Below are positions 1 to 64,000 of a DNA stretch of 64,000 nucleotides, piece after piece. The DNA comes from Flammeovirga pectinis (GTDB taxonomy: Bacteria > Bacteroidota > Bacteroidia > Cytophagales > Flammeovirgaceae), in contig NZ_CP034562.1 in the NCBI RefSeq assembly GCF_003970675.1, positions 3,818,001-3,882,000 on the forward strand, given 5' to 3'. The notes below the pieces were generated by a model, which saw nothing but the letters and a program-made list of their open reading frames with translations, was not told the origin of the DNA and ran no database searches. Position 1 is the stretch's first letter, and every line of letters starts with the position of its first letter. The translations under genes and the position numbers were made by a program.

Positions 1-1100
1 GGTCGGTAATCTCTATATTCTGATGTAGAAAATGGAAAAAATAAAGCACCATCATTTGCTCCATAATTAGGTAAATAACCTGAATTTTTATCTTGAAATT
101 GAAATAAAAAGTTTAACGATAATTTTGCTCTTTCTATAGTTGTCTTAGATAATGTAATATTATTTTTTTTTGATAAAACAATTGCCCATGTTAATAGTTG
201 TATAACTACCCTATGGTAATTCATTGAGAATTGAAGAAAACTACCATCATCATAAATTTGATATTCAATTTCATTTTCAAACCATTTCAAACCATTTTTA
301 CTCCATTCTTCAGTTTCTTCAATAAAAGGGTAAAGGTATTTACTTAAAAACAAAGTCATACATTCTGTAATGGCATGATTATTTCTAACTGCAATTCGTG
401 AGAAATCAATATTTTTATATATATGATCAAATTGCCAATAAATTGAATTTATAATTTTCTCGAATAATTTGTTAGTTAAATATTCAGATGTTTTATAAAA
501 AAATAAACAATAAGTCCAATTAAGTATCCTTAAAGAAATTTCTTGACTACATTTATAATTGGGACCTTGATTTACCGGGTTACTATCAATCCAACTTTCA
601 ATTTGATTAAATATAAAACTAGAGGAATCATTACTCATTAATAAGTCATATTGAATTATTCTATAGACCCATGAAAATCTAGATTTTTCCCAAACAAATT
701 TAATATCACCAGCCTCTTTAGACAAATCTTCTATATCTACCCAATGTTTATTTATATCATATTGGAAATTAGAGTCTGGATTTGTTATCCAATCATAATC
801 TGTTCCGAGGTCATATTCTTTTGCACTGAAAAAATTAAATTTACCCTCTAAAATTTTATTATAATCATTAATAATTTTACTTTCATCTAAGTTTTCAATA
901 GATATATTATTAATAAAAAATGGGGTTTTACTTTTTCTCCAATCTTTAACTGAAATAAAGCTTCTCACTGAAGGATTTACTGGGAACTTCTTTCTTAAAC
1001 TTCCTGTTTTTTTAGATATTTCATATTTAATTCTAAATACAAAATATCTGCTACCCATATTCGAGTAGATTTGTTTTAAAGTATTTAATCTACTGAACAT
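1..1100 (-). CDS. Heparinase II/III-family protein (polysaccharide lyase type), C-terminus cut by window edge
   Basis: This open frame has no stop in the window. It starts at ATG 1100 and runs off the left edge, giving about 366 residues of the alpha-helical N-terminal domain of the heparinase II/III family. Family landmarks are visible: a QEISLRILNW motif around residues 175-185, an RNNH motif with Asn241-His242, and NYHR with Tyr295. In PL17-type lyases the Asn-His pair and a Tyr about 55 residues later are catalytic, so the active-site half looks intact. No signal peptide is evident in what I can read. It overlaps the preceding gene by 16 bp, so it is the last visible member of the polysaccharide operon. 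Proteins of this family within Wzx/Wzy loci may trim uronate-containing polymer; that role is inferred. The beta-sandwich half is not in the window. Confidence 0.78.
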   Translation of the reverse strand, partial: MFSRLNTLKQIYSNMGSRYFVFRIKYEISKKTGSLRKKFPVNPSVRSFISVKDWRKSKTPFFINNISIENLDESKIINDYNKILEGKFNFFSAKEYDLGTDYDWITNPDSNFQYDINKHWVDIEDLSKEAGDIKFVWEKSRFSWVYRIIQYDLLMSNDSSSFIFNQIESWIDSNPVNQGPNYKCSQEISLRILNWTYCLFFYKTSEYLTNKLFEKIINSIYWQFDHIYKNIDFSRIAVRNNHAITECMTLFLSKYLYPFIEETEEWSKNGLKWFENEIEYQIYDDGSFLQFSMNYHRVVIQLLTWAIVLSKKNNITLSKTTIERAKLSLNFLFQFQDKNSGYLPNYGANDGALFFPFSTSEYRDYR

Positions 1101-1987
1101 TTGAAAATCTCTCCTTTGTTTGAACTTATAAATAAGTTATTTTCTTTTTTACTAAATTTCACTGGAACAGAATTAATATCAATTACTTTAATTTTTGATA
1201 CTTTGTTATTACTAAATTCACTGATATAGATTTTCCCGGAAAAACATCCAAAAAAAAGTTTACTTTCATGTATATTCAAACAAGTAATTATTTCACTAGA
1301 GTTATAAATTTCATCTAATGAAAATGATTTTAAACAAAATCTAAATAATTTACCGTCAAATGTAGATATGATTAAATCATGATTATAAATACAAAAATCC
1401 GTGAAATGTTCTTTAAAACTAAATTGATCAATAATATCAAATGTCTGTAAATCAATAATTGAAATAGTACCATCTATAGAAATAGTGTATAATAAATCAG
1501 CTTTTTTTAAAAATGATATTACTTTACTTTTATTAACCTTCAAGAAAGTTGTTTTTTTTGTAGGTAAAGCTATATTATTAACATACCCGTCATCGGTACA
1601 ATATAGTAGATTAGTATCATAAAAAGTTAATTGATTTATATCTACTTTATTCCCTTTGTATTGAAAATATTGTTTAATATCATTATTGTTATTAATCCAA
1701 ATTTCAATATTTCCTTCAAAAGTACTTACTGCATAAAATTTATCATTTTTAAATTTAACTTGATCAATTAATTTTAAAAGATTAAATCTATTCTTAATTA
1801 ATATTTTATTGTTTTTATAAATTCCTTTTTCTCCAGTTTTAACTGTTAATATTGTGTCATTTTCAATAACAAAGCTTCTTATACTTCTATTATTATCATT
1901 AACAAATACTTTAGACAATTGTGCTTTAACATTTGTGACTAAAAATAACAGAATTAATAAACATAGATTATTTATTCTTATATACAT
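1085..1987 (-). CDS. Secreted beta-propeller-like (WD40/PQQ-like) protein in polysaccharide locus
   Basis: A protein of 300 residues with a clear signal peptide: charged start, hydrophobic LCLLILLFLV, then VKAQ before the mature part. The rest is a run of roughly 40-residue beta-rich segments with recurring patterns such as FEGNIEIW, DGTISIIDL and FDGKLFRF. These resemble blades of a WD40 or quinoprotein-type propeller. I cannot name a family. Its start overlaps the end of the upstream polymerase-like gene by 20 bp and its end overlaps the heparinase-type gene by 16 bp, so translation is probably coupled. A periplasmic role in polymer handling is possible, but only the position suggests it. 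Base composition is very AT-rich, like its neighbours. Confidence 0.6.
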   Translation of the reverse strand: MYIRINNLCLLILLFLVTNVKAQLSKVFVNDNNRSIRSFVIENDTILTVKTGEKGIYKNNKILIKNRFNLLKLIDQVKFKNDKFYAVSTFEGNIEIWINNNNDIKQYFQYKGNKVDINQLTFYDTNLLYCTDDGYVNNIALPTKKTTFLKVNKSKVISFLKKADLLYTISIDGTISIIDLQTFDIIDQFSFKEHFTDFCIYNHDLIISTFDGKLFRFCLKSFSLDEIYNSSEIITCLNIHESKLFFGCFSGKIYISEFSNNKVSKIKVIDINSVPVKFSKKENNLFISSNKGEIFKCSVD

Positions 1988-3113
1988 TGATAATTGTTAA
2001 AGTTAATATAAATATTACAAGGCCTTTTTGTCTATTTAATAATGCTTCAGTCATACTAAAAAACGAAAGTGATAAACTCATATATAATAACAATTTATAC
2101 TTTTTTAAAAATGCATTTTTAATACCATTAAAAATCAAATGAATATAAATGAAACCTGTTATTAAGCCACCAGAAATAAATTCTGATAAATACTGATTGT
2201 GAGAATTTAATTGAAAATCAAAACCATAATCAAACCCTAATTTAAAATATGATTTCAATAATTCTTGATTAACGCTAGACCAACCAACTCCAAATGGTAA
2301 ATTAACATAAACTGATTCTAATACAGCATTATACTGAATAAACCTTTCTTCTACTGCGTTTGACAAACTTAACAAATGAAACCTTTCTACATAATGGCTC
2401 AGTACTAAAAAAAAACTAAAAAAGAATATTACTATAATAGATTTCTTTTTTAAATCATAAAAAAGAAATCTATCTAATATGACAAGTAAAAAAAACGTCA
2501 ATATTACATTCCTACTTTTTAAATGTAATAAAACCATTATGAGTATTAATAATACTAAAACACCATTTTTTTTAGAAAAGATTTTTTTTTGAAGAAAATA
2601 AAAAATTACTATTGTAAGATAAAAACTATAATATTGAACACCTACATCTACTTGTTCAGTCAAAAATGAAAAACCATTAATTAAAATATAAGGTTTCTTA
2701 TCATAAAGAAATATGGCACGTAGATAGCAATATATTAATGAAAAAATTAAAGAATAAGAAAAATATTTAAAGTAAAAATCTAAATCTCTTTTCTTTAAAT
2801 TTGGGATAAAAATAAATATTAAAGGTATTAAAATTAAAGGATATTTTAAATCTAATTGGTTGATAATACTTTTAAGATTACTTCCATTCATTACCATCAA
2901 TAAAACTTGTAATCCAAAAATAAAAATAAATATTTTCACAATTGGATGTAATATTATTTTATTTTTTTCTAAAAATAAGTAATCATAAACAACAAAAACC
3001 AAAGCCAATAATTGAGCAATAGATGTAATTGTTGTTGACCATGGAAGTGAAATTAATATCAATAAAATACCTAACTTCGATAAACTAATAGGTATTATTT
3101 TACTTACTCTCAT
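1968..3113 (-). CDS. O-antigen ligase/polymerase-like membrane protein
   Basis: A 381-residue polytopic membrane protein with about ten to eleven hydrophobic segments and a larger soluble loop around residues 255-305. That loop contains the family-like stretch LPFGVGWSSVNQ followed by NSHNQYLSEFISGG, matching the H-N-x-(Y/F)-L-x-x-x-x-x-x-G-G pattern of the Wzy_C/WaaL domain. The likely role is joining polysaccharide repeat units, or attaching polymer to an acceptor, at the periplasmic face of the inner membrane. It overlaps the upstream glycosyltransferase by 14 bp. The locus has a second protein of the same type at 6979-8172; one could be the polymerase and the other a ligase, but the sequence alone does not say which. 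Confidence 0.72.
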   Translation of the reverse strand: MRVSKIIPISLSKLGILLILISLPWSTTITSIAQLLALVFVVYDYLFLEKNKIILHPIVKIFIFIFGLQVLLMVMNGSNLKSIINQLDLKYPLILIPLIFIFIPNLKKRDLDFYFKYFSYSLIFSLIYCYLRAIFLYDKKPYILINGFSFLTEQVDVGVQYYSFYLTIVIFYFLQKKIFSKKNGVLVLLILIMVLLHLKSRNVILTFFLLVILDRFLFYDLKKKSIIVIFFFSFFLVLSHYVERFHLLSLSNAVEERFIQYNAVLESVYVNLPFGVGWSSVNQELLKSYFKLGFDYGFDFQLNSHNQYLSEFISGGLITGFIYIHLIFNGIKNAFLKKYKLLLYMSLSLSFFSMTEALLNRQKGLVIFILTLTIINVYKNK

Positions 3114-4170
3114 TTAAGAAAGAAATTGCATTTAAAAATCCTCTAAACATTACCTCTACACTTGCTTCTTCTTTTATGTACTTACTACAATAAATAGACA
3201 TCTTTTTTATTTGTTTTTCATCATCTAGTATTTCATTTAATTTTGTGACTAAATCACTCTGGTTATTGCATATAAATCCTGTCTCACCTTCTTTGACATA
3301 AACAATTTCAGGACTATGATTTACATTCAAAGTGAATATAGGTAAACCCCAATACATTGCTTGATTCACTCCAAGTCCATTTGTACCTGGAATACAAAAT
3401 ACATCAGACATTTTGAAAATTTGATTAATCGCAATTGTATCATAGATTGGTCCTAAGTTATAAATTCTATTACTAGATTTTACTTTATCATTTAAATAAC
3501 TAGGCATATTATTACCTACAATTACCAGACACGTATCATCATTATTTAATTGTTCATTAACAAATATGTCAATTAAAATATCTAATCTTTTACGGTTTTG
3601 AATTCTACCAACAAATAGTACAACATTTTCGAAGGGTATATTATACTTAACTTTTAGTTCATTTTTACTTGAGGTTAATTTAGGGATATCATTAAAATTA
3701 ATAGTATTATTTGCAATAAAAGTTTTTGATATATTTTTATCTTCAATATACTTCAATTCATTTTTTGAATACAGAACAATAGAATCAGATAAATTATGCA
3801 TAAGCTTATAGGGAATTTGTTTTATCCAGCTATGAGGGTTAGTCATACTTATTCCATGAGTCCAATAAATAAATGGTATTCGATTTGATTTTAAATATAA
3901 AGTAATGAGCCACGTATTAATATTATAAATATTCCAAAATAAGATAACAATATCAGGAGACCTTCTTTTAATTAAGTTAGTAACTTTATTTACCTTATAA
4001 GGTAACTTTTCAAATTGAAACTTAAGCTTATAATCAGACTTATTATCTTTATCTGAAACCACATCTAATTCTATATTATTCTCTTCAAATAAAGAATTAA
4101 ATTCATTGTATAAAGATGCTCTGTAATGTAGAATCTGTTCTGATATTAATAATACTTTCTGTTTTTTCAT
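3100..4170 (-). CDS. Glycosyltransferase, GT4-like (GT-B fold)
   Basis: A 356-residue cytoplasmic glycosyltransferase of the GT-B fold. The C-terminal nucleotide-sugar half begins near residue 180 with the characteristic VVLFVGRIQNRKRLDILI. It ends with the donor-binding stretch GLPIFTLNVNHSPEIV followed by EGETGFIC, where the Glu after the proline occupies the usual E-x7-E position. It presumably adds one sugar to the lipid-linked repeat unit on the cytoplasmic face. It is the only classical repeat-unit transferase visible here, so others, including the initiating sugar-phosphate transferase, must lie outside the window. It sits directly against the acetyltransferase gene (the two are contiguous) and overlaps the following polymerase-like gene. 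Confidence 0.8.
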   Translation of the reverse strand: MKKQKVLLISEQILHYRASLYNEFNSLFEENNIELDVVSDKDNKSDYKLKFQFEKLPYKVNKVTNLIKRRSPDIVILFWNIYNINTWLITLYLKSNRIPFIYWTHGISMTNPHSWIKQIPYKLMHNLSDSIVLYSKNELKYIEDKNISKTFIANNTINFNDIPKLTSSKNELKVKYNIPFENVVLFVGRIQNRKRLDILIDIFVNEQLNNDDTCLVIVGNNMPSYLNDKVKSSNRIYNLGPIYDTIAINQIFKMSDVFCIPGTNGLGVNQAMYWGLPIFTLNVNHSPEIVYVKEGETGFICNNQSDLVTKLNEILDDEKQIKKMSIYCSKYIKEEASVEVMFRGFLNAISFLNESK

Positions 4171-4602
4171 CTAATTTGAACTTTTTATTATCTTAGCAGG
4201 GTTCCCTGCAGCTATAGTATTATCTGGAATTGATTTATTTACTACTGAATTCGCTCCAATAATTACATTATTACCAATAGTTATTTCACCAAACACAGCA
4301 GAACCTGTTGCTATATATACATTGTTTTTAATTATTGGAACTTTTTTATCAGAAAAATTCCTACCAATTGTTACGTTTTGAGCTATTGTACAGTCATTTC
4401 CAATTACAGAGTTTGAATGAATTACACAACCTAACCCCCAATAGCCTATTTTAAAATTCTTTCCAATTTTAGCAGAAGAAGGTAGATAAGTGGAAAACAA
4501 AAATCGATTTAACCATGTAATTAATTTTGAGATTGTAATAAATCTTTTTTGGTAAAAAAAGTTACCAATTCTATATATTATTATTGGAGGGTTCATTGAC
4601 AT
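4171..4602 (-). CDS. Hexapeptide-repeat acyltransferase (CysE/LbH-like), probable polysaccharide O-acetyltransferase
   Basis: A 143-residue protein of the left-handed parallel beta-helix family. It shows runs of [LIV]-G-x4 hexapeptides (IGNDCTIAQNVTIGRN, VIIGANSVVNKSIP) and ends with the classic AAGNPAKII. It resembles serine acetyltransferase-like enzymes found in capsule loci, which transfer acetyl from acetyl-CoA to a sugar hydroxyl. Its ATG shares one base with the stop codon of the upstream GH2 gene (TAATG arrangement), indicating translational coupling. It is somewhat short compared with CysE because the N-terminal helical domain is reduced. The sugar substrate is unknown. Confidence 0.75.
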   Translation of the reverse strand: MSMNPPIIIYRIGNFFYQKRFITISKLITWLNRFLFSTYLPSSAKIGKNFKIGYWGLGCVIHSNSVIGNDCTIAQNVTIGRNFSDKKVPIIKNNVYIATGSAVFGEITIGNNVIIGANSVVNKSIPDNTIAAGNPAKIIKSSN

Positions 4603-6995
4603 TAATTAATATGTTTTAAAATTATATTATCTTCTAAAAAAACTGTAACTTTAAAGTGATCGTCATTTGATTTTAATTGATAGTTTAAACATCCATTAAT
4701 AAGTTGAGCTTTATTCGAAAAGTTAATAACTCCTTTATTTTGAATATTTTTTTTATCTAAAGATTCAATCATTATAAAATTATCAGCATCTAAACAAAAT
4801 TTTCCCTTAGAATCAATAACTTTCATCTTCAACTGATCTTTTTCAATTTTACAAACCAAGTCATTTGGTACACCCCAATCTTTAATTACATAATGAAATA
4901 ATACTTCATCATGAACTACAACTCCATTTTTATAACCTACAGCTTTAAATAAATTATCAGATTTATTCCTAAGCTTTACATTCCAAAATAAACCTGAACA
5001 AGGAAACTTTTTTATATCTCTTTTTTTTACGCCAATTAATACTCCATCTTTAAAAAGTTCAACACTATCACAATTAGAATATACTTTAATCATTTTTTTT
5101 TCATTCTTACTGCCCCACCTATTTTTCCATGTATGTGAATAAATCCTTACCATTGGCTTAGTTGCCCAGTAAGATTGAAAAACATAAAATGCATCTTTTT
5201 TTTGTAAGTCCCTTGTCGTTAAACCTTTTAAATTCATATATGGAATAGGGTTATTAGGTCTTAATGGAGTTGGAAAATCTTTAAAAGCCCAATATGCACT
5301 ACCTGTAAAATTAGATAAATTTAGTTGTTCTTTTAGGATCCAATCAATTAAATCACATTGATATGTTTCTGACCAATCACCGTCTTTTGAAGGTCTTTTA
5401 AAGCCTCCTCCATTTAGAAATGCCCCAACTATTTCTTCTCCGTTTAGAGTAGAATCTATTTTCATAAGGTGAATATATGGATTTTCTGAATGTCTAGTAT
5501 AAATACTTGAAGCTCCCCATTCTGCATGAAAAAAATTAGAATATTTTTTAATGTTATTTTCTATCAATCTCTTGTAATCTGTATAATTATTAGAATACCA
5601 ACCAGGCCACAACGAAGGTGAATACAAGTCTACATTATTATTTATTTTTTCAAACCTTCGAATACTCGTAAATCTCGTTGAATCAAATTTCTTAGTAGTA
5701 TCAATGAATTCTTTTAATAGGTTATTTGTCTTGTCTATATTACTTATTGAAGACTCCTTCCATTTCATATCTAATTCATTTCCTAATCCCCATGCTATAA
5801 TTGAGACATTATAAGAATGGTTATAAATCATTGATTTTAATTGATTTAGAAGAAATATTCTCTGATCACCTCCCGAATACCCACTTCTAGACCATGAAAT
5901 TTCTTCCCAAACCATTATACCTAAACTATCACATATTTGTAAAATTTTACTTGATGCTGGATAATGACCTAAACGTATAAAATTTGCACCCATTGATTTT
6001 ATCATATTAAACTCACGTTCAACATAAACATCTTTTTCAGCTGCGCCGGCTAAAAATTGGTCACTATGCCTAGACACTCCTTTTATTAAGACTCTTTTTC
6101 CATTTAAAAAGAAATTATTTTCTCTTAACTCTATTTTTTTAAAACCTATTATCTTTTCCACTTTATCAATAATAACATTTGTTTTTTTTGATATAAGTTG
6201 AGCTTCAAATTTAAAAAGCTTTGGGTTATTTGGCGACCACAATTGATTTAATTTAAGGTCAAATTCATTAATATTACTATTAAACTTGTTAATTAATGAA
6301 TCATTTAAAGATGAAATAACAAATTGTGAATAAAATAAAGAAGTATCAACATCGTTAATAATTTTAGGTATAACTTTACAGTATGCTCTTTTATTTTGTA
6401 AGTTATAATCCGTTTGAACAATTAAAGATTCGTAATGTACTTTCGGTTTAACTAGTAATTTAAGATTACCTAAAATACCTCCTGATAAATAATAATCATT
6501 CAAATCGGAAGGAGGTAATTTTAATCTTCTCGAATTATCAACTCTTAAAGTTAAATAAAAACTTTTCTCTCTAAGTTTATCTGTTATTTCAAGCTCTAAA
6601 GGTGTATAAACAGAGTTATAGCAACCTATCTTTTCTGTATCTATATATATATCTGCGTAATTTCCAATATTCTCAAACCTTAGAAAATACCTATCTTCTT
6701 TTAGGATTTCATTTAAATTAATTTTAACCTTATACCAAACTACACCTTGATAATATTCTTTTTCTGAATCTAGAATATCTGTTGTATTGTAAGTATGTGG
6801 TAAAGATATCTCAGTCCATTTAACTTGAAAAATTGGGTTAATTGGTCTCAATACTTCCCAAATACCTCCTAATTCACCTTTATGAAAAAACCATTTTTCA
6901 TCATTTAAATCAATTGTCTTTCTTTGTGCAAAAGAAAATTGAAGTTGCATGAATAAATAAATAAAAATAAATAATTTTCTATTCATATAAATCAT
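4602..6995 (-). CDS. Glycoside hydrolase family 2, beta-glucuronidase-like, secreted
   Basis: A 797-residue GH2 enzyme with a signal peptide (IFIYLFMQLQFSFAQ). After it come the sugar-binding jelly-roll (about 25-200), the immunoglobulin-like domain and the TIM barrel. The acid/base is Glu407 in WGLGNELD and the likely nucleophile is Glu492 in HAEWGASS. The 85-residue spacing is close to that of E. coli GusA (Glu413 and Glu504). At Asn588-Leu-Lys590 followed by GLTTRD there is an N-x-K motif matching the carboxylate-recognition motif of beta-glucuronidases, so a uronic acid substrate is likely. It lies inside the polysaccharide operon, overlaps the upstream polymerase gene by 17 bp and couples to the acetyltransferase. 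A periplasmic editing or turnover role is inferred. Translation may start at Met1 or Met4. Confidence 0.82.
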   Translation of the reverse strand: MIYMNRKLFIFIYLFMQLQFSFAQRKTIDLNDEKWFFHKGELGGIWEVLRPINPIFQVKWTEISLPHTYNTTDILDSEKEYYQGVVWYKVKINLNEILKEDRYFLRFENIGNYADIYIDTEKIGCYNSVYTPLELEITDKLREKSFYLTLRVDNSRRLKLPPSDLNDYYLSGGILGNLKLLVKPKVHYESLIVQTDYNLQNKRAYCKVIPKIINDVDTSLFYSQFVISSLNDSLINKFNSNINEFDLKLNQLWSPNNPKLFKFEAQLISKKTNVIIDKVEKIIGFKKIELRENNFFLNGKRVLIKGVSRHSDQFLAGAAEKDVYVEREFNMIKSMGANFIRLGHYPASSKILQICDSLGIMVWEEISWSRSGYSGGDQRIFLLNQLKSMIYNHSYNVSIIAWGLGNELDMKWKESSISNIDKTNNLLKEFIDTTKKFDSTRFTSIRRFEKINNNVDLYSPSLWPGWYSNNYTDYKRLIENNIKKYSNFFHAEWGASSIYTRHSENPYIHLMKIDSTLNGEEIVGAFLNGGGFKRPSKDGDWSETYQCDLIDWILKEQLNLSNFTGSAYWAFKDFPTPLRPNNPIPYMNLKGLTTRDLQKKDAFYVFQSYWATKPMVRIYSHTWKNRWGSKNEKKMIKVYSNCDSVELFKDGVLIGVKKRDIKKFPCSGLFWNVKLRNKSDNLFKAVGYKNGVVVHDEVLFHYVIKDWGVPNDLVCKIEKDQLKMKVIDSKGKFCLDADNFIMIESLDKKNIQNKGVINFSNKAQLINGCLNYQLKSNDDHFKVTVFLEDNIILKHIN

Positions 6996-8172
6996 AGACT
7001 AAATAGATACTAATTAAGGAATACATTATCCTTAAATCTACAAAAGAACTCGTTTTCATAGAATTAATTAGTAAGAATAATATAATAGTTAGAGGAATTT
7101 TACTTTTATTTTTTTTAAAAAAAGGTATTAAACAAAATATAGTAAGAAGAATAAAACCAATTATGCCTAATTCAAACCAAGCTTCAACTAGTATATTATG
7201 AGGATAGTATCTTATATCTTCACCTTGATATAATAAACTAAATGAACCAATACCATATCCAAAGAAAGTATAAATAATATTCTCATTAAAAATCATGTCA
7301 TAAGAAAAACTTAAAAGCCTTGTTCTTTCCTTGATAGATTCTCCTCCTCCTTCTTCAAAAAGTTTGAAAAATCTTGCAAATCCAAAACCGAATAATGACA
7401 TGAATTTATTAAAATATTTTATCAAGAATGGTAAAAATCCAATTATTAAAAATAACAAATATTTCAAATCTTTTTTATGAAATCTTAAATTAATAATTGA
7501 AGTAACATTCATTGATATTGTAAGTAATATCACAAATATTAATGGACCTCTCGCACCTAATAATAGCATTAATAAAATATAAAATAAAAGTCTCCATTTA
7601 TAAAAAGAAATACCAGCTGAACTCCTTGATAAATATAATATAAATATACCTAACCACATAGATAAGGCTAAATAGACACCTCTTATTAAGTATATGTTGT
7701 CAATATTTATCAAATATTTATAAGGTGTCCATCTTATATTATAAAGAAATATAAACCAAATTACTATTGGTAGTATTATAATTTGAAGATGATATATCAA
7801 CCGACCTATATCTAACTTTCTATTAAAATATGGGTACATTAAAGCAACAACATTTAATGACATTAAAACTGTTTTAACAATACTATAATGTGGTGATAAA
7901 GTATATGATAATGATAAACAACAAAGAATCACAAAGGAAAAAAAAATTATTATAGAAATCGATCCTAATAAATTAACACTTCTCATTTGATTATAGTTAG
8001 CTAACATGTATACAATAAGCATAAATGAAGAAGCTAATGTCAAATCAACAAAACTATTAATTTCATAATAAATTAATACTACTTTAAGTGTCGCACTTAA
8101 TAAAAATAACAGAAATGAGAAGTATGATATATTCTCTAATAATTTACTATTGAAATCATATTTTATTTTCAT
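6979..8172 (-). CDS. Wzy-like O-antigen/capsule polymerase
   Basis: A 397-residue integral membrane protein with about eleven hydrophobic segments. The main extracytoplasmic loop carries ERTRLLSFSYDMI, then FGYGIGSF and PHNILVEAWFELGIIGFIL, which fit the Wzy_C (O-antigen ligase/polymerase) signature. It likely polymerises undecaprenyl-linked repeat units after Wzx flips them. It overlaps the wzx gene upstream by 4 bp (ATGA arrangement) and the GH2 gene downstream by 17 bp. The neighbouring wzx and the upstream wzz support a Wzx/Wzy-dependent pathway. Sequence in this family diverges quickly, so only the general role can be called. Confidence 0.8.
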   Translation of the reverse strand: MKIKYDFNSKLLENISYFSFLLFLLSATLKVVLIYYEINSFVDLTLASSFMLIVYMLANYNQMRSVNLLGSISIIIFFSFVILCCLSLSYTLSPHYSIVKTVLMSLNVVALMYPYFNRKLDIGRLIYHLQIIILPIVIWFIFLYNIRWTPYKYLINIDNIYLIRGVYLALSMWLGIFILYLSRSSAGISFYKWRLLFYILLMLLLGARGPLIFVILLTISMNVTSIINLRFHKKDLKYLLFLIIGFLPFLIKYFNKFMSLFGFGFARFFKLFEEGGGESIKERTRLLSFSYDMIFNENIIYTFFGYGIGSFSLLYQGEDIRYYPHNILVEAWFELGIIGFILLTIFCLIPFFKKNKSKIPLTIILFLLINSMKTSSFVDLRIMYSLISIYLVYDLYE

Positions 8173-9437
8173 TTTACTATCTTATTATCATGTTTTTTTG
8201 AATATGAAAATATCATAATACCATAAATAATATATAATATTACATTAATAATAACATAACTGTATAAGTAGTCGTATATAGAATTATAATGAATAAAAAA
8301 AAGTGATATTACACTAATAAACTTAACAAGCTGCCATATTGCATTCTGCTTTATTCTCCTTAAAGCAATAAGAATTTTACCCATTGGAGAAAACACAAAA
8401 TTAAAGCAAGTATAAACAACCAAAATCTTTGAATAATAAGCTGAATGTATCCAATCTTCCCCGAAAAGGAAAATAAATATTTCTTCACTAAAAAAATAAA
8501 TTACAATAAAAAAAAGTAATGAAAAAGCTGCTAATAAAAGAAAACCTCTATAAACTTCTTGTAAAATACTTTCGCTTTTTGCTATTTTTATAGAGGTTCT
8601 TTGTAAAAGCATTTGTCCTAAAGATATTGATAATATAGCAGCTGGGGCAAATAATATTTTTTGCGTTAACTCTAAAAAACCAACCTCTTTGATAGTAAAT
8701 TTTGAAAGAATTAAAAAAGTTAAAGAATTCAAAACAAATGTATTCAATATATTAGGTAATACATTATATTTTGGAAAGTCATTATATTCCACTAATATTG
8801 CTTGTAATTCTTTCTTATTAAATTTAATAAAATTAATAGACGTCGATTTATAAGATCTAACACAATAAAAAATATTCCCAATAAGATCTCCTATAATTAG
8901 ACTAGATTTATAATAATAACCTATTAATACTTGAACAAAAACCTCAGAAGAACGTCTACTTAATTTAGAAATTGAAACTTGTTTAAATCTTTTTTTTCTT
9001 ATTAAATAATTATCAAATGAAATACCTAAAATATAAAAAAAAGAACTAAAAGGTATAAGAAAAAACCAAAATTTATATTTAGAATCTATTTCAAAAACCA
9101 ATACTATATCATCAATAAATATAGCAATAGATAATAGAATTAAGACAAAGAAAAATATTGATATATATAATATTAAATGTAATATTTTAATAGCATCAAT
9201 ATTTTTTTTAGGAAGAATTATTGCACCATCAAATTTCAAAGCCATGAATGAAGATATTATTGCAACTGCTTTTAGGCATACATCCATGACTCCAAAATCT
9301 TCCGGAGAAAAATTTCTTTTTAAAAAAGGTTGAAAAAGGAATACTATTAGTTGTGATAATATTGTTCCTGAAGCTAGAAATGTTAAATCCTTGATAAAAG
9401 GAAATTTAGCAAACAGTTTATAGTTTTTCAATTCCAC
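8169..9437 (-). CDS. Wzx-type polysaccharide flippase (MOP superfamily)
   Basis: A 422-residue membrane protein with about twelve transmembrane segments. Its N-terminal FLASGTILSQLIVFLFQPFLKRNFSPEDFGVMDV is typical of the RfbX/Wzx polysaccharide biosynthesis family. It would move the undecaprenyl-diphosphate-linked repeat unit across the inner membrane. The start is GTG at 9437, inside the end of wecC (20-bp overlap); no ATG in a sensible position offers an alternative. Just upstream of this gene the base composition changes from the moderately AT-rich sugar-nucleotide genes to the very AT-rich distal half of the locus. Confidence 0.85.
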   Translation of the reverse strand: MELKNYKLFAKFPFIKDLTFLASGTILSQLIVFLFQPFLKRNFSPEDFGVMDVCLKAVAIISSFMALKFDGAIILPKKNIDAIKILHLILYISIFFFVLILLSIAIFIDDIVLVFEIDSKYKFWFFLIPFSSFFYILGISFDNYLIRKKRFKQVSISKLSRRSSEVFVQVLIGYYYKSSLIIGDLIGNIFYCVRSYKSTSINFIKFNKKELQAILVEYNDFPKYNVLPNILNTFVLNSLTFLILSKFTIKEVGFLELTQKILFAPAAILSISLGQMLLQRTSIKIAKSESILQEVYRGFLLLAAFSLLFFIVIYFFSEEIFIFLFGEDWIHSAYYSKILVVYTCFNFVFSPMGKILIALRRIKQNAIWQLVKFISVISLFFIHYNSIYDYLYSYVIINVILYIIYGIMIFSYSKKHDNKIVK

Positions 9438-10626
9438 AAAAGTCTAAAATAATTTTATTCTTTAAAGATAATTCTTTAAATTCATCATGAGCTACTAATA
9501 ATACAATTATATCAGCTTTTTCAACAGCTTCATTACAATCAGTTAACTTAAATACATTATGACCTTCTACATTAGGTTCAACAATAAAGTAATTATCGTT
9601 ATTAGCATTTTGTAAAACTTTTTGAACAATATACTTAGCAGGAGATTCTCTCAAGTCATCAATATTAGGTTTAAAAGCTAACCCCATTAAAGCAATATTG
9701 GGTTTACGCCCATGCTCTAACTCAAATTTCAATTTTTCATTTTGAATTTTTTCTGCACACCAAAACGCCTTATAGTTATTAATCTCCCTAGCTTTACCAA
9801 TGATTTGTGACTCCATCGGATATTCAGAAACGATAAAATATGGATCAACTGCGATGCAATGTCCACCAACACCGCACCCTGGCTGTAAAATATTAACTCT
9901 CGGATGTTTATTCGCTAAATCAATTAATTCCCAAACATTAATATCAGCTTTATCACATATTAATGATAACTCATTAGCAAAAGCAATTTGTACGTCTCTT
10001 GATGAATTTTCAACTAATTTACACATCTCTGCTGTACGTGCATTTGTAGCATGTAATTCTCCACTTACAAATTGACTATAAAAGGCTAAAGCTTTTTCGG
10101 TTGATTCTTCATCAATACCTCCAATAACCCTATCATTATTCACCAATTCATACATTACATTTCCTGGTAATACTCTTTCAGGACAATAAGCAATATTTAA
10201 TTTATCTTCTAATTCAGGTCTTTCTGAATAAATTAAATTTGCCATTTTTTCAGTTGTTCCAACTGGCGATGTAGATTCAATGATATATAAGTCCCCTTCT
10301 TTCAATAGAGGTAAAACAGCTTTAGTTGCTGCTTCAACAAATGAAATATCTGGCTCATTTTTATCTTTAAATGGAGTAGGAACAACAATTAAATAAGCAT
10401 TTGCTTCAACAGGTTTTACATCTGCTTTTAAAAAACCTCCTGCTACTGCATTAGCTACTGCTTTATCTAATTCCGGTTCAACAATATGTATTTTACCTTG
10501 ATTTATTGTTTCTACTACATGTGGGTTTACATCTACCCCATGAACTTTTACTTTATTTTGTGCAATTAGAGCGGCTGTTGGTAATCCAATATAACCTAAC
10601 CCAACCATTACTACTTCAGGATTCAT
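9418..10626 (-). CDS. wecC: UDP-N-acetyl-D-mannosamine dehydrogenase
   Basis: A 402-residue nucleotide-sugar dehydrogenase that oxidises UDP-ManNAc twice with NAD+ to UDP-ManNAc uronate. The N-terminal Rossmann motif is VGLGYIGLP. The catalytic cysteine is Cys257 in GVGGHCIAVDPYF. The C-terminal UDP-binding domain contains MGLAFKPNIDDLRESPA. It lies 9 bp after wecB, which makes its substrate, so the pair forms a complete route from UDP-GlcNAc to UDP-ManNAcA. Length is normal for the family (E. coli WecC is 420). Confidence 0.93.
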   Translation of the reverse strand: MNPEVVMVGLGYIGLPTAALIAQNKVKVHGVDVNPHVVETINQGKIHIVEPELDKAVANAVAGGFLKADVKPVEANAYLIVVPTPFKDKNEPDISFVEAATKAVLPLLKEGDLYIIESTSPVGTTEKMANLIYSERPELEDKLNIAYCPERVLPGNVMYELVNNDRVIGGIDEESTEKALAFYSQFVSGELHATNARTAEMCKLVENSSRDVQIAFANELSLICDKADINVWELIDLANKHPRVNILQPGCGVGGHCIAVDPYFIVSEYPMESQIIGKAREINNYKAFWCAEKIQNEKLKFELEHGRKPNIALMGLAFKPNIDDLRESPAKYIVQKVLQNANNDNYFIVEPNVEGHNVFKLTDCNEAVEKADIIVLLVAHDEFKELSLKNKIILDFCGIEKL

Positions 10627-10635
10627 AATATTATC

Positions 10636-11754
10636 TTAATTTTTTAGAATAAATTCAACAACTCTCTTAGATGCTTTACCATCTCCATAAGGGTTATGTA
10701 AGGAACTCATTTTTTTATATCTATTGTTATTAGTAAGTAATGATGTAGTTTCATTAACAATTAACTCCGCATTTGTTCCTACTAACAATACTGTTCCTAC
10801 TTCCACAGCTTCTGGTCTTTCTGTTGTATCCCTCATCACTAATACAGGTTTTCCCAAAGAGGGTGCCTCTTCTTGTACTCCACCACTATCAGTAATAATA
10901 ATTTTTGATTGATTCATTAACCAAACAAAAGCAGGATATGATAAAGGATCAATTAAATGAACATTTTCAACATCTGCTAAAATTTCATACACTGGCTTTT
11001 GTACATTAGGGTTTAAATGAACTGGATATATAATTTGAGCATTAGTTGTTTCCGCAATTGTTTTTAATGCTTCACATATATTCAAAAAACCTTGACCATG
11101 ATTTTCCCTTCTATGACCAGTAACTAATACCAAATCTTTATTAGAATCTACAATAGTTTTTAAGTTCTCTATCTCTAAATTATTTTCTAAATTTAAAACT
11201 TTTTCAACACTATACATCAAAGCATCAATAACAGTATTTCCAGTTACCAAAATAGTACTTTCTGCAGTATTTTCTTTTAGTAAGTTATTTTTTGAGGTTG
11301 TTGTTGGAGCAAAGTGATAATCTGCTATCCTACCTGTTATCTGTCGATTAATTTCTTCTGGAAATGGAGCTCTTTTGTTATACGTTCTAAGACCTGCTTC
11401 AATATGACACACTTTTGCTCCTGAATAAAAACCTGCTATCCCTGCTGACATCGTCGTTGATGTATCTCCATGCACAAAAACGTAATCAGGAGAGAAGTTT
11501 TCAAGCACAGGCTTCATACCTACAATTATATCAGCAGTCAATGAATATAAATTTTGATTAGGTTTCATTAAATCTAAATCAAAATCAGGCTTTATATCAT
11601 AAAATTCTAATACTTGGTCTAACATCTCTCTATGCTGAGCAGTCACACAAACCTTTGTTTCGAAATTTGTTTTATCTTTTTGAAACTCTTTTACCAAAGG
11701 TGCCATTTTTATAGCTTCTGGTCTTGTTCCAAAAACAATTAATATTTTTTTCAT
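10636..11754 (-). CDS. wecB: UDP-N-acetylglucosamine 2-epimerase (non-hydrolysing)
   Basis: A 372-residue GT-B-fold epimerase converting UDP-GlcNAc to UDP-ManNAc in the cytoplasm. Landmarks are FGTRPEAIKMAPL at the N-terminus, GDTSTTMSAG, HIEAGLRTYN, VTGHRRENHG and TDSGGVQEEAPSLGKP near the C-terminus. Its ATG shares a base with the ugd stop codon, and wecC follows after 9 bp, so ugd, wecB and wecC are co-transcribed. Its product feeds WecC. Confidence 0.95.
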   Translation of the reverse strand: MKKILIVFGTRPEAIKMAPLVKEFQKDKTNFETKVCVTAQHREMLDQVLEFYDIKPDFDLDLMKPNQNLYSLTADIIVGMKPVLENFSPDYVFVHGDTSTTMSAGIAGFYSGAKVCHIEAGLRTYNKRAPFPEEINRQITGRIADYHFAPTTTSKNNLLKENTAESTILVTGNTVIDALMYSVEKVLNLENNLEIENLKTIVDSNKDLVLVTGHRRENHGQGFLNICEALKTIAETTNAQIIYPVHLNPNVQKPVYEILADVENVHLIDPLSYPAFVWLMNQSKIIITDSGGVQEEAPSLGKPVLVMRDTTERPEAVEVGTVLLVGTNAELIVNETTSLLTNNNRYKKMSSLHNPYGDGKASKRVVEFILKN

Positions 11755-13151
11755 TATTTCCCAATATTATAGACATTAAAGCCTACGTTAACCAACTTTT
11801 CTTTATCCAAAATATTCCTACCATCAAATACGTTAGCAGGCTTTAATACTTTAGAATAAATTTCTTTCCAATTATATGCTTTAAATTCATCCCATTCAGT
11901 CAAAATAGCTATAGCATGTGCATTATTCACCGCTTCTGAATGAGATGATACTACTTTCACTCTATTTCTAATTTCTTCAGAAGAATGAGTATTCAAATAT
12001 TCTAAATCAGCATAAATTCTTTCTTCAGAAACTTTAGGATCATATACAATGATGTCAGCCTGTTCATCTAATAAATGATCCGCTACATAAATTGCTGCAG
12101 ATTCTCTTGTATCATTAGTATCTTTTTTGAATGCCCATCCGAAAAAGGCTATTTTCTTTCCAGATACTGTATTGTAAGATTCTTTAATAATCTTATCTGC
12201 AAAACGACGCTTTTGATAATCATTTAGTTTTATAACCTGATCCCAATACTCTGCAACCTCATCTAAACCATATGATTTTGCGATGTAAACAAGATTTAAA
12301 ACATCTTTTTGGAAACAAGAACCACCAAATCCCACAGATGACTTTAAAAATTTAGGTCCTATACGAGAATCCATACCTATAGCTCTAGCTATCTCATCTA
12401 CATCCGCTTCAGTCTCTTCACATAAAACAGACATTGCATTAATAGAAGAAATACGTTGGGCTAAAAATGCATTCGCTGTTAATTTAGAAAGTTCCGATGA
12501 CCATACATTGGTTTGTAATACACGCTCTTTTGGAATCCAAGCTTCATAAATACTACTTAGAGCATTTTTCGCTTCTTTTCCACTTACTGTATTATTACCA
12601 CCAATTAATACTCTATCTGGAATTAACAAATCGTCAATAGCCGTGCCTTCTGCTAAAAATTCTGGATTGGATAAAATTTCAAACTTTACACCATTTCCAG
12701 TACTCGACAAGATACCCTGTAAAGCTTCAGCAGTTCGTACAGGAAGTGTAGATTTTTCTACTACAATTTTATCTGTTTTTGATACACGAGCAATTTGTCG
12801 TGCACAAAGTTCAATATATTTTAAATCAGCAGCTTGCCCTTTTCCTTTACCATAAGTCTTAGTTGGTGTATTTACTGATATAAAAATCATATCTGCATTA
12901 TCAATAGCAGTATCTACATCTGTTGAAAAGAATAAATTTTTATTACGTGTTTCCTCAACAACTTCTTTTAGCCCAGGTTCGTAAATTGGTAATTTGTCTA
13001 AATCAGTATCATTCCAATCTGTTATACGCTGTTCATTTATATCAACAATATTTACTTGTATTTGAGGATTCTTAAGAGCAATTACAGCCATTGTAGGTCC
13101 TCCAACATATCCTGCTCCAATGCAACAAATATTTTTTATATCTTTCCCCAT
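11754..13151 (-). CDS. ugd: UDP-glucose 6-dehydrogenase
   Basis: A 465-residue enzyme of the long, eukaryote-like UDP-glucose dehydrogenase type that makes UDP-glucuronate. It shows the Rossmann motif [13 protein letters not shown], the stretch [11 protein letters not shown], the catalytic Cys279 in [13 protein letters not shown] and the C-terminal [17 protein letters not shown]. It starts one base after the rfbB stop codon and its own stop overlaps the wecB start, which fits operon translation. UDP-glucuronate is a precursor for acidic polymers and matches the presence of a glucuronidase-type GH2 downstream. Confidence 0.95.
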
Positions 13152-14171
13152 TTATCTATATTCTTCTAAATACCAATTTACAGTTTTAACAATGCCACTT
13201 TCAAAGTCTTCATCAGCTTTCCAACCTAATTCCGATTCTAATTTTGTAGCATCAATTGCATACCTTTGATCATGACCTGGACGATCATTTACAAAGGTAA
13301 TCAACTCTTTATAAGATGTACTATCCTTTAAAGGATGTTTAATATCAAGTAGCGTACATATTTTATCTACTATATAGAGATTATCTCTTTCGTTACGTCC
13401 TCCAATATTGTATGTTTCTCCTTCTTTTCCTTTATGGTATACTAAATCTATCCCTTTGCAATGATCCAAAACATATAACCAATCACGAATATTCTTTCCA
13501 TCTCCGTAAATCGGAATTGGTTCACTTGCAAGTGCTTTACGAATAATAGTAGGAATTAATTTCTCTTTATGCTGTTTTGGACCATAGTTGTTTGAACAAT
13601 TTGTGGTCACTACATTCATTCCATAGGTGTGAAAATAAGATCGAACTATCATATCAGAAGATGCTTTCGAAGCACTATACGGACTGTTAGGTGCATAAGG
13701 TGTTTCTTCTGTAAACAATCCGGTTTCTCCTAATGTACCATACACTTCATCTGTAGATATATGATGAAAACGGCAGTTTTTATATTCTTCTTTGTAGTCA
13801 AAAGGAGCATTCATCCAATACTTTCTAGCTACATCAATTAATGTAAAAGTACCATTCACATTCGTTTGAATAAATGCTTCTGGTCCTGTAATTGAATTAT
13901 CTACATGAGATTCCGCTGCAAAATGAATAACACCTTTTATATCGTATTGATTGAAGAGTTCTTCCACTAATACTCTATTACAAATATCTCCTTCAATAAA
14001 GGTATAGCTTAGGTGATTAACTTCTATTTCAGAAAGGTTTACTAAATCACCAGCATACGTTAATTTATCTAAATTAATTAATTGATAATCGTGATATTTC
14101 TCTAGAAAGTAAGGAACAAAATTGGCTCCTATAAAGCCTGCTCCACCTGTAATTAATATAGAAGATTTCAT
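13152..14171 (-). CDS. rfbB: dTDP-glucose 4,6-dehydratase
   Basis: A 339-residue short-chain dehydrogenase-type enzyme for the second step of dTDP-L-rhamnose synthesis. It has the NAD-binding GGAGFIGANF at residues 9-18, the catalytic STDEVYG stretch and Tyr165-x3-Lys169 in YSASKASSD. NNYGPKQHKEKLIP and GDGKNIRDWLYVLDHC are typical of RfbB/RmlB. It is the last of the four rml genes in transcription order (A, C, D, B) and is directly followed by ugd. Length is normal for the family. Confidence 0.96.
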   Translation of the reverse strand: MKSSILITGGAGFIGANFVPYFLEKYHDYQLINLDKLTYAGDLVNLSEIEVNHLSYTFIEGDICNRVLVEELFNQYDIKGVIHFAAESHVDNSITGPEAFIQTNVNGTFTLIDVARKYWMNAPFDYKEEYKNCRFHHISTDEVYGTLGETGLFTEETPYAPNSPYSASKASSDMIVRSYFHTYGMNVVTTNCSNNYGPKQHKEKLIPTIIRKALASEPIPIYGDGKNIRDWLYVLDHCKGIDLVYHKGKEGETYNIGGRNERDNLYIVDKICTLLDIKHPLKDSTSYKELITFVNDRPGHDQRYAIDATKLESELGWKADEDFESGIVKTVNWYLEEYR

Positions 14172-14216
14172 ATTGTATTCAGCTGTTCATTTTTTTGTAA
14201 AGTTACCCTTTTATTA

Positions 14217-15077
14217 TTATTTATCACCCAATACTTTGAGACAATCGATTAAACTAGATTGCCAATAAGGGATCGTAATATTAAAACTTGTTCTAAACTT
14301 TGATTTATCCATTACACTCATTTTGGGCCTTTTAGCAGGTGTAGGATATGCAGAGGTGGGTAATGGATTGACTTTAATATTCGTTTTACTCAAAAGAAAA
14401 ATTGACTGAGCAAAATCATACCAACTTGCAACTCCTTCATTACTATAATGATAAACCCCATAAGCAGTACTTTCCTGAGTAATAATTGATAAGATAGCTT
14501 TTGCTAAATCTCGTGCGTAGGTTGGGCTACCAATCTGATCTACGATAACTCCTAATTCATCTCTTTCATTCGCTAAACGCAGCATCGTTTGTACAAAATT
14601 ATTTCCAAAACTACTGTACAACCAAGCAGTTCTAATGATAAAATAATTCGTCATTGTTTTTATTACTTCATTTTCTCCTTCAAGCTTAGTTACTCCATAT
14701 ACACTTATCGGAGAGGGAATAATTTCTTCTGAATAAGGAGTAATTTGATTTCCATCAAATACAAAATCTGTAGAAATATGGAACAAAGTAACATTATTCT
14801 CTTTACAAGCTATTGCAAGGTTTTTAGTACCAAGTACATTTACTTTACGAGCTGTTTCTTCATCTGATTCTGCTTTATCAACAGCAGTATACCCTGCACA
14901 ATTGATACAATGTGAAAAATTTCTTTGTGTAAAAAAAGAATTCACATCGTCTTGATTTGTAATATCTAACTCATCAAGATCTACAAACTTAAACCTTGCT
15001 TCTATCGTATTTGCTAGATAATTTAATTCCGATCCAAGCTGACCTCGTGCACCTGTAACTAATATTTCTTTTTGCAT
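14217..15077 (-). CDS. rfbD: dTDP-4-dehydrorhamnose reductase
   Basis: A 286-residue RmlD protein that reduces dTDP-4-keto-rhamnose with NAD(P)H in the last step of dTDP-L-rhamnose synthesis. Landmarks are VTGARGQLGSEL at the N-terminus, NCAGYTAVDKAE, STDFVFDG and the catalytic Tyr127-x3-Lys131 in YGVTKLEGE. RTAWLYSSFGNNFV and DQIGSPTYARDLA complete the family pattern. The 62-bp gap to rfbC and the 45-bp gap to rfbB hold no clear terminator, so the four rml genes are probably one transcript. Confidence 0.95.
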   Translation of the reverse strand: MQKEILVTGARGQLGSELNYLANTIEARFKFVDLDELDITNQDDVNSFFTQRNFSHCINCAGYTAVDKAESDEETARKVNVLGTKNLAIACKENNVTLFHISTDFVFDGNQITPYSEEIIPSPISVYGVTKLEGENEVIKTMTNYFIIRTAWLYSSFGNNFVQTMLRLANERDELGVIVDQIGSPTYARDLAKAILSIITQESTAYGVYHYSNEGVASWYDFAQSIFLLSKTNIKVNPLPTSAYPTPAKRPKMSVMDKSKFRTSFNITIPYWQSSLIDCLKVLGDK

Positions 15078-15139
15078 TTATACTTTTTATTATTCAGACA
15101 CCCCTCCTATCAACAAAGTTTTTTACCTAGTTTTCTTTT

Positions 15140-15673
15140 TTAAGACAACCTAGGTAGCTTTAAGTCTTTTTTTGAAATTATTTCTTCTCCATGAGGTATT
15201 CCCCAATCAATATTTAAAGTAGGATCGTTATATATAATCCCATCTTCTTCCTTAGGGTTATAATAATTATCACATTTATAAACAAATTCTACTGATTCTG
15301 ACAATACAGAAAAACCATGTGCAAACCCTCTAGGAACAAACAATTGTTTTCTATTTTCAGCACTTAATTCAACAGCCTCATATTGTCCATAAGTACTACT
15401 TTCAGGACGAAGGTCAACTGCTACATCAATTACTCTACCTGAAATAACCCTTACTAATTTTGCCTGTGCAGCAGCTCCTTTCTGGAAATGCAAGCCTCTT
15501 ATTACACCATAGGTTGAAGATGATTGATTATCCTGCACAAACGTTACAACTAAGCCTGTTACTTCTGAAAATTTCTGAAAGTGAAAACTTTCATAAAAAT
15601 ACCCTCTATCATCTCCAAAAATTTGAGGTTGAAGAATATAACAATCTTTCAATTTGGTTGGTGTAATATTCAT
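15140..15673 (-). CDS. rfbC: dTDP-4-dehydrorhamnose 3,5-epimerase
   Basis: A 177-residue cupin-fold epimerase acting on dTDP-4-keto-6-deoxyglucose. It has the conserved DDRGYFYESFH, the catalytic His62 in GVIRGLHFQ, the substrate stretch ISGRVIDVAVDLR and VPRGFAHGFSVLSE. Length is normal. It follows rfbA after 9 bp and precedes rfbD in the dTDP-rhamnose set. Confidence 0.95.
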   Translation of the reverse strand: MNITPTKLKDCYILQPQIFGDDRGYFYESFHFQKFSEVTGLVVTFVQDNQSSSTYGVIRGLHFQKGAAAQAKLVRVISGRVIDVAVDLRPESSTYGQYEAVELSAENRKQLFVPRGFAHGFSVLSESVEFVYKCDNYYNPKEEDGIIYNDPTLNIDWGIPHGEEIISKKDLKLPRLS

Positions 15674-15682
15674 AGCTAATTA

Positions 15683-16543
15683 TTATTTCAACAGATTTAA
15701 AATATATTGACCGTAGCCACTTTTTACTAACGGTTTAGCTAATATTTTTAATTGATTTTTATCAATATAACCCATTCTATAGGCTACTTCTTCAATACAA
15801 CCCACACTTAAACCTTGTCGTTCTTCTATTACCCTAACATATTCACCTGCCTGCATTAAAGAGGCAAATGTACCTGTATCTAACCAAGCTGTACCCCTAT
15901 TCAAAATACTTACATTGAGTTTTCCTCTTTTTAGATACTCCTCATTGATAGACGTAATTTCTAATTCTCCACGCTCACTAGGCTGAATATTTTTTGCTAT
16001 TTTAATCACTTTATTATCATAGAAATATAACCCAGGTACTGCATAATTTGATTTTGGTTTCGAAGGCTTTTCTTCAATAGAAACCGCTCTATTATTTCCA
16101 TCAAACTCTACTACACCATAACGTTCTGGATCATTTACATGGTAGGCATAAACACAACCTCCTTCAATATCATTATTAGACTGTAATAAAGAGGATAAAC
16201 CTGAACCATAAAAAATATTATCTCCTAGGATTAAAGATACTTTATCGTCTCCAATAAAGTCTTCTCCAATTAAAAATGCTTGCGCCAATCCTTCTGGTTT
16301 TTCTTGCACTGCATAAGAGAAAGTACAGCCTAGTTTCTTTCCATCACCTAATAATTCTTGAAATAAAGGTAAATGTTCGGGTGTTGAAATTATCAATATC
16401 TCTTGTATACCTGCCAACATTAATGTTGATAATGGATAATAAATCATTGGTTTATTATACACAGGCATTAACTGTTTACTAATAGCCAATGTTAATGGAT
16501 GGAGACGTGTACCAGAACCTCCTGCTAAGATTATTCCTTTCAT
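15683..16543 (-). CDS. rfbA: Glucose-1-phosphate thymidylyltransferase
   Basis: A 286-residue nucleotidyltransferase making dTDP-glucose from glucose-1-phosphate and dTTP, the first step of dTDP-rhamnose synthesis. It has the signature [13 protein letters not shown], the [14 protein letters not shown] stretch, the [13 protein letters not shown] and LGDNIFYG motifs and the [15 protein letters not shown] segment of RmlA. It is the first rml gene, 74 bp after wzz, and a probable weak terminator lies in that gap. Expression may therefore be partly uncoupled from wzz. Confidence 0.96.
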
Positions 16544-16555
16544 AATTCGCTATAC

Positions 16556-16594
16556 AAAAAAAGTATGCATCTATTTTAATAAATACATACCTTT
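16556..16594 (-). terminator. Possible intrinsic terminator or attenuator between wzz and rfbA
   Basis: On the minus strand, after the wzz stop, AAGGTATGTAT can pair with ATGCATACTT across a 12-base loop, with one bulge and one G-U pair. A run of seven to eight T follows. The stem has few G-C pairs, so it may act as a partial terminator that sets the ratio of wzz to the downstream rml genes. Confidence 0.45.
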
Positions 16595-16617
16595 TGAATC
16601 AAAAATTTTAATTAATA

Positions 16618-17649
16618 TTAAAGTTTAGCTGCCTTTTTCATAAATGTATTTATATCAAGTAATAAAAGAACCCCTATAACTATCATAAATCCAATAAACA
16701 TTCCAATTAATGTTTTACCTCCTGTTGATAAAGAAACTGTATATAATTCAGAAAACCTGTTTACAAATTGAACAGGTTCAACTAAGATTAGTTGAGTGCT
16801 TAAATCTTTTAATTCCTCATTTTTTAATGCTAATTCACCCATTGCTTGCAAAGCTAAATCTCCACTCTGTTTAACTAAACCTTCCTCTTCTGAACTTTTG
16901 AATAACAATACATTTGAATTAGATTTGGTCGTACTTTGTATCTTACTTTGTTGGATTATTATTTGTTTATAAGCATCACTAAATTCATTCAACACTTCTA
17001 TCTCTTTTTGAGTAGTCTCAATATTTCTATTTAGATTCTCTTTATGAATCGTCATTCTCTTTTTTATGTATTCATTATTTGAAAAGAAATAATCAAACCC
17101 TTCTTGAATTTCAGTTTTAGTTATTGACTGAACTGAAGTTTTAATATTTATCTGAAAACGTGTTTCATCTTCCAATGCACGATAGTATAAAGAATCTTGC
17201 TCTAAATTATTCCTGTACTTAACAAAATACCCCTCAGCTACAATCTCTGATATATTTTCAACAGTTGCTAATGGTAAATTTAGTGCTTTAGCCAACATAG
17301 GGCGCCCTTCATCTGTACACAAAGCATTTAATTCATTTAATTCTGTTGAAAAATCTACACCTGTTAAGAATTGACTTTTTACTGTAGCTTTAGAAGCATA
17401 GTACTGAGAAGTATTTTTAGATAAGTAACCTAACATACCACCAACTAAAACTCCAATAATAATAATAATTTTAAATTGATAAATTTTAGTATATGAATAA
17501 ACTAAAACAGCTAATACCATACTCCATATACCTTTGAAAAGTTGACTAACTTTATTCCCAATTATTGAGAATAAATCAATTAAATCAATTTCATCATTTT
17601 GGTTTGAATTCTTGTTATCTAATGATTGGTCTTTATTATTTTGTCCCAT
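16618..17649 (-). CDS. Wzz-like chain-length determinant / polysaccharide co-polymerase
   Basis: A protein of about 343 residues from ATG 17649. I chose this start because a frame from TTG further upstream would begin inside the likely promoter. Two transmembrane helices flank a large periplasmic domain: IIIIIGVLVGGMLGYL near residues 62-80 and LIGMFIGFMIVIGVLLLL near the C-terminus. The domain has predicted coiled-coil content around residues 190-280. No C-terminal tyrosine kinase domain follows. It should set polymer length for the Wzx/Wzy system. A short hydrophilic Asn/Gln/Asp-rich N-terminus precedes the first helix. It has its own promoter element just upstream. Confidence 0.75.
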   Translation of the reverse strand: MGQNNKDQSLDNKNSNQNDEIDLIDLFSIIGNKVSQLFKGIWSMVLAVLVYSYTKIYQFKIIIIIGVLVGGMLGYLSKNTSQYYASKATVKSQFLTGVDFSTELNELNALCTDEGRPMLAKALNLPLATVENISEIVAEGYFVKYRNNLEQDSLYYRALEDETRFQINIKTSVQSITKTEIQEGFDYFFSNNEYIKKRMTIHKENLNRNIETTQKEIEVLNEFSDAYKQIIIQQSKIQSTTKSNSNVLLFKSSEEEGLVKQSGDLALQAMGELALKNEELKDLSTQLILVEPVQFVNRFSELYTVSLSTGGKTLIGMFIGFMIVIGVLLLLDINTFMKKAAKL

Positions 17650-17679
17650 ATAAATAGAGTATTCTTGTTTTTTAACTTG

Positions 17680-17687
17680 CAAATATA
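17680..17687 (-). promoter_or_regulatory. Probable -7 promoter element of wzz (TATATTTG)
   Basis: TATATTTG on the minus strand matches the Bacteroidota TAnnTTTG consensus and ends 30 bases before the wzz ATG. A clear -33 TTTG is not seen. The gap between the upstream epimerase and wzz is only about 70 bases, so this would start a new transcript inside the locus. Confidence 0.55.
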
Positions 17688-17721
17688 ATTACTTTTTTAA
17701 TTAACTAGTATAATTATAGCA

Positions 17722-18699
17722 TTACCTTAAGTAATTATAATACCATTCTACGACATCTTTTAATCCTTTTTGAATAGAATATTGGGGATTATATTCAATT
17801 AAGGATTTCGCCTTTTCTATTGACGCTAATGAATGTTTAACATCTCCTTGACGTGACGGACCAAAAGTTAGCTCGATATCTTTTACTTTTGATTCATATA
17901 TTAATAAGAACTCTTGTAAATAAGAATACAATTCTTTCAAATCAGTCCTTTCTCCAAAAGCCACATTATACACCTCATTTACAGCCTTTTGATTTATCGT
18001 TATTGCAGCTTGTTCATTTGCATGCAATACGTTATCAATGTAAGTAAAGTCTCTAGAATTCTCTCCATCTCCATTAATAACTGGTGATTCCCCATTTAAC
18101 ATTGCTATTACAAACTTTGGAATTACAGCTGCATAAGCTCCGTGAGGGTCTTGTCTTCTTCCAAAAACATTAAAGTAACGTAATCCAATTGTCTCTATTC
18201 CATATGTTTTAGAAAATACATCAGCATACAATTCATTAACATATTTTGTTACAGCGTATGGAGAAAGTGGCTTTCCTATTTTATCTTCTTCTTTAGGTAA
18301 CCCAGGGTGGTCTCCATAAGTTGATGAACTTGCTGCGTAAATAAATCTCTTTACTTCGGCATCTTTAGAAGCAGTCAACATATTCAGAAAACCTGATATA
18401 TTTACTTCATTTGTAGTTATTGGATCATTAATTGATCTTGGTACAGAACCTAATGCTGCTTGATGAAATACTATTTCAACTCCATCAATAGCTGCTTTAC
18501 AATCTTCTAGATTCCTTATATCACCTGTAATAAATTTACATTTTGGATGTTTTTCAAAATCTATGATATTTTCTTTTTTCCCTGTAGAAAAATTATCTAA
18601 ACAGACAACTTCATTGTCTTGAGCAAGAAATTTCTCAGCTAAATTAGACCCTATAAAACCTGCTGCTCCAGTAATTAATATTTTTTTTCTTGTTAACAT
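17722..18699 (-). CDS. UDP-N-acetylglucosamine 4-epimerase, TviC/WbpP type
   Basis: A 325-residue extended SDR epimerase. It has TGAAGFIGSNLAE at the N-terminus, the catalytic SSSTYGDHPGLPK and YAVTKYVNE, and the FGRRQDPHGAYAAVIP stretch typical of the WbpP/TviC group. That group prefers N-acetylated UDP-hexoses and interconverts UDP-GlcNAc(A) and UDP-GalNAc(A). It follows the TviB/WbpO-like dehydrogenase by 11 bp, the same pairing as in Vi antigen and WbpO/WbpP systems. The likely product of the pair is UDP-GalNAc uronate; the order of the two steps cannot be told from sequence. Confidence 0.85.
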   Translation of the reverse strand: MLTRKKILITGAAGFIGSNLAEKFLAQDNEVVCLDNFSTGKKENIIDFEKHPKCKFITGDIRNLEDCKAAIDGVEIVFHQAALGSVPRSINDPITTNEVNISGFLNMLTASKDAEVKRFIYAASSSTYGDHPGLPKEEDKIGKPLSPYAVTKYVNELYADVFSKTYGIETIGLRYFNVFGRRQDPHGAYAAVIPKFVIAMLNGESPVINGDGENSRDFTYIDNVLHANEQAAITINQKAVNEVYNVAFGERTDLKELYSYLQEFLLIYESKVKDIELTFGPSRQGDVKHSLASIEKAKSLIEYNPQYSIQKGLKDVVEWYYNYLR

Positions 18700-18710
18700 C
18701 CAATTTTAAG

Positions 18711-19976
18711 TTATAAACGGTCTGTTATATATTTTTTATCTAGAACGCTTTTAACATCATAGACAATTGTATCTTTTTCTATTAATTGCTCCCAATTAAT
18801 TTCTTCTCTAAATGATTTATGAGCCACTGCATGAATAATAGCAGCATAATCATTTCCAATTTTTGGAAGTAAATCTAAATCATATTCATCCTTCACCTCT
18901 TGAGCATCTGCGTGAGGATCATAAACTTCTACTTCTAAATTAAAAGCTTGAAGTTCTCTAATTACATCAATTGCTCTTGAGTTTCTAATATCCGGACAAT
19001 CTTCTTTAAAAGTGATGCCTAACATTAAAACTTTTGCACCTTTTTTAATTGATGACGTTTTTTCCATCATTAAGCGAAGAACTTTATTTGCCACATGAGC
19101 TCCCATCCCATCATTTATTCTTCTACCAGCAAGAATAACTTCTGGGTGATAGCCCAAAGATTCTGATTTATATGTCAAATAATATGGATCAACTCCAATA
19201 CAATGACCGCCTACTAAACCAGGTCTAAATGGCAAGAAATTCCATTTTGTACCAGCAGCCTCTAATACTTCTAAAGTATCTATCCCTACTTTATCAAAAA
19301 TTTTAGAAAGCTCATTTACAAAAGCAATATTTAAATCTCTTTGTGAATTTTCTATCACTTTTGCTGCTTCTGCTACTTTTATACATGAAGCCTTATGTGT
19401 ACCTACTTTTACAACTACTTGGTACATCTTATCAATTTCTTCTGCTATTTCTGGAGTTGATCCAGAAGTAACTTTCATTATATTATGTACTCTATGTACA
19501 TGATCTCCTGGGTTTATTCTTTCAGGAGAATAACCAGCAAAGAAATCTTTATTAAACTCTAGACCACTTATTTTTTCAAGTACAGGAACGCATTGTTCTT
19601 CTGTACAGCCAGGATAAACAGTAGACTCATAAACAACAATATTTCCTTCTGATAAAACACTTCCTACTGTTTCACTTGCCTTCTTTAGAGGAGTAAGATC
19701 TGGTGTTTTATATTCGTCAATTGGAGTAGGCACAGTTACAATATAAATATCAACATCTTTTAAATCATTGATATTTGACGAATACGAAATTATACCTTTA
19801 ACTGCTTTAAGTTCTTCTTCTGCTACTTCTAATGTATGATCTTTTGAAGTATTTAATTCTTCTATTCTAGTTTGATTAATATCAAAACCAATAACTTTTA
19901 CGTTATTCTTTGCAAATTCTACAGCTAAAGGTAGGCCAACATAGCCCAAACCGATAACTCCTATTGTTTTATTCAT
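18711..19976 (-). CDS. Nucleotide-sugar dehydrogenase, TviB/WbpO type (UDP-HexNAc 6-dehydrogenase)
   Basis: A 421-residue UDP-sugar dehydrogenase with IGLGYVGLPLAVEF at the N-terminus, YESTVYPGCTEE, GYSPERINPGDH, catalytic Cys259 in GGHCIGVDPYY and the C-terminal LGITFKEDCPDIRNS. The YSPERINPGD and PGCTEE patterns are those of TviB/WbpO/CapL rather than Ugd or WecC. It would oxidise UDP-GlcNAc or UDP-GalNAc to the uronate. With WecC and Ugd it is the third sugar-nucleotide dehydrogenase within 10 kb. Confidence 0.87.
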   Translation of the reverse strand: MNKTIGVIGLGYVGLPLAVEFAKNNVKVIGFDINQTRIEELNTSKDHTLEVAEEELKAVKGIISYSSNINDLKDVDIYIVTVPTPIDEYKTPDLTPLKKASETVGSVLSEGNIVVYESTVYPGCTEEQCVPVLEKISGLEFNKDFFAGYSPERINPGDHVHRVHNIMKVTSGSTPEIAEEIDKMYQVVVKVGTHKASCIKVAEAAKVIENSQRDLNIAFVNELSKIFDKVGIDTLEVLEAAGTKWNFLPFRPGLVGGHCIGVDPYYLTYKSESLGYHPEVILAGRRINDGMGAHVANKVLRLMMEKTSSIKKGAKVLMLGITFKEDCPDIRNSRAIDVIRELQAFNLEVEVYDPHADAQEVKDEYDLDLLPKIGNDYAAIIHAVAHKSFREEINWEQLIEKDTIVYDVKSVLDKKYITDRL

Positions 19977-20005
19977 CTGTAGTTTAGTTATTCTTCAAGC
20001 AGTAT

Positions 20006-21082
20006 TTAGATAAATCGCTTATCCTGTTTCTCTTTTACGTTCGCTAAAAATTGTTTCACACGTTGCTCATGATCTTTTTCACAAATCATGAGTACATCAT
20101 CATATTCTGCTACAATGTAATTTTCCAACCCTTGTACTACTACTAGCTTCTCTGAAGGTGTTTTTACAATTGAATTAAATGTTTCATAGGCCATAATATT
20201 ACCATGTAAAACATTTTCTTCTTGGTTTTTATCTGCTTGTTCGTATAACGACTTCCATGTACCTAAATCTGACCATCCAAAATCAGTTCTCATTACATAA
20301 ACATTATCTGCATGTTCCATTATACCATAATCAATCGATATATCTCTACATTGATGGTAAATAGTATCTATTACTTCCGTTTCTTCTTCTGTATAAAACT
20401 TATCTTCTACAGAGCGAAATAAGTGGTCTATATCGTCTAAATAAGTAGAAAATGCTTTCTTAATCGTCTTTACATTCCAAACAAAAATACCTGCATTCCA
20501 AACAAAGTCTCCGCTTAAAACAAAGGCTCTCGCTAATTCTTCGTTCGGCTTTTCTGTAAAAGTTTTCACTTTATACAAAACTTCTAAACGGTCATTATTT
20601 AATGCTTGAATATATCCATAACCTGTATCAGGTCTATTTGGACGAATACCTAGAGTTACTAATATATCATGAGATCCAACATAATCTAAAGCTGTCTGAA
20701 CTCTTAATCTGAATTCTGGTACATCTAATATTACATGATCTGCAGGCGCTACTACAATATTTGCATCTGGGTTTTTCTTACCAATTTTATAGGCTGCATA
20801 AGCAATACATGGTGCTGTATTCCTTCTTACAGGTTCACATAAAACTTGATCTTCATTTAAAAAAGGGAGTTGTTCTAAAGTTAATTCCTTATAAATATCA
20901 CTTGTTACAACATATATGTTTTCTTTTGGACAAACACCTTCAAATCTAGCAGCTGTTTGCTGAATCATTGTCTGCCCTGTTCCTAAAATATCTTGAAATT
21001 GTTTTGGGCGTTTTTCTCTACTATATGGCCAGAATCTACTTCCGACTCCACCAGCCATAATAACTACGTAATTATTTTCCAT
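20006..21082 (-). CDS. manC: Mannose-1-phosphate guanylyltransferase
   Basis: A nucleotidyltransferase of about 358 residues forming GDP-mannose. I start it at ATG 21082 (MENNYVVIMAGG); an upstream TTG in frame is less likely. It shows GGVGSRFWP, RPKQFQDILG, the VAPADHVI motif, FTEKPNEELA and FGWSDLGTW. There is no C-terminal phosphomannose isomerase domain, so this is the short single-function form. It begins 4 bp after the DUF721 stop, so it is probably read from the recF promoter. No phosphomannomutase or GDP-mannose-modifying gene is in the window. Confidence 0.92.
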   Translation of the reverse strand: MENNYVVIMAGGVGSRFWPYSREKRPKQFQDILGTGQTMIQQTAARFEGVCPKENIYVVTSDIYKELTLEQLPFLNEDQVLCEPVRRNTAPCIAYAAYKIGKKNPDANIVVAPADHVILDVPEFRLRVQTALDYVGSHDILVTLGIRPNRPDTGYGYIQALNNDRLEVLYKVKTFTEKPNEELARAFVLSGDFVWNAGIFVWNVKTIKKAFSTYLDDIDHLFRSVEDKFYTEEETEVIDTIYHQCRDISIDYGIMEHADNVYVMRTDFGWSDLGTWKSLYEQADKNQEENVLHGNIMAYETFNSIVKTPSEKLVVVQGLENYIVAEYDDVLMICEKDHEQRVKQFLANVKEKQDKRFI

Positions 21083-21086
21083 TATG

Positions 21087-21428
21087 CTATACAAATTTAA
21101 CCTCGGTTAATACCTCGGCTCCTAGTTTATCATTTAGTCTTTTTACAACATGATCTCTAACCATATTTAATTCTTGCTTTAAAGTCGGAACATTTAATCT
21201 TACATATAATGTTTTACCTCTTAATTTCAAGTCAATGGTTCTTGATGCTACAGTATTTCCCATTACTTCACCCCATACTCTACCAATAACTGCTTGGTTA
21301 TAGCTATGGCTTTTCTTCAACGACTTCATAAATTCCTGCATCGCTCCTCCAACACCAATAGTTTCGTGCTTTTTAGGTACTGGCGTTCTTTTACGAAAAC
21401 GGTATTTTATCTTTTTATCGTCTGACAA
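21087..21428 (-). CDS. DUF721 / DciA-like protein
   Basis: A 113-residue protein of the DUF721 family. Its C-terminal half, from about residue 45 on (AVIGRVWGEVMGNTVASRT, LYVRLNVPTLKQELNMVRDHVVKRLN), carries the KH-like fold shared with DciA, the helicase operator of many bacteria. The only start near the right place is TTG at 21428, because an in-frame stop lies about 18 bases further upstream. It sits 13 bp after recF and 4 bp before manC, an ordinary place for this gene in Bacteroidota relative to recF. A DNA-replication role is inferred from the family. Confidence 0.75.
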   Translation of the reverse strand: MSDDKKIKYRFRKRTPVPKKHETIGVGGAMQEFMKSLKKSHSYNQAVIGRVWGEVMGNTVASRTIDLKLRGKTLYVRLNVPTLKQELNMVRDHVVKRLNDKLGAEVLTEVKFV

Positions 21429-21441
21429 AGTGATGGTGTTT

Positions 21442-22527
21442 TTATTTTCCTATTTCAATAAAATGAGAAGGTGATGTTATTACATCCATTAAGCTCTTAG
21501 AGCGTTCAGGACGTGCATCTGTTAAAATTATTTGACCAAAATTTTCATTTTTTATTAATTCTAACAACTTCTGCATTCTTTCATCGTCCAATTTATCAAA
21601 AATATCATCCAAAAGCAGTATTGGAGCAACATCTAATTCACTTTTTAATAAAGAATGTTGTGCCAATTTCATCGCTATTATGAACGATTTCTGCTGACCT
21701 TGAGACCCAAATTTCTTTAATGGATACCCTGCCAACTGAAAATCAAAGTCGTCTTTATGAATTCCTTTTGTAGTTCTTTGTAATGCAATATCCTTTTCCC
21801 ATGCATTAGCATAGATTTCATCAAAGTCTTCTTTTCCTAAATCAGATTTATAAACTACTTCGGCGACTTCTTTATCAGATGATAAAAATTTATAAGACTC
21901 CTGAAAAAAAGGTCTAAAACTATCGGTAAATTTCTTTCTTCGCTCATAGATTAGTGCACCGTTATTTTTTAGTACATGATCATAAGGTGCTACCCAATCT
22001 TTATTTGGAGTTTGCCTTTTCTCTGCAAAAGTTTTTAGTAATTGATTTCGCTGTAACAAAGCTCTTTGATAATCAATTAATGCTTTTAAGTATTCTTTAT
22101 CGAACTGAGAAATAACGCTATCAAAATGTTTTCTTCTTATCTCACTTCCTTCTCTTAATAAATCTGTATCATTTGGAGCAATCAATACACAGGGAAATTT
22201 ACCAAAATGTTCGCTAAAACGATTATATTCTTTGCCATCTAAAATAAACTTCTTCTTGGGCTTATCAAATTGGCAAATTACAGTATGTGATTTAGTCGAA
22301 TTCTTGAATTTTCCAGACAGTGCAAATGTCTTATTACCATGTCGAGCATTCTGCTGTTCCGTCATGCTAAAAGCACTACGAGTCATACATAGAAGGTAGG
22401 CTGCATCAAGTAAGTTTGTTTTTCCTACACCATTTGGACCTACTATACAATTCACCCCTTCTTTTAATTCGAGGGTAAACTCATCATAATTTTTAAAATC
22501 TTTTAAGTATAGTCGTTCTAAATACAT
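21442..22527 (-). CDS. recF: DNA replication and repair protein RecF
   Basis: A 361-residue SMC-like ATPase that helps load RecA at gaps. The Walker A GPNGVGKTN lies at residues 30-38, the ABC signature-like FGSQGQQKS near 280 and Walker B LLLDDIFDKLD near 305-315. Length is normal. A promoter element lies 23 bases upstream of the ATG. No dnaA or dnaN is adjacent, so the gene is not in the classical origin cluster. Confidence 0.96.
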   Translation of the reverse strand: MYLERLYLKDFKNYDEFTLELKEGVNCIVGPNGVGKTNLLDAAYLLCMTRSAFSMTEQQNARHGNKTFALSGKFKNSTKSHTVICQFDKPKKKFILDGKEYNRFSEHFGKFPCVLIAPNDTDLLREGSEIRRKHFDSVISQFDKEYLKALIDYQRALLQRNQLLKTFAEKRQTPNKDWVAPYDHVLKNNGALIYERRKKFTDSFRPFFQESYKFLSSDKEVAEVVYKSDLGKEDFDEIYANAWEKDIALQRTTKGIHKDDFDFQLAGYPLKKFGSQGQQKSFIIAMKLAQHSLLKSELDVAPILLLDDIFDKLDDERMQKLLELIKNENFGQIILTDARPERSKSLMDVITSPSHFIEIGK

Positions 22528-22549
22528 CCAACAATATTTTGATAGGCTG

Positions 22550-22557
22550 CAAAGCTA
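22550..22557 (-). promoter_or_regulatory. Probable -7 promoter element of recF (TAGCTTTG)
   Basis: TAGCTTTG on the minus strand fits TAnnTTTG and ends 22 bases before the recF start, in the 38-bp gap after the ATP-grasp gene. It would drive recF, DUF721, manC and the two sugar-nucleotide genes behind them. Confidence 0.55.
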
Positions 22558-22565
22558 ACAAAAAA

Positions 22566-23576
22566 TTACTTATCCATTAACGATTGAACTAAAGTAGGAA
22601 AAGGAGTTTCTGTGTACCCTTGCTTACGGTTCTCTTTACTTATTTCATAAATTGACCACCAATGAGCAAAAAGATCTTTATACGCATTAAAAATTGAATT
22701 TTCAGGATCATAAATATGTGCAGGTTCAGAATTGACCCCATTAAGTTCCATTACTTTAAATTCACCTCTTATTAATGCTTCTTCACTCTCTGCTTTAACA
22801 TCGTATCTACCAAAGTAAAAACCATCAATATGATTTGAAATTTGATCGTATAAAGTAGTATCTAAATTATTTATTAAATGATTCGCGTCGTTAAATATTG
22901 CTCCTCGTGAGTGGTTACCCATTTTAGAAAGCATAAGTACTTCGTTATTTTCAAGTATTTGATTTAAACGGTCTGCATACTTTTCTTTTAAAAAATCAAT
23001 ATATAAAATTGCACGAGGATGATTTTTAAATAAAGTGAGTAGATTATTTTCACCATCACCTACAATATATAATTCATCTTTAAACACTACTGAAGTAACT
23101 TTCCCTTTTTTCTCAGAAGGTCTACGTATATACATCACACCAAATTCATGAGGTGCTGTAATAAATTCTTGTAAAATTATGCGTTCTGGTTTATCACTTA
23201 GATAGCACTCTAAATCTTTATCATTTTTAATTTTTTCGACTCCACTTCCTCTCTCTCCTTCGTCCGGCTTTAAAATCACTGGGTAAGTGAGGTTTAATTT
23301 CTGCATCTGTTCTTTCACCTTATTTAAAGAAGGTGTTTCTACAAAAAATGCTGATTTAGGAAGAAATTTAGATGGTATTTGACGTAAAACATCAAATTTA
23401 GAATAACTAAAAAAACCTCCATATCTCATACCTGGGTTCGCTAAAGTCATAAAACTTAATGAACGAGATAAAGCAGACAAACCGAAGTATAAAAAATACA
23501 CAGGAATGTAAAAAATATAATAGGGCCAAAATTCCCATTTAAATAGCCTGTACCTTAAGTTAGGTTTAAGATTCAT
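22566..23576 (-). CDS. ATP-grasp family protein with N-terminal membrane segment
   Basis: A 336-residue protein. The ATP-grasp core is visible as YPVILKPDEGERGSGVEKI near residues 98-116, ILQEFI near 130 and the metal-binding end VMELNGVNSEPAHIYDP near 285. The N-terminus has a hydrophobic stretch YYIFYIPVYFLYFGLSAL (about 18-36), so it may be membrane-attached. ATP-grasp enzymes join a carboxylate to an amine or similar group through an acyl-phosphate. The substrate is unknown; resemblance to D-alanine-D-alanine ligase is only at fold level. It overlaps the NRDE gene by 11 bp. Confidence 0.72.
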   Translation of the reverse strand: MNLKPNLRYRLFKWEFWPYYIFYIPVYFLYFGLSALSRSLSFMTLANPGMRYGGFFSYSKFDVLRQIPSKFLPKSAFFVETPSLNKVKEQMQKLNLTYPVILKPDEGERGSGVEKIKNDKDLECYLSDKPERIILQEFITAPHEFGVMYIRRPSEKKGKVTSVVFKDELYIVGDGENNLLTLFKNHPRAILYIDFLKEKYADRLNQILENNEVLMLSKMGNHSRGAIFNDANHLINNLDTTLYDQISNHIDGFYFGRYDVKAESEEALIRGEFKVMELNGVNSEPAHIYDPENSIFNAYKDLFAHWWSIYEISKENRKQGYTETPFPTLVQSLMDK

Positions 23577-24303
23577 GTTTCAAAACAATTAATGGTAACG
23601 ATACATTATCCTTTTCTTGTATTAGACGGTCATGGTAATGCATACTGACAGTTGAATCAGATACTTTTAACTGAGTTGTACTTACTGTGCAATATTCTAA
23701 ACGTTGCATTGATAATCCAAAAGCTTCATTATCACCTCTATCTACCAATTCATGAACATCTAAAATCTCTTTAGATAATCTATCTGATTTATTTAACCAG
23801 TTCAAAAACCTTTCCTTTCTTTGTTCAGATTGAATAGTATCATATAATGTTGACGAAGACCAAATATGGGGAACTTTAGCATCTAAACCCGTTTTATGTC
23901 CTTCAATTCCATCCCAAACAAATTGAGTAATTTCAACACCTTCTTTTTGATCAATTACTATCAAAGTAAAAGGTTCAATATTAGAGAAGTTGTAAGTATC
24001 TAAATAAGTATTGATATCATTAGATAAAGTCGCATCTAAAACTACCTTACCTCTACTATGTTTATAGGGTGGAGTTGGAATATGTCTTTTAAAGCCTCCA
24101 TTTAGTAGACATACAATCCTACCATTCTCAGAAGCAGCCAGCCATGTACCAAGAGCCTCTCCATCAATTGGGGCGATAAACTTTATACCATTTTTTTCAT
24201 GAAGTTGAGGAGCAAAAGCTGATGCCCTACTTTTTCTTTCATCTCTATTAGAAGTGAAAATATATTCTAAATTATTAATAGGTATATATGATAATGTACA
24301 CAT
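23566..24303 (-). CDS. NRDE-family (TANGO2-like) protein
   Basis: A 245-residue protein starting MCTLSYIP with the family-defining TSNRDERKSRA near residue 17 and GTWLAASENGRIVCLLNGG near residue 48. Family members start Met-Cys and are thought to belong to the Ntn-like fold; their biochemical role remains unsettled, with heme handling proposed for relatives. It lies 24 bp after a DinB-like gene and overlaps the ATP-grasp gene, so the three appear co-transcribed. Confidence 0.85.
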   Translation of the reverse strand: MCTLSYIPINNLEYIFTSNRDERKSRASAFAPQLHEKNGIKFIAPIDGEALGTWLAASENGRIVCLLNGGFKRHIPTPPYKHSRGKVVLDATLSNDINTYLDTYNFSNIEPFTLIVIDQKEGVEITQFVWDGIEGHKTGLDAKVPHIWSSSTLYDTIQSEQRKERFLNWLNKSDRLSKEILDVHELVDRGDNEAFGLSMQRLEYCTVSTTQLKVSDSTVSMHYHDRLIQEKDNVSLPLIVLKHES

Positions 24304-24327
24304 ACAAATCGTTTTTGGATAGTAAAG

Positions 24328-24849
24328 TTATTTGCCTTTTCTATATGCATAGGTTGATTTCGCTACTCCGAAAACATCATTTAACTCTAAAGTTGGAAAG
24401 TAATGCTTTATTCCAACTTTTATAATGGCAAGATGATGAACTGCATGTTCATTACAATAATGTAATTCTCTAGCAAATGTAGTTACAGACTCCCACGGTT
24501 CTAAAGCAAGGTTTTTATCATAATCTTTTACTTTCAAACACATTTCATTCTTTAAATTAATTACAGTAAGTAGGCTGTTTTCAATAGTTTCTAAATGAAG
24601 AATTGCATTTAATTTATCTTGCTCTATTTGTAAATTTCGTTTACGATCTTCATAACAAACTTCTTTATTATTCTCAGATGCATTTAATAAACATTGGTAA
24701 AATTCTATGATATGCCTAGCATGTTGACCAATGGATGAACCAGAAAACAGATCTAACGGAGCAATATATTGTTCTTCAGACAACTGAGTTAATAAACTTT
24801 GTAATTGTTCAGACAACTCAATAGCTGAATTAATAACATTATTATTCAT
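24328..24849 (-). CDS. DinB-family four-helix protein
   Basis: A 173-residue protein resembling the DinB/YfiT metal-binding four-helix bundle. Three histidines typical of the family appear in SSIGQHARHIIEF (near residue 43), ELHYCNEHAVHHLAIIKVG (near 132-145) and the loop between. DinB-like proteins bind a divalent metal, and several act as thiol transferases, but the substrate here is unknown. It is probably the first gene of a three-gene transcript with the NRDE and ATP-grasp genes. Confidence 0.78.
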   Translation of the reverse strand: MNNNVINSAIELSEQLQSLLTQLSEEQYIAPLDLFSGSSIGQHARHIIEFYQCLLNASENNKEVCYEDRKRNLQIEQDKLNAILHLETIENSLLTVINLKNEMCLKVKDYDKNLALEPWESVTTFARELHYCNEHAVHHLAIIKVGIKHYFPTLELNDVFGVAKSTYAYRKGK

Positions 24850-24904
24850 TTAAATGGATTAATGATGATAGATAATTGTGTACAATAAAAAGAGGCAAAA
24901 AAAT

Positions 24905-24936
24905 AAGCTGTATTATTCAAAATAATAATACAGCTT
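24905..24936 (-). terminator. Intrinsic terminator after the DoxX-like gene
   Basis: A perfect 13-bp stem (AAGCTGTATTATT with AATAATACAGCTT) with a 6-base loop. On the minus strand it is followed by a T-rich tract (TATTTTTTT), 30 bases after the DoxX-like stop. Confidence 0.8.
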
Positions 24937-24965
24937 AAAATTAAGAAGAATCTTTCCATTTATTT

Positions 24966-25403
24966 TTATGATGACTCCATATAAGATGTTTTTTGTTTAA
25001 AATAAGTCGATTTTCTTGATTCCTGCTCAATAATTAATAGACATGTTAATAAAGTAACTAAAGACATTCCAAACAATTGCATACCATTTGATAATCCTTC
25101 TTCTACAGGCAAGTCAATTCCTAGAATAAAGATTTGGGCAAGTAATTGAAATGATGTTAATACAACAGCTATCCATGCTCCCCATTTACAAAGAGAACGG
25201 TAGACTAGTAAAAAACAGGCAATAAACTCTACAACAGCAATAAATAATCTAATATCATCACCAAGTCCTAGTTGATAATATATATACACAGATTCGGGGT
25301 CTTCGCCCATCTTATACAAGAGTGATTGAAAAAGAACTACAACAGGTATAGCGCGAAGTGCCCAATACGACAATACTTTATGGATTTTAAAATCTTTTTG
25401 CAT
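24966..25403 (-). CDS. DoxX-like small membrane protein
   Basis: About 145 residues from ATG 25403. A longer frame from TTG 25490 is possible, but its first 29 residues are not membrane-like and would overlap the divergent promoter. Four hydrophobic helices are visible: WALRAIPVVVLFQSLLY, IRLFIAVVEFIACFLLVY, WGAWIAVVLTSFQLLAQIFI and MSLVTLLTCLLIIE. This matches DoxX/DoxD-like four-helix proteins. The function of this member is unknown. It stands alone, with a strong terminator behind it. Confidence 0.6.
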   Translation of the reverse strand: MQKDFKIHKVLSYWALRAIPVVVLFQSLLYKMGEDPESVYIYYQLGLGDDIRLFIAVVEFIACFLLVYRSLCKWGAWIAVVLTSFQLLAQIFILGIDLPVEEGLSNGMQLFGMSLVTLLTCLLIIEQESRKSTYFKQKTSYMESS

Positions 25404-25466
25404 TGTATTGGAAATAAAATTAGGTTTAACAAGTAAGTGATTACAATTTACTTCCTTTATTTTATT

Positions 25467-25474
25467 TACTTTTG
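25467..25474 (+). promoter_or_regulatory. Probable -7 element of the TesA-like esterase gene (TACTTTTG)
   Basis: TACTTTTG matches TAnnTTTG and ends 33 bases upstream of the chosen ATG at 25508. This supports that start over the longer frame beginning at TTG 25472. Confidence 0.5.
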
Positions 25475-25507
25475 ATAATAGTACATTCAACTATACCCTT
25501 GCAAGAA

Positions 25508-26200
25508 ATGAAGAGCATTCGCATTTTTTTTATTTTTCTAATATGTTCCCTTGATCTTTTATCAAGTTGTTCTACTACAAATAGTAATGACAATACTCAA
25601 CAAGAGTCCGAAAAAAAAGACGTTACTAAAAGCATAAAAAAAGACTCTAGAAAAGTTATTATATTTTATGGTAATAGTTTAACGGCTGGTTACGGATTAG
25701 AAAAAGAACAATCTTATCCTTCTATCATTCAAACAACTTATGATAGCTTAAACATACCTTACAAGTGTATAAATGCAGGTCTTAGTGGGGAAACAACAGC
25801 TGGTGGAAAAAATAGAATAGATTGGGTACTCAATCAAAATAAACCAGATATTTTTGTGCTTTCATTAGGTGGTAATGATGCTTTACGTGGTCTAGATCCA
25901 AAAAGCTCAAAGCAAAACTTAATTGATATTATTGATATAGTGAAAGCTAAAAATCCAAATTGTAAAATTTTACTTGCTGGTATAGTACCCCCACCAAATA
26001 TGGGCGAGAAATATTTCAACGAGTTTAAATTAATTTTCCCTCAAGTTTCTAAAGAGAAAAATACGTTTTTACTACCGTTCTTACTCAAAGGAGTTGCAGG
26101 TAATGAAACATTGAATCAAAAGGATGGAATACACCCTAATATTGAAGGGACAAAAATTGTTGCTTCTACAGTAATGACTGCACTGAAACCATTATTATAA
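25508..26200 (+). CDS. TesA/arylesterase-like SGNH hydrolase, lipoprotein
   Basis: A lipoprotein of 230 residues from ATG 25508. The signal peptide MKSIRIFFIFLICSLDLLSSC ends with a lipobox cysteine and is followed by a Ser/Thr/Asn-rich linker. SGNH blocks are intact: block I GNSLTAGYGL with Ser57, block II AGLSGET, block III SLGGNDALRG and block V DGIHPN. The arrangement is that of TesA-type lysophospholipase/arylesterases. It probably hydrolyses short ester or thioester substrates at the envelope. It converges with the repeat-rich gene at 26201, whose stop is immediately adjacent. Confidence 0.86.
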   Translation: MKSIRIFFIFLICSLDLLSSCSTTNSNDNTQQESEKKDVTKSIKKDSRKVIIFYGNSLTAGYGLEKEQSYPSIIQTTYDSLNIPYKCINAGLSGETTAGGKNRIDWVLNQNKPDIFVLSLGGNDALRGLDPKSSKQNLIDIIDIVKAKNPNCKILLAGIVPPPNMGEKYFNEFKLIFPQVSKEKNTFLLPFLLKGVAGNETLNQKDGIHPNIEGTKIVASTVMTALKPLL

Positions 26201-27157
26201 TTAATCTTCCTTCTTCTTAGGTTTGATCACCGGCCTAACAATTTTCTTCTTTGCTACTGGTGTTACCTCTTCAGAAGAAGATACTTTTGGCTTAATAACA
26301 GGACGTACTACTGTTTTCTTAACTTCGGAAGTTCCGGATGGGGATGTTTTAGGCTTGATAACTGGTCTAACAACTTTCTTCTTTGTTACTGGTGCTACCT
26401 CTTCAGAAGAAGATACTTTTGGCTTAATAACAGGGCGTACTACCGTTTTCTTAACTTCAGAAGTTCCGGATGAGGATGTTTTAGGCTTGATAACTGGTCT
26501 AACAACTTTCTTCTTTGCTACTGGTGCTACCTCTTCAGAAGAAGATACTTTTGGCTTAATAACAGGGCGTACTACCGTTTTCTTAACTTCAGAAGTTCCG
26601 GATGAGGATGTTTTAGGCTTGATAACTGGCCTAACAACTTTCTTCTTTGCTACTGGTGCTACCTCTTCAGAAGAAGATACTTTTGGCTTAATAACAGGGC
26701 GTGCTACTTTTTTCACAGGAGCCTCCTTGTTATTATCTTCAGTTTTTTTGATGACAGGTTTTGCTCCCATTTTAGGTTTAAATTTTGGACGAGCAGGCTT
26801 TTTATTTTCTACTTCATCAATATTCTCACCTTCTGTTTTTGGTTTGATTGTAGGTCTTACTACTTTCCTAACAACTTTTGAAGTTGAATCTAAATCACTT
26901 TCAGTTTCTTTTTTTGGAATAGCTTTTCTAACCACTCCAGATTTTGGTTTTGGTTTAGTGACTTCCACCTTAATAGGCTCAGCTATCCAATATCTTCTAC
27001 GAATTTGATTAATCAGAAAAAGTTTCTGTTGTGTAAAACTTTTAGGATGTACCTGCATAAACAACGATTCCCATTCTTCAAATCTTTCTGGTTCAGAAGA
27101 TTTAAAAAGGTTAGGGTCAATTCTCTTTTTCGTTAAATATGCTTCAAATTCGTTCAT
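26201..27157 (-). CDS. Lys/Pro-rich repeat protein of unknown function
   Basis: A 318-residue, strongly basic protein. The first 60 residues form a folded-looking segment (FEAYLTKKRIDPNLF, EEWESLFMQVHPKSF, QQKLFLINQIRRRYW). The rest is low complexity. From residue 151 on it consists of a 44-residue tandem repeat built from two half-units that both contain VVRPVIKPK, one followed by an SSSEEVAPVAKKK spacer and the other by an SSSGTSEVKKT spacer. Earlier, degenerate IKPK/FKPK units precede them. The composition resembles histone H1-like or AlgP-type tails, so nucleic acid binding is possible but unproven. It has its own promoter element. Confidence 0.7.
   Translation of the reverse strand: MNEFEAYLTKKRIDPNLFKSSEPERFEEWESLFMQVHPKSFTQQKLFLINQIRRRYWIAEPIKVEVTKPKPKSGVVRKAIPKKETESDLDSTSKVVRKVVRPTIKPKTEGENIDEVENKKPARPKFKPKMGAKPVIKKTEDNNKEAPVKKVARPVIKPKVSSSEEVAPVAKKKVVRPVIKPKTSSSGTSEVKKTVVRPVIKPKVSSSEEVAPVAKKKVVRPVIKPKTSSSGTSEVKKTVVRPVIKPKVSSSEEVAPVTKKKVVRPVIKPKTSPSGTSEVKKTVVRPVIKPKVSSSEEVTPVAKKKIVRPVIKPKKKED
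26204..26707 (-). repeat. 132-bp tandem coding repeat, three full copies plus a partial
   Basis: The same sequence recurs every 132 bases: the string GATACTTTTGGCTTAATAAC on the plus strand begins near 26279, 26411, 26543 and 26675. Copies differ by only a few bases. Each copy encodes 44 residues in frame, so copy number can change without frameshift. Confidence 0.9.
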
Positions 27158-27194
27158 AGTCTGTTTATGATTTTACAACGTAGTTGATTTTCCT

Positions 27195-27202
27195 CAAAAG
27201 TA
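27195..27202 (-). promoter_or_regulatory. Probable -7 element of the repeat-protein gene (TACTTTTG)
   Basis: TACTTTTG on the minus strand fits TAnnTTTG and ends 37 bases before the ATG at 27157, in the gap after the ClC gene. Confidence 0.45.
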
Positions 27203-27232
27203 ATAATGGAATAATTATAGATCAAATTGATT

Positions 27233-29032
27233 TTAATTTCCTACCCATTCTTTATTTAAACGTTGTAGTTGTTTTCTGTAAACACTAAATATCCTTGATT
27301 TAGAAACCATCCCTACATATTTTTTGTTTTCGTCAACTACAGGTAAGTTCCAAGCATCCTCTTTTTCAAATTTTTGCATTACAGTTGGCATACGCTCACC
27401 ATAATAAACAATACTTGGAGGTTCATTCATTACGTTTGCTATTTTTACTTTTGCCTGTTGTTCTTGATCAAACATTATTTCTCTAACCTGATCAAGAGTG
27501 ATAACACCCTTCAGTTTACCTTCGTCATCAACAACAGGAAAAACACTTCTTTGGCTTATACTTATAGCAGATACTAAATCACTTAAATACCCTTTAACAG
27601 GTACAGTAACAAAATTTGTTTCAATTAATTTATTGATATTTAATCGATCCAAAACCTGCATGTCTCTATCTCCTTTTAGATAATCTCCTCTCGCTTTTAA
27701 TGCTCTAACATGTGGAGCATCTGGGTCCACCACACTCACTGTAGTATAAGCAATGGCTGATACTAACATCAAAGGAACAAATAATGTGTATCCTCCTGTA
27801 ATTTCTGCAATTAAGAAAATAGCAGTTAAAGGAGCATAAACTACTCCACAAAGAACACCACTCATTCCGACCAGAATAAAGTGAGTTTCATGAAGGTCTG
27901 CAATACCTAGTAAGTTAATGAATCTAGCAAAAGCAAAACCCGTTAAACCTCCAATAACTAAGGCTGGTCCAAATGTACCGCCACTACCTCCTGCAGATAA
28001 TGTTAAAGATGCAGCTATAACTTTGGCAAATAATACCATTATAATATATGCCAAAAACAACCACGCTTTTGTATTTGGAATTATTGTTTCAAACAGTTCT
28101 GCTCTGTTTAAAAGTTGAAGTTCTTCTCCGTTTAATAATGCCTTTATCGTTTCATATCCCTCTCCATAGATTGGGGGAAATACAAAAATGAATATTGATA
28201 AAACAATACCTCCATATAATGCTCTTCTATATCTATTTGGAATTTTCTCTTCCATTAAATGCTCCATTTGATGAAGCGTTTGATTAAAATAAATAGACAT
28301 AAAGCCTGCTAATACACCTAGAATAATAAAGAAAGGTATATTCTGAGGTTGAAAATCTTCTAAAATTTTAAATGAAAAAAGGACTTCTTCACCTACTATT
28401 AAGGAAGAAACTATCGCTGCACTAACAGATGATATTAATAAGGGTACAAAATTAGCAACTGATACTCCTGTTAGTATTACTTCTATACTAAATATCAGTC
28501 CTGTAATTGGTGCATTAAATATTGCTGATATAACTCCTGCAGTACCGCAGCCAATCATTAAGGTTTTGGTTTTATAATCCAATAAAAATGATTGAGCAAT
28601 ATTAGAACCTATAGCACCTCCAGTTAATACAATTGGAGACTCCAAACCAACAGACCCACCAAACCCAACAGTAAACATTGATGTTACAAAGCGAGAATAT
28701 ATTTTCCCTTTTGCGATGTTACTATTGTTTTTAAAAATATCGTGTAAAATATCTGTTATTGCATGACCTACACTACTTTCTTTATAAAGTGATTTTGCAA
28801 TTACTGTGGTTATTATTAAACCTATAATTGGGAAAAGTAATAAGCCCCAATTCTCTACAAAATTATAATGCGTTAAATATTCATGTATATGATGTACTGA
28901 TAGCTTTAACAACACAGCAGCTAAACCTGATGCAATACCCACCATACTACTCACTATAAGAATAAAATTCCTATCTGAGAGGTGAAGTCTTCTAAGGTTA
29001 AATAACTTTTCTACAATCTTATGCTTTGCCAT
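27233..29032 (-). CDS. ClC-family chloride channel/transporter with CBS domains
   Basis: A 599-residue membrane protein with the ClC core (about residues 20-440) and two C-terminal CBS motifs (about 460-590, with VPVKGYLSDLVSAI and VMNEPPSIVYYGERM). The gating glutamate is Glu131 in GGSVGLESPIVL. The selectivity segment GGSGGTFGPALVIGG is present. The first selectivity motif, usually GSGIP, is changed here to SVGHAITD, so the anion-binding serine is not conserved in the usual form. It may be an H+/Cl- exchanger or channel for other anions. The CBS pair suggests adenine-nucleotide control. Confidence 0.9.
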   Translation of the reverse strand: MAKHKIVEKLFNLRRLHLSDRNFILIVSSMVGIASGLAAVLLKLSVHHIHEYLTHYNFVENWGLLLFPIIGLIITTVIAKSLYKESSVGHAITDILHDIFKNNSNIAKGKIYSRFVTSMFTVGFGGSVGLESPIVLTGGAIGSNIAQSFLLDYKTKTLMIGCGTAGVISAIFNAPITGLIFSIEVILTGVSVANFVPLLISSVSAAIVSSLIVGEEVLFSFKILEDFQPQNIPFFIILGVLAGFMSIYFNQTLHQMEHLMEEKIPNRYRRALYGGIVLSIFIFVFPPIYGEGYETIKALLNGEELQLLNRAELFETIIPNTKAWLFLAYIIMVLFAKVIAASLTLSAGGSGGTFGPALVIGGLTGFAFARFINLLGIADLHETHFILVGMSGVLCGVVYAPLTAIFLIAEITGGYTLFVPLMLVSAIAYTTVSVVDPDAPHVRALKARGDYLKGDRDMQVLDRLNINKLIETNFVTVPVKGYLSDLVSAISISQRSVFPVVDDEGKLKGVITLDQVREIMFDQEQQAKVKIANVMNEPPSIVYYGERMPTVMQKFEKEDAWNLPVVDENKKYVGMVSKSRIFSVYRKQLQRLNKEWVGN

Positions 29033-29124
29033 CTATATTGTGTACTATAAAAATACTATCAGAAATAATTAGTGTTCTAGTGTATATCTAATATGTATAC
29101 AATTACCCACAATCAATCAAGATG

Positions 29125-29132
29125 CAAACTTA
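29125..29132 (-). promoter_or_regulatory. Probable -7 element of the ClC gene (TAAGTTTG)
   Basis: TAAGTTTG on the minus strand matches TAnnTTTG. It lies 93 bases upstream of the ClC ATG, implying a leader of about 85 bases, and sits just behind the terminator of the preceding gene. Confidence 0.45.
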
Positions 29133-29144
29133 CAAAATGCTAAA

Positions 29145-29182
29145 CAAAAAAAACCACCTCTCTATATAAAAGAAAGGTGGTT
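29145..29182 (-). terminator. Intrinsic terminator after the SGNH-like lipoprotein
   Basis: AACCACCT pairs with AGGTGGTT around a partly paired loop; on the minus strand a run of T follows. It ends the transcript of the gene stopping at 29211. Confidence 0.75.
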
Positions 29183-29210
29183 GTGTTAATATCATCGATT
29201 TACTCTAAAA

Positions 29211-31262
29211 TTAATTACCTGGATAATCTTTTACAGTAACTTTTGGTATAGTTGACGAATACAATGTATTTAAAGTCTCTATCATTTCATTCACTATAAT
29301 AGCATTCGCAGCAGATGTATAGCTATGTCCATCCATAGAATAGAAATTCCCACTTCGGTATTCATTTGTGTACGTTACTCCGTCTTGTTTATAACCTGTT
29401 ATTAATTTTGTTGAAATAGATTCTACATTAACAAAGGCCCAACGGTTACTATTTGCTGCGTTTGATAAAGCTAAATTATACGCTCTATTTGCTTCAGCAA
29501 CTTCTTGTTGTGTTGTATAAAAGTATACTTGATCAATAGTTGGGAACAAGTTCAATAAATTTGATGGATCAAAATCACCTGGTAATCCTCCATTACTAAC
29601 TATACTCTTGATAAACGTTCTTAAATCAACATAAACATTTGCGTAAGGCAACATAATTTTATCGCCTGTTTCTAACACTCTCATTCTTGTTGGAGATGAA
29701 GGATCAATAACAAATAATGGGTTATCTCCTGCTACAAATTCCGGGAAATACTTACGGTTACGAAGAACATCAATTACTGTAATACCAATTTCTCCTAATG
29801 AATTATCTATTGCAGCATCTAGGCTTTCTGGTGTCAACTCACCTTCTACATTTCTCAATACCACATTGAACAGTTGGTTAGCAATGATATTTACTAAAGC
29901 TTCTCTTTCTCCAAAATGAAGTAATAATGATGCTATAGATTCAGTAAACGTTTTTTCAATAACCATTACTTGTAATGGGTCTGTTGCCATTATACTATCC
30001 ATTGCTGTTGTTGAATCATTCTCAAATGAGTACACCCATTGTTTATCTACTTCAGCAAATATATAATCATTTCTATCTGATCTACCACTAGGTGAAATTG
30101 CAGCTACTCGTCCTGCTAATGTTCCTGTTTTAACACCAGAAACTTCGTAAGGAAGTGAATAATAAGGGCCATTAAAAACAATATTATAAGCAATGGAATC
30201 AACTATAGGCGTACAAGTTGAAATTGTTGTACAACTTGCATATGTAGGTTTTGAAGGGGGTAACACAGGTCTATTAGGGATATCATATCCACAACAAGCA
30301 TTTATACTAGAAACACCTAATTTACCGCCCCATCCATCAATCATTATTGGTTCTAAGAAATTAATAGCGATAGAATCTTGAGCTTTAGGACGGGTAACAA
30401 CTTGTATAGAATCAAAAACATGAGTAATTAAACCATATACTAAAGAGTCAATCCCTTCATTGATTGCATTAGCCGTTGATTCTTCTAAGTTGATAGAATT
30501 TCTAACATGATTGAAATAAGGCAAATCATTTATTACATCGATACCAATTACTGCTCCTCCTTGTTGTGTTGAGAATACTGAAGCAACTACATCTACTTGA
30601 TTTTCTAAAGTAGCACTTGATGGTAAGACTAAAGCATCATTTGTACCTTTATTTAAAGCATAATCAAGTAAATCGAATTTACCTACAGATATTGTAGTAA
30701 ATGTTGGTATAGCTTTTTTAGCTTCACCAAGCATAGATGCTGTATCTGATGATGAAAAATAACTAAAATATGGATTCTCAGCCGAATAATTCTGCTTTGT
30801 CAAATCTTCCATTTTAGCTTTAATTACTGATATATTAGTAAAGCCTGAACCATCTGCAGTCGTTCCGACTATTGATGGAACTGCTTCTGTTAAGATTCTT
30901 GCTTCTCCAACAACCCAACTCCCTTTTGAATAACGATTTACTTCTCCGTTTTCATCAGGAACACCAGTACCTTGAGTGGTAACACTTGGGTTTACTATTA
31001 CCGCACCTAAATTTACATCTTGTAATTTTTGAGAAAAGATGACAGCAACTGAATTATCTTGAGCCTCTTTATACCACACATTATCTTGTAGGCCTGCAGT
31101 TACTCCATCACCAATAGCTACATAATTTGAGTAATTAATAGGAATTCCTGATCTAGTTCTACCTGAATTGGCAAGTATCGTTTCTTCTCTATCAGAACAT
31201 GATATAAAGACAGGTAAAATTATTGATAATATAGTTAATGCTTTTAGTATATTTTTTTTCAT
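29211..31262 (-). CDS. SGNH-like lipoprotein lacking catalytic residues (pseudo-esterase)
   Basis: A 683-residue lipoprotein: hydrophobic signal, lipobox FISC, then SDREE, an acidic stretch like Bacteroidota surface-export signals. It is clearly a paralogue of the protein at 31419-33272, with the same start pattern (NYSNYVAIGDGVTAG against DYTTYVALGNSLTSG) and the same layout. The catalytic serine position is Gly53, the block III asparagine position is Phe196 (VGKFDLLDYA in place of LGANDVLGFA), and block V reads DGHSYT, with Ser647 where the catalytic His belongs. It contains several cysteines near residues 322-352 that the paralogue lacks. It may bind lipids or carry out some other non-hydrolytic role; this is inferred. 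Confidence 0.78.
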   Translation of the reverse strand: MKKNILKALTILSIILPVFISCSDREETILANSGRTRSGIPINYSNYVAIGDGVTAGLQDNVWYKEAQDNSVAVIFSQKLQDVNLGAVIVNPSVTTQGTGVPDENGEVNRYSKGSWVVGEARILTEAVPSIVGTTADGSGFTNISVIKAKMEDLTKQNYSAENPYFSYFSSSDTASMLGEAKKAIPTFTTISVGKFDLLDYALNKGTNDALVLPSSATLENQVDVVASVFSTQQGGAVIGIDVINDLPYFNHVRNSINLEESTANAINEGIDSLVYGLITHVFDSIQVVTRPKAQDSIAINFLEPIMIDGWGGKLGVSSINACCGYDIPNRPVLPPSKPTYASCTTISTCTPIVDSIAYNIVFNGPYYSLPYEVSGVKTGTLAGRVAAISPSGRSDRNDYIFAEVDKQWVYSFENDSTTAMDSIMATDPLQVMVIEKTFTESIASLLLHFGEREALVNIIANQLFNVVLRNVEGELTPESLDAAIDNSLGEIGITVIDVLRNRKYFPEFVAGDNPLFVIDPSSPTRMRVLETGDKIMLPYANVYVDLRTFIKSIVSNGGLPGDFDPSNLLNLFPTIDQVYFYTTQQEVAEANRAYNLALSNAANSNRWAFVNVESISTKLITGYKQDGVTYTNEYRSGNFYSMDGHSYTSAANAIIVNEMIETLNTLYSSTIPKVTVKDYPGN

Positions 31263-31323
31263 AAATGAATTCTATTCTTAAAAGAAGGTTTATAAATTGT
31301 TTTAGGAAAATAAAGGTAAAACT

Positions 31324-31359
31324 AAAAAAAACCTACCCCTTTTAAAATAAAGAGGTAGG
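31324..31359 (-). terminator. Intrinsic terminator between the two SGNH lipoprotein genes
   Basis: CCTACCCCTTT pairs with AAAGAGGTAGG with one mismatch and a 6-base loop; on the minus strand TTTTTTT follows. It lies 60 bases after the stop of the gene at 31419 and separates the fadL transcript from the pseudo-esterase. Confidence 0.75.
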
Positions 31360-31418
31360 CTATCTTCAAAAGTAAATATTTTTACTTTCTATTGTTTAAT
31401 TCTCAACAATATTTATGA

Positions 31419-33272
31419 TTAATTAGCAGCTGCTGGAGTTGGTACTACAGTTGTTTCAACTACTGGGAAATCATTTTGCTGGATCTGAGGTAATTTAGCA
31501 CCATATTTAGCATTAATTGCTTGAAGTGTATAGTTACCAATTACTGCATATCCTCTTTGCGTAAGGTGTGCTCCATCTAAAGAGAACAAATTACCTGATA
31601 AATATGTTGTAGTATAAGTTACTCCATCAATTATAATTCCTCCGTCATGAGCTTCAGACATAATTGCTTCTGTATCAACATAAGCTAACCCTCTATCAGA
31701 AGCTTCTTGTTTTAAATAAGCATTATATCCATCAATAGCACTTGCTACATCATCAACATCACCTTTCTCTAAAAATTCATATGTTCCTGTTGTATTATCA
31801 ATAACAGGTAAGTAATCTTTTAATTTAGTTATATCTAAATCTCCTCCTGTTAAGATTAATTCTCCTAATTCTCTTGCTTTGCTTAATGCTAATAAAGAAA
31901 CTAATGTTCCTTCTGCAGGTACACGCATCATTGTTGGAGAAGTAGCATCATATACAGGTAATTGATTTGATTCTAATGAGAAAACAGGATAATAACCTGC
32001 AGCTTTAAAACTAGCAGTTGTAGATGCTACAGTCCCTTCAATAACAGCAGGATCAATAGAACTATAAACAGTATTAACTTCAGTCTCTGTGCCTGTATAT
32101 GTAGCCCATGTTGCATTAATATTAAATGCAACTAATTGAGCTATTTGTGTTTGTCCTTCTTCAGATGCTACAACAGCATCTGCTGCTGCTTTTGCATCTG
32201 CATCACTTGCACCTGTACCTTTTGCTGTTAAAAACGCAGTCGAATGAACTACTGTAGTTGCTAATAAAGTAGCATCAGTAACATCGCCTCCTGCTGTTTG
32301 AATTACATTTACAGAATATGCAACAATATTTACATTTCCTATTGCTGCAATAGGAGTCAATACTTTTGTAATAGCCGCCTTAATATTATCTTCTACACCT
32401 TGTGCAATAACAGGGTCAAAAGCATTTGCTAAATATCCATTAACTAAGACAATAAAATCTTCCGTTAATTCCATTTTGTTAGCAGCTAGCATCTTTTCTA
32501 ACGTATTTGGAGTAGTATTAAATACTGCTGCCTCAGTAATGTCAGGAACATTAAGAATTACACCTTTGGCTCCATTATTCATCATTCCATCCAAAACACC
32601 TTCCATAGCTTGTTCATAGGCTGATTGAGGTGTAATTGCTGTTGCATTTAAGATATTATTTGGTCCTAAAGATCCTCCTTTAGTGGCAAAACCTAAAACA
32701 TCATTCGCCCCTAACCATACAGAAAAGAATGTTGGTACAGCAGCTATTGCATCATTTAAAACTGTTGATGTTGCCGCCGATGAGAAATAACCATAATTAG
32801 AATTAGCTTGACCATAACCTGGTACTGCCATATCTATTGCTCTAATACCTGGTACTGCCATATTATGATACATACCTGCAGTAATATTATCAGCAGCTCT
32901 AGATGTTCCAACATCTATTTTAGGAAGACCACCTGGTCCTGAATCTGTCAGAATTAACTGTTGCCCAAAATATGCTTTTCCTGAATTTGAGACTAACGGT
33001 TGTTTAAAGTCTTTTGCACCTAAACCTGCTTCTTGCAAACTACGTGCAATTAACTGAGGATATGAGTTAACTTGAGCACTAGCAACCCAAGCTCCATCCG
33101 TATAACCAGAAGTTAACGAATTACCTAAAGCTACATAAGTGGTATAATCTACGGGAGTTCCATCAGAAGAAGAGCCACCAGCAGTTACAAAATCATCTAC
33201 TTCTGTAGTACAAGCTGACAGTAATGCTATCGCACCTGCAGCTAATAATGATCTATATTTATTAAAAGTCAT
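31419..33272 (-). CDS. SGNH/GDSL-family lipoprotein esterase
   Basis: A 617-residue lipoprotein with lipobox LSAC followed by TTEVDD, a possible surface-export signal. The SGNH residues look intact: Ser52 in ALGNSLTSGY, Asn190 in WLGANDVLGF, and Asp566 with His569 in DGAHLTQRGY. Large insertions between blocks (about residues 260-430) are rich in Ala, Thr and Val. It starts 35 bp after the FadL-type porin gene stops, so the two probably form one transcript. This suggests an outer-surface lipase or esterase that releases fatty acids for FadL uptake; the pairing is seen, the function is inferred. Confidence 0.8.
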   Translation of the reverse strand: MTFNKYRSLLAAGAIALLSACTTEVDDFVTAGGSSSDGTPVDYTTYVALGNSLTSGYTDGAWVASAQVNSYPQLIARSLQEAGLGAKDFKQPLVSNSGKAYFGQQLILTDSGPGGLPKIDVGTSRAADNITAGMYHNMAVPGIRAIDMAVPGYGQANSNYGYFSSAATSTVLNDAIAAVPTFFSVWLGANDVLGFATKGGSLGPNNILNATAITPQSAYEQAMEGVLDGMMNNGAKGVILNVPDITEAAVFNTTPNTLEKMLAANKMELTEDFIVLVNGYLANAFDPVIAQGVEDNIKAAITKVLTPIAAIGNVNIVAYSVNVIQTAGGDVTDATLLATTVVHSTAFLTAKGTGASDADAKAAADAVVASEEGQTQIAQLVAFNINATWATYTGTETEVNTVYSSIDPAVIEGTVASTTASFKAAGYYPVFSLESNQLPVYDATSPTMMRVPAEGTLVSLLALSKARELGELILTGGDLDITKLKDYLPVIDNTTGTYEFLEKGDVDDVASAIDGYNAYLKQEASDRGLAYVDTEAIMSEAHDGGIIIDGVTYTTTYLSGNLFSLDGAHLTQRGYAVIGNYTLQAINAKYGAKLPQIQQNDFPVVETTVVPTPAAAN

Positions 33273-33306
33273 TTTTGTTATTTCTTAAATTAGGATTGGA
33301 ATAAAA

Positions 33307-34569
33307 TTAGAAGTTATAGTTTAAAGAAAGGCTTGGAATATAAGCCGATGCTTTATATACACCATTCATTCCACCTGTGTCTACACCTTCAGGAATAATA
33401 TTTTCTCTTTGTTCTTTGTTTGTAAATAAGAATGCTGCATCTACACCAAACTTCTCACTAAACATGTAACTAACACCACAAGATAAACCTAATGCATTTG
33501 CATCTGGAGATTCTGGAGTTAAGTGACCATCCGGAACAGGAGTTGTATCGTAGTAAGCTCCAGCTCTAGCTGTAAACGCGTCTGTTACTTTATATTCTGC
33601 ACCGAAGTTAATGATGTATGAATTTTCCCATTTTCTATCATAAGAAATCGTTCCATATTCACCGTCAGGGAATTCAACTTTTAACTCTTCATAAACACTC
33701 CAAGTAACATAATTAAAATCTAGACCGAATGATAATTTATCTGTAGCATTATAACCAACACCTAAAGCAATTGTAGATGGTAAAGGTAATGTAGCATTAA
33801 ACTTGGCTTTCATTTGCTCGCCAGGAGTATAAGCATCTCCAAATAATTGACTACCAATAAAATCATTAGGTACATCAAAAGTAGCATCACCACCTTCAAC
33901 TTTCATATCAACACCAGAACGGTAGTTAATACCTGCAGAGAATTTCTCAGAAATTTGAGCAAATACACCTAAGTTAAAACCGAATTGTAATGTATTACCA
34001 TCCATCTCGAATCCAACATCACCACCTGGAGCTGCTACAGCTTTCTTAAACTGAACACCACCAGTTACAATATCTAAACCACCACCAACTGAAATCATAT
34101 CATTGATTCTGTAAGAAACTGTTGGTTGAATATATATAGATTGTAATGAAATTTCTTGTAAAGAATATTTACCTGTCCATTCATTATCATAAGTTACAGT
34201 AGAACCAAATGGTGTAAAAACACCTAAACCAAATGCCCAAGGCGATTCAGCTGAAGGTCTATAAACACCATATGCTTGAAATGGTGTTCCCATTGGAGAA
34301 TTTGATGCATATTTTGTAGATCCATCAATGCCTCTATAAGAAATATTTGACATTACAGGACTTACTCCTACCTGAATTGTACTACTTTCTAGAAATGATA
34401 ATGCACCCGGATTAAAAAATAAGCTTGATGCATCTGGACCGTAACCAACTCCAACGTTACCACGTCCGATTTGTTTTGTTCCCTGAAGCAGTACCTGGAA
34501 CCCATTAGCAAAAGCTGCGTTAGCTATAAACACAGTTGCTACTGTCAACAGTAAATTTCTGATTTTCAT
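33307..34569 (-). CDS. FadL/TodX-type outer-membrane hydrophobic-compound porin
   Basis: A 420-residue outer-membrane beta-barrel protein. A signal peptide (LLLTVATVFIANAAFA) is followed by the FadL N-terminal hatch: NGFQVLLQGTKQIGRGNVGVGYGPDASSLFFNPG, where the NPA-like motif reads NPG. Alternating beta strands follow through to a C-terminal aromatic end (SLNYNF). FadL proteins admit long-chain fatty acids or other hydrophobic compounds by lateral diffusion. It leads an apparent operon with a lipoprotein esterase. Upstream there are a palindrome at 34640-34665 and a FadR-like inverted repeat at 34817-34834. Confidence 0.88.
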   Translation of the reverse strand: MKIRNLLLTVATVFIANAAFANGFQVLLQGTKQIGRGNVGVGYGPDASSLFFNPGALSFLESSTIQVGVSPVMSNISYRGIDGSTKYASNSPMGTPFQAYGVYRPSAESPWAFGLGVFTPFGSTVTYDNEWTGKYSLQEISLQSIYIQPTVSYRINDMISVGGGLDIVTGGVQFKKAVAAPGGDVGFEMDGNTLQFGFNLGVFAQISEKFSAGINYRSGVDMKVEGGDATFDVPNDFIGSQLFGDAYTPGEQMKAKFNATLPLPSTIALGVGYNATDKLSFGLDFNYVTWSVYEELKVEFPDGEYGTISYDRKWENSYIINFGAEYKVTDAFTARAGAYYDTTPVPDGHLTPESPDANALGLSCGVSYMFSEKFGVDAAFLFTNKEQRENIIPEGVDTGGMNGVYKASAYIPSLSLNYNF

Positions 34570-34639
34570 TAAATGAATAATTTTAGATGAAGTCTAATAA
34601 TCGAGATAAAAAGTCGAAACTTTTCGATGAAAAAAATTG

Positions 34640-34665
34640 AATATGTTATGTAAGCATAACATATT
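34640..34665. promoter_or_regulatory. Perfect 11-bp inverted repeat upstream of fadL
   Basis: AATATGTTATG and CATAACATATT are perfect complements around a 4-base spacer, 71 bases upstream of the fadL ATG. A T-run follows on both strands, so it could be a bidirectional AT-rich terminator for the SGNH pair upstream, or an operator. A second, smaller inverted repeat (TCGAAA, CT, TTTCGA) lies at 34614-34627. Confidence 0.5.
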
Positions 34666-34816
34666 TTTTAACAATTATAAGTTTAACACATGCAAAGTGC
34701 AAATTTTAGCTAAAAAAACCCACGTAAATTCAACACTTATTCGAGTTAATGTAGATATATTTACATTTATTACATAAATAACACAATGCAATAGTTGTAA
34801 AGTTCAAGTTTTTTAA

Positions 34817-34834
34817 TAAATGAACAATCATTCA
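34817..34834. promoter_or_regulatory. FadR-like (TetR-type) operator candidate, fadL side
   Basis: TAAATGAACAATCATTCA agrees at 16 of 18 positions with the Bacillus FadR consensus TGAATGAMTANTCATTCA, as I remember it. It agrees at 16 of 18 with a second site at 42076-42093. It lies in the 292-bp gap upstream of fadL, 248 bases from the ATG. Confidence 0.35.
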
Positions 34835-34861
34835 TTAATATAATAACGGATTAAGTATACG

Positions 34862-36151
34862 CTATAATTGTTCTTTATAGGTTCCCAATAATGCTCTATA
34901 AAATAGCTCACCTTGGTATTGATATCCAATACGACTTAAATGTACTCGATCTCGTGATGTCATAGACATTGCACTCCATCTCTCAATAGATGATAACCCT
35001 CCCATTATATGGTAGAAATCCCAAACAGCTAAATGTTCTTGTTTTGCTAAAGTAAAAATTGCTTCTGTAGCTTTAGCATTATCTCTATTTATGTACTTAG
35101 ATTGTCTAAAATTATCTCCTGGTGTAGTTATAATAATTGGCAATTTAGGATTACCACTTCTTAATTCTTTAATCAGCTTACTATATTTTAATACAAAACG
35201 ATCTTTATTAAATGGAGAAAAGAAAGCATCATTTGTTCCTAAAGAAATTATAATTAAGTCTGGGTCTATTTCTTGAATATCATCTTCTAAATCTTTACAT
35301 CTCAAATAAGAGGTCACCTTTGCTCCATTAACCCCAGAAGAACTGTAAGTAACTCCTGCTAATTCTGAATCAAGCACTGCTAAACCTTTTAACGTAAATT
35401 GATTTTGGCTAAAGTGTTTTTTCTTGAGGCCAATTCTAAACTTAGAGATTGGTTGATCAAAAGTATAAGTAAGTTTACTTTTACCCCTTTTGGTTGCAAT
35501 AAGCTTTGCAGGGTTTAATGGTTGTATTACAGGTAGGTATTGAGTTGTATCATTTACAGGATAGTAAACTTCTACCGTATTCCCTTTATATGGATGTAAA
35601 GAGTCTATACCTACATTTATAGTTAAACTTGCAAAAGATTCTGTGGTTTGAGCAGTGATTGCTGCAATCCCCCAATCACTTTTATGATAACTAACAGAAG
35701 CCCTTTGTCCTTTCCATTCTCCAATTTTCGATACTTTAAAATTATACGGGTTGTTTGTTTTCGCTGCAGTATATGGAAAGAAAAAACCTCTACTAGCCAT
35801 TGGAAACCTTTGGTCTTCATAAAAACGTTCTCTTACCCAACCAGAAAAAAAATCTGCTTGAATATGTGAATCACCTAAATGGAGTATATGTACTTGACCT
35901 TTTTTCTTTTTCTCTAATTTTTCTAATTTCGAATAAAAAGAATTTAATACTGTTGAATCTCCAAACGTATTAATTTTATTCAAATCCATTCGAATAAAAT
36001 CATAAGTAACAAATGGCCTTTTTACATTAGAAATTGATGTTGGAGCAGAGTGTGCACACAATAATAAGATCGTTAGTATTCCTTTTACTAAGCGTAAACC
36101 TTTTTTCTGAAATGGTTGTATGTAATTATTTAGTTTCCAATTCTGACTCAT
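34862..36151 (-). CDS. SGNH-fold periplasmic hydrolase, second of an overlapping pair
   Basis: A 429-residue protein with an N-terminal hydrophobic segment (GILTILLLCAHSAPT). SGNH residues are in place: LHLGDSHIQAD with Ser95, SLGTNDAFF for block III and DRVHLSRIG for Asp-x-x-His near the C-terminus. A beta-rich insert between blocks I and III (about 120-230) resembles the accessory domain of Ape1-like O-acetylesterases or acetyltransferases. Such proteins act on acetyl groups of peptidoglycan or exopolysaccharide, often beside an MBOAT protein, but none is present here. It overlaps the upstream SGNH gene by 26 bp. Confidence 0.75.
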   Translation of the reverse strand: MSQNWKLNNYIQPFQKKGLRLVKGILTILLLCAHSAPTSISNVKRPFVTYDFIRMDLNKINTFGDSTVLNSFYSKLEKLEKKKKGQVHILHLGDSHIQADFFSGWVRERFYEDQRFPMASRGFFFPYTAAKTNNPYNFKVSKIGEWKGQRASVSYHKSDWGIAAITAQTTESFASLTINVGIDSLHPYKGNTVEVYYPVNDTTQYLPVIQPLNPAKLIATKRGKSKLTYTFDQPISKFRIGLKKKHFSQNQFTLKGLAVLDSELAGVTYSSSGVNGAKVTSYLRCKDLEDDIQEIDPDLIIISLGTNDAFFSPFNKDRFVLKYSKLIKELRSGNPKLPIIITTPGDNFRQSKYINRDNAKATEAIFTLAKQEHLAVWDFYHIMGGLSSIERWSAMSMTSRDRVHLSRIGYQYQGELFYRALLGTYKEQL

Positions 36152-37583
36152 CTCTATTCTTATAGCGTTGATACTCTCTCATTAGTTCATTATAGAGCAT
36201 ATCTCCTATATAATTTGCTCCTTTTCTTGTAAAGTGAGTATAATCTTTACCTGCCCAAGCTGGTTTTTTATCTGCCCATTTTACAATTGAATTCTTACCA
36301 CCCATTGCAAGATATAAATCCCAATAAGCTGCTCCCATTTTGTTTGCTGCTCTTCTTTCTGCAGCTCTAACTGCATCAATATTTGAGTATGATTCAATCT
36401 TTGAACCATTTTTCTTTGCCATATCAGAAACACCAATAATTAATACATTTAATTCTGGTGCCACTTCTTTAAAATACTTTAATTGTCTAACAATTAAACG
36501 CTCATAATAATTATAACTTTTTGCTTCCTGAGGAACTACATTTACACCAAATTGTAACACAAGTAATTTCACTTCCATATTTTCTAATAAAGAGGATAAA
36601 TGCTCCTTTCTTATTTTAGTGAAATCTGTTCCAGAACTACCTCTCATTGGTATGTTATCAACAGCAATACCATTATTACAATCAAAGCTCACTCCGTATA
36701 CTTCTGGAGAAACATCTGATTTAAATTTTAATTCTAACTCTCCTAGAGTGCCTGAGATTGGTAATGTTACAGCTTTTGCTTCAGAAGATGCTTCAATTTC
36801 TTTTGCTTCACCTTCAGCTCCATTCATTTTATAGTCTAACTTTACGTTAGCTACTGTGTTTCTCATATAAACCTTAAAAGCTTCAAAGTTTTTATGAGCT
36901 GTTTTTGAATAAGGAGCTTTCTCAAATAATAGTGTAGCTTCTGTTCCTTCGTAGGTGAAATATTTACCGAAGAAACCATAATCGTTGTGTTTTCCTCTAT
37001 ATTTTTTAGGGCCAAAACATAAAAATTGTTCCCAATTATCACTGTATGTTTGGTCTAAAGTAGTACGCATATTTTTTAATTCAATAATTGGTACTAATCC
37101 AACACCGCAACCTCCAAACTGTTCTTGTAAATTTTTCCTTAACCGCTCTGTCATACGATCTCCCTCTAATTGAGAGTCTCCATAATGTAAAACACGAACC
37201 AATTCGCCCTCATCTGAAATTGATGTTAACCCCTTAAAAAAGTTATCCAAAGCAGACATATCATTATTTGGATATTCAATAGCTACTGCTCCTTTTGGAG
37301 TTCTAACCGATAATGGTTTTTCTTCTATTGGTACCCAAGTTGACGCTTCGTCTACACTCGTCATATCAACAGTTAGTGAATCTTCATCAATATATTCCTC
37401 ATCTATAATTTCTATCTCCTCATTTTCTACAATTAAGCTTTCAGGAAGGACATCGCTTAATGTAGGTACACGAACTGTAGTTCCAAAAACATTTATTTCT
37501 TCTGGAGACATCATTAAAACTAGTCCCATCATTAAGCCGATATAAACGAGTATTTGTAATATCTTAAGAGGCGTAATTTTCAT
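36126..37583 (-). CDS. SGNH-fold periplasmic hydrolase, first of an overlapping pair
   Basis: A 485-residue protein anchored or exported by an N-terminal hydrophobic helix (ILQILVYIGLMMGLVLMM), followed by an acidic linker (ENEEIEIIDEEYIDEDSL). The SGNH blocks are HYGDSQLEGD with Ser137, LQFGVNVV for block III and KDYTHFTRKGA for Asp and His. A carbohydrate-binding-like beta insert lies at about 180-300. The gene is paralogous in layout to the one it overlaps, and the two products may work as a pair. A role in de-O-acetylation or O-acetylation of a cell-wall or secreted polymer is the best family-based guess. Confidence 0.75.
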   Translation of the reverse strand: MKITPLKILQILVYIGLMMGLVLMMSPEEINVFGTTVRVPTLSDVLPESLIVENEEIEIIDEEYIDEDSLTVDMTSVDEASTWVPIEEKPLSVRTPKGAVAIEYPNNDMSALDNFFKGLTSISDEGELVRVLHYGDSQLEGDRMTERLRKNLQEQFGGCGVGLVPIIELKNMRTTLDQTYSDNWEQFLCFGPKKYRGKHNDYGFFGKYFTYEGTEATLLFEKAPYSKTAHKNFEAFKVYMRNTVANVKLDYKMNGAEGEAKEIEASSEAKAVTLPISGTLGELELKFKSDVSPEVYGVSFDCNNGIAVDNIPMRGSSGTDFTKIRKEHLSSLLENMEVKLLVLQFGVNVVPQEAKSYNYYERLIVRQLKYFKEVAPELNVLIIGVSDMAKKNGSKIESYSNIDAVRAAERRAANKMGAAYWDLYLAMGGKNSIVKWADKKPAWAGKDYTHFTRKGANYIGDMLYNELMREYQRYKNRDESELETK

Positions 37584-37672
37584 TGTTTTTATATAGGTTA
37601 TAATTAAGAGTGAAAACGTTCAAAGCACTATAAAAGCATAATTGATAAGTAAAATAGAACTTTTTTTAATTA

Positions 37673-37687
37673 TCAAATACTATTTGA
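37673..37687. promoter_or_regulatory. Perfect palindrome in the divergent promoter region
   Basis: TCAAATA, C, TATTTGA is a perfect 7-bp inverted repeat with a single central base. It lies between the divergent SGNH gene and the free-Met sulfoxide reductase gene and overlaps the TTTG that could serve as the latter's -33 element. It could be an operator; its AT-richness also allows chance. Confidence 0.3.
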
Positions 37688-37717
37688 GTAAATTTTTACA
37701 TTCAGTTTGTAAGTTTG
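37683..37717 (+). promoter_or_regulatory. Promoter of the free-methionine sulfoxide reductase gene
   Basis: TTTG at 37683-37686 and TAAGTTTG at 37710-37717 match the Bacteroidota -33 and -7 elements, although the 23-base spacer is slightly long. The ATG chosen at 37739 follows 21 bases later; a TTG-started frame would begin inside the -7 element. Confidence 0.6.
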
Positions 37718-37738
37718 CAATTATCTAAATTAAAAAAT

Positions 37739-38224
37739 ATGGCTGAAGAACTTTTCATTCCACAAAATAGTAATAAATCAGAAGTTTACGATAGTATTCT
37801 TCCACAAATTAAAGGGCTTACTTCTATAGAAACCGACCTAATTGCCAATTTATCGAATACTTGTGCAGTATTAACCCAAACATTTAATCATTTATGGATA
37901 GGTTTTTACTTAGTCAAGGATGACGAACTAGTTTTGGGACCTTTCCAAGGACCTATAGCGTGTACTCGAATAAAAAAAGGAAAAGGAGTTTGCGGAAGTG
38001 CTTGGGCAGATGCTAAAACCTATATAGTAGATGATGTGGAAGCTTTTCCGGGTCATATTGCTTGTAGTTCAGCTTCTAAATCAGAAATAGTTGTTCCCAT
38101 ACTTAAAAATGATACAGTAGTTGCAGTACTAGATATCGATAGCGATCAAATTGGTACTTTTGATAAAGAAGATCAACTTCACTTAGAAAATCTGGCAGCT
38201 TATTTAGCTAGTAAATGGCAATAA
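37739..38224 (+). CDS. msrC: Free methionine-(R)-sulfoxide reductase (GAF-domain)
   Basis: A 161-residue single GAF-domain enzyme that reduces free methionine-R-sulfoxide. The three functional cysteines are Cys75, Cys85 and Cys109, in ACTRIKKGKGVCGSAW and HIACSSASKSE. Their spacing (10 and 24) equals that of E. coli fRMsr (84, 94, 118). The GAF end VLDIDSDQIGTFDKEDQ is typical. It has its own promoter and a strong terminator right behind it, so it is a one-gene unit likely serving oxidative damage repair. Confidence 0.93.
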   Translation: MAEELFIPQNSNKSEVYDSILPQIKGLTSIETDLIANLSNTCAVLTQTFNHLWIGFYLVKDDELVLGPFQGPIACTRIKKGKGVCGSAWADAKTYIVDDVEAFPGHIACSSASKSEIVVPILKNDTVVAVLDIDSDQIGTFDKEDQLHLENLAAYLASKWQ

Positions 38225-38266
38225 AAAAAGCGTTTCAATCTTATTATTTGATTGAAACGCTTTTTT
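38224..38266. terminator. Bidirectional intrinsic terminator
   Basis: GCGTTTCAATC and GATTGAAACGC form a perfect 11-bp stem with a 9-base loop, with A-run on the left and T-run on the right. It serves msrC on the plus strand and the HAD phosphatase gene on the minus strand. Confidence 0.9.
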
Positions 38267-38284
38267 AATAAAACACATTTTCTA

Positions 38285-38812
38285 TTACTTATCTGCTAGA
38301 ATAATTCTATCTACAGCATCTATTAAGTTTTTAGCATGATGTGTTGCTACTGTATTTTCTACTAATGGATTATCAACTTGTATACGGTATTTAATCCCCA
38401 CTTTTTCAGCTGGAATTAAATCTCTTTCTTTATCACCAATCATCCATGTATTTTCCATATCCGCATTGTACTTATATAATGCTCTCTCAAACATTAAAGT
38501 ACCTGGCTTACGGCTTAAAGAATTAGACCACTTTTCATGTAAAGGAGCATAAAACATATCATCTATTGCATGGTTACACTCTTTTTGTAATGCATCATGA
38601 CAGATAAAAACATCTTCTTTTTTATAAATTCCTTTTACTATTCCAGACTGATTTGTTAAAATAACAAGCTTAAAACCTGCATCTTTTAATTTTTGTAATG
38701 CCTCTGCAACACCTGGTAACACCTCAAATTTTTCTAAAGTATATGCATAATCCACATAATCTTTATTTAAAACGCCATCTCTGTCTAAGAATACACACTT
38801 ATTTTTTTCCAT
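38285..38812 (-). CDS. HAD-IIIA phosphatase, GmhB-like without the zinc-binding cysteines
   Basis: About 175 residues from ATG 38812; the promoter element at 38843-38850 excludes the longer frame. HAD motifs are FLDRDGVLN, VILTNQSGI and MIGDKERDLI. The fold and length match D-glycero-D-manno-heptose-1,7-bisphosphate 7-phosphatase (GmhB). However, the loop that binds zinc in E. coli GmhB (Cys-Pro-His-His ... Cys-x-Cys-Arg) reads APLHEKWSNSLSRKPGT here, with no cysteine. A different sugar or small phosphate substrate is therefore possible. It has its own promoter. Confidence 0.8.
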   Translation of the reverse strand: MEKNKCVFLDRDGVLNKDYVDYAYTLEKFEVLPGVAEALQKLKDAGFKLVILTNQSGIVKGIYKKEDVFICHDALQKECNHAIDDMFYAPLHEKWSNSLSRKPGTLMFERALYKYNADMENTWMIGDKERDLIPAEKVGIKYRIQVDNPLVENTVATHHAKNLIDAVDRIILADK

Positions 38813-38842
38813 TCTTCTATTATATATAGTAATGATATACTG

Positions 38843-38850
38843 CAAATGTA
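38843..38850 (-). promoter_or_regulatory. Probable -7 element of the HAD phosphatase gene (TACATTTG)
   Basis: TACATTTG on the minus strand fits TAnnTTTG and ends 30 bases before the ATG at 38812. It lies just behind the stop of the GT2 gene. Confidence 0.55.
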
Positions 38851-38882
38851 ACAGTTTCTTAGAAATTGTTATTATCAAGAAC

Positions 38883-39872
38883 TTATTCAGGTTTATATAC
38901 TCTGTTTTTCCACTCTATAGGAGGAGTTTTTAATCCATAAAACAACAAGCCGCAGTAAGATATACAGTGGTAAAAATCGAATAAAAATGTTGCTCTCCAA
39001 TGTACTTTTTCTTTTAACTTTTTCTGAATATACACTAAGTAACAACACTTAAATAGATACCCTAAAAGTAAAAAAGCACACATTATTGGAAAGAAAAACA
39101 CCAAAATTAATAAAATTGGATAAAATATAATGTTTAAATAATTTAAAGTTTTTAAAAAAAATGAAAGTTTTTTTGCTCCCTGCATCCACCTCCATCGCTG
39201 TTGTAACCACTCTAAATAAGTTTCCATACCTTCTGTTTTTGCTAATACAGACGCATCAAAAAGTTGATTAAAAGAGCCTTCCTTTTTTATTACTGCATTA
39301 AATAATGCAAAATCTTCTGCTACTGAAAAAGGGATTCCTCTAAAACCATTAACCTCATCAAATTTAGTAGATTTTATACCCATATTATTACCCATTGCAG
39401 TTAATGGAATACCAAAATTAGAAAATATATGTATCTGATTTAAAGCCAACATCCAATCCAATCTTTGGAAATTTAACCATAAAGATTCCCCCTCTACAAT
39501 AGTAACACCAGTAGTAATATCTGCATTTCTTAAAGATAAGAGCATATTTTCCACCCAAGATGGAGGATATACAACATCTGCATCTGCAAATAAATAGTAG
39601 TTTCCACTTGCTAAATCACTTATATAATTAAGTACATTTACCTTGCCTTTGTACTCCTTATTCTGTGGTACAGTAAAAGATTTAATAAACGTATATTCTA
39701 TCTCAAAATCTCTAATTATTTCAGTAGTTAAATCAGTTGATAAATCATTTCCAATTATAATTTCAATACATACATTGTTATTAACTGATTGCTTTATCAA
39801 ACTCTCTAAACACTGTCTAATTGTACCGTCCTCATTACGAGCTGCAATCAAAATACTAACTGTCTGATTCAT
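38883..39872 (-). CDS. Family 2 glycosyltransferase, membrane-bound
   Basis: A 329-residue GT2 protein. The GT-A domain has ILIAARNED at the N-terminus, the donor/metal site ADADVVYP near residue 98, the acceptor region SVAEDFALF near 188 and QQRWRW near 228, which is the Q-x-x-R-W motif of processive-type GT2 enzymes. Three hydrophobic segments follow (IIFYPILLILVFFFPIMCAFLLLGYLF and a later one). It resembles ceramide glucosyltransferase-like or cellulose-synthase-like proteins in Bacteroidota. It stands alone, and the sugar and acceptor are unknown. Confidence 0.8.
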   Translation of the reverse strand: MNQTVSILIAARNEDGTIRQCLESLIKQSVNNNVCIEIIIGNDLSTDLTTEIIRDFEIEYTFIKSFTVPQNKEYKGKVNVLNYISDLASGNYYLFADADVVYPPSWVENMLLSLRNADITTGVTIVEGESLWLNFQRLDWMLALNQIHIFSNFGIPLTAMGNNMGIKSTKFDEVNGFRGIPFSVAEDFALFNAVIKKEGSFNQLFDASVLAKTEGMETYLEWLQQRWRWMQGAKKLSFFLKTLNYLNIIFYPILLILVFFFPIMCAFLLLGYLFKCCYLVYIQKKLKEKVHWRATFLFDFYHCISYCGLLFYGLKTPPIEWKNRVYKPE

Positions 39873-39923
39873 TAAGAATTACTTGATTTGATGTTAATTT
39901 TATCGCTATATCAATAAAACTCA

Positions 39924-39954
39924 TTTGTCCATAAATATAAAGTTGATAAATTTG
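39924..39954 (+). promoter_or_regulatory. Consensus promoter for the Ldh-family dehydrogenase gene
   Basis: TTTG at 39924-39927, a 19-base spacer and TAAATTTG at 39947-39954 form the best full match to the Bacteroidota -33/-7 consensus in this window. The ATG at 40072 lies 117 bases further on, so the leader would be about 110 bases. Confidence 0.6.
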
Positions 39955-40071
39955 TGAACATAACGAGGTGTGATATACAATTTTATTACCTAAAGTTATA
40001 ATCTACATTACACGAACTTCACCTACAAATTCAATTTTTGGAAGGTGTATAATTTAAATTGACAAATTTAT

Positions 40072-41157
40072 ATGTCCGACAATACGAATCTTGTACCATA
40101 CAAAACTCTTTTATCTTTTAGTAAAAATGTATTTCTAGCAATGGGCTGTCCTGAAAAGGATGCTGAATTAGCTTCTAATGTGTTACTATCTGCTGATTTA
40201 AGAGGTGTCGATTCTCATGGTGTTGCTAGATTAATTGGATATGTTAGACTTTGGGAAGCAGGTAGAATAAACCCTACTCCAAAAGTTAAAATTGTACACG
40301 AAACTCCAAGTACTGCTACTGTAGATGGAGATGCAGGACTAGGTTTAGTTGTTGCACCACAAGCAATGCAAATTGCTATTGATAAGGCCGAAAAAGTAGG
40401 CACTGGATGGGTTTCCGTTAAAAACTCTAATCATTATGGAATTGCAGGTTATCATGCTATGATGGCTTTAGAACATGATATGATTGGAATCTCTATGACG
40501 AATGCAAGCCCTTTAGTATCCCCAACTTTCTCTACAGAAAGACTACTTGGTACTAACCCAATAGCAATGGCAATCCCTGCTGGCGAAGAACCTCCATTCG
40601 TAGCTGACTTTGCTACAACTACTGCTGCAAATGGAAAATTAGAGATTCTTCAACGCAAGGAAGAGGATGCTCCTGTTGGTTGGGTGCAAGATAAAGAAGG
40701 TGTTTCTACAACAAATGCTGCTGCTCTAAAAAGTGGCGGAGCATTACTACCATTAGGAAGTGATAGAGTTAGAAGTAGTCATAAAGGGTATTGTTTAGGA
40801 AGTATGGTAGATATTTTATCTTCTGTATTGTCTGGAGCAGGGTATGGGCCATGGGCACCTCCTTTTGTTAGCTTCTTACCGTTACCTGAAGATCCTGTTG
40901 GAGAAGGCTTAGGGCACTTTTTTGGTGCAATGCGTGTAGATGGCTTTAGACCAAAGTCTGAATTTAAATCTCATATGGACAATTGGATCAGAAGATTTAA
41001 AAATGCTGATACTGTTGAAGGACAAGAACGTGTATTGATTCCTGGTGATCCTGAACGTGAAATCCAACATGAAAGACTTACTTTAGGTATTCCTGTACTA
41101 TCACCTGTTATAAAAGATTTAGAAGAAGTAGGAAGCAAATTTAAACTTACACTTTAA
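40072..41157 (+). CDS. Ldh-family (malate/L-lactate/ureidoglycolate-type) dehydrogenase
   Basis: A 361-residue NAD(P)-dependent oxidoreductase of the MDH2/YbiC/ComC family, distinct from the Rossmann-fold LDH/MDH. Landmarks are LRGVDSHGVARL near residue 43, the NSNHYGIAGYHAM catalytic histidine region near 120, TNASPLVSP, LGTNPIAMAIP and SSHKGYCLGSMVDILS near 235. It reduces a 2-oxoacid or oxidises a 2-hydroxyacid; the specific substrate cannot be read from sequence. It is a single-gene unit with a well-formed promoter. Confidence 0.88.
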   Translation: MSDNTNLVPYKTLLSFSKNVFLAMGCPEKDAELASNVLLSADLRGVDSHGVARLIGYVRLWEAGRINPTPKVKIVHETPSTATVDGDAGLGLVVAPQAMQIAIDKAEKVGTGWVSVKNSNHYGIAGYHAMMALEHDMIGISMTNASPLVSPTFSTERLLGTNPIAMAIPAGEEPPFVADFATTTAANGKLEILQRKEEDAPVGWVQDKEGVSTTNAAALKSGGALLPLGSDRVRSSHKGYCLGSMVDILSSVLSGAGYGPWAPPFVSFLPLPEDPVGEGLGHFFGAMRVDGFRPKSEFKSHMDNWIRRFKNADTVEGQERVLIPGDPEREIQHERLTLGIPVLSPVIKDLEEVGSKFKLTL

Positions 41158-41357
41158 ATTAATTTAACTTCAAAATTATAGCAAGACTAGCCTACTACAT
41201 TTTACTTCTAATAATTTTTACTGCGTAATTTAACGACTGTCACGTTACGTACTTTGCTAAAAACGTCTAAATTTCTCTTTTACTTATTCTACTACAGAAA
41301 TAGGTATTGAGCTTATTTTGACGATGATATTTATTTACTATCTAAAACCTAATTGAC

Positions 41358-41927
41358 ATGCTTTATAAGATTAAGCTAAAAAATGCCGATGATCATGTAC
41401 TACTGTCTAGTACAGCTTATGATTTTATTGAAGGGAATGAGTACTATAAACAACTTAAGGTACTCGAAAATTTACGTCTACATGCAAGTGGTTATGTGTT
41501 TTTTCAAAAGAATTATCCTAAGCCAAATGGTGGGTATCAAAACATTACAATTTACTTGCATAAATTAATTGCGGAGAAATATGTTGAGCAACAAGAATCT
41601 CAAAAAAGACTTTTTGTTCGCATAAAAAATGGGAACCCTCTAGATTGTAGAGAAAAAAATCTAGAATGGGCTACTATGGCTGAGTTACGTAGAAACCAGA
41701 AACACCACCATAACAAGACTGGTTATAGAGGGGTTGTTAAGGTAAGTAAGAACACCTACAGGTCTGTTCTTTATTCTAAAGGTGAACGATTTGACCTTGG
41801 GTTATTCCCTAGTGCAGAATCTGCCGCTCAAGCATATAATAAAAAATCACAAGAGCTTTTTGGTAAAACAAAGAGTTTAAACAAAGTAGAAGAAGCTGAT
41901 GAAACTGAAGTAATTACAATTTTATAA
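41358..41927 (+). CDS. AP2-domain protein with decayed HNH-like N-terminal part
   Basis: A 189-residue protein. Residues about 65-110 follow the frame of phage-type HNH endonucleases (LHKLIAEKYV ... NLEWATMAELRRNQ). The usual VNHxDGxxxNN core is replaced by VRIKNGNPLDC, so the catalytic His and Asn are missing. Residues about 115-165 form a good AP2 DNA-binding domain (TGYRGVVKVSKNTYRSVLY, DLGLFPSAESAAQAYN). The N-terminal 60 residues match nothing I know. The most economical reading is a DNA-binding protein derived from an HNH-AP2 homing endonuclease. It stands alone with a good terminator behind it. Confidence 0.72.
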   Translation: MLYKIKLKNADDHVLLSSTAYDFIEGNEYYKQLKVLENLRLHASGYVFFQKNYPKPNGGYQNITIYLHKLIAEKYVEQQESQKRLFVRIKNGNPLDCREKNLEWATMAELRRNQKHHHNKTGYRGVVKVSKNTYRSVLYSKGERFDLGLFPSAESAAQAYNKKSQELFGKTKSLNKVEEADETEVITIL

Positions 41928-41965
41928 AATTTAAAGAGAAATTTTATCGCACTATTTTTCACAAG

Positions 41966-42012
41966 AAGAGATATAACTTTTCCCTTAAAAGGAATGTTGT
42001 ATCTCTTTTTAT
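41966..42012 (+). terminator. Intrinsic terminator after the AP2-domain gene
   Basis: AAGAGATATAAC pairs with GTTGTATCTCTT through one G-U pair, with further pairing inside, followed by TTT and a T-rich stretch on the plus strand. Confidence 0.75.
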
Positions 42013-42075
42013 TTGTAATTTATATAAATTTATTACTCTCATTATCAAATTATAAGGAATTTCATCTTGACATAG

Positions 42076-42093
42076 TGAATAAACAATCATTCA
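42076..42093. promoter_or_regulatory. FadR-like (TetR-type) operator candidate upstream of the amphipathic-helix gene
   Basis: TGAATAAACAATCATTCA matches the Bacillus FadR consensus at 16 of 18 positions, as I remember it, and matches the fadL-side site equally well. It lies 40 bases before the ATG, between a TTGACA-like box (42067-42072) and a weak -7-like TATCTTGC (42098-42105), a position typical of repression. Confidence 0.4.
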
Positions 42094-42132
42094 TGTCTAT
42101 CTTGCATTATCAATAACCTTAAATGTACTGTT

Positions 42133-43158
42133 ATGGCACAACAACGTAAAAAAAGAACAACTTCTACAAGTAGTAACAGTAGAACAAACAAACGTACTAC
42201 TGCCCCTAAAACTACTTCTAAGCCTGAAGTAAAAGTGGAAGATACCGTAAAAAGTAATGTTCAATTAGAAATCAAGGCTACACAAGACTCTAGCAAAAAA
42301 GTAGATGAAAACCCTGATGCTACTGTCTTTACAAAAGTAGAAAATACGGCAAAAGAAACTACTCAAAAAGTTGTTGAGCAAGTAACAGAAACTATTGATT
42401 CTACTACCCAAGTACTTCAAGAAACAAAAGATAAAGTAGAAGAAAAAACTATTGAGGCTGTAAATAAAGGCAAAGAAACGCTTACGGAAGCTACTGAAGT
42501 TGCCGATAATAAAGTTGATGCTTTTATTGATGATAGCTTAAAGGTATCTCATGATATAATTAATGAGGCATCTTCTTTTTCTAAAGAATCACTTTCAACA
42601 GTAAATGAGAAAACTGTTGCTATGATTGATCAAACTGAAGATGCTGCAGGCAGAATTATTACAGAAGCTAGAAGTTTAACTGATTCTGCAATTGAAAATG
42701 TAGAAGAGGCGACAGGTAAAGTATTCTCGTCTGCTAAAGATGTTGTTGATAGTACTTTCTTAAATACAAAAGAAGTGGTTACCTCTTTTGTAAGTAACGG
42801 AAAAACGTTTACGGAAATTGCTTACGAAAAATCTAACGAAACTGTTGATAATGTTATCGATCAAGCAAATACAGCTGTTGATGATACTTTAAGATTTGTA
42901 AAAGAAACGTCGTCTAAAGTATTTACTACTTCTAAAAGTTTTGTAAACGAACCTGTAGAAACAGTTACAGAAGTTGCTACTGATACAAAAGATGCTACTT
43001 CTTCTATTCTATCAGAAATGTCTGATAAAATTATTAGACTGTCTCCTGTTCAAGTACCTAACAAAGATGAAATTGTAGAGACACAAAGTAAGATTAAAAC
43101 ATTTATTCAAAACGGTGCTGCTGCAGCAATTTATCCAGTAGTTCGTTTATTGAAATAA
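42133..43158 (+). CDS. Long amphipathic-helix (LEA/apolipoprotein/phasin-like) protein
   Basis: A 341-residue hydrophilic protein. A basic Thr/Ser/Lys-rich tail (about 1-35) is followed by about 270 residues of repeats of roughly eleven residues. They read like V-x-x-A-x-x-x-V-x-x-x and are rich in Ala, Thr, Glu, Asp and Lys, for example KVEEKTIEAVNKGKETLTEA and SAIENVEEATGKVFSSAKDV. There are no cysteines and no signal peptide. Such patterns form long amphipathic helices as in group-3 LEA proteins, apolipoproteins, perilipins and phasins. Membrane, storage-granule or desiccation functions are possible. The C-terminal 40 residues are more hydrophobic. It is a one-gene unit with a FadR-like site in its promoter. 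Confidence 0.7.
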   Translation: MAQQRKKRTTSTSSNSRTNKRTTAPKTTSKPEVKVEDTVKSNVQLEIKATQDSSKKVDENPDATVFTKVENTAKETTQKVVEQVTETIDSTTQVLQETKDKVEEKTIEAVNKGKETLTEATEVADNKVDAFIDDSLKVSHDIINEASSFSKESLSTVNEKTVAMIDQTEDAAGRIITEARSLTDSAIENVEEATGKVFSSAKDVVDSTFLNTKEVVTSFVSNGKTFTEIAYEKSNETVDNVIDQANTAVDDTLRFVKETSSKVFTTSKSFVNEPVETVTEVATDTKDATSSILSEMSDKIIRLSPVQVPNKDEIVETQSKIKTFIQNGAAAAIYPVVRLLK

Positions 43159-43175
43159 GATATATTTTCTGCAAA

Positions 43176-43213
43176 AAAGAATCCCGACTCAAAAGCAATT
43201 TTAAGTCGGGATT
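43176..43213. terminator. Bidirectional intrinsic terminator
   Basis: AATCCCGACT and AGTCGGGATT form a perfect 10-bp stem with an A-run before and a T-rich stretch after. It separates the amphipathic-helix gene from the converging fmt gene. Confidence 0.85.
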
Positions 43214-43241
43214 TCTTATTTATACTACATTAAATAGTAGT

Positions 43242-44165
43242 CTAGAATTTAGTACCTAAAAGGAAAGCTTTTAATTCCATTCTCTTTTTACCCTGCATTT
43301 GCCATTCATCTACAGAGATAAATCCATCAGCAGTTTTAATATAGAAGTAAGATTTATTATCTGTTACAAACCCATCAGCATTTGCTTCTAAAGTGGCATC
43401 ATAAACCTTAGATACTTTAAATAATTTGTAAGTTTTCCCAAGAATTTCAGTCCAAGCAGCTGGATAAGGTGAAAGCCCTCTAATAAAGTTATAAACTGTT
43501 GCTGTATCTTTAGAAAAATCTACTTTACAGGTCTCTTTAAATATTTTAGGAGCCATTTTAGGTTCTCCAACTATCTTCTGAGGTGTGGTTTCGTAATCAC
43601 CTTTTTCTACTAATTGAACCGTTTTTAAAACAAGTTCACCACCTACTTGCATCAACCTACCGTAAACATCTCCTACAGTATCTTCTTCTAAGATTGGCTC
43701 TTCTTGCTGGAGAATAACATCACCAGTATCAATTTCATGTTGTAAAAAGAAAGTTGTTACACCTGTTACCTTTTCACCATTAATAATTGCCCAATTAATA
43801 GGCGCAGCACCTCTATAATCTGGCAATAAAGAACCATGTAAATTAAAAGTACCAATTCTTGGCATGTCCCAAACAGCTTCTGGAAGCATTCTAAAAGCAA
43901 CCACAATTTGCAGGTCTACTTCTAATGCCTTTAATTCTTGCTGAAACGCTTCATTTTTTAAATTTGTTGGTTGCATAATATGTAAACCAACAGACTCAGC
44001 ATATTGCTTTACTGGAGACGATTGTAATTTACGACCTCTTCCTGCAGGTTTATCAGGAGCTGTAATTACACCAACTACATTGTATCCGTTTTCAACGAGA
44101 ACTTGTAACGAAGGAACGGCAAAATCTGGCGTTCCCATGAATACTATTTTTAAATTCTTTTCCAT
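43242..44165 (-). CDS. fmt: Methionyl-tRNA formyltransferase
   Basis: A 307-residue enzyme that formylates Met-tRNA for translation initiation. It shows VFMGTPDFAVPSL at the N-terminus, TAPDKPAGRGRK, the catalytic FNLHGSLLPDYRGAAPINWAI with Asn and His, and HEIDTGDVI with the active Asp. The C-terminal OB-like domain is present, and length is typical. It follows the TrmH-type methyltransferase gene by 8 bp and is probably co-transcribed with it. Confidence 0.95.
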   Translation of the reverse strand: MEKNLKIVFMGTPDFAVPSLQVLVENGYNVVGVITAPDKPAGRGRKLQSSPVKQYAESVGLHIMQPTNLKNEAFQQELKALEVDLQIVVAFRMLPEAVWDMPRIGTFNLHGSLLPDYRGAAPINWAIINGEKVTGVTTFFLQHEIDTGDVILQQEEPILEEDTVGDVYGRLMQVGGELVLKTVQLVEKGDYETTPQKIVGEPKMAPKIFKETCKVDFSKDTATVYNFIRGLSPYPAAWTEILGKTYKLFKVSKVYDATLEANADGFVTDNKSYFYIKTADGFISVDEWQMQGKKRMELKAFLLGTKF

Positions 44166-44173
44166 ATCAAATA

Positions 44174-44896
44174 TTATTTACTCTTCTTATTTCTAAATGA
44201 TTTGGTTACTGTTTCAAAGCGATCAATTGATTTACAAACCCAAGCACCGCCAATATTTTTATATTCTTCATCACTCAACTTTAAATCAAGCGATTCATCT
44301 TTTCTAATTTTAGCACTTAATTGATTTAAACAGAGTGCTACACTCACAGAGATATTAAAACTCTCAGCAAAGCCATACATTGGTATTTTCACCTTATAGT
44401 CTGCCAACTCCATAGCTTCATCAGAAAGGCCTTCTTTTTCATTACCAAACATCAATGCAATAGGTGCATCAGTTGGCAAATCGTCAATAGACATATCTGT
44501 ATGTGGTGTTGTTGCTACTAATTTATATCCTTTTCCTTTTAAAGTTTTTGCAGCTTCTATAGTAGACTTATATTTATTTACATCTACCCATTTTGCAGAA
44601 CCTTGAGTGGTTCTTATAGAAACAAGAAACTTATAAATAGCTTCTACAATATGAAGGTTCTGTAATCCAAAACAATCACATGTTCTGATAATAGCACCAA
44701 CATTTTGAGGCTTATAAATTTCCTCAAGTAATACCGTTAAATGATTTGTTCTTTGAGACAATACCTCTTCAATACCTTCTCTTTTTTGTTCAGAAATAAA
44801 GTCTTTCAGGTATTCTATTAAACCTGGTTCTTCAATAAACTTTTTAAAATAATCTGAATGAAAAAACCTGAAATCATCATCTTTAGCGTATGGCAT
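44174..44896 (-). CDS. TrmH-type (SPOUT) tRNA/rRNA 2'-O-methyltransferase
   Basis: A 240-residue SpoU-class methyltransferase. SPOUT motifs are NVGAIIRTCDCFG (motif 1), LMFGNEKEGLS (motif 2) and IPMYGFAESFNISVSVALCLNQL (motif 3), which together form the SAM-binding knot. The pattern is that of TrmH, which 2'-O-methylates G18 in tRNA, with an N-terminal helical extension. The exact RNA target is inferred. It is the first gene of a two-gene unit with fmt. Confidence 0.88.
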   Translation of the reverse strand: MPYAKDDDFRFFHSDYFKKFIEEPGLIEYLKDFISEQKREGIEEVLSQRTNHLTVLLEEIYKPQNVGAIIRTCDCFGLQNLHIVEAIYKFLVSIRTTQGSAKWVDVNKYKSTIEAAKTLKGKGYKLVATTPHTDMSIDDLPTDAPIALMFGNEKEGLSDEAMELADYKVKIPMYGFAESFNISVSVALCLNQLSAKIRKDESLDLKLSDEEYKNIGGAWVCKSIDRFETVTKSFRNKKSK

Positions 44897-44921
44897 AACG
44901 TACTACTGTTTATAAAGTAAT

Positions 44922-44959
44922 AAAGCTGTCTAAAAGGTATTATCCTCTAAGACAGCTTT
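44922..44959 (-). terminator. Intrinsic terminator after the LpoA-like gene
   Basis: AAAGCTGTCT pairs with AGACAGCTTT around an 18-base loop that has some inner pairing. The minus-strand transcript of the gene ending at 44981 would stop here. Confidence 0.65.
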
Positions 44960-44980
44960 TAGATTTATTTCTAACTTTCC

Positions 44981-46765
44981 TTAATTCTCTTCAATGAATT
45001 CTGGAGGTGTCATATTTTTTAAGTCACCATCAATAAATTGAATAATAGGGACATATTGATTGTCTTGCCCTTCAAAATAATTATATGCTGGTACTAGATA
45101 TCCTTTTCTAAGTGCTTCACTCTCTTTTAAAGGAGTTACAAAGCCACTACCATATTCTTTTAATATCATTCCAAAAGAGAATATCGTTTCGAAACCTTTA
45201 AATACAAAATCAGAAGGCTGATTATTAAATTTAGCTTGGTATTCAGCTATTAAAGATTTTGCTCTATAAGAATCATCATTATACCAATTTGGAAATAAGA
45301 TATTGATTTTAGCAGATTCCATTTGTGCATAACTCAATTGCTTAAATTTAAGCCACTCTTCTGGAACATAAGTTGTAGCAACAGTTCCTAAAGATAATAA
45401 AGCACTAATTGTATTTAATGCCTCAATTTCGTTAGTAACAGCAATAAATACATTTGCTGTAGAATCTTTTACAATCTCTAAAGAATCTACATAAGCTAAT
45501 GGATCAAACATTTCTTGCAATACATTAAACCCATCTACTGGATCAAATTCTTGAAAGGCAGCAATTTTACCACCCTCTGCTTCGTATGCTTCTTTAAAAG
45601 ATTTTGCAAGTTCTTTTTCTTTAGTAGAATGACCAAATACAACATACGTTTGTACCGTATCTGCTTGTAATTTTAATGAGTCTACTTCAAACATTTCTAA
45701 TGCTTGTAATTCTTGAGCTCTTAATTTCTTTCCTAGAGTAGAACCTACTGTATACGGTGTTGATGTTACTAAAAAAGCACTTGAAACACCTTCAATAATC
45801 GAAGAGTTATTCGAAATTGGGTTAACCATAGGTACTCCAGTTTCATTCGAATACTGCTGAACGATAGGAAGCATATCTGCATATAGTGGCCCAATAATTA
45901 AATCAACATTTTCCATTTCAGGTTTTGCTAATAATTCCTGCAAATGTGTTGTATCTCTTTTTGTATCAAAAGCTAGAATATTTACCTTAACATCACGTTT
46001 TTCTAAATATTCTTTACCCAATAAGATTCCTTGATAGATATTATAAACAAACTCATTTTTTACACGAAGTGCATCTCCATCAATTGTTTCTGTAAAGAAA
46101 GGTAGAATAGTAGCAATTGTATATACCTCTTTAAATTTACCTTCTCTTACCTTATGTACAGCATCTATACTAACTCCTAAACCAGTTGCTAATTTTTGAT
46201 AAAGCTCCTGATCTCTTTGTTCTTTAGGTTGTTCTTTAATTTTTTCTAACAACACAAAACCAACCATTTCATTAGTTGGGTAGGCAGTATAAACCTTATA
46301 GATTTCTTCATAAGATAACCCTTGAGCAGCATCTTTAGATAATAATGTAAGTTCGTCTTTCAAGCTTTGGTCCTTGATTTTATCGAACATACCAACTGTT
46401 TCTTTTACTTTCCCTTGTTTTAAATAAGAACAAGCAAGTAAATAATTAGCATTATCTAATTGTTCCCAAGATGGATAAGTAGAAGTTACTTTTAATAAAG
46501 TTGTTTCTGCTTCTGTGTATTTTTTTTGTTGATAATCAGCATAACCAATTAACGTTAATGCATAAGGCTGCAATGTTGCACCTTTCATGCTTAGTACATC
46601 TTCCAAGACTACAATACCGGGTGCGTATTTGCCTTGATCGATTAACTCTTTAGCGTAATTATATTTATCTGACTCTGTTTTTCCACCGTTGTTTTGTGCA
46701 AAAACACTTGCTGAAACTAAAATAGAAAAGAGTAATGTATAAAGGTAATTCATAAGAAATGACAT
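44981..46765 (-). CDS. Periplasmic TPR plus type I periplasmic-binding-fold protein (LpoA-like architecture)
   Basis: About 594 residues, starting at ATG 46765 or 46753. A signal peptide (LYTLLFSILVSASVFAQ) is followed by TPR-like helices (about 20-200, e.g. YAKELIDQGKYAPGIVVLEDVL and NYLLACSYLKQGKVKETVGMF). After that comes a Peripla_BP_6-type domain (about 215-590, e.g. VDLIIGPLYADMLPIVQQY and GVPMVNPISNNSSI). The domain order is that of E. coli LpoA, the activator of PBP1A, but the same layout is common in uncharacterised Bacteroidota proteins. No transporter genes are near, so an ABC-importer role is unlikely. Confidence 0.7.
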   Translation of the reverse strand: MSFLMNYLYTLLFSILVSASVFAQNNGGKTESDKYNYAKELIDQGKYAPGIVVLEDVLSMKGATLQPYALTLIGYADYQQKKYTEAETTLLKVTSTYPSWEQLDNANYLLACSYLKQGKVKETVGMFDKIKDQSLKDELTLLSKDAAQGLSYEEIYKVYTAYPTNEMVGFVLLEKIKEQPKEQRDQELYQKLATGLGVSIDAVHKVREGKFKEVYTIATILPFFTETIDGDALRVKNEFVYNIYQGILLGKEYLEKRDVKVNILAFDTKRDTTHLQELLAKPEMENVDLIIGPLYADMLPIVQQYSNETGVPMVNPISNNSSIIEGVSSAFLVTSTPYTVGSTLGKKLRAQELQALEMFEVDSLKLQADTVQTYVVFGHSTKEKELAKSFKEAYEAEGGKIAAFQEFDPVDGFNVLQEMFDPLAYVDSLEIVKDSTANVFIAVTNEIEALNTISALLSLGTVATTYVPEEWLKFKQLSYAQMESAKINILFPNWYNDDSYRAKSLIAEYQAKFNNQPSDFVFKGFETIFSFGMILKEYGSGFVTPLKESEALRKGYLVPAYNYFEGQDNQYVPIIQFIDGDLKNMTPPEFIEEN

Positions 46766-46871
46766 TGCTGCCAAAATTTGAGACCGTTTAATTTAACTAG
46801 TACAAAATATTGAATACTTCAGTATTTATTATTTCAACTCGCAATTTAAAAAAATGAAACAGATTAAATGC

Positions 46872-46908
46872 AATAAAGCCGACTTGATTATCTCAAGTCG
46901 GCTTTATT
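46872..46908 (-). terminator. Intrinsic terminator after the small heat-shock pair
   Basis: AATAAAGCCGACTTGA and TCAAGTCGGCTTTATT form a perfect 16-bp stem with a 5-base loop. On the minus strand a short T-rich stretch follows. It lies 21 bases after the stop of the second hsp20 gene. Confidence 0.88.
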
Positions 46909-46928
46909 TTTCGATGAAATTAGTTTAA

Positions 46929-47339
46929 TTAACTGATTTCAATCTTTTTCTTCTCCAAAGATACATTCTTAGGTAAAAGAACAGATAAGATACCTTCAGT
47001 ATAAGAAGCCTTTATTTCTTCCAAATTAATATTATTTGGCAATGTAAAAGTTCTTTCAAAATCTTTTTTAGAGAACTCTCTTTTCAAGTATTTTACTTCT
47101 TCTTTTTCTTCAGAAATATGTTTATAACTAACAATCAGTTTATTTTCTTTTACTGATATGTCAATATTTTCCTTAGTTATTCCTGGTACAACAACCTCTA
47201 CAGTATAACCATCCACTCCTTCTTTTACATTCATAGGAACTTGGGCATCAACAGGGTTTACTGTATCCAATACATTAACTACATCATTCATTAAAGATGA
47301 TATAAAAGTTGCGGGGTAATCTGACAATGTATATTTCAT
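46929..47339 (-). CDS. Small heat-shock protein (Hsp20/alpha-crystallin)
   Basis: A 136-residue ATP-independent chaperone. The alpha-crystallin domain spans about residues 35-130, with VEVVVPGITKENIDISVKENKLIVSY and the family-defining ASYTEGILSVLLPK. A C-terminal KKIEIS tail replaces the usual I-x-I motif (IEI can serve). It lies 18 bp after a second hsp20 gene; the two are probably co-transcribed and may form mixed oligomers. Confidence 0.9.
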   Translation of the reverse strand: MKYTLSDYPATFISSLMNDVVNVLDTVNPVDAQVPMNVKEGVDGYTVEVVVPGITKENIDISVKENKLIVSYKHISEEKEEVKYLKREFSKKDFERTFTLPNNINLEEIKASYTEGILSVLLPKNVSLEKKKIEIS

Positions 47340-47357
47340 GGCTTATTTAATAATTGG

Positions 47358-47777
47358 TTATTGAACTTGAATTTTTACAGGAAGTTTCTCTTCACTTTTT
47401 GGCAATTCAACTACTAAAATTCCTTGATTAAATTTTGCAGATAAACTATTAACCTCTACATTTTCTGGCAGTTTAAATACTTTTGAGAAATCTTTCACCT
47501 CATATCCTTTTACTAAAAATTTTTCTGTTGATAACTCAACGTCTTCATTTTCATTTTTCTCTATTACATTTTTATATGTGATAGATAATTTATTCTGCTC
47601 TATACCAATATCAAAAAGTTCTTTTTTAAAACCAGGTACAATAAGTTCTATTAAAAACTCCGTTGATGTTTCTTTAATATTTGTAGGAATATGAACAGTT
47701 TCAATCTCATTAGAAAATAAATTAGATACTATTGATCTCTTTCTATTTGTGTATGCGTTTTGTCTTGTAATACTCAT
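47358..47777 (-). CDS. Small heat-shock protein (Hsp20/alpha-crystallin)
   Basis: A 139-residue protein with the alpha-crystallin domain at about 33-135. It has IELIVPGFKKELFDIGIEQNKLSITYKN, then AKFNQGILVVELPK, and a C-terminal VKIQVQ. It is clearly related to the gene just downstream but divergent enough to be an old duplicate. It is the first gene of the pair. A palindrome 125 bases upstream may be part of the control region. Confidence 0.9.
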   Translation of the reverse strand: MSITRQNAYTNRKRSIVSNLFSNEIETVHIPTNIKETSTEFLIELIVPGFKKELFDIGIEQNKLSITYKNVIEKNENEDVELSTEKFLVKGYEVKDFSKVFKLPENVEVNSLSAKFNQGILVVELPKSEEKLPVKIQVQ

Positions 47778-48092
47778 GTCTTTTATTCTTTTGATTGTGA
47801 TTTCATTAATTATTAATCAAAATACTTTTATCAATGAGTATACCATTTGATTTTAAATGACAAAACGACTGATTTAATTAAAAAAACACTCTTTAAACTG
47901 CCATTTTGACAAAATGTTTTTGTGTAATCAGAAATAAAACAAGCATACAACATTAAATAATCATCATAATTCTTTCAAATTCATATACATCTCTAAAATT
48001 TTCATTTGAAAAAATTGATTAAACACAAACAAATAAGTACATTAGAATTTATTAAGATTACTGATTTATAAAAAATAATTAAAACACTATAT
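47778..48092. other. 315-bp divergent intergenic region between hsp20 and marR
   Basis: No ORF or RNA gene is seen. It contains a perfect palindrome at 47902-47916 (CATTTTG, A, CAAAATG) and a further TGACAAAA at 47860-47867, so TGACAAAA occurs twice about 49 bases apart. No exact TAnnTTTG element is found on either strand, which is unusual among the genes here and would fit an alternative sigma factor or heat-shock control. It is very AT-rich. Confidence 0.5.
47902..47916. promoter_or_regulatory. Palindrome upstream of the hsp20 pair
   Basis: CATTTTG and CAAAATG are perfect complements around one base, 125 bases before the first hsp20 ATG. It might be an operator for the heat-shock pair or for the divergent MarR-family gene. 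Confidence 0.3.
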
Positions 48093-48572
48093 ATGAGCAC
48101 ATTAATGAGTGAAGAAGTTGAAGAGAGAAGACACCTAACGAAAATAATAGCACAGGTATCAAGAATAGGTAACTATATGTTAGGTCGTCAATTTGAACGT
48201 GAAGGATTGCCAATATCAAGAGAACAATGGGATGTTTTAGTTATGCTTTGGGAAAAAGATGGAAGAGCTCAACAAGAGTTTGCTACATTTTTACTTAAAA
48301 ATAGAGCTAGTATCACGAGTTTAATCGACAATATGGAAAAAAACAATCTTGTTACTCGTGTTCCTAATCCTAACGACAAACGTTCTAAGCTAATTTACTT
48401 AACTAAAAAAGCTAGAGACCTTAAAGATAAAGTAATTGGTATTGCTGAAGAATCAATTTTAGTAATTACTAATGATATTCCTTTAGATGACGTTAAGAAA
48501 GGTGTTGAACTTTTAAGAAAGTGTTTAAGTAATATCACTGAATATGAAAAAAATCTTTCTGAGTCGAAATAA
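48093..48572 (+). CDS. MarR-family transcriptional regulator
   Basis: A 159-residue winged-helix regulator. The DNA-binding part spans about 40-105 (ISREQWDVLVMLWEKDG, QQEFATFLLKNRASITSLIDNMEKNNLVTRVPNPNDKRSKLIYLT), with flanking dimerisation helices. The D-K-R-S wing motif is conserved. It starts at the first ATG (MSTLMSEEV); Met5 is an alternative. It is followed after 36 bases by the L,D-transpeptidase gene, so the two may be co-transcribed. Its ligand and targets are unknown. Confidence 0.9.
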   Translation: MSTLMSEEVEERRHLTKIIAQVSRIGNYMLGRQFEREGLPISREQWDVLVMLWEKDGRAQQEFATFLLKNRASITSLIDNMEKNNLVTRVPNPNDKRSKLIYLTKKARDLKDKVIGIAEESILVITNDIPLDDVKKGVELLRKCLSNITEYEKNLSESK

Positions 48573-48608
48573 TTATTAAATTATTTTGGCCGACAAAACT
48601 CTATTAAC

Positions 48609-50408
48609 ATGCAAACTCTATCTACTATCTGTTTCAATCGTTTTTACTACTTAGTGGTATTTTCGCTTTGTCTTCTGACTTTCCCGTCATTTGCTCAAGA
48701 AGAAAGTAACATTTCTATAAAAAGAGAAATACATTCGATATTGGATCAGATTCAAGCTGAGAACTCTATCGATGGTATTTCTCTTTTCTCTGATTCATTA
48801 ATGCCTCTAGTCTATGAAACTGTAGATTATAAACCTTTATGGACGAGTAAAAAAAATATTAATGATATTCTTGTCCTCATCAATAATGCTTATTTTGATG
48901 GGCTTACACCTTCTCATTATCATTTAGAAAAAATACAAGAATTAATAGCTTCAGATCGAGGTATATATCAAGAAGCTCTTTTAGATATTCTATTAACAGA
49001 TGCTGGTGTACTTCTAATCTCTCATTATATATGGGGAAAAGTACAGCCAGAAACCATCTCTTCTACATGGAATTTCGATACAAAAGAATTTACTCAAGAT
49101 CGGATTCCATTAATAATTCAGCCAATTGAAAATGAAATAATACCTGAAGCTTTCAGTACTTTTATTCCTAGCGATGAATTATATATCGGTTTAAAAAAAT
49201 CATTAGCCGATTTTAGAAAAATCAAAGAAAATGGAGGGTGGAACAAGCTACCCAAAATGGATAAAATTGAAGTTGGTGATGAAAATGAATATATACCAGA
49301 ATTAAGAAAAAGACTTGCTGTTACAAGTACATTATTTACTTTCGATACACTTGTTCTTAAAATAGATACAACTTACAGAAGCCAGATTGAAGAAATTGAA
49401 GTAACAAACGCACCTTCTGTTACTCCAGAAGTAGATACTATACGCTCAATCTTTCCTTATAGTACTACACCAATTTTAGATTCTAGCTATGTAAAAGTTG
49501 CTTATTTAGATACTACATCAACTGTATATGATGAAAACTTAAAAAAATCTGTTGTTAAGTTTCAGAAAATGTATGGCTTAGAGACAGATGGAAAAGTAGG
49601 TAAAGCAACTTTAAAAGCATTAAATACTCCTATAGAAAACCGTATTAATACTTTAAGAATTAATCTAGAACGCTCAAGGTGGATATTCCATGAAGACACT
49701 GACAATTTTATTTTTGTAAATATTGCTAGTTTTCAACTCTTCTTGCATAAAAACAACAAATGGTTTTATCAAACAAGAGTTGTGGTAGGTAAGACCTTTC
49801 ATCAAACTCCCGTTTTTAAATCAAAATTAAGTTATATAGATATCAACCCTACATGGACTGTACCTTACAGTATTGCTAGTAAAGAAATGCTACCAAAACT
49901 TAAAAAAGATGCAGGCTATTTAGCTAAACACAACATGAAACTGTATGATAGAGCTAATCTTGAAGTTGATCCTCAAACAATAGATTGGAAATCGATCAAA
50001 CAAAATAATTTCCCTTATGTAATTGTACAAGGGTCAGGACCAAGAAATGCTTTGGGACATGTAAAATTCATCTTCCCAAATAAATATTCTATTTATCTAC
50101 ATGATACTCCTTCTAGGTATTTATTTAGTAAAAACTCTAGAGCTTTTAGCCATGGTTGTATTCGTGTTTATAAACCATTAGAATTGGCAGAAGTATTATT
50201 AGACGATCCAGAAAATTATAGTCTTGAAAAAATTAATGAAATAGTAAAAGAAGAACAACTAAAACGTGTATTTGTAAAAGATAGACCAACAGTTTACCTG
50301 CTCTATTTCACTGCACTATTAGGTCCTTCAGAATCTATTCACTTTTATGATGATATTTATTCTAGAGATCAAAGAGTATTAAAAGCCTTAAATAAATCGC
50401 TTTATTAA
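48609..50408 (+). CDS. YcbB/LdtD-type L,D-transpeptidase
   Basis: A 599-residue exported enzyme that makes 3-3 cross-links in peptidoglycan. A signal peptide (YLVVFSLCLLTFPSFAQ) is followed by the YcbB N-terminal domain (YKPLWTSKKNINDILVLI, FDGLTPSHYHL), a peptidoglycan-binding domain near 300-330 (KFQKMYGLETDGKVGKATLKALN) and the YkuD catalytic domain. The catalytic Cys517 is in SHGCIRVYKP. The large lid/insert region typical of LdtD is present, and a Thr/Ser/Asp-rich insertion lies at about 265-300. Length is close to E. coli LdtD (615). It lies behind a MarR-family gene and ends in a strong terminator. Confidence 0.92.
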   Translation: MQTLSTICFNRFYYLVVFSLCLLTFPSFAQEESNISIKREIHSILDQIQAENSIDGISLFSDSLMPLVYETVDYKPLWTSKKNINDILVLINNAYFDGLTPSHYHLEKIQELIASDRGIYQEALLDILLTDAGVLLISHYIWGKVQPETISSTWNFDTKEFTQDRIPLIIQPIENEIIPEAFSTFIPSDELYIGLKKSLADFRKIKENGGWNKLPKMDKIEVGDENEYIPELRKRLAVTSTLFTFDTLVLKIDTTYRSQIEEIEVTNAPSVTPEVDTIRSIFPYSTTPILDSSYVKVAYLDTTSTVYDENLKKSVVKFQKMYGLETDGKVGKATLKALNTPIENRINTLRINLERSRWIFHEDTDNFIFVNIASFQLFLHKNNKWFYQTRVVVGKTFHQTPVFKSKLSYIDINPTWTVPYSIASKEMLPKLKKDAGYLAKHNMKLYDRANLEVDPQTIDWKSIKQNNFPYVIVQGSGPRNALGHVKFIFPNKYSIYLHDTPSRYLFSKNSRAFSHGCIRVYKPLELAEVLLDDPENYSLEKINEIVKEEQLKRVFVKDRPTVYLLYFTALLGPSESIHFYDDIYSRDQRVLKALNKSLY

Positions 50409-50420
50409 AAATAGAGTTAA

Positions 50421-50463
50421 AAAATAAATCCCATTGATCTACAAAATCAATGGGATTTATTTT
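50421..50463. terminator. Bidirectional intrinsic terminator
   Basis: An 18-bp perfect stem (AAAATAAATCCCATTGAT with ATCAATGGGATTTATTTT) with a 7-base loop. It stops the L,D-transpeptidase transcript and the converging gene at 50486. Confidence 0.9.
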
Positions 50464-50485
50464 ACTATTAATTACTACAATGATA

Positions 50486-51310
50486 TTATTTTCTTCCTCC
50501 AAAAAAGAAGGTTAAGAACATTGCAGAATAAAAACTTCTATTATCTGACGAAGCCATTATTTGTACTTCAGAAGTATAAGCATCTCCAATAATACCTGCT
50601 TCAATACCTGTTATACTTCTTTTATTTACACCAAATTCAAAAGTTAAGGATGCTTTAAAAGCTAATCCTCCAATTACACTCGCTTTAGACATACTTTCCC
50701 CCCAAGAGGCTGTACCTTCTATTCTTGTATAATTATTTAAATAGTCGTCTTGGCTAAATTGTTTTGTTTGTGTATTTCCTTCATCATCTTGATATTTTAA
50801 TAAATAAGGACTTACTATACCAATTGATGGGCCTACACTAGCAATAAAGTTAACATGAACACCTTGTTTTCTTGCTTTTCTAAACACCAACCATTCTTTA
50901 CCAAACATTGGCCTGATTGCATAAAGGCGATTCATTTTACCAGAAACATATCCTTCTCCAGTTGTATAAGATTGTACTTTTTGTTCTTTAGGGTGTTTAA
51001 TACTCAAAAATTCTAGGCTGAAAGAGTGGTATTTGTTATCGTTTTCAATTTCACCAACACGCCCTCTAGAGCTTCTAGTTTTTCCACTACCCTGCCCTAA
51101 AGACTCAACAATTTTGTGTTCATAAAAATATTTCCTTGCATGTCGGATTGTAATACCTCCAATAACTCCACCATAGGTATTCATCATAACACCTAAAGCC
51201 CATTCTTTCTCGTAGTATTCATCTTCTTCCTCTACAGGAAACTGAGCGTAACTCGTTTCAGGTAGAATTAAAATGAATAGAAGAGATAAAATTATATATA
51301 AATTTTTCAA
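50486..51310 (-). CDS. Predicted outer-membrane beta-barrel protein of unknown function
   Basis: A 274-residue protein. The start is TTG at 51310, because a full signal peptide (KNLYIILSLLFILILPETSYAQ) begins there and no ATG lies before it. The mature part starts acidic (FPVEEEDEYYEKEW) and then shows alternating hydrophobic strands (ALGVMMNTYGGVIGGITIRHA, ASVIGGLAFKASLTFEFGV), ending in SFYSAMFLTFFFGGRK. This fits a small outer-membrane barrel. No named family is recognised. It has no co-oriented neighbours. Confidence 0.6.
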   Translation of the reverse strand: MKNLYIILSLLFILILPETSYAQFPVEEEDEYYEKEWALGVMMNTYGGVIGGITIRHARKYFYEHKIVESLGQGSGKTRSSRGRVGEIENDNKYHSFSLEFLSIKHPKEQKVQSYTTGEGYVSGKMNRLYAIRPMFGKEWLVFRKARKQGVHVNFIASVGPSIGIVSPYLLKYQDDEGNTQTKQFSQDDYLNNYTRIEGTASWGESMSKASVIGGLAFKASLTFEFGVNKRSITGIEAGIIGDAYTSEVQIMASSDNRSFYSAMFLTFFFGGRK

Positions 51311-51597
51311 GCTTAGCTAATTTTAATTGTAGTACAGATGATATAGAGACTTTATTAAAAACTATCTTTTAATATAAGTTACATATTAATTTAGTATTCT
51401 CTTATAAAGATAAAGTAATTCAATACTTTAGCGTTTTATAATTAATATTATAGAATATATAATCTCCTATTAGTTAACTGTTTAAAAAACTCTCTTTGGG
51501 TTTGCTTAAGTAATTTACATTCTATTGTTGATTACTACAAGAGACAATTCAACGAATAGATTGTAAAAAGTAATTAAGTTTACAGAAAATTAAGAAA

Positions 51598-51643
51598 TTA
51601 TCGGAAACAATATGATTAAATTTGTAAATATGCTTTCCGATAA
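51598..51643. promoter_or_regulatory. Inverted repeat enclosing a promoter element upstream of folA
   Basis: TTATCGGAAA and TTTCCGATAA are perfect inverted repeats with a 26-base spacer. The spacer contains TAAATTTG (51617-51624), a -7 element. The right arm lies about 53 bases before the folA ATG and close to the -33 region of the second promoter candidate. Centre-to-centre distance of the arms is 36 bases. Confidence 0.55.
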
Positions 51644-51669
51644 AGCAAAAACTAATTCTATACAAAGTT

Positions 51670-51677
51670 TAACTTTG
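51670..51677 (+). promoter_or_regulatory. Second -7 promoter element before folA (TAACTTTG)
   Basis: TAACTTTG fits TAnnTTTG and ends 19 bases before the folA ATG. With the element at 51617 it suggests two start sites for folA-prmA. Confidence 0.5.
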
Positions 51678-51696
51678 ACTAATAAAATCAGATAAA

Positions 51697-52194
51697 ATGA
51701 AAATATCGATCATTGTTGCCAAAGCTTCAAATAATGTAATTGGCAAAGACAATCAACTCATTTGGCATATACCCGCAGACTTAAAATACTTTAAGAGAAC
51801 AACTTCTGGGCATTGCGTAATAATGGGTAGAAAAACACATGAGTCGATAGGTAAATGTTTACCTAAACGTTCTAATATTGTTATTTCTAGAAACCCAGAT
51901 TACGAACCTGCGGTAGATGCAATTCTGAGTAATAGTTTAAGTGATGCCATATCTATTGCTAGAAAGCAAGGTGAAAAGGAAGTTTTTATAATTGGTGGTG
52001 GAACAATTTATGATGAAGCAATGAAAATTGCTGATAAATTATATGTTACAGAAATTCACGATCAATTTGTTGGAGATACATTTTTCCCTGATATTTTACC
52101 AACTCAGTGGAATGAGATCTCTCGTTTTGAATATGCTAAATGTGATACTTCTCCTTATGCTTATTCATTCGTAAATTATGTAAGAAAAAAATAA
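51697..52194 (+). CDS. folA: Dihydrofolate reductase
   Basis: A 165-residue enzyme reducing dihydrofolate with NADPH. It has IIVAKASNNVIGKDNQLIWHIPADLKYFK with the catalytic acid Asp28, the VIMGRKTHESIGKCLPKR NADPH-binding stretch, EVFIIGGGTIYDEAM and VTEIHDQFVGDTFFP. Length is typical. It is 7 bp upstream of prmA and both lie before a terminator. No thyA is adjacent, unlike many genomes. Confidence 0.95.
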   Translation: MKISIIVAKASNNVIGKDNQLIWHIPADLKYFKRTTSGHCVIMGRKTHESIGKCLPKRSNIVISRNPDYEPAVDAILSNSLSDAISIARKQGEKEVFIIGGGTIYDEAMKIADKLYVTEIHDQFVGDTFFPDILPTQWNEISRFEYAKCDTSPYAYSFVNYVRKK

Positions 52195-52201
52195 TCCTAA
52201 T

Positions 52202-53020
52202 ATGAAATATACCGTTGTCAACGTTAAATGCTCTGAAGAATTAAGCGAAATACTCCAAGCTATTATCGGAAATGTAGGTTTTGATGCTATTCTTGAAAAC
52301 GAAAATGGGTTTGAAGCTTCAATTGAAAGCTCTTTATTCGACAAGAATGCTCTTACGGAAGCATTTGAATTTTTCAATGATCAAATCACTTACACAATAG
52401 AAGAACAGGAAAAACAAAACTGGAATAAACTATGGGAAAGCCATTATAACCCAGTAGAAATTTCTGAAGAACTTCAGATTAGAGCTTCATTTCACCCTGC
52501 TGATCCAAAATATAAGTATGAGATTGTCATAACACCAAAAATGTCATTTGGTACAGGACATCATCAAACTACTACACTTATGTTGAGAAATCAGTTAATG
52601 ATAGATCATAAAAATAAAGATGTAGCAGATTTAGGTTGCGGTACAGGAATCTTAGCGGTAATGGCTAAAATTTTAGGTGCAAACCAAGTTGATGCATGTG
52701 ATATCGAAGATTGGTCTTGTGAAAATGCATTAGAAAATGCTGCTCTTAATAATGCAGAAATCAGAGTTACATGTGGCACTGTTGCAGACATGGAAAAACT
52801 TGATAAATACGATATTGTTCTCGCTAATATTAATAGAAATGTATTGCTTTCAGAAATCCCTACATACCAAAGTTTAATCACTTCTGGTGGTAATCTTCTG
52901 CTAAGTGGCTTTTATACTGAAGACCTTGAATTAATTACTGAAAAAGCTAATTCTGTAGGTTTAAAATACATCTCTCATCTAGAAAAAGATAATTGGGTAA
53001 GCGCTGTATTCGAGAATTAA
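52202..53020 (+). CDS. prmA: Ribosomal protein L11 methyltransferase
   Basis: A 272-residue SAM-dependent methyltransferase. The N-terminal substrate domain is about 1-95, followed by the linker ITPKMSFGTGHHQTTTLML, typical of PrmA. The SAM-binding VADLGCGTGILAVMAKILGA lies near 145, and the VLANINRNVLLSEIP motif has the N-I-N of PrmA. It trimethylates lysines of ribosomal protein L11. It is co-transcribed with folA. Confidence 0.93.
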   Translation: MKYTVVNVKCSEELSEILQAIIGNVGFDAILENENGFEASIESSLFDKNALTEAFEFFNDQITYTIEEQEKQNWNKLWESHYNPVEISEELQIRASFHPADPKYKYEIVITPKMSFGTGHHQTTTLMLRNQLMIDHKNKDVADLGCGTGILAVMAKILGANQVDACDIEDWSCENALENAALNNAEIRVTCGTVADMEKLDKYDIVLANINRNVLLSEIPTYQSLITSGGNLLLSGFYTEDLELITEKANSVGLKYISHLEKDNWVSAVFEN

Positions 53021-53074
53021 ATCAATAATTACTTTTTTGGAGTATTTTTTGCAATTCAATGCTTATCTTTTATG

Positions 53075-53112
53075 GGCTGTAATTGATGTTAAAGTCTATT
53101 ACAGCCTTTATT
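53075..53112 (+). terminator. Intrinsic terminator after prmA
   Basis: GGCTGTAAT pairs perfectly with ATTACAGCC around a 14-base loop, followed by TTTATTTTTG on the plus strand. It ends the folA-prmA transcript. Confidence 0.8.
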
Positions 53113-53141
53113 TTTGTTAGATTAGCCTCTTTTGATTCACT

Positions 53142-56100
53142 ATGGATTCAAAATCAATATATAAATTAATATTACTTTTCTTCTTTTTCTGTCTTAGTAG
53201 TTTAGCCTCTTTTGGGCAAACAACTACCCAAATAGACTCATTGAAAAAAGAACGATATATGCCTTTCGCCGAGTACGATAGTTTTCTCGTCGACTTAAGT
53301 CTGTATTTAGAAAAAGGTGTACGTTATAATTCTGATACAATCATACTTGATTTCGAATCACATTGGGAAAATAATGTTATTGACAATGCTCAAAAGAAAT
53401 GGATTTACACCAGTACAAAAAGACTACATAAAAACAGAATAAATTATAGAAAGCATGCCGCATTATATTACGGCTGTATAATGGCTTTTCTTGATTCTGG
53501 AGATAATTTAAACAATCAATTTACACGTTTTTTAGAAATTGCAGATACCTGTTTAACTTCTTATTCACCCAAAATAACACAGAATTTTTTCTATAAATCT
53601 CGACTTTTTTTAGAAGAAGGTCTAATAGAAAAATCCAAATACACTACTATTGAAGTTAAAGGAGGTACATTTAATTTTGCACACTCATTAGCTACAGATG
53701 GTTACGTAAGTGATCAGATGGTAGTTGAAGTAAATACTCAAAAAACAGAAAAAGAAGATTGGTTTTCTTCTGAAGATCCAGAAGATGTAGCTCAAGAAAA
53801 CATCTCCACAACCACAGAAGGGGAAGAAACCTCCTCTGATTGGGACAGTGATAATAGCAGTTCTGATGATGATGACGGGTGGGGTTCTTCTGACGACAGC
53901 TCCTCTGATTGGGGAGATGATAGCAGTGAAGATTACGATTGGGGTAGTGATGACAGTAGTTCTGACTGGGGTAGTGACGATGGAAGTACTGATTGGGGAG
54001 ACTCGTGGGATGGTGATGACTCTAGTGTACAGGATTATGGTCAAACTTCTTCTTCATCAAACTCTTCTGATAACGCCGCTTTCTCAGAAGATTGTGACGT
54101 TTCTAATACAGAAGTTAGAAATTATGATCCAGGAATTACTCCTTTGCCACCTGTTGAAGGTCCAATGCTACAAATTTCTGAAGCTGACTTAATTATTTCA
54201 ACAAAGTTCGATACCGCATTATTACAACATACCGTTGGTACTTTTCTTTTTAAATCAGATACAATTATTTGCCAAGGAGGTCGATTCTTTTGGGAAAATG
54301 TTGGTTTTACTAAAGATTCCGTTTGGTGTGAATTGCCTCATTTTAGTTTTGACACACGTGTAGCATTAATTGAAGCAGATCATGCTGAAATGTATTTTGC
54401 TGAACATTTAGATACTATCGCTATTGGTGCATTCACCTATAAGAGTGGACACTTTAATAAGTTTCCAGATAAAGCAATTTATCCTCAATTTATTAGCTAT
54501 AACAGTGATTATAAATGGAAAAACATACCAGAAAATCTAGAATTAATTGGAGGTTTTGCCATTAAGGGCCGTACAGTGGCTTCTCGTTCAGTTTCAAATG
54601 CATCGAGTACTATCTCTGTATCAAACGATTCTTCTAAATTATTTACTTTATCTACTAACAAAGGGATAAAGGTGAATAATAATGGTGAAAACATTCAGAC
54701 AAAATCAAGTAAGCTTACTATTTTCTATGATGAAAACGATACAATTGCTCACCCATCAGTAAATACAAGTTTAACTACAACTGATAGTACTCAAAATGTT
54801 TACTTCAGAAAAACAACAGATATTTATCGCTTTAATCCTTTTACATTATCAGCACAACACTTAAATGTTTTTGCAGATGCTGTTACATGGGATCTACAAA
54901 AAGATTCGCTGGATTTTAGAATTATAGGTGGTGAAAAAGTTATTCCACTTATTGTAGAATCACAAGATTTCTTTAAAACAGGCTTCGTATCTAGAATACA
55001 AGGATTCAAGAAATTCCAACCTTTAATGGTTATTGTAAACTACTCTAGGTCTACAAGAAAAAAGTGTTTTGATGCCTCTATTTTAGCAGATGATTTAAAG
55101 ATAAATAAAGACCAATTTATTGAAAGTCTAGAAAGCATGGCTTTAGAAGGCTTGGTAGAATATAATCCTTATTCTCAAATAGTTAAACTAACACCTAAAG
55201 CCTACCAATATTATGACCGCTACTTCTTTGCCTCAAATGAGAGAAAAAGACTAGCAATGACCTCTAGATTAAATTTCGAGAATTTATCAGTTAATCAAGA
55301 GAATGCTTTAATAGAAAGAGACTTTGATAATATAAATATCCCTGCAGTTGTTCCTGATGATAATACAGCAAATGCATCGTTATCATTAAACGATAGCTCA
55401 ACTTTATTACTTAAAAAAGTAGTTTATTTCTCTATTTCAGATTCTTTAAATGTATATGCACAACCAGATAGTGCAGGTATAAAAGTAAAAGACAATAGAG
55501 AATTTACATTTGGAGGGAAATTTACAGCAGGTGCATATATATTTAGAGGAGAAGAATTCACTTTTAATTATGATAGCTTTTTAATTCACCTTACAAAAGT
55601 AGATTCCATCAATTTTATTGTAAGAGACACTACTACAAATAAGGCAAAGGAATCTCCAAACCCATTAGTTGATACAGGAGGTACTTTATATATCAATAAG
55701 CCTTTTAATAAAAGTGGACTACTTGATATAGACGGCTACCCATCTTTTAATGCTAAATCTGACAGTAGTAAAGGGGGACGTATCTATTATGACCGTCCAT
55801 CTGTACTAAATGGCGTTTATGATAAACGAATAGTTTTTGAGTTAGATACTTTTACAGTAGATGCATCAGAAATACACGTCGATGTATCTTTTACTGGTCT
55901 TTTAAATACGGGCGGTATATTCCCTACATTTCAAGATGAAGTAAAAATGGACCCTAGTACTGGTATCTTCGCATTAGAAAGAAAAACTAATCATGATGAA
56001 GTTTGGGGTTCTGAACTTGGTTGGCCTGTATACCTTAATCCTCGTTACCTAAATAATAAAGATTCTGTTAGAGGAAAGGGACATTTTGATGGTAACGTAA

Positions 56101-58496
56101 CCTTAAATCATAAAGGTATAAGGGGTGAAGGAACTTTAGAATACTTAAACAGTAAATTCCAATCAAAAGATTTTATTTTCTATTCAGATTCTCTAAAAAC
56201 ACACGGTACACAAGGTGTTATAGAATCTGACATTCACCCAAGAGTAGATATGACAACTTACGACTTGATGTGGTATGTCAATCGTGATAGTATGAACTTT
56301 ACAGGTACTCATGAAGAACCTTTTACTATCTATAACTCTAACATTAGATTTTCTGGAAATCTTGCCTTAATGCCTAATAAGGTATTTGGTCGAGGACTCT
56401 TAGAAACAGAAGAATCCTCTAACAAATCTGACAACTTCAGGTTTCAAAAAGAAGGCTACATAAGTAGAAATTCTGTTTTCGAAATAAACTCTTCAATAGA
56501 AGGTAGTCCTTCAATGTTGGGTCAAGACGTTCGCGTTGCTAGAAATGTAATAGAAAATAAAGTACTCTTAAAAACAGAGCAAGGATTATATGAAAACTCT
56601 AGTCTAACTTTTCCATTTGTAAACTTCCAAACATCTATCAATAGTGCATTATGGGATATTAATGCTAAAAACATCACGATGTCTAGTGAAAATGGAACTA
56701 AAGGTAAATTTATTTCTAATGCACCAGAACAAGACTCTTTAACTATAGAAGGAGATTCTGCCAGTTATGATCTGATGACAAATAAGTTACAGATCTTTAA
56801 TGTAAATCAGATTAGAGTAAGTAATCTAGATATTCGTCCTGATACATTAAATCAAACTATAAGAATTAATAAAGATGCTCAGATTGAACATCTAGAAAAT
56901 GCTCAAATCATTCTAAGTCGTTATACAAAGTTTCATACTATTTACAATGCAAACATCGAGCTCGTTTCTAGTAAAGAAGTGAATGCTACAGGTACGTATC
57001 TGTATAAAAATGAGCTTAATGAAGAAAAGGAAATTAACATTGATAGAATTGTTGCAAAAGAATTTATTAATGATGAGCTAGAAAATACGGTTCAGAACAG
57101 AGCTTACGGAACAATAGAAAAAGAAGATCCGCTACTGTTTGTAGGCGGTCTTGAATATTTTGGTAAAATTGGATTAGTTGAAAATAAAAAGGTTGCACGT
57201 TTTAAAGACGGTAACGCTAGGCTACATATCGTTGGAGAAGACACTCAATGGTTCTCCTATCATTCAACAAATGATGATGATGAGAAAGATTCTACAGCTC
57301 ATGTTAATGTCACAAATACTTTAACATCTAGTTTAGAAAAACTTCCTTTACAGACGGGTATCTATTATGATCAGAATAATGGGTACTTATATAATGCTTT
57401 TATAGAAAGAGCAGATGGATACAGAACAGACCATAGAAAATTATTTGATATTGAAGGTCGACTTGTTTTTGAATCAAATGATGGAACAAGTAAAGACGGT
57501 ATCTATCATGTGAAGCCATCTACGTATTATAAAGCATTAGAAATGGGTGAAGACGAATTCTTTGCTTCTATTTATGGAAACTGGTTAAGTTATACTCCAA
57601 AAAGTAACGAATTAGAATTTCACGGTAGATTCAATTTCTTGCCTGTTATTGAAAAAAATAAAATTGAAAGAATTAAATCTTCCGTTTCTGGAGTTGCTAT
57701 ACACGGTATAGATGAAATTAAATTAAATGCCTCTTTTGCAATTGGTCCTAAGCTTTCTTCTAGAATATCATCTACATTACTTTCTGATCTAAGATCAAAT
57801 AAAGAAGGTGTTAAACGTGTTATTTCTGAAGATTATGAAATAGATAGTTTAGGAGATTTGAACCATCAAATTGTCCCTCTATTTACAAACGCACAGTTTA
57901 ATAATTATCTAAATGGACAAGACATTATTCGGTTACTTAGTAATTACCTCGTAATCCTTGATAACGAACTAGTTTGGGATAATGAAACTTACGCCTTCCA
58001 TTCTAAAGGAGATAAAATAAAATTATTATCAGTCTTTGGAGAAGATATTAATACGGTGATTGATGGTTTTATAGAAATTCCAAAAGATGAAACAAGAGGA
58101 GAAGCAGCTCCTACTGATGATGTAATTAATGTTTTTTTAGAAGGACCAACAGGTACTTGGTATTATATTCGTCAACAACAAGGAGAATTGAGTATCTTGA
58201 GTTCAAATTCTGCTTTAATGGAAGAACTAAAAAAGCAAAAGGATGTAACACCTATTACTGCTGAAGCAACATTTGCCTTTTTAGAAGCCTACTACAACAA
58301 CTATCATGACGGAATGGAAATTCCAACTCGTTATGAAAATGATTTATCAAAATCTATTGAGCCAGAACCTGAAGAAGATTTTGGAAATGATTTTGGTGGA
58401 GTTGATGATGAAAATTCTTCATCTACTGATGAGGAAGAAGAAGGAGGCATGGATAGTCTTCCTGTTGAAGAAGAGGATGACGGCGATGATTTTTAA
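53142..58496 (+). CDS. Giant secreted protein (1784 residues) with Asp/Ser/Trp-rich linker, OstA-like beta segments
   Basis: A signal peptide (LILLFFFFCLSSLASFGQ) is followed by a helical N-terminal domain (about 25-185). A low-complexity linker at about 230-297, built of SSDWGSDD-like units rich in Asp, Ser, Gly and Trp, comes next. After it are over 1400 residues of beta-rich segments with recurring shapes such as LEVKGGTFNFAHS, FKSDTIICQGGRFFWE and GNVTLNHKGIRGEGTLEY. These resemble the parallel-strand repeats of LptA/OstA-like proteins. Around residues 640-705 a winged-helix-like stretch interrupts. The C-terminus is highly acidic (EEEEGGMDSLPVEEEDDGDD). No type IX sorting domain is seen. 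The function is unknown; an envelope structural or transport role is possible. Confidence 0.65.
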   Translation: MDSKSIYKLILLFFFFCLSSLASFGQTTTQIDSLKKERYMPFAEYDSFLVDLSLYLEKGVRYNSDTIILDFESHWENNVIDNAQKKWIYTSTKRLHKNRINYRKHAALYYGCIMAFLDSGDNLNNQFTRFLEIADTCLTSYSPKITQNFFYKSRLFLEEGLIEKSKYTTIEVKGGTFNFAHSLATDGYVSDQMVVEVNTQKTEKEDWFSSEDPEDVAQENISTTTEGEETSSDWDSDNSSSDDDDGWGSSDDSSSDWGDDSSEDYDWGSDDSSSDWGSDDGSTDWGDSWDGDDSSVQDYGQTSSSSNSSDNAAFSEDCDVSNTEVRNYDPGITPLPPVEGPMLQISEADLIISTKFDTALLQHTVGTFLFKSDTIICQGGRFFWENVGFTKDSVWCELPHFSFDTRVALIEADHAEMYFAEHLDTIAIGAFTYKSGHFNKFPDKAIYPQFISYNSDYKWKNIPENLELIGGFAIKGRTVASRSVSNASSTISVSNDSSKLFTLSTNKGIKVNNNGENIQTKSSKLTIFYDENDTIAHPSVNTSLTTTDSTQNVYFRKTTDIYRFNPFTLSAQHLNVFADAVTWDLQKDSLDFRIIGGEKVIPLIVESQDFFKTGFVSRIQGFKKFQPLMVIVNYSRSTRKKCFDASILADDLKINKDQFIESLESMALEGLVEYNPYSQIVKLTPKAYQYYDRYFFASNERKRLAMTSRLNFENLSVNQENALIERDFDNINIPAVVPDDNTANASLSLNDSSTLLLKKVVYFSISDSLNVYAQPDSAGIKVKDNREFTFGGKFTAGAYIFRGEEFTFNYDSFLIHLTKVDSINFIVRDTTTNKAKESPNPLVDTGGTLYINKPFNKSGLLDIDGYPSFNAKSDSSKGGRIYYDRPSVLNGVYDKRIVFELDTFTVDASEIHVDVSFTGLLNTGGIFPTFQDEVKMDPSTGIFALERKTNHDEVWGSELGWPVYLNPRYLNNKDSVRGKGHFDGNVTLNHKGIRGEGTLEYLNSKFQSKDFIFYSDSLKTHGTQGVIESDIHPRVDMTTYDLMWYVNRDSMNFTGTHEEPFTIYNSNIRFSGNLALMPNKVFGRGLLETEESSNKSDNFRFQKEGYISRNSVFEINSSIEGSPSMLGQDVRVARNVIENKVLLKTEQGLYENSSLTFPFVNFQTSINSALWDINAKNITMSSENGTKGKFISNAPEQDSLTIEGDSASYDLMTNKLQIFNVNQIRVSNLDIRPDTLNQTIRINKDAQIEHLENAQIILSRYTKFHTIYNANIELVSSKEVNATGTYLYKNELNEEKEINIDRIVAKEFINDELENTVQNRAYGTIEKEDPLLFVGGLEYFGKIGLVENKKVARFKDGNARLHIVGEDTQWFSYHSTNDDDEKDSTAHVNVTNTLTSSLEKLPLQTGIYYDQNNGYLYNAFIERADGYRTDHRKLFDIEGRLVFESNDGTSKDGIYHVKPSTYYKALEMGEDEFFASIYGNWLSYTPKSNELEFHGRFNFLPVIEKNKIERIKSSVSGVAIHGIDEIKLNASFAIGPKLSSRISSTLLSDLRSNKEGVKRVISEDYEIDSLGDLNHQIVPLFTNAQFNNYLNGQDIIRLLSNYLVILDNELVWDNETYAFHSKGDKIKLLSVFGEDINTVIDGFIEIPKDETRGEAAPTDDVINVFLEGPTGTWYYIRQQQGELSILSSNSALMEELKKQKDVTPITAEATFAFLEAYYNNYHDGMEIPTRYENDLSKSIEPEPEEDFGNDFGGVDDENSSSTDEEEEGGMDSLPVEEEDDGDDF

Positions 58497-58514
58497 ATAA
58501 AGATTTCTTCTGAA

Positions 58515-59414
58515 ATGAATAAATTGTTTTTTTTACTTAGACCAAACTTCCTTTTTATAATTCTATTTTTAAGCTTCTCAATCAATAGCTTTTCTCAAGT
58601 AATTGATGACGAAGACAATGAAGAAGTAATAAAAGAAAAAAAACCGATGGTGGTTGAAATGGACTCTCTTGAAGAAGATGGTCCTACTATCGAACTTAAT
58701 CCGGGTGCACCTGAAGAGGAAGCACTAATCAAAAAAAAGAAAAAGAAGAAGAAAAAAGTATTCTGGGGAATAAAGACAAAAAGACAATACACTAGATCTT
58801 TATCTAAAGGTAAAGTTGTATTCGAATTATTTTACTCTTTACCTGAATATGAAAAACCTGATACTTATTCTCCACTAAAATATTATTTTAACCCGGAGGA
58901 TAAAAAGATAGAAAGACAAACTACTTCTAACCCTAAATATGGACTTCCGTTACACGGTACGTATGTCAAAATTGTTGATAAAGATACCATCACTACTGGC
59001 CAATTTTACAAAGGCACTCTAACGGGACGCTGGGTTTGGTACGGAAAAGATAAAGACATAAAGGATAAGAAATTCTATTACATGGGATTTCCTAAAGATG
59101 CTGAAATTACTTATTACGATTCTAAACAAAATAAAGTAAAAGAAGTAATTCCTTATCAGCTTGGAGAATTAAATGGTATTTATCAATCATTTTACGAAAA
59201 TGGTCGTAAAAAAATGGTAGGTTCTTACAAGTATGGATATAAAATTGGAGATTGGACAGAGTACTATGATGCCGTTGATAAAAGAGGTAGACAAAGAAAA
59301 CATCGGATTACAAAATACCGTAATAAAAATAATGTCTATCGTAAGGATTATAGTGGTCCAAAGATCAAATATGAGTGGGATGAGAAGGGTAAGGTGTTAC
59401 GGAAGAGTAAATAA
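58515..59414 (+). CDS. YwqK/MORN-repeat-like exported protein
   Basis: A 299-residue protein with a signal peptide (FLFIILFLSFSINSFSQ), then an acidic stretch, then a run of lysines (KKKKKKKK near residue 76). MORN-type repeats follow: GTYVKIVDKDTITTGQFYKGTLTGRWVWY, YQLGELNGIYQSFYENGRKKMVGSYKYGYKIGDWTEYYD. Such repeats are common in Bacteroidota YwqK-like proteins of unknown role. It starts 18 bp after the giant protein gene stops, so they are probably co-transcribed and may act together at the envelope. Confidence 0.75.
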   Translation: MNKLFFLLRPNFLFIILFLSFSINSFSQVIDDEDNEEVIKEKKPMVVEMDSLEEDGPTIELNPGAPEEEALIKKKKKKKKKVFWGIKTKRQYTRSLSKGKVVFELFYSLPEYEKPDTYSPLKYYFNPEDKKIERQTTSNPKYGLPLHGTYVKIVDKDTITTGQFYKGTLTGRWVWYGKDKDIKDKKFYYMGFPKDAEITYYDSKQNKVKEVIPYQLGELNGIYQSFYENGRKKMVGSYKYGYKIGDWTEYYDAVDKRGRQRKHRITKYRNKNNVYRKDYSGPKIKYEWDEKGKVLRKSK

Positions 59415-59429
59415 ATAACCAAAAAACCT

Positions 59430-59437
59430 TACATTTG
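59430..59437 (+). promoter_or_regulatory. Probable -7 promoter element of prfA (TACATTTG)
   Basis: TACATTTG fits TAnnTTTG and ends 26 bases before the prfA ATG. It lies in the 49-bp gap after the MORN-like gene and gives prfA its own transcript. Confidence 0.55.
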
Positions 59438-59463
59438 TAAAAAATAAGCAAAGAAATCGAGAG

Positions 59464-60537
59464 ATGTTAGATAAACTCAAAAAAATAAAAGATCGTTTTG
59501 ATCAAGTAAGCGAAGAATTGGTACAGCCTGAAACTGTATCAGATATGAAGCTTTACGCCAAATTAAATAAAGAATACAAGGACCTTCAGAAAGTTGTGGA
59601 TCGTTATTTAGCATATAAAACTATGTTAGAAGGCATCGATGAAGCAAAAGAAATCTTAGACGAAGAGAAAGATTCTGAGTTACGTGAGATGGCAAAAATG
59701 GAAATTGATGAGCTGCAAGAAGGTATTCCTCTAATTGAAGAGGAGTTAAAAATGCTTTTAATTCCTAAAGATCCTAATGATTCTAAAAACGCAATCTTTG
59801 AAATCAGAGCTGGTGCAGGTGGAGATGAAGCAGCTATTTTTGCTGGTGATTTACTACGTTTATACCAACGTTTTTGTGAAAAGAAGAGGTGGAAACTAGG
59901 TATTACTGACTTTGTTGATGGTACTGCTGGTGGATTCTCTAAAATTGTTGCTAACATCCAAGGTGAAGATGCTTATGGTATGTTAAAGTATGAAGCTGGT
60001 GTACACCGTGTACAACGTGTACCTGCTACAGAATCTCAAGGACGTATTCATACATCTGTAGCTTCTGTTGCTGTTCTTCCAGAAATGGATGATATCGAAA
60101 TTGAATTAAGCATGTCTGATATCCGTCGTGATGAATTCTGTTCTTCAGGTCCTGGTGGTCAGTCTGTAAACACAACATATTCAGCTATTCGTTTAACTCA
60201 CCTTCCTACAGGTATTATCGTACAGTGTCAAGATGAAAAATCTAAACTGAAAAACTACGATAAAGCATTAAAAGAATTAAAATCTCGTTTATATGCTATT
60301 GAGGTAAAGAAACAACAAGAAGAAGTTGGTGCAGAGCGTAAATCAATGGTTGGTTCTGGTTCTAGATCAGACAAGATCCGTACGTACAATTACCCTCAAG
60401 GTCGTGTAACAGATCACCGTATTAATTATTCTGTATATAATTTACCAACTGTTATGGATGGTGAAATTCAAGAATTTATCGATCGTTTACGTATCGCTGA
60501 TAACTTAGAAAGAATGGAAAATAGTGGTTTAGCATAA
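59464..60537 (+). CDS. prfA: Peptide chain release factor 1
   Basis: A 357-residue class I release factor reading UAA and UAG. The codon-reading tripeptide Pro-Ala-Thr is in RVPATESQGRIHTS, as in RF1. The catalytic GGQ lies at residues 231-233 in SGPGGQSVNTT (E. coli 233-235). It ends in a strong terminator. No prmC (RF methyltransferase) is adjacent. Base composition is richer in GC than its neighbours, as expected for a highly expressed gene. Confidence 0.97.
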   Translation: MLDKLKKIKDRFDQVSEELVQPETVSDMKLYAKLNKEYKDLQKVVDRYLAYKTMLEGIDEAKEILDEEKDSELREMAKMEIDELQEGIPLIEEELKMLLIPKDPNDSKNAIFEIRAGAGGDEAAIFAGDLLRLYQRFCEKKRWKLGITDFVDGTAGGFSKIVANIQGEDAYGMLKYEAGVHRVQRVPATESQGRIHTSVASVAVLPEMDDIEIELSMSDIRRDEFCSSGPGGQSVNTTYSAIRLTHLPTGIIVQCQDEKSKLKNYDKALKELKSRLYAIEVKKQQEEVGAERKSMVGSGSRSDKIRTYNYPQGRVTDHRINYSVYNLPTVMDGEIQEFIDRLRIADNLERMENSGLA

Positions 60538-60559
60538 ACTCAATTTCCTTAAAAATACG

Positions 60560-60592
60560 AAGGCATTCAATTAAACATTGAATGCCTTTTTT
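60560..60592. terminator. Bidirectional intrinsic terminator
   Basis: AAGGCATTCAAT and ATTGAATGCCTT form a perfect 12-bp stem with a 5-base loop followed by T-run. It serves prfA and the converging NodT-like gene. Confidence 0.9.
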
Positions 60593-60608
60593 AATACACA
60601 GTAAAAAT

Positions 60609-62006
60609 CTAATTAGCAGGCGTATAATCTCCACCTAATGCTAAATACAGATTAACTCTTTCTACTATTTTCTCACATCTTAAATTTGTCTGGTTAGTAG
60701 ACTCATTTAATAGTTGTAATTGTTTTTGGAGTAGAGTAAACATATTTTCATTACCAACTTTATATTGAAGTTCTGATAACTCATATGTTCTCTTTAAGTT
60801 TTCTAAAGCTATTGTTGATTGTTCAAACCTACTATCAACAGCATTTAGTGCATTTAGACTTGTTTCTACTTCACTTAAAGCATTTAAATATGTTTTTGCA
60901 TAATATGCTACTGCTTGCTTTTGGTCTTCTCCTTTAATTGCAATATTTGCCTTAATTGCTCCCCAACTAAAAAGAGGTGTTACCAAATTACCTCCAATAG
61001 TAAAAATAGGATTAGAAAGTTGAAACATTGCTTGGGCAGCACTATTTACTCCCATTAATTGAGAGGTTAAACTAATCTGCGGCCATCTTGCCGCTTTAGC
61101 CACTTCTTTATTATAGAATGCTTTTTGTATAGCATACTGACTAATTAAAACATCGGGTCGATTTTCTAACATACTCATAGGTAGTTTTTGAGGCAAAGTA
61201 GAAGACATTTCTATTAGTTCCATAGCTACGTCTAATTCACCTGCAGGATATCTACCCAATAGTAATTCAATACTCCTTCTTATATCCTTATCCAATTGAT
61301 TTAATTTGGCTAAACGCTCTTTAAATTTAGCTTCTTGAGCATTCATCTGAAGAACATCAGACTCTTTTGCTATCCCAATTTGAAACCTAGCTTCATTCAA
61401 ACTTGCCATTTCTTGTGTTGCAACAATCGCAGTATCTAACAATTCTTTTTGTTCTTGAATACAGATTGCCAAGTACCAAGATTTAGCAATTGATGCTGCC
61501 AATACTTGCTGTAATTTCTTCTTAGCATATTCTGTTGAATAAATTGTTGTTCTCTGTCCTTGCTTTGCATACCTTACTTTTCCCCATAAATCTATCTCCC
61601 AAGACATATTAACAGAAGCAGTACTTGGTCTTGCTCCTGATGTTGGGAAATTATATCCTCCTGATGCTCCCGCCCCAAAAATTGGAAGCATTTGAGCACT
61701 TGTAATTACTAAACCTTTATTGGCTTGTTCTATTCTAGAAGCTGCTATATAAATATCTGCGTTAAATTTATATGCTTCCTCTATTAAAGATGCTAAAACT
61801 TCTGTTTCCCACTCTTTAGCCCAATCAAGGTTAATGTCAGATGAATCTATAGGTTGTAAGACCCAATCTTCAGGAATTCTCATGTTCTCTAAAGATTGGT
61901 TATCATTTTTCATATCACTAAATTCTGGCGCCTTTTTTATTTTAAAACAGCTGCTAAATAGTAATAAAAAAAGAAAAGGAAGAGTTAACCTATTTATAGT
62001 CTTCAT
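60609..62006 (-). CDS. NodT/OprM-type outer-membrane efflux lipoprotein
   Basis: A 465-residue TolC-family protein. The lipobox LLLFSSC gives a lipid-anchored N-terminus. Two OEP-type coiled-coil halves follow, with the repeated family patterns ARFQIGIAKESDVLQMNAQ and LSELQYKVGNENMFTLLQKQLQLLNES. It forms the trimeric outer-membrane channel of an efflux system. It follows the HlyD-type adaptor by 1 bp and is the last gene of the DUF3302-HlyD-NodT unit. Confidence 0.9.
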   Translation of the reverse strand: MKTINRLTLPFLFLLLFSSCFKIKKAPEFSDMKNDNQSLENMRIPEDWVLQPIDSSDINLDWAKEWETEVLASLIEEAYKFNADIYIAASRIEQANKGLVITSAQMLPIFGAGASGGYNFPTSGARPSTASVNMSWEIDLWGKVRYAKQGQRTTIYSTEYAKKKLQQVLAASIAKSWYLAICIQEQKELLDTAIVATQEMASLNEARFQIGIAKESDVLQMNAQEAKFKERLAKLNQLDKDIRRSIELLLGRYPAGELDVAMELIEMSSTLPQKLPMSMLENRPDVLISQYAIQKAFYNKEVAKAARWPQISLTSQLMGVNSAAQAMFQLSNPIFTIGGNLVTPLFSWGAIKANIAIKGEDQKQAVAYYAKTYLNALSEVETSLNALNAVDSRFEQSTIALENLKRTYELSELQYKVGNENMFTLLQKQLQLLNESTNQTNLRCEKIVERVNLYLALGGDYTPAN

Positions 62007-62007
62007 T

Positions 62008-63129
62008 CTAATGTGCCTTTAAAATCAGGTAATTAAATTTAGCAGAAATTCTAACCATTACCTTTCTAACTATATATAAAGGTTCTGTACTAGATGTATA
62101 GACTGCCACCATTCCATTTGCTCCCATTGGTATAGGAGTCTCACTATTCATTTTAAATTTGACAATATATTTCCCCGGTTTTTGCATCTCTTGATCAATC
62201 TTAGGAATAATCCCTGAAGGTAAAAGTTGACCTCTACTTGACGCCCAAATCACATTGTCAACTACACCATGTACAATATGTCCAGGTTTTGTTATAAATG
62301 TTATTTCAACTTCATCTCCTTTTTCAATTCTATGTAATTCATTCTGATCAAAAGAAGCGACAATATCTTGCCTATCTTCAACAATTGTCATTACTGCCAT
62401 TACAGGTAAAGCCATTGTACCTGGTCTTACTTGTAAGTTAATAATGGTACCATCAATAGGTGCTCTTACAATAGTTTGCTCTAATTCCCATTTTGCTTTT
62501 TCGGCTTTTGCCATCAATTCAGCTACAGAAACTTGATTACCATCATATTCTGCTTCAATGCCAATTAATAAAGAGGCTGCTTTAGCATTTAACCTTGCTA
62601 ATTCTGCTCTTAATTGTTCTACTGTACTTTCAGCATTTTCTAAATCAAATTTATTCCCTGCCCCATAATCAACAAGATCTTTAAATTGTTGCTTCCGCTT
62701 TAATGCTAAATCTAATTGTGTTTGAGCTACTTTTCTTTGCTGAAGTAAAGCATCTAATTCTTTACTTTGTCCTTTAATAGATGCTGCGGCTTTTTCTATT
62801 GATGCCTTTATCCCCTCTAATTGAGCTATAAAAGGCTTCTGTTCTATAATAAATAATGTATCTCCTACAGATACTTTTTCTAAGGGTTCTACTCTAATAT
62901 CCTGAATTCTTCCTCTTACATTAGTTTTTATTTGTACTGTTTTATTAAATACCCTAACATCATTAGAGGTAGGCATAAAAATATTCATCAGTAGAACTAT
63001 AATAACAATAGCAACAACAGGAATAGTGAATACAATAATTTTATTTGTAGTAGACCAAGTAATTAGTTCATATTTAATAAATACAAGCCAAACAGCTAGA
63101 CTGTAGACTATTAATCCTAATTCGAGCAT
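62008..63129 (-). CDS. HlyD/EmrA-type membrane-fusion protein (YibH-like)
   Basis: A 373-residue inner-membrane adaptor. Two hydrophobic helices lie at the N-terminus (LGLIVYSLAVWLVFI and IIVFTIPVVAIVIIVLLM). After them come a lipoyl-like half (VRGRIQDIRVEPLEKVSVGDTLFII), an alpha-hairpin at about 115-220 and the second half IVRAPIDGTIINLQVRPGTM. Two N-terminal helices and a preceding DUF3302 gene are as in the E. coli yibH-yibI pair. It would connect an inner-membrane pump to the NodT channel, but no pump gene is present in this unit. Confidence 0.87.
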   Translation of the reverse strand: MLELGLIVYSLAVWLVFIKYELITWSTTNKIIVFTIPVVAIVIIVLLMNIFMPTSNDVRVFNKTVQIKTNVRGRIQDIRVEPLEKVSVGDTLFIIEQKPFIAQLEGIKASIEKAAASIKGQSKELDALLQQRKVAQTQLDLALKRKQQFKDLVDYGAGNKFDLENAESTVEQLRAELARLNAKAASLLIGIEAEYDGNQVSVAELMAKAEKAKWELEQTIVRAPIDGTIINLQVRPGTMALPVMAVMTIVEDRQDIVASFDQNELHRIEKGDEVEITFITKPGHIVHGVVDNVIWASSRGQLLPSGIIPKIDQEMQKPGKYIVKFKMNSETPIPMGANGMVAVYTSSTEPLYIVRKVMVRISAKFNYLILKAH

Positions 63130-63164
63130 GAGTTAATTTTTTAGAATGTGATGTAAGTTAATTT

Positions 63165-63581
63165 TTAAGTTAAAGAGGCTTCTCCGTCTGAATTTTTTGG
63201 CTTTGCTTTCTCTACATGATCAACAATATGATCTGGGTCTTTTATTGTTGTTACATACATATGGCTTGGTCTTGTATAAGCCCATATTAAGGCAATTGGC
63301 CATAACAAACCTCCAAATAATAATGATAATAAACAGACCATGTGAATGGCATCTGCTTGTGGATGGTTTCTTTCTTTAGCAATCTCTTCTGGTATGACAT
63401 GTAATTTCCAAAATACAGTTAGAAATACTGGCGGCAAAATAATTAATACCACCCAAGACATTACCTCTGCAATGGTATCGGTGTGCCCATGCCCTCCACC
63501 CGATTCTTCATTACCAAAACAAAACGTTGAGAGTAATAAAAAGAGAGATAGAAAATAAAGTGTTAGCTTCTTAATTTTCAT
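63165..63581 (-). CDS. DUF3302 (YibI-like) small membrane protein
   Basis: A 138-residue protein with a signal-like first helix (LTLYFLSLFLLLSTFCFG), a His/Gly-rich patch (SGGGHGHTDT) and two further helices (VMSWVVLIILPPVFLTVFW and MVCLLSLLFGGLLWPIALIWAY). This layout matches DUF3302, the partner of YibH-type HlyD proteins. It starts the efflux unit and lies 35 bp before the HlyD gene. The C-terminal tail is charged and cytoplasmic or periplasmic; the role is unknown. Confidence 0.75.
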   Translation of the reverse strand: MKIKKLTLYFLSLFLLLSTFCFGNEESGGGHGHTDTIAEVMSWVVLIILPPVFLTVFWKLHVIPEEIAKERNHPQADAIHMVCLLSLLFGGLLWPIALIWAYTRPSHMYVTTIKDPDHIVDHVEKAKPKNSDGEASLT

Positions 63582-63767
63582 AACAATATGATATGTAGAT
63601 TATTTTGTGAGATGTATTTTCTGATACAGTTTTTGGATTAATAAATTATACAAGATGAATGATAGTAGTATTATAACCGAGTTTTATTCTTTAATTAAGT
63701 AAATCATTGCATTTTATAATCCAATCAAAACTTGTTTTGTAAATTGTACGCAGATAAAATACTTAAT

Positions 63768-64000
63768 ATGAAAACATACGGATTAATTGGATACCCATTA
63801 GGGCATTCATTCTCAAAGAAATATTTTACAGAGAAATACCAAAAAGAAGGTATTGAAGGATGTCAATATGAACTATTCGAATTAGAACAAATTGATATTT
63901 TTGCTGACCTCTTATCAAATAAATCATTAAGTGGAATAAATGTAACTATCCCATATAAAGAATTAGTTATACCCTTTTTAGATCGTTTAGATCCAAATAC
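63768..64000 (+). CDS. aroE: Shikimate dehydrogenase, N-terminal part (cut by window edge)
   Basis: The open frame starts at ATG 63768 and runs off the right edge after 77 codons. The N-terminal YGLIGYPLGHSFSKKYF carries the shikimate-binding S-x-S equivalents, and GINVTIPYKELVIPFLD contains the catalytic lysine region (V-T-x-P-x-K). It reduces 3-dehydroshikimate with NADPH in aromatic amino acid synthesis. It is divergent from the efflux unit, with 186 bp between them. An exact promoter element was not found. Confidence 0.9.
   Translation, partial: MKTYGLIGYPLGHSFSKKYFTEKYQKEGIEGCQYELFELEQIDIFADLLSNKSLSGINVTIPYKELVIPFLDRLDPN

Follow-up and report, generated by a model that had tools for sequence, protein, structure and literature searches.

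Two adjacent lipoprotein genes in Flammeovirga pectinis, one encoding an intact SGNH protein and the other a relative with altered catalytic positions, raise the question of whether the altered copy is still a functional protein and, if so, what role it might have beside its neighbour. We addressed this in a window of 64,000 bp, the whole stretch of DNA analysed (contig NZ_CP034562.1, positions 3,818,001 to 3,882,000; the window's genome is referred to as G000). The altered gene (29211..31262, minus strand), hereafter the pseudoenzyme gene, is an open reading frame of 683 codons with an ATG start and homology to its neighbour (31419..33272, minus strand), which encodes a lipoprotein of 617 aa with Ser52, Gly142, Asn190, Asp566, and His569 all present. 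The pseudoenzyme orthologue set comprises three proteins (two of them close), from the window's genome and from two other Flammeovirga species (G002 and G006).

Replacement of the catalytic residues

BLASTP aligned the pseudoenzyme with the 617-aa neighbour in two segments, residues 22–286 (25% identity, E = 5e-22) and residues 500–681 (32% identity, E = 4e-20), and three of the catalytic blocks could be compared without gaps (all codons given below are on the minus strand). In block I, YVALGNSLTSG of the neighbour corresponds to YVAIGDGVTAG, such that Gly53 (31104..31106) replaces the nucleophile Ser52 and the family sequence GNSLTAG reads GDGVTAG. In block III, WLGANDVLG corresponds to SVGKFDLLD, with Phe196 (30675..30677) in place of the oxyanion Asn190, and in block V, FSLDGAHLTQRG corresponds to YSMDGHSYTSAA, with Ser647 (29322..29324) in place of the catalytic His569. 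These three substitutions, which an initial annotation of the sequence had identified correctly, also hold in an alignment of 129 family members. A further loss, absent from that annotation's list, concerns the block II oxyanion Gly142 of the neighbour, which equals Lys148 in the pseudoenzyme (30819..30821). The accompanying claim that every catalytic residue had been lost was correct for Ser, Asn, and His, but not for the triad Asp, which is kept as Asp644 (29331..29333; Asp566 of the neighbour) and is the sole catalytic position in the family alignment that does not vary across the 129 members.

All three orthologues carry Gly53 and Ser647, and no orthologue with an intact triad was found. 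At the two oxyanion positions, Phe196 is also Phe in G006 and is Arg in G002, and Lys148 is replaced by Asn in G006 and by Gly in G002. Among the family rows found without motif bias, Ser was kept in 50 (two incomplete rows lack the Ser region) and His in 52, and none outside the three pseudoenzymes was without either. Rows from a scan of contigs also keep Ser and His, but that scan looked for GNSLT and is biased accordingly; motif-bearing patterns supplied over half of the family set. A few other aligned members that retain Ser and His are also missing the oxyanion Asn, and loss of this residue alone is therefore not diagnostic. The canonical SGNH catalytic machinery has very probably been lost from the pseudoenzyme.

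Lipoprotein signal, predicted fold, and cysteine-bearing insert

The initial annotation was also right that the signal peptide and lipobox had been retained. They occupy residues 1–22 (31197..31262, minus strand), the lipobox Cys22 is present, and homology to the neighbour extends over both halves of the protein. The sequence from the lipid Cys onward is CSDREET in the window protein, and CSDREEA and CATKDENE in the orthologues. Three of the first six residues after this Cys in the pseudoenzyme are acidic, which resembles a surface-export signal under the rule in PMC12578637, and 103 of 105 family members have at least two acidic residues after the lipid Cys. The pseudoenzyme is predicted to be lipidated and, from the acidic residues directly after the lipid Cys, surface exposed.

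No Pfam match to the pseudoenzyme was obtained at E values up to 1. In the AlphaFold2 model of the pseudoenzyme, made with 64 sequences (mean pLDDT 74.1, pTM 0.73), much of each half of the SGNH core scored above 90; the mean pLDDT for the intact twin was 89.6. Structural comparison of the pseudoenzyme model with VIA-align ranked GDSL esterases first (5xtu, Z 18.1, 3.1 Å over 231 residues), and the top Foldseek rows were all GDSL or SGNH proteins, at weak E-values (best 0.011). With GDSL esterases as its best structural matches, the pseudoenzyme is predicted to keep the three-layer SGNH core.

The gain of a cysteine-bearing insert, likewise noted at the outset, is real. This lineage-specific segment spans residues 291–444 (29931..30392, minus strand), is modelled with low confidence (pLDDT below 50), and carries Cys323, Cys324, Cys344, and Cys350; the single cysteine of the intact neighbour is the lipobox Cys21. 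The insert is the least conserved part of the pseudoenzyme (35%–38% identity). G002 keeps equivalents of the conserved pair Cys323 and Cys350 and is without both members of the extra pair, Cys324 and Cys344. The four residues may form two disulphides (Cys324/344 and Cys323/350), each lost or kept as a pair. One further Cys is present at position 319 in G006. When the ORFs of all fetched loci were compared with the insert, matches were confined to the three orthologues, and solved structures contained none.

Association with a FadL-family channel

A gene for a FadL/OmpP1 (Toluene_X) outer-membrane channel (33307..34569, minus strand) precedes the intact paralogue by 34 bp. It is the strongest Toluene_X match in the window's genome, and its best match among solved structures is a transporter-type FadL. 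FadL is separated from the pseudoenzyme gene, two genes downstream, by the intact paralogue and a terminator-like hairpin. Proximity to FadL extends to the wider SGNH family: of the 77 members at loci with flanks, 68 start 0–49 bp downstream of a FadL-family gene, six start after a gene classed with TonB-dependent receptors, and three are without a qualifying ORF upstream, possibly at contig ends (class labels are from small profiles built here, with Toluene_X and TonB-dependent receptor confirmed by Pfam for sampled members). The wider SGNH family is in this sense a Bacteroidota module. The occurrence of the pairing across Bacteroidota points to a lipid-uptake module; no description of such a module, and no relevant paper on pairs of FadL and GDSL lipoproteins, was found in the literature searched.

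Other genes were also noted elsewhere in the window and in other genomes. Two more tandem SGNH/GDSL-like genes (429 and 485 aa) are situated upstream of FadL (34862–37583), and another GDSL protein is encoded on the plus strand (25472–26200). The protein encoded on the minus strand at 26201–27157 contains many near-identical KKxVVRPVIKPK repeats, has no Pfam match, and differs in length between species. Two consecutive FadL-SGNH pairs occur in G010 (L036:6005-12976), where both SGNH genes are motif-intact.

Distribution and locus organisation

Of eight other Flammeovirga species searched, only two carry a close orthologue of the pseudoenzyme at the same position, G006 with 94% and G002 with 57% identity. 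None was found in other members of the family or in the genomes sampled from the order (n = 390) and phylum (n = 395), from which only intact-family members were recovered, at far lower scores. A first scan of genome contigs with the three pseudoenzymes as query also returned no matches. In all three genomes that bear the gene, the order is FadL, intact SGNH, pseudoenzyme, and ClC channel. The gene is missing from six of the nine Flammeovirga species, in which a terminator-like hairpin and then ClC come after the intact gene, and no remnants of the pseudoenzyme gene were detected by tblastn in the spacers of these six. Because the pseudoenzyme is absent from these species, the module works without it.

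Trees of the neighbouring genes pair G000 with G006, and group G002 with G007 and G008, both of which are without the gene; at least one loss or transfer is therefore needed. In a 23-row tree, the stem branch of the three pseudoenzymes is the longest (2.0 changes per column). Their grouping with the active copies of the genus received support of 75/71 only, and the alternative was not rejected (p-AU 0.247).

A strong intrinsic-terminator-like hairpin of 13 pairs (31330..31361, minus strand) separates the intact paralogue from the pseudoenzyme gene. Since this hairpin precedes the pseudoenzyme gene, co-expression with the FadL-esterase unit is not assured, and the gene may be transcribed separately or by read-through. 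A second terminator-like hairpin (29152..29182, minus strand) follows the pseudoenzyme gene, and is similar to that found directly after the intact paralogue in genomes without the gene. The palindrome AGTAAAAATATTTACT (31371..31386, minus strand) is identical in all three pseudoenzyme-bearing genomes, and did not appear in the matching spacer of the remaining genomes. The region just past the intact gene (31371–31410) contains two short palindromes in all, ATTGTT..AACAAT and AGTAAA..TTTACT, which are conserved in the three genomes even where other spacer sequence differs.

Two further observations concern the intact SGNH gene and its spacer in other genomes. In the G004 spacer that separates ClC from the intact SGNH gene (L038:4273-4579), a palindromic repeat of about 154 bp is present in two tandem copies. 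Matches to this repeat number at least 40 each in G004 and G001, with three in the window's genome, one in G006, and none in G002; the repeat is a MITE-like element, and its insertion accounts for the long spacer. In G005 (L043:4620-6377), the counterpart of the intact SGNH gene consists of two ORFs of 362 and 192 aa, reflecting either an assembly gap or a true break.

Selection on the pseudoenzyme and its former active site

Between G000 and G006, Ka/Ks of the pseudoenzyme was 0.072 (Ks 0.44, 94% protein identity), while values for the intact twin, FadL, and ClC were 0.33 (74% identity), 0.035, and 0.008, respectively (Nei-Gojobori). Ka/Ks of the pseudoenzyme to G002 was about 0.22, with Ks near saturation. 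Based on these two ratios, the gene is not decaying. G000 and G002 share 82% identity in the segments around the former active site, compared with 60% in the remainder of the core. When the active-site mask was shifted circularly, only the true placement of 482 reached 82%, although this is a guided test, given that the mask was picked from family motifs and the loop after beta-4.

Pocket changes fixed in all three pseudoenzymes are D52, G53, V54, W63, S145, I147, T189, S192, K205, D242, H252, R254, Y580, and S647. Several of these stand in place of residues that are near-invariant in the family (Gly199→Lys205, Pro243→Asp242, Thr253→His252, Pro255→Arg254, Trp186→Ser192, and Leu501→Tyr580). His252 (codon 30507..30509, minus strand) is new, being invariant in the three pseudoenzymes and found in no family member, and is located in the loop after beta-4, which by family topology adjoins the former active site. 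These rebuilt and fixed pocket residues suggest that the site has taken on another role and is not decaying. There is good support for the original proposal that evolution has kept a pseudoenzyme next to an intact paralogue. The low Ka/Ks and the conserved, rebuilt pocket fit a retained non-hydrolytic role, and the protein has almost certainly retained a function under selection.

Between G000 and G006, the sequence of the intact twin (31419–33272) is 87%–100% identical at residues 1–90 and mostly at least 90% identical at residues 421–617. At residues 91–210 (blocks II–III), the G000 protein is nearer to that of G002 (70%–87%) than to that of G006 (43%–70%), a mosaic that suggests allelic exchange around the pocket.

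Possible roles of the pseudoenzyme

We lean towards the interpretation that the pseudoenzyme is a duplicated, non-hydrolytic surface lipoprotein that serves as a binding or scaffold subunit of the FadL-SGNH lipid-uptake module. A duplicate of a FadL-linked SGNH surface esterase would have lost its nucleophile, base, and oxyanion hole, and would have been kept as a surface lipoprotein that does not hydrolyse. The intact SGNH lipoprotein would free hydrophobic products from esters at the surface, and the FadL barrel would import them. The rebuilt pocket and Cys-braced insert of the dead copy could bind a ligand (an ester, a lipid, or a glycolipid) or, alternatively, the copy could dock on FadL or on its active twin, and its presence would lead to higher capture or changed specificity. 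Both ligand binding and contact with FadL or the paralogue are putative. Relative to the FadL-linked SGNH/GDSL lipoproteins (SGNH superfamily, PF13472/PF00657; the family of 31419–33272), the pseudoenzyme has the same lipoprotein layout, locus, and predicted core, but differs in its replaced block I, II, III, and V residues, its long Cys insert, and the lack of a Pfam match. A close precedent is known. The Arabidopsis protein ERMO3/MVP1/GOLD36 is a GDSL pseudoenzyme in which Gly occupies the nucleophile position and which acts in a protein complex, and MVP1 into which the serine had been put still complemented the mutant, its function being independent of catalysis (PMC3498303). However, it is a plant vacuolar/ER protein, not a bacterial lipoprotein.

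Strong conservation of a pocket that was rebuilt, and not merely degraded, could also indicate that the protein remains catalytic, through a relocated or otherwise different active site composed of residues such as His252, Asp242, Asp52, Asp644, and Ser647; of these, His252 and Asp242 are new and do not vary among the three pseudoenzymes, and Asp644 has been kept. Yet no family of another kind matched the pseudoenzyme in Pfam or NCBIfam, and a shift of the base by one residue to His646 is excluded by Leu at that position in G002; we consider continued catalysis unlikely. The conserved pocket and the Cys-bearing insert would also suit a structural or assembly subunit that has no small-molecule ligand, and that docks on FadL or the esterase, or stabilises a surface complex, through a pocket turned protein interface. 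In the Bacteroidota BAM complex, a FadL-type barrel can serve as the anchor for surface lipoproteins (PMC12578637, PMC12611786), and the BamG-BamH pair, a FadL-type barrel partnered with a surface-exposed lipoprotein, resembles the arrangement predicted here. However, BamH, which docks on BamG, is described with a carbohydrate-binding-like fold and not that of SGNH proteins (PMC12611786), and it sits on an N-terminally extended FadL paralogue, whereas the FadL described here best matches the transporter type. A solely structural role seems doubtful to us. Identification of the pseudoenzyme as BamH of the BAM complex was set aside because of the different fold described for BamH (PMC12578637, PMC12611786); the model of the pseudoenzyme matches SGNH folds.

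Alternatively, the protein could act outside lipid uptake as a surface decoy or variable surface antigen facing phage or predators, in keeping with the mosaic exchange around blocks II–III of the active twin, as in exposed receptors. The pseudoenzyme is nevertheless more conserved than its twin between G000 and G006 (94% vs 74%), the opposite of what a diversifying decoy would show, making this highly unlikely. As for a decaying pseudogene or annotation artefact, such an origin would account for the lost catalytic residues and for a patchy distribution in which at least one loss is likely, but it is at odds with the intact frame of 683–690 codons in three species, the Ka/Ks of 0.07, and an old active site that is the best-conserved part. 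Decay was rejected on the grounds of Ka/Ks and conservation, and this explanation is extremely improbable.

Implications

The literature searched says little about SGNH pseudoenzymes from bacteria. The occurrence of the twin beside an intact copy, together with its natural presence and absence across a small genus, makes the role of a dead esterase testable in Flammeovirga. Extending the interpretation of a non-hydrolytic binding or scaffold subunit, we tentatively envisage a three-part Bacteroidota surface unit, in which a FadL channel and a cutting SGNH lipoprotein might be joined by a dedicated dead twin that captures or hands over substrate with its rebuilt pocket. If true, this unit would be a lipid counterpart of the binding-protein logic of Sus systems, derived from one duplicated enzyme.
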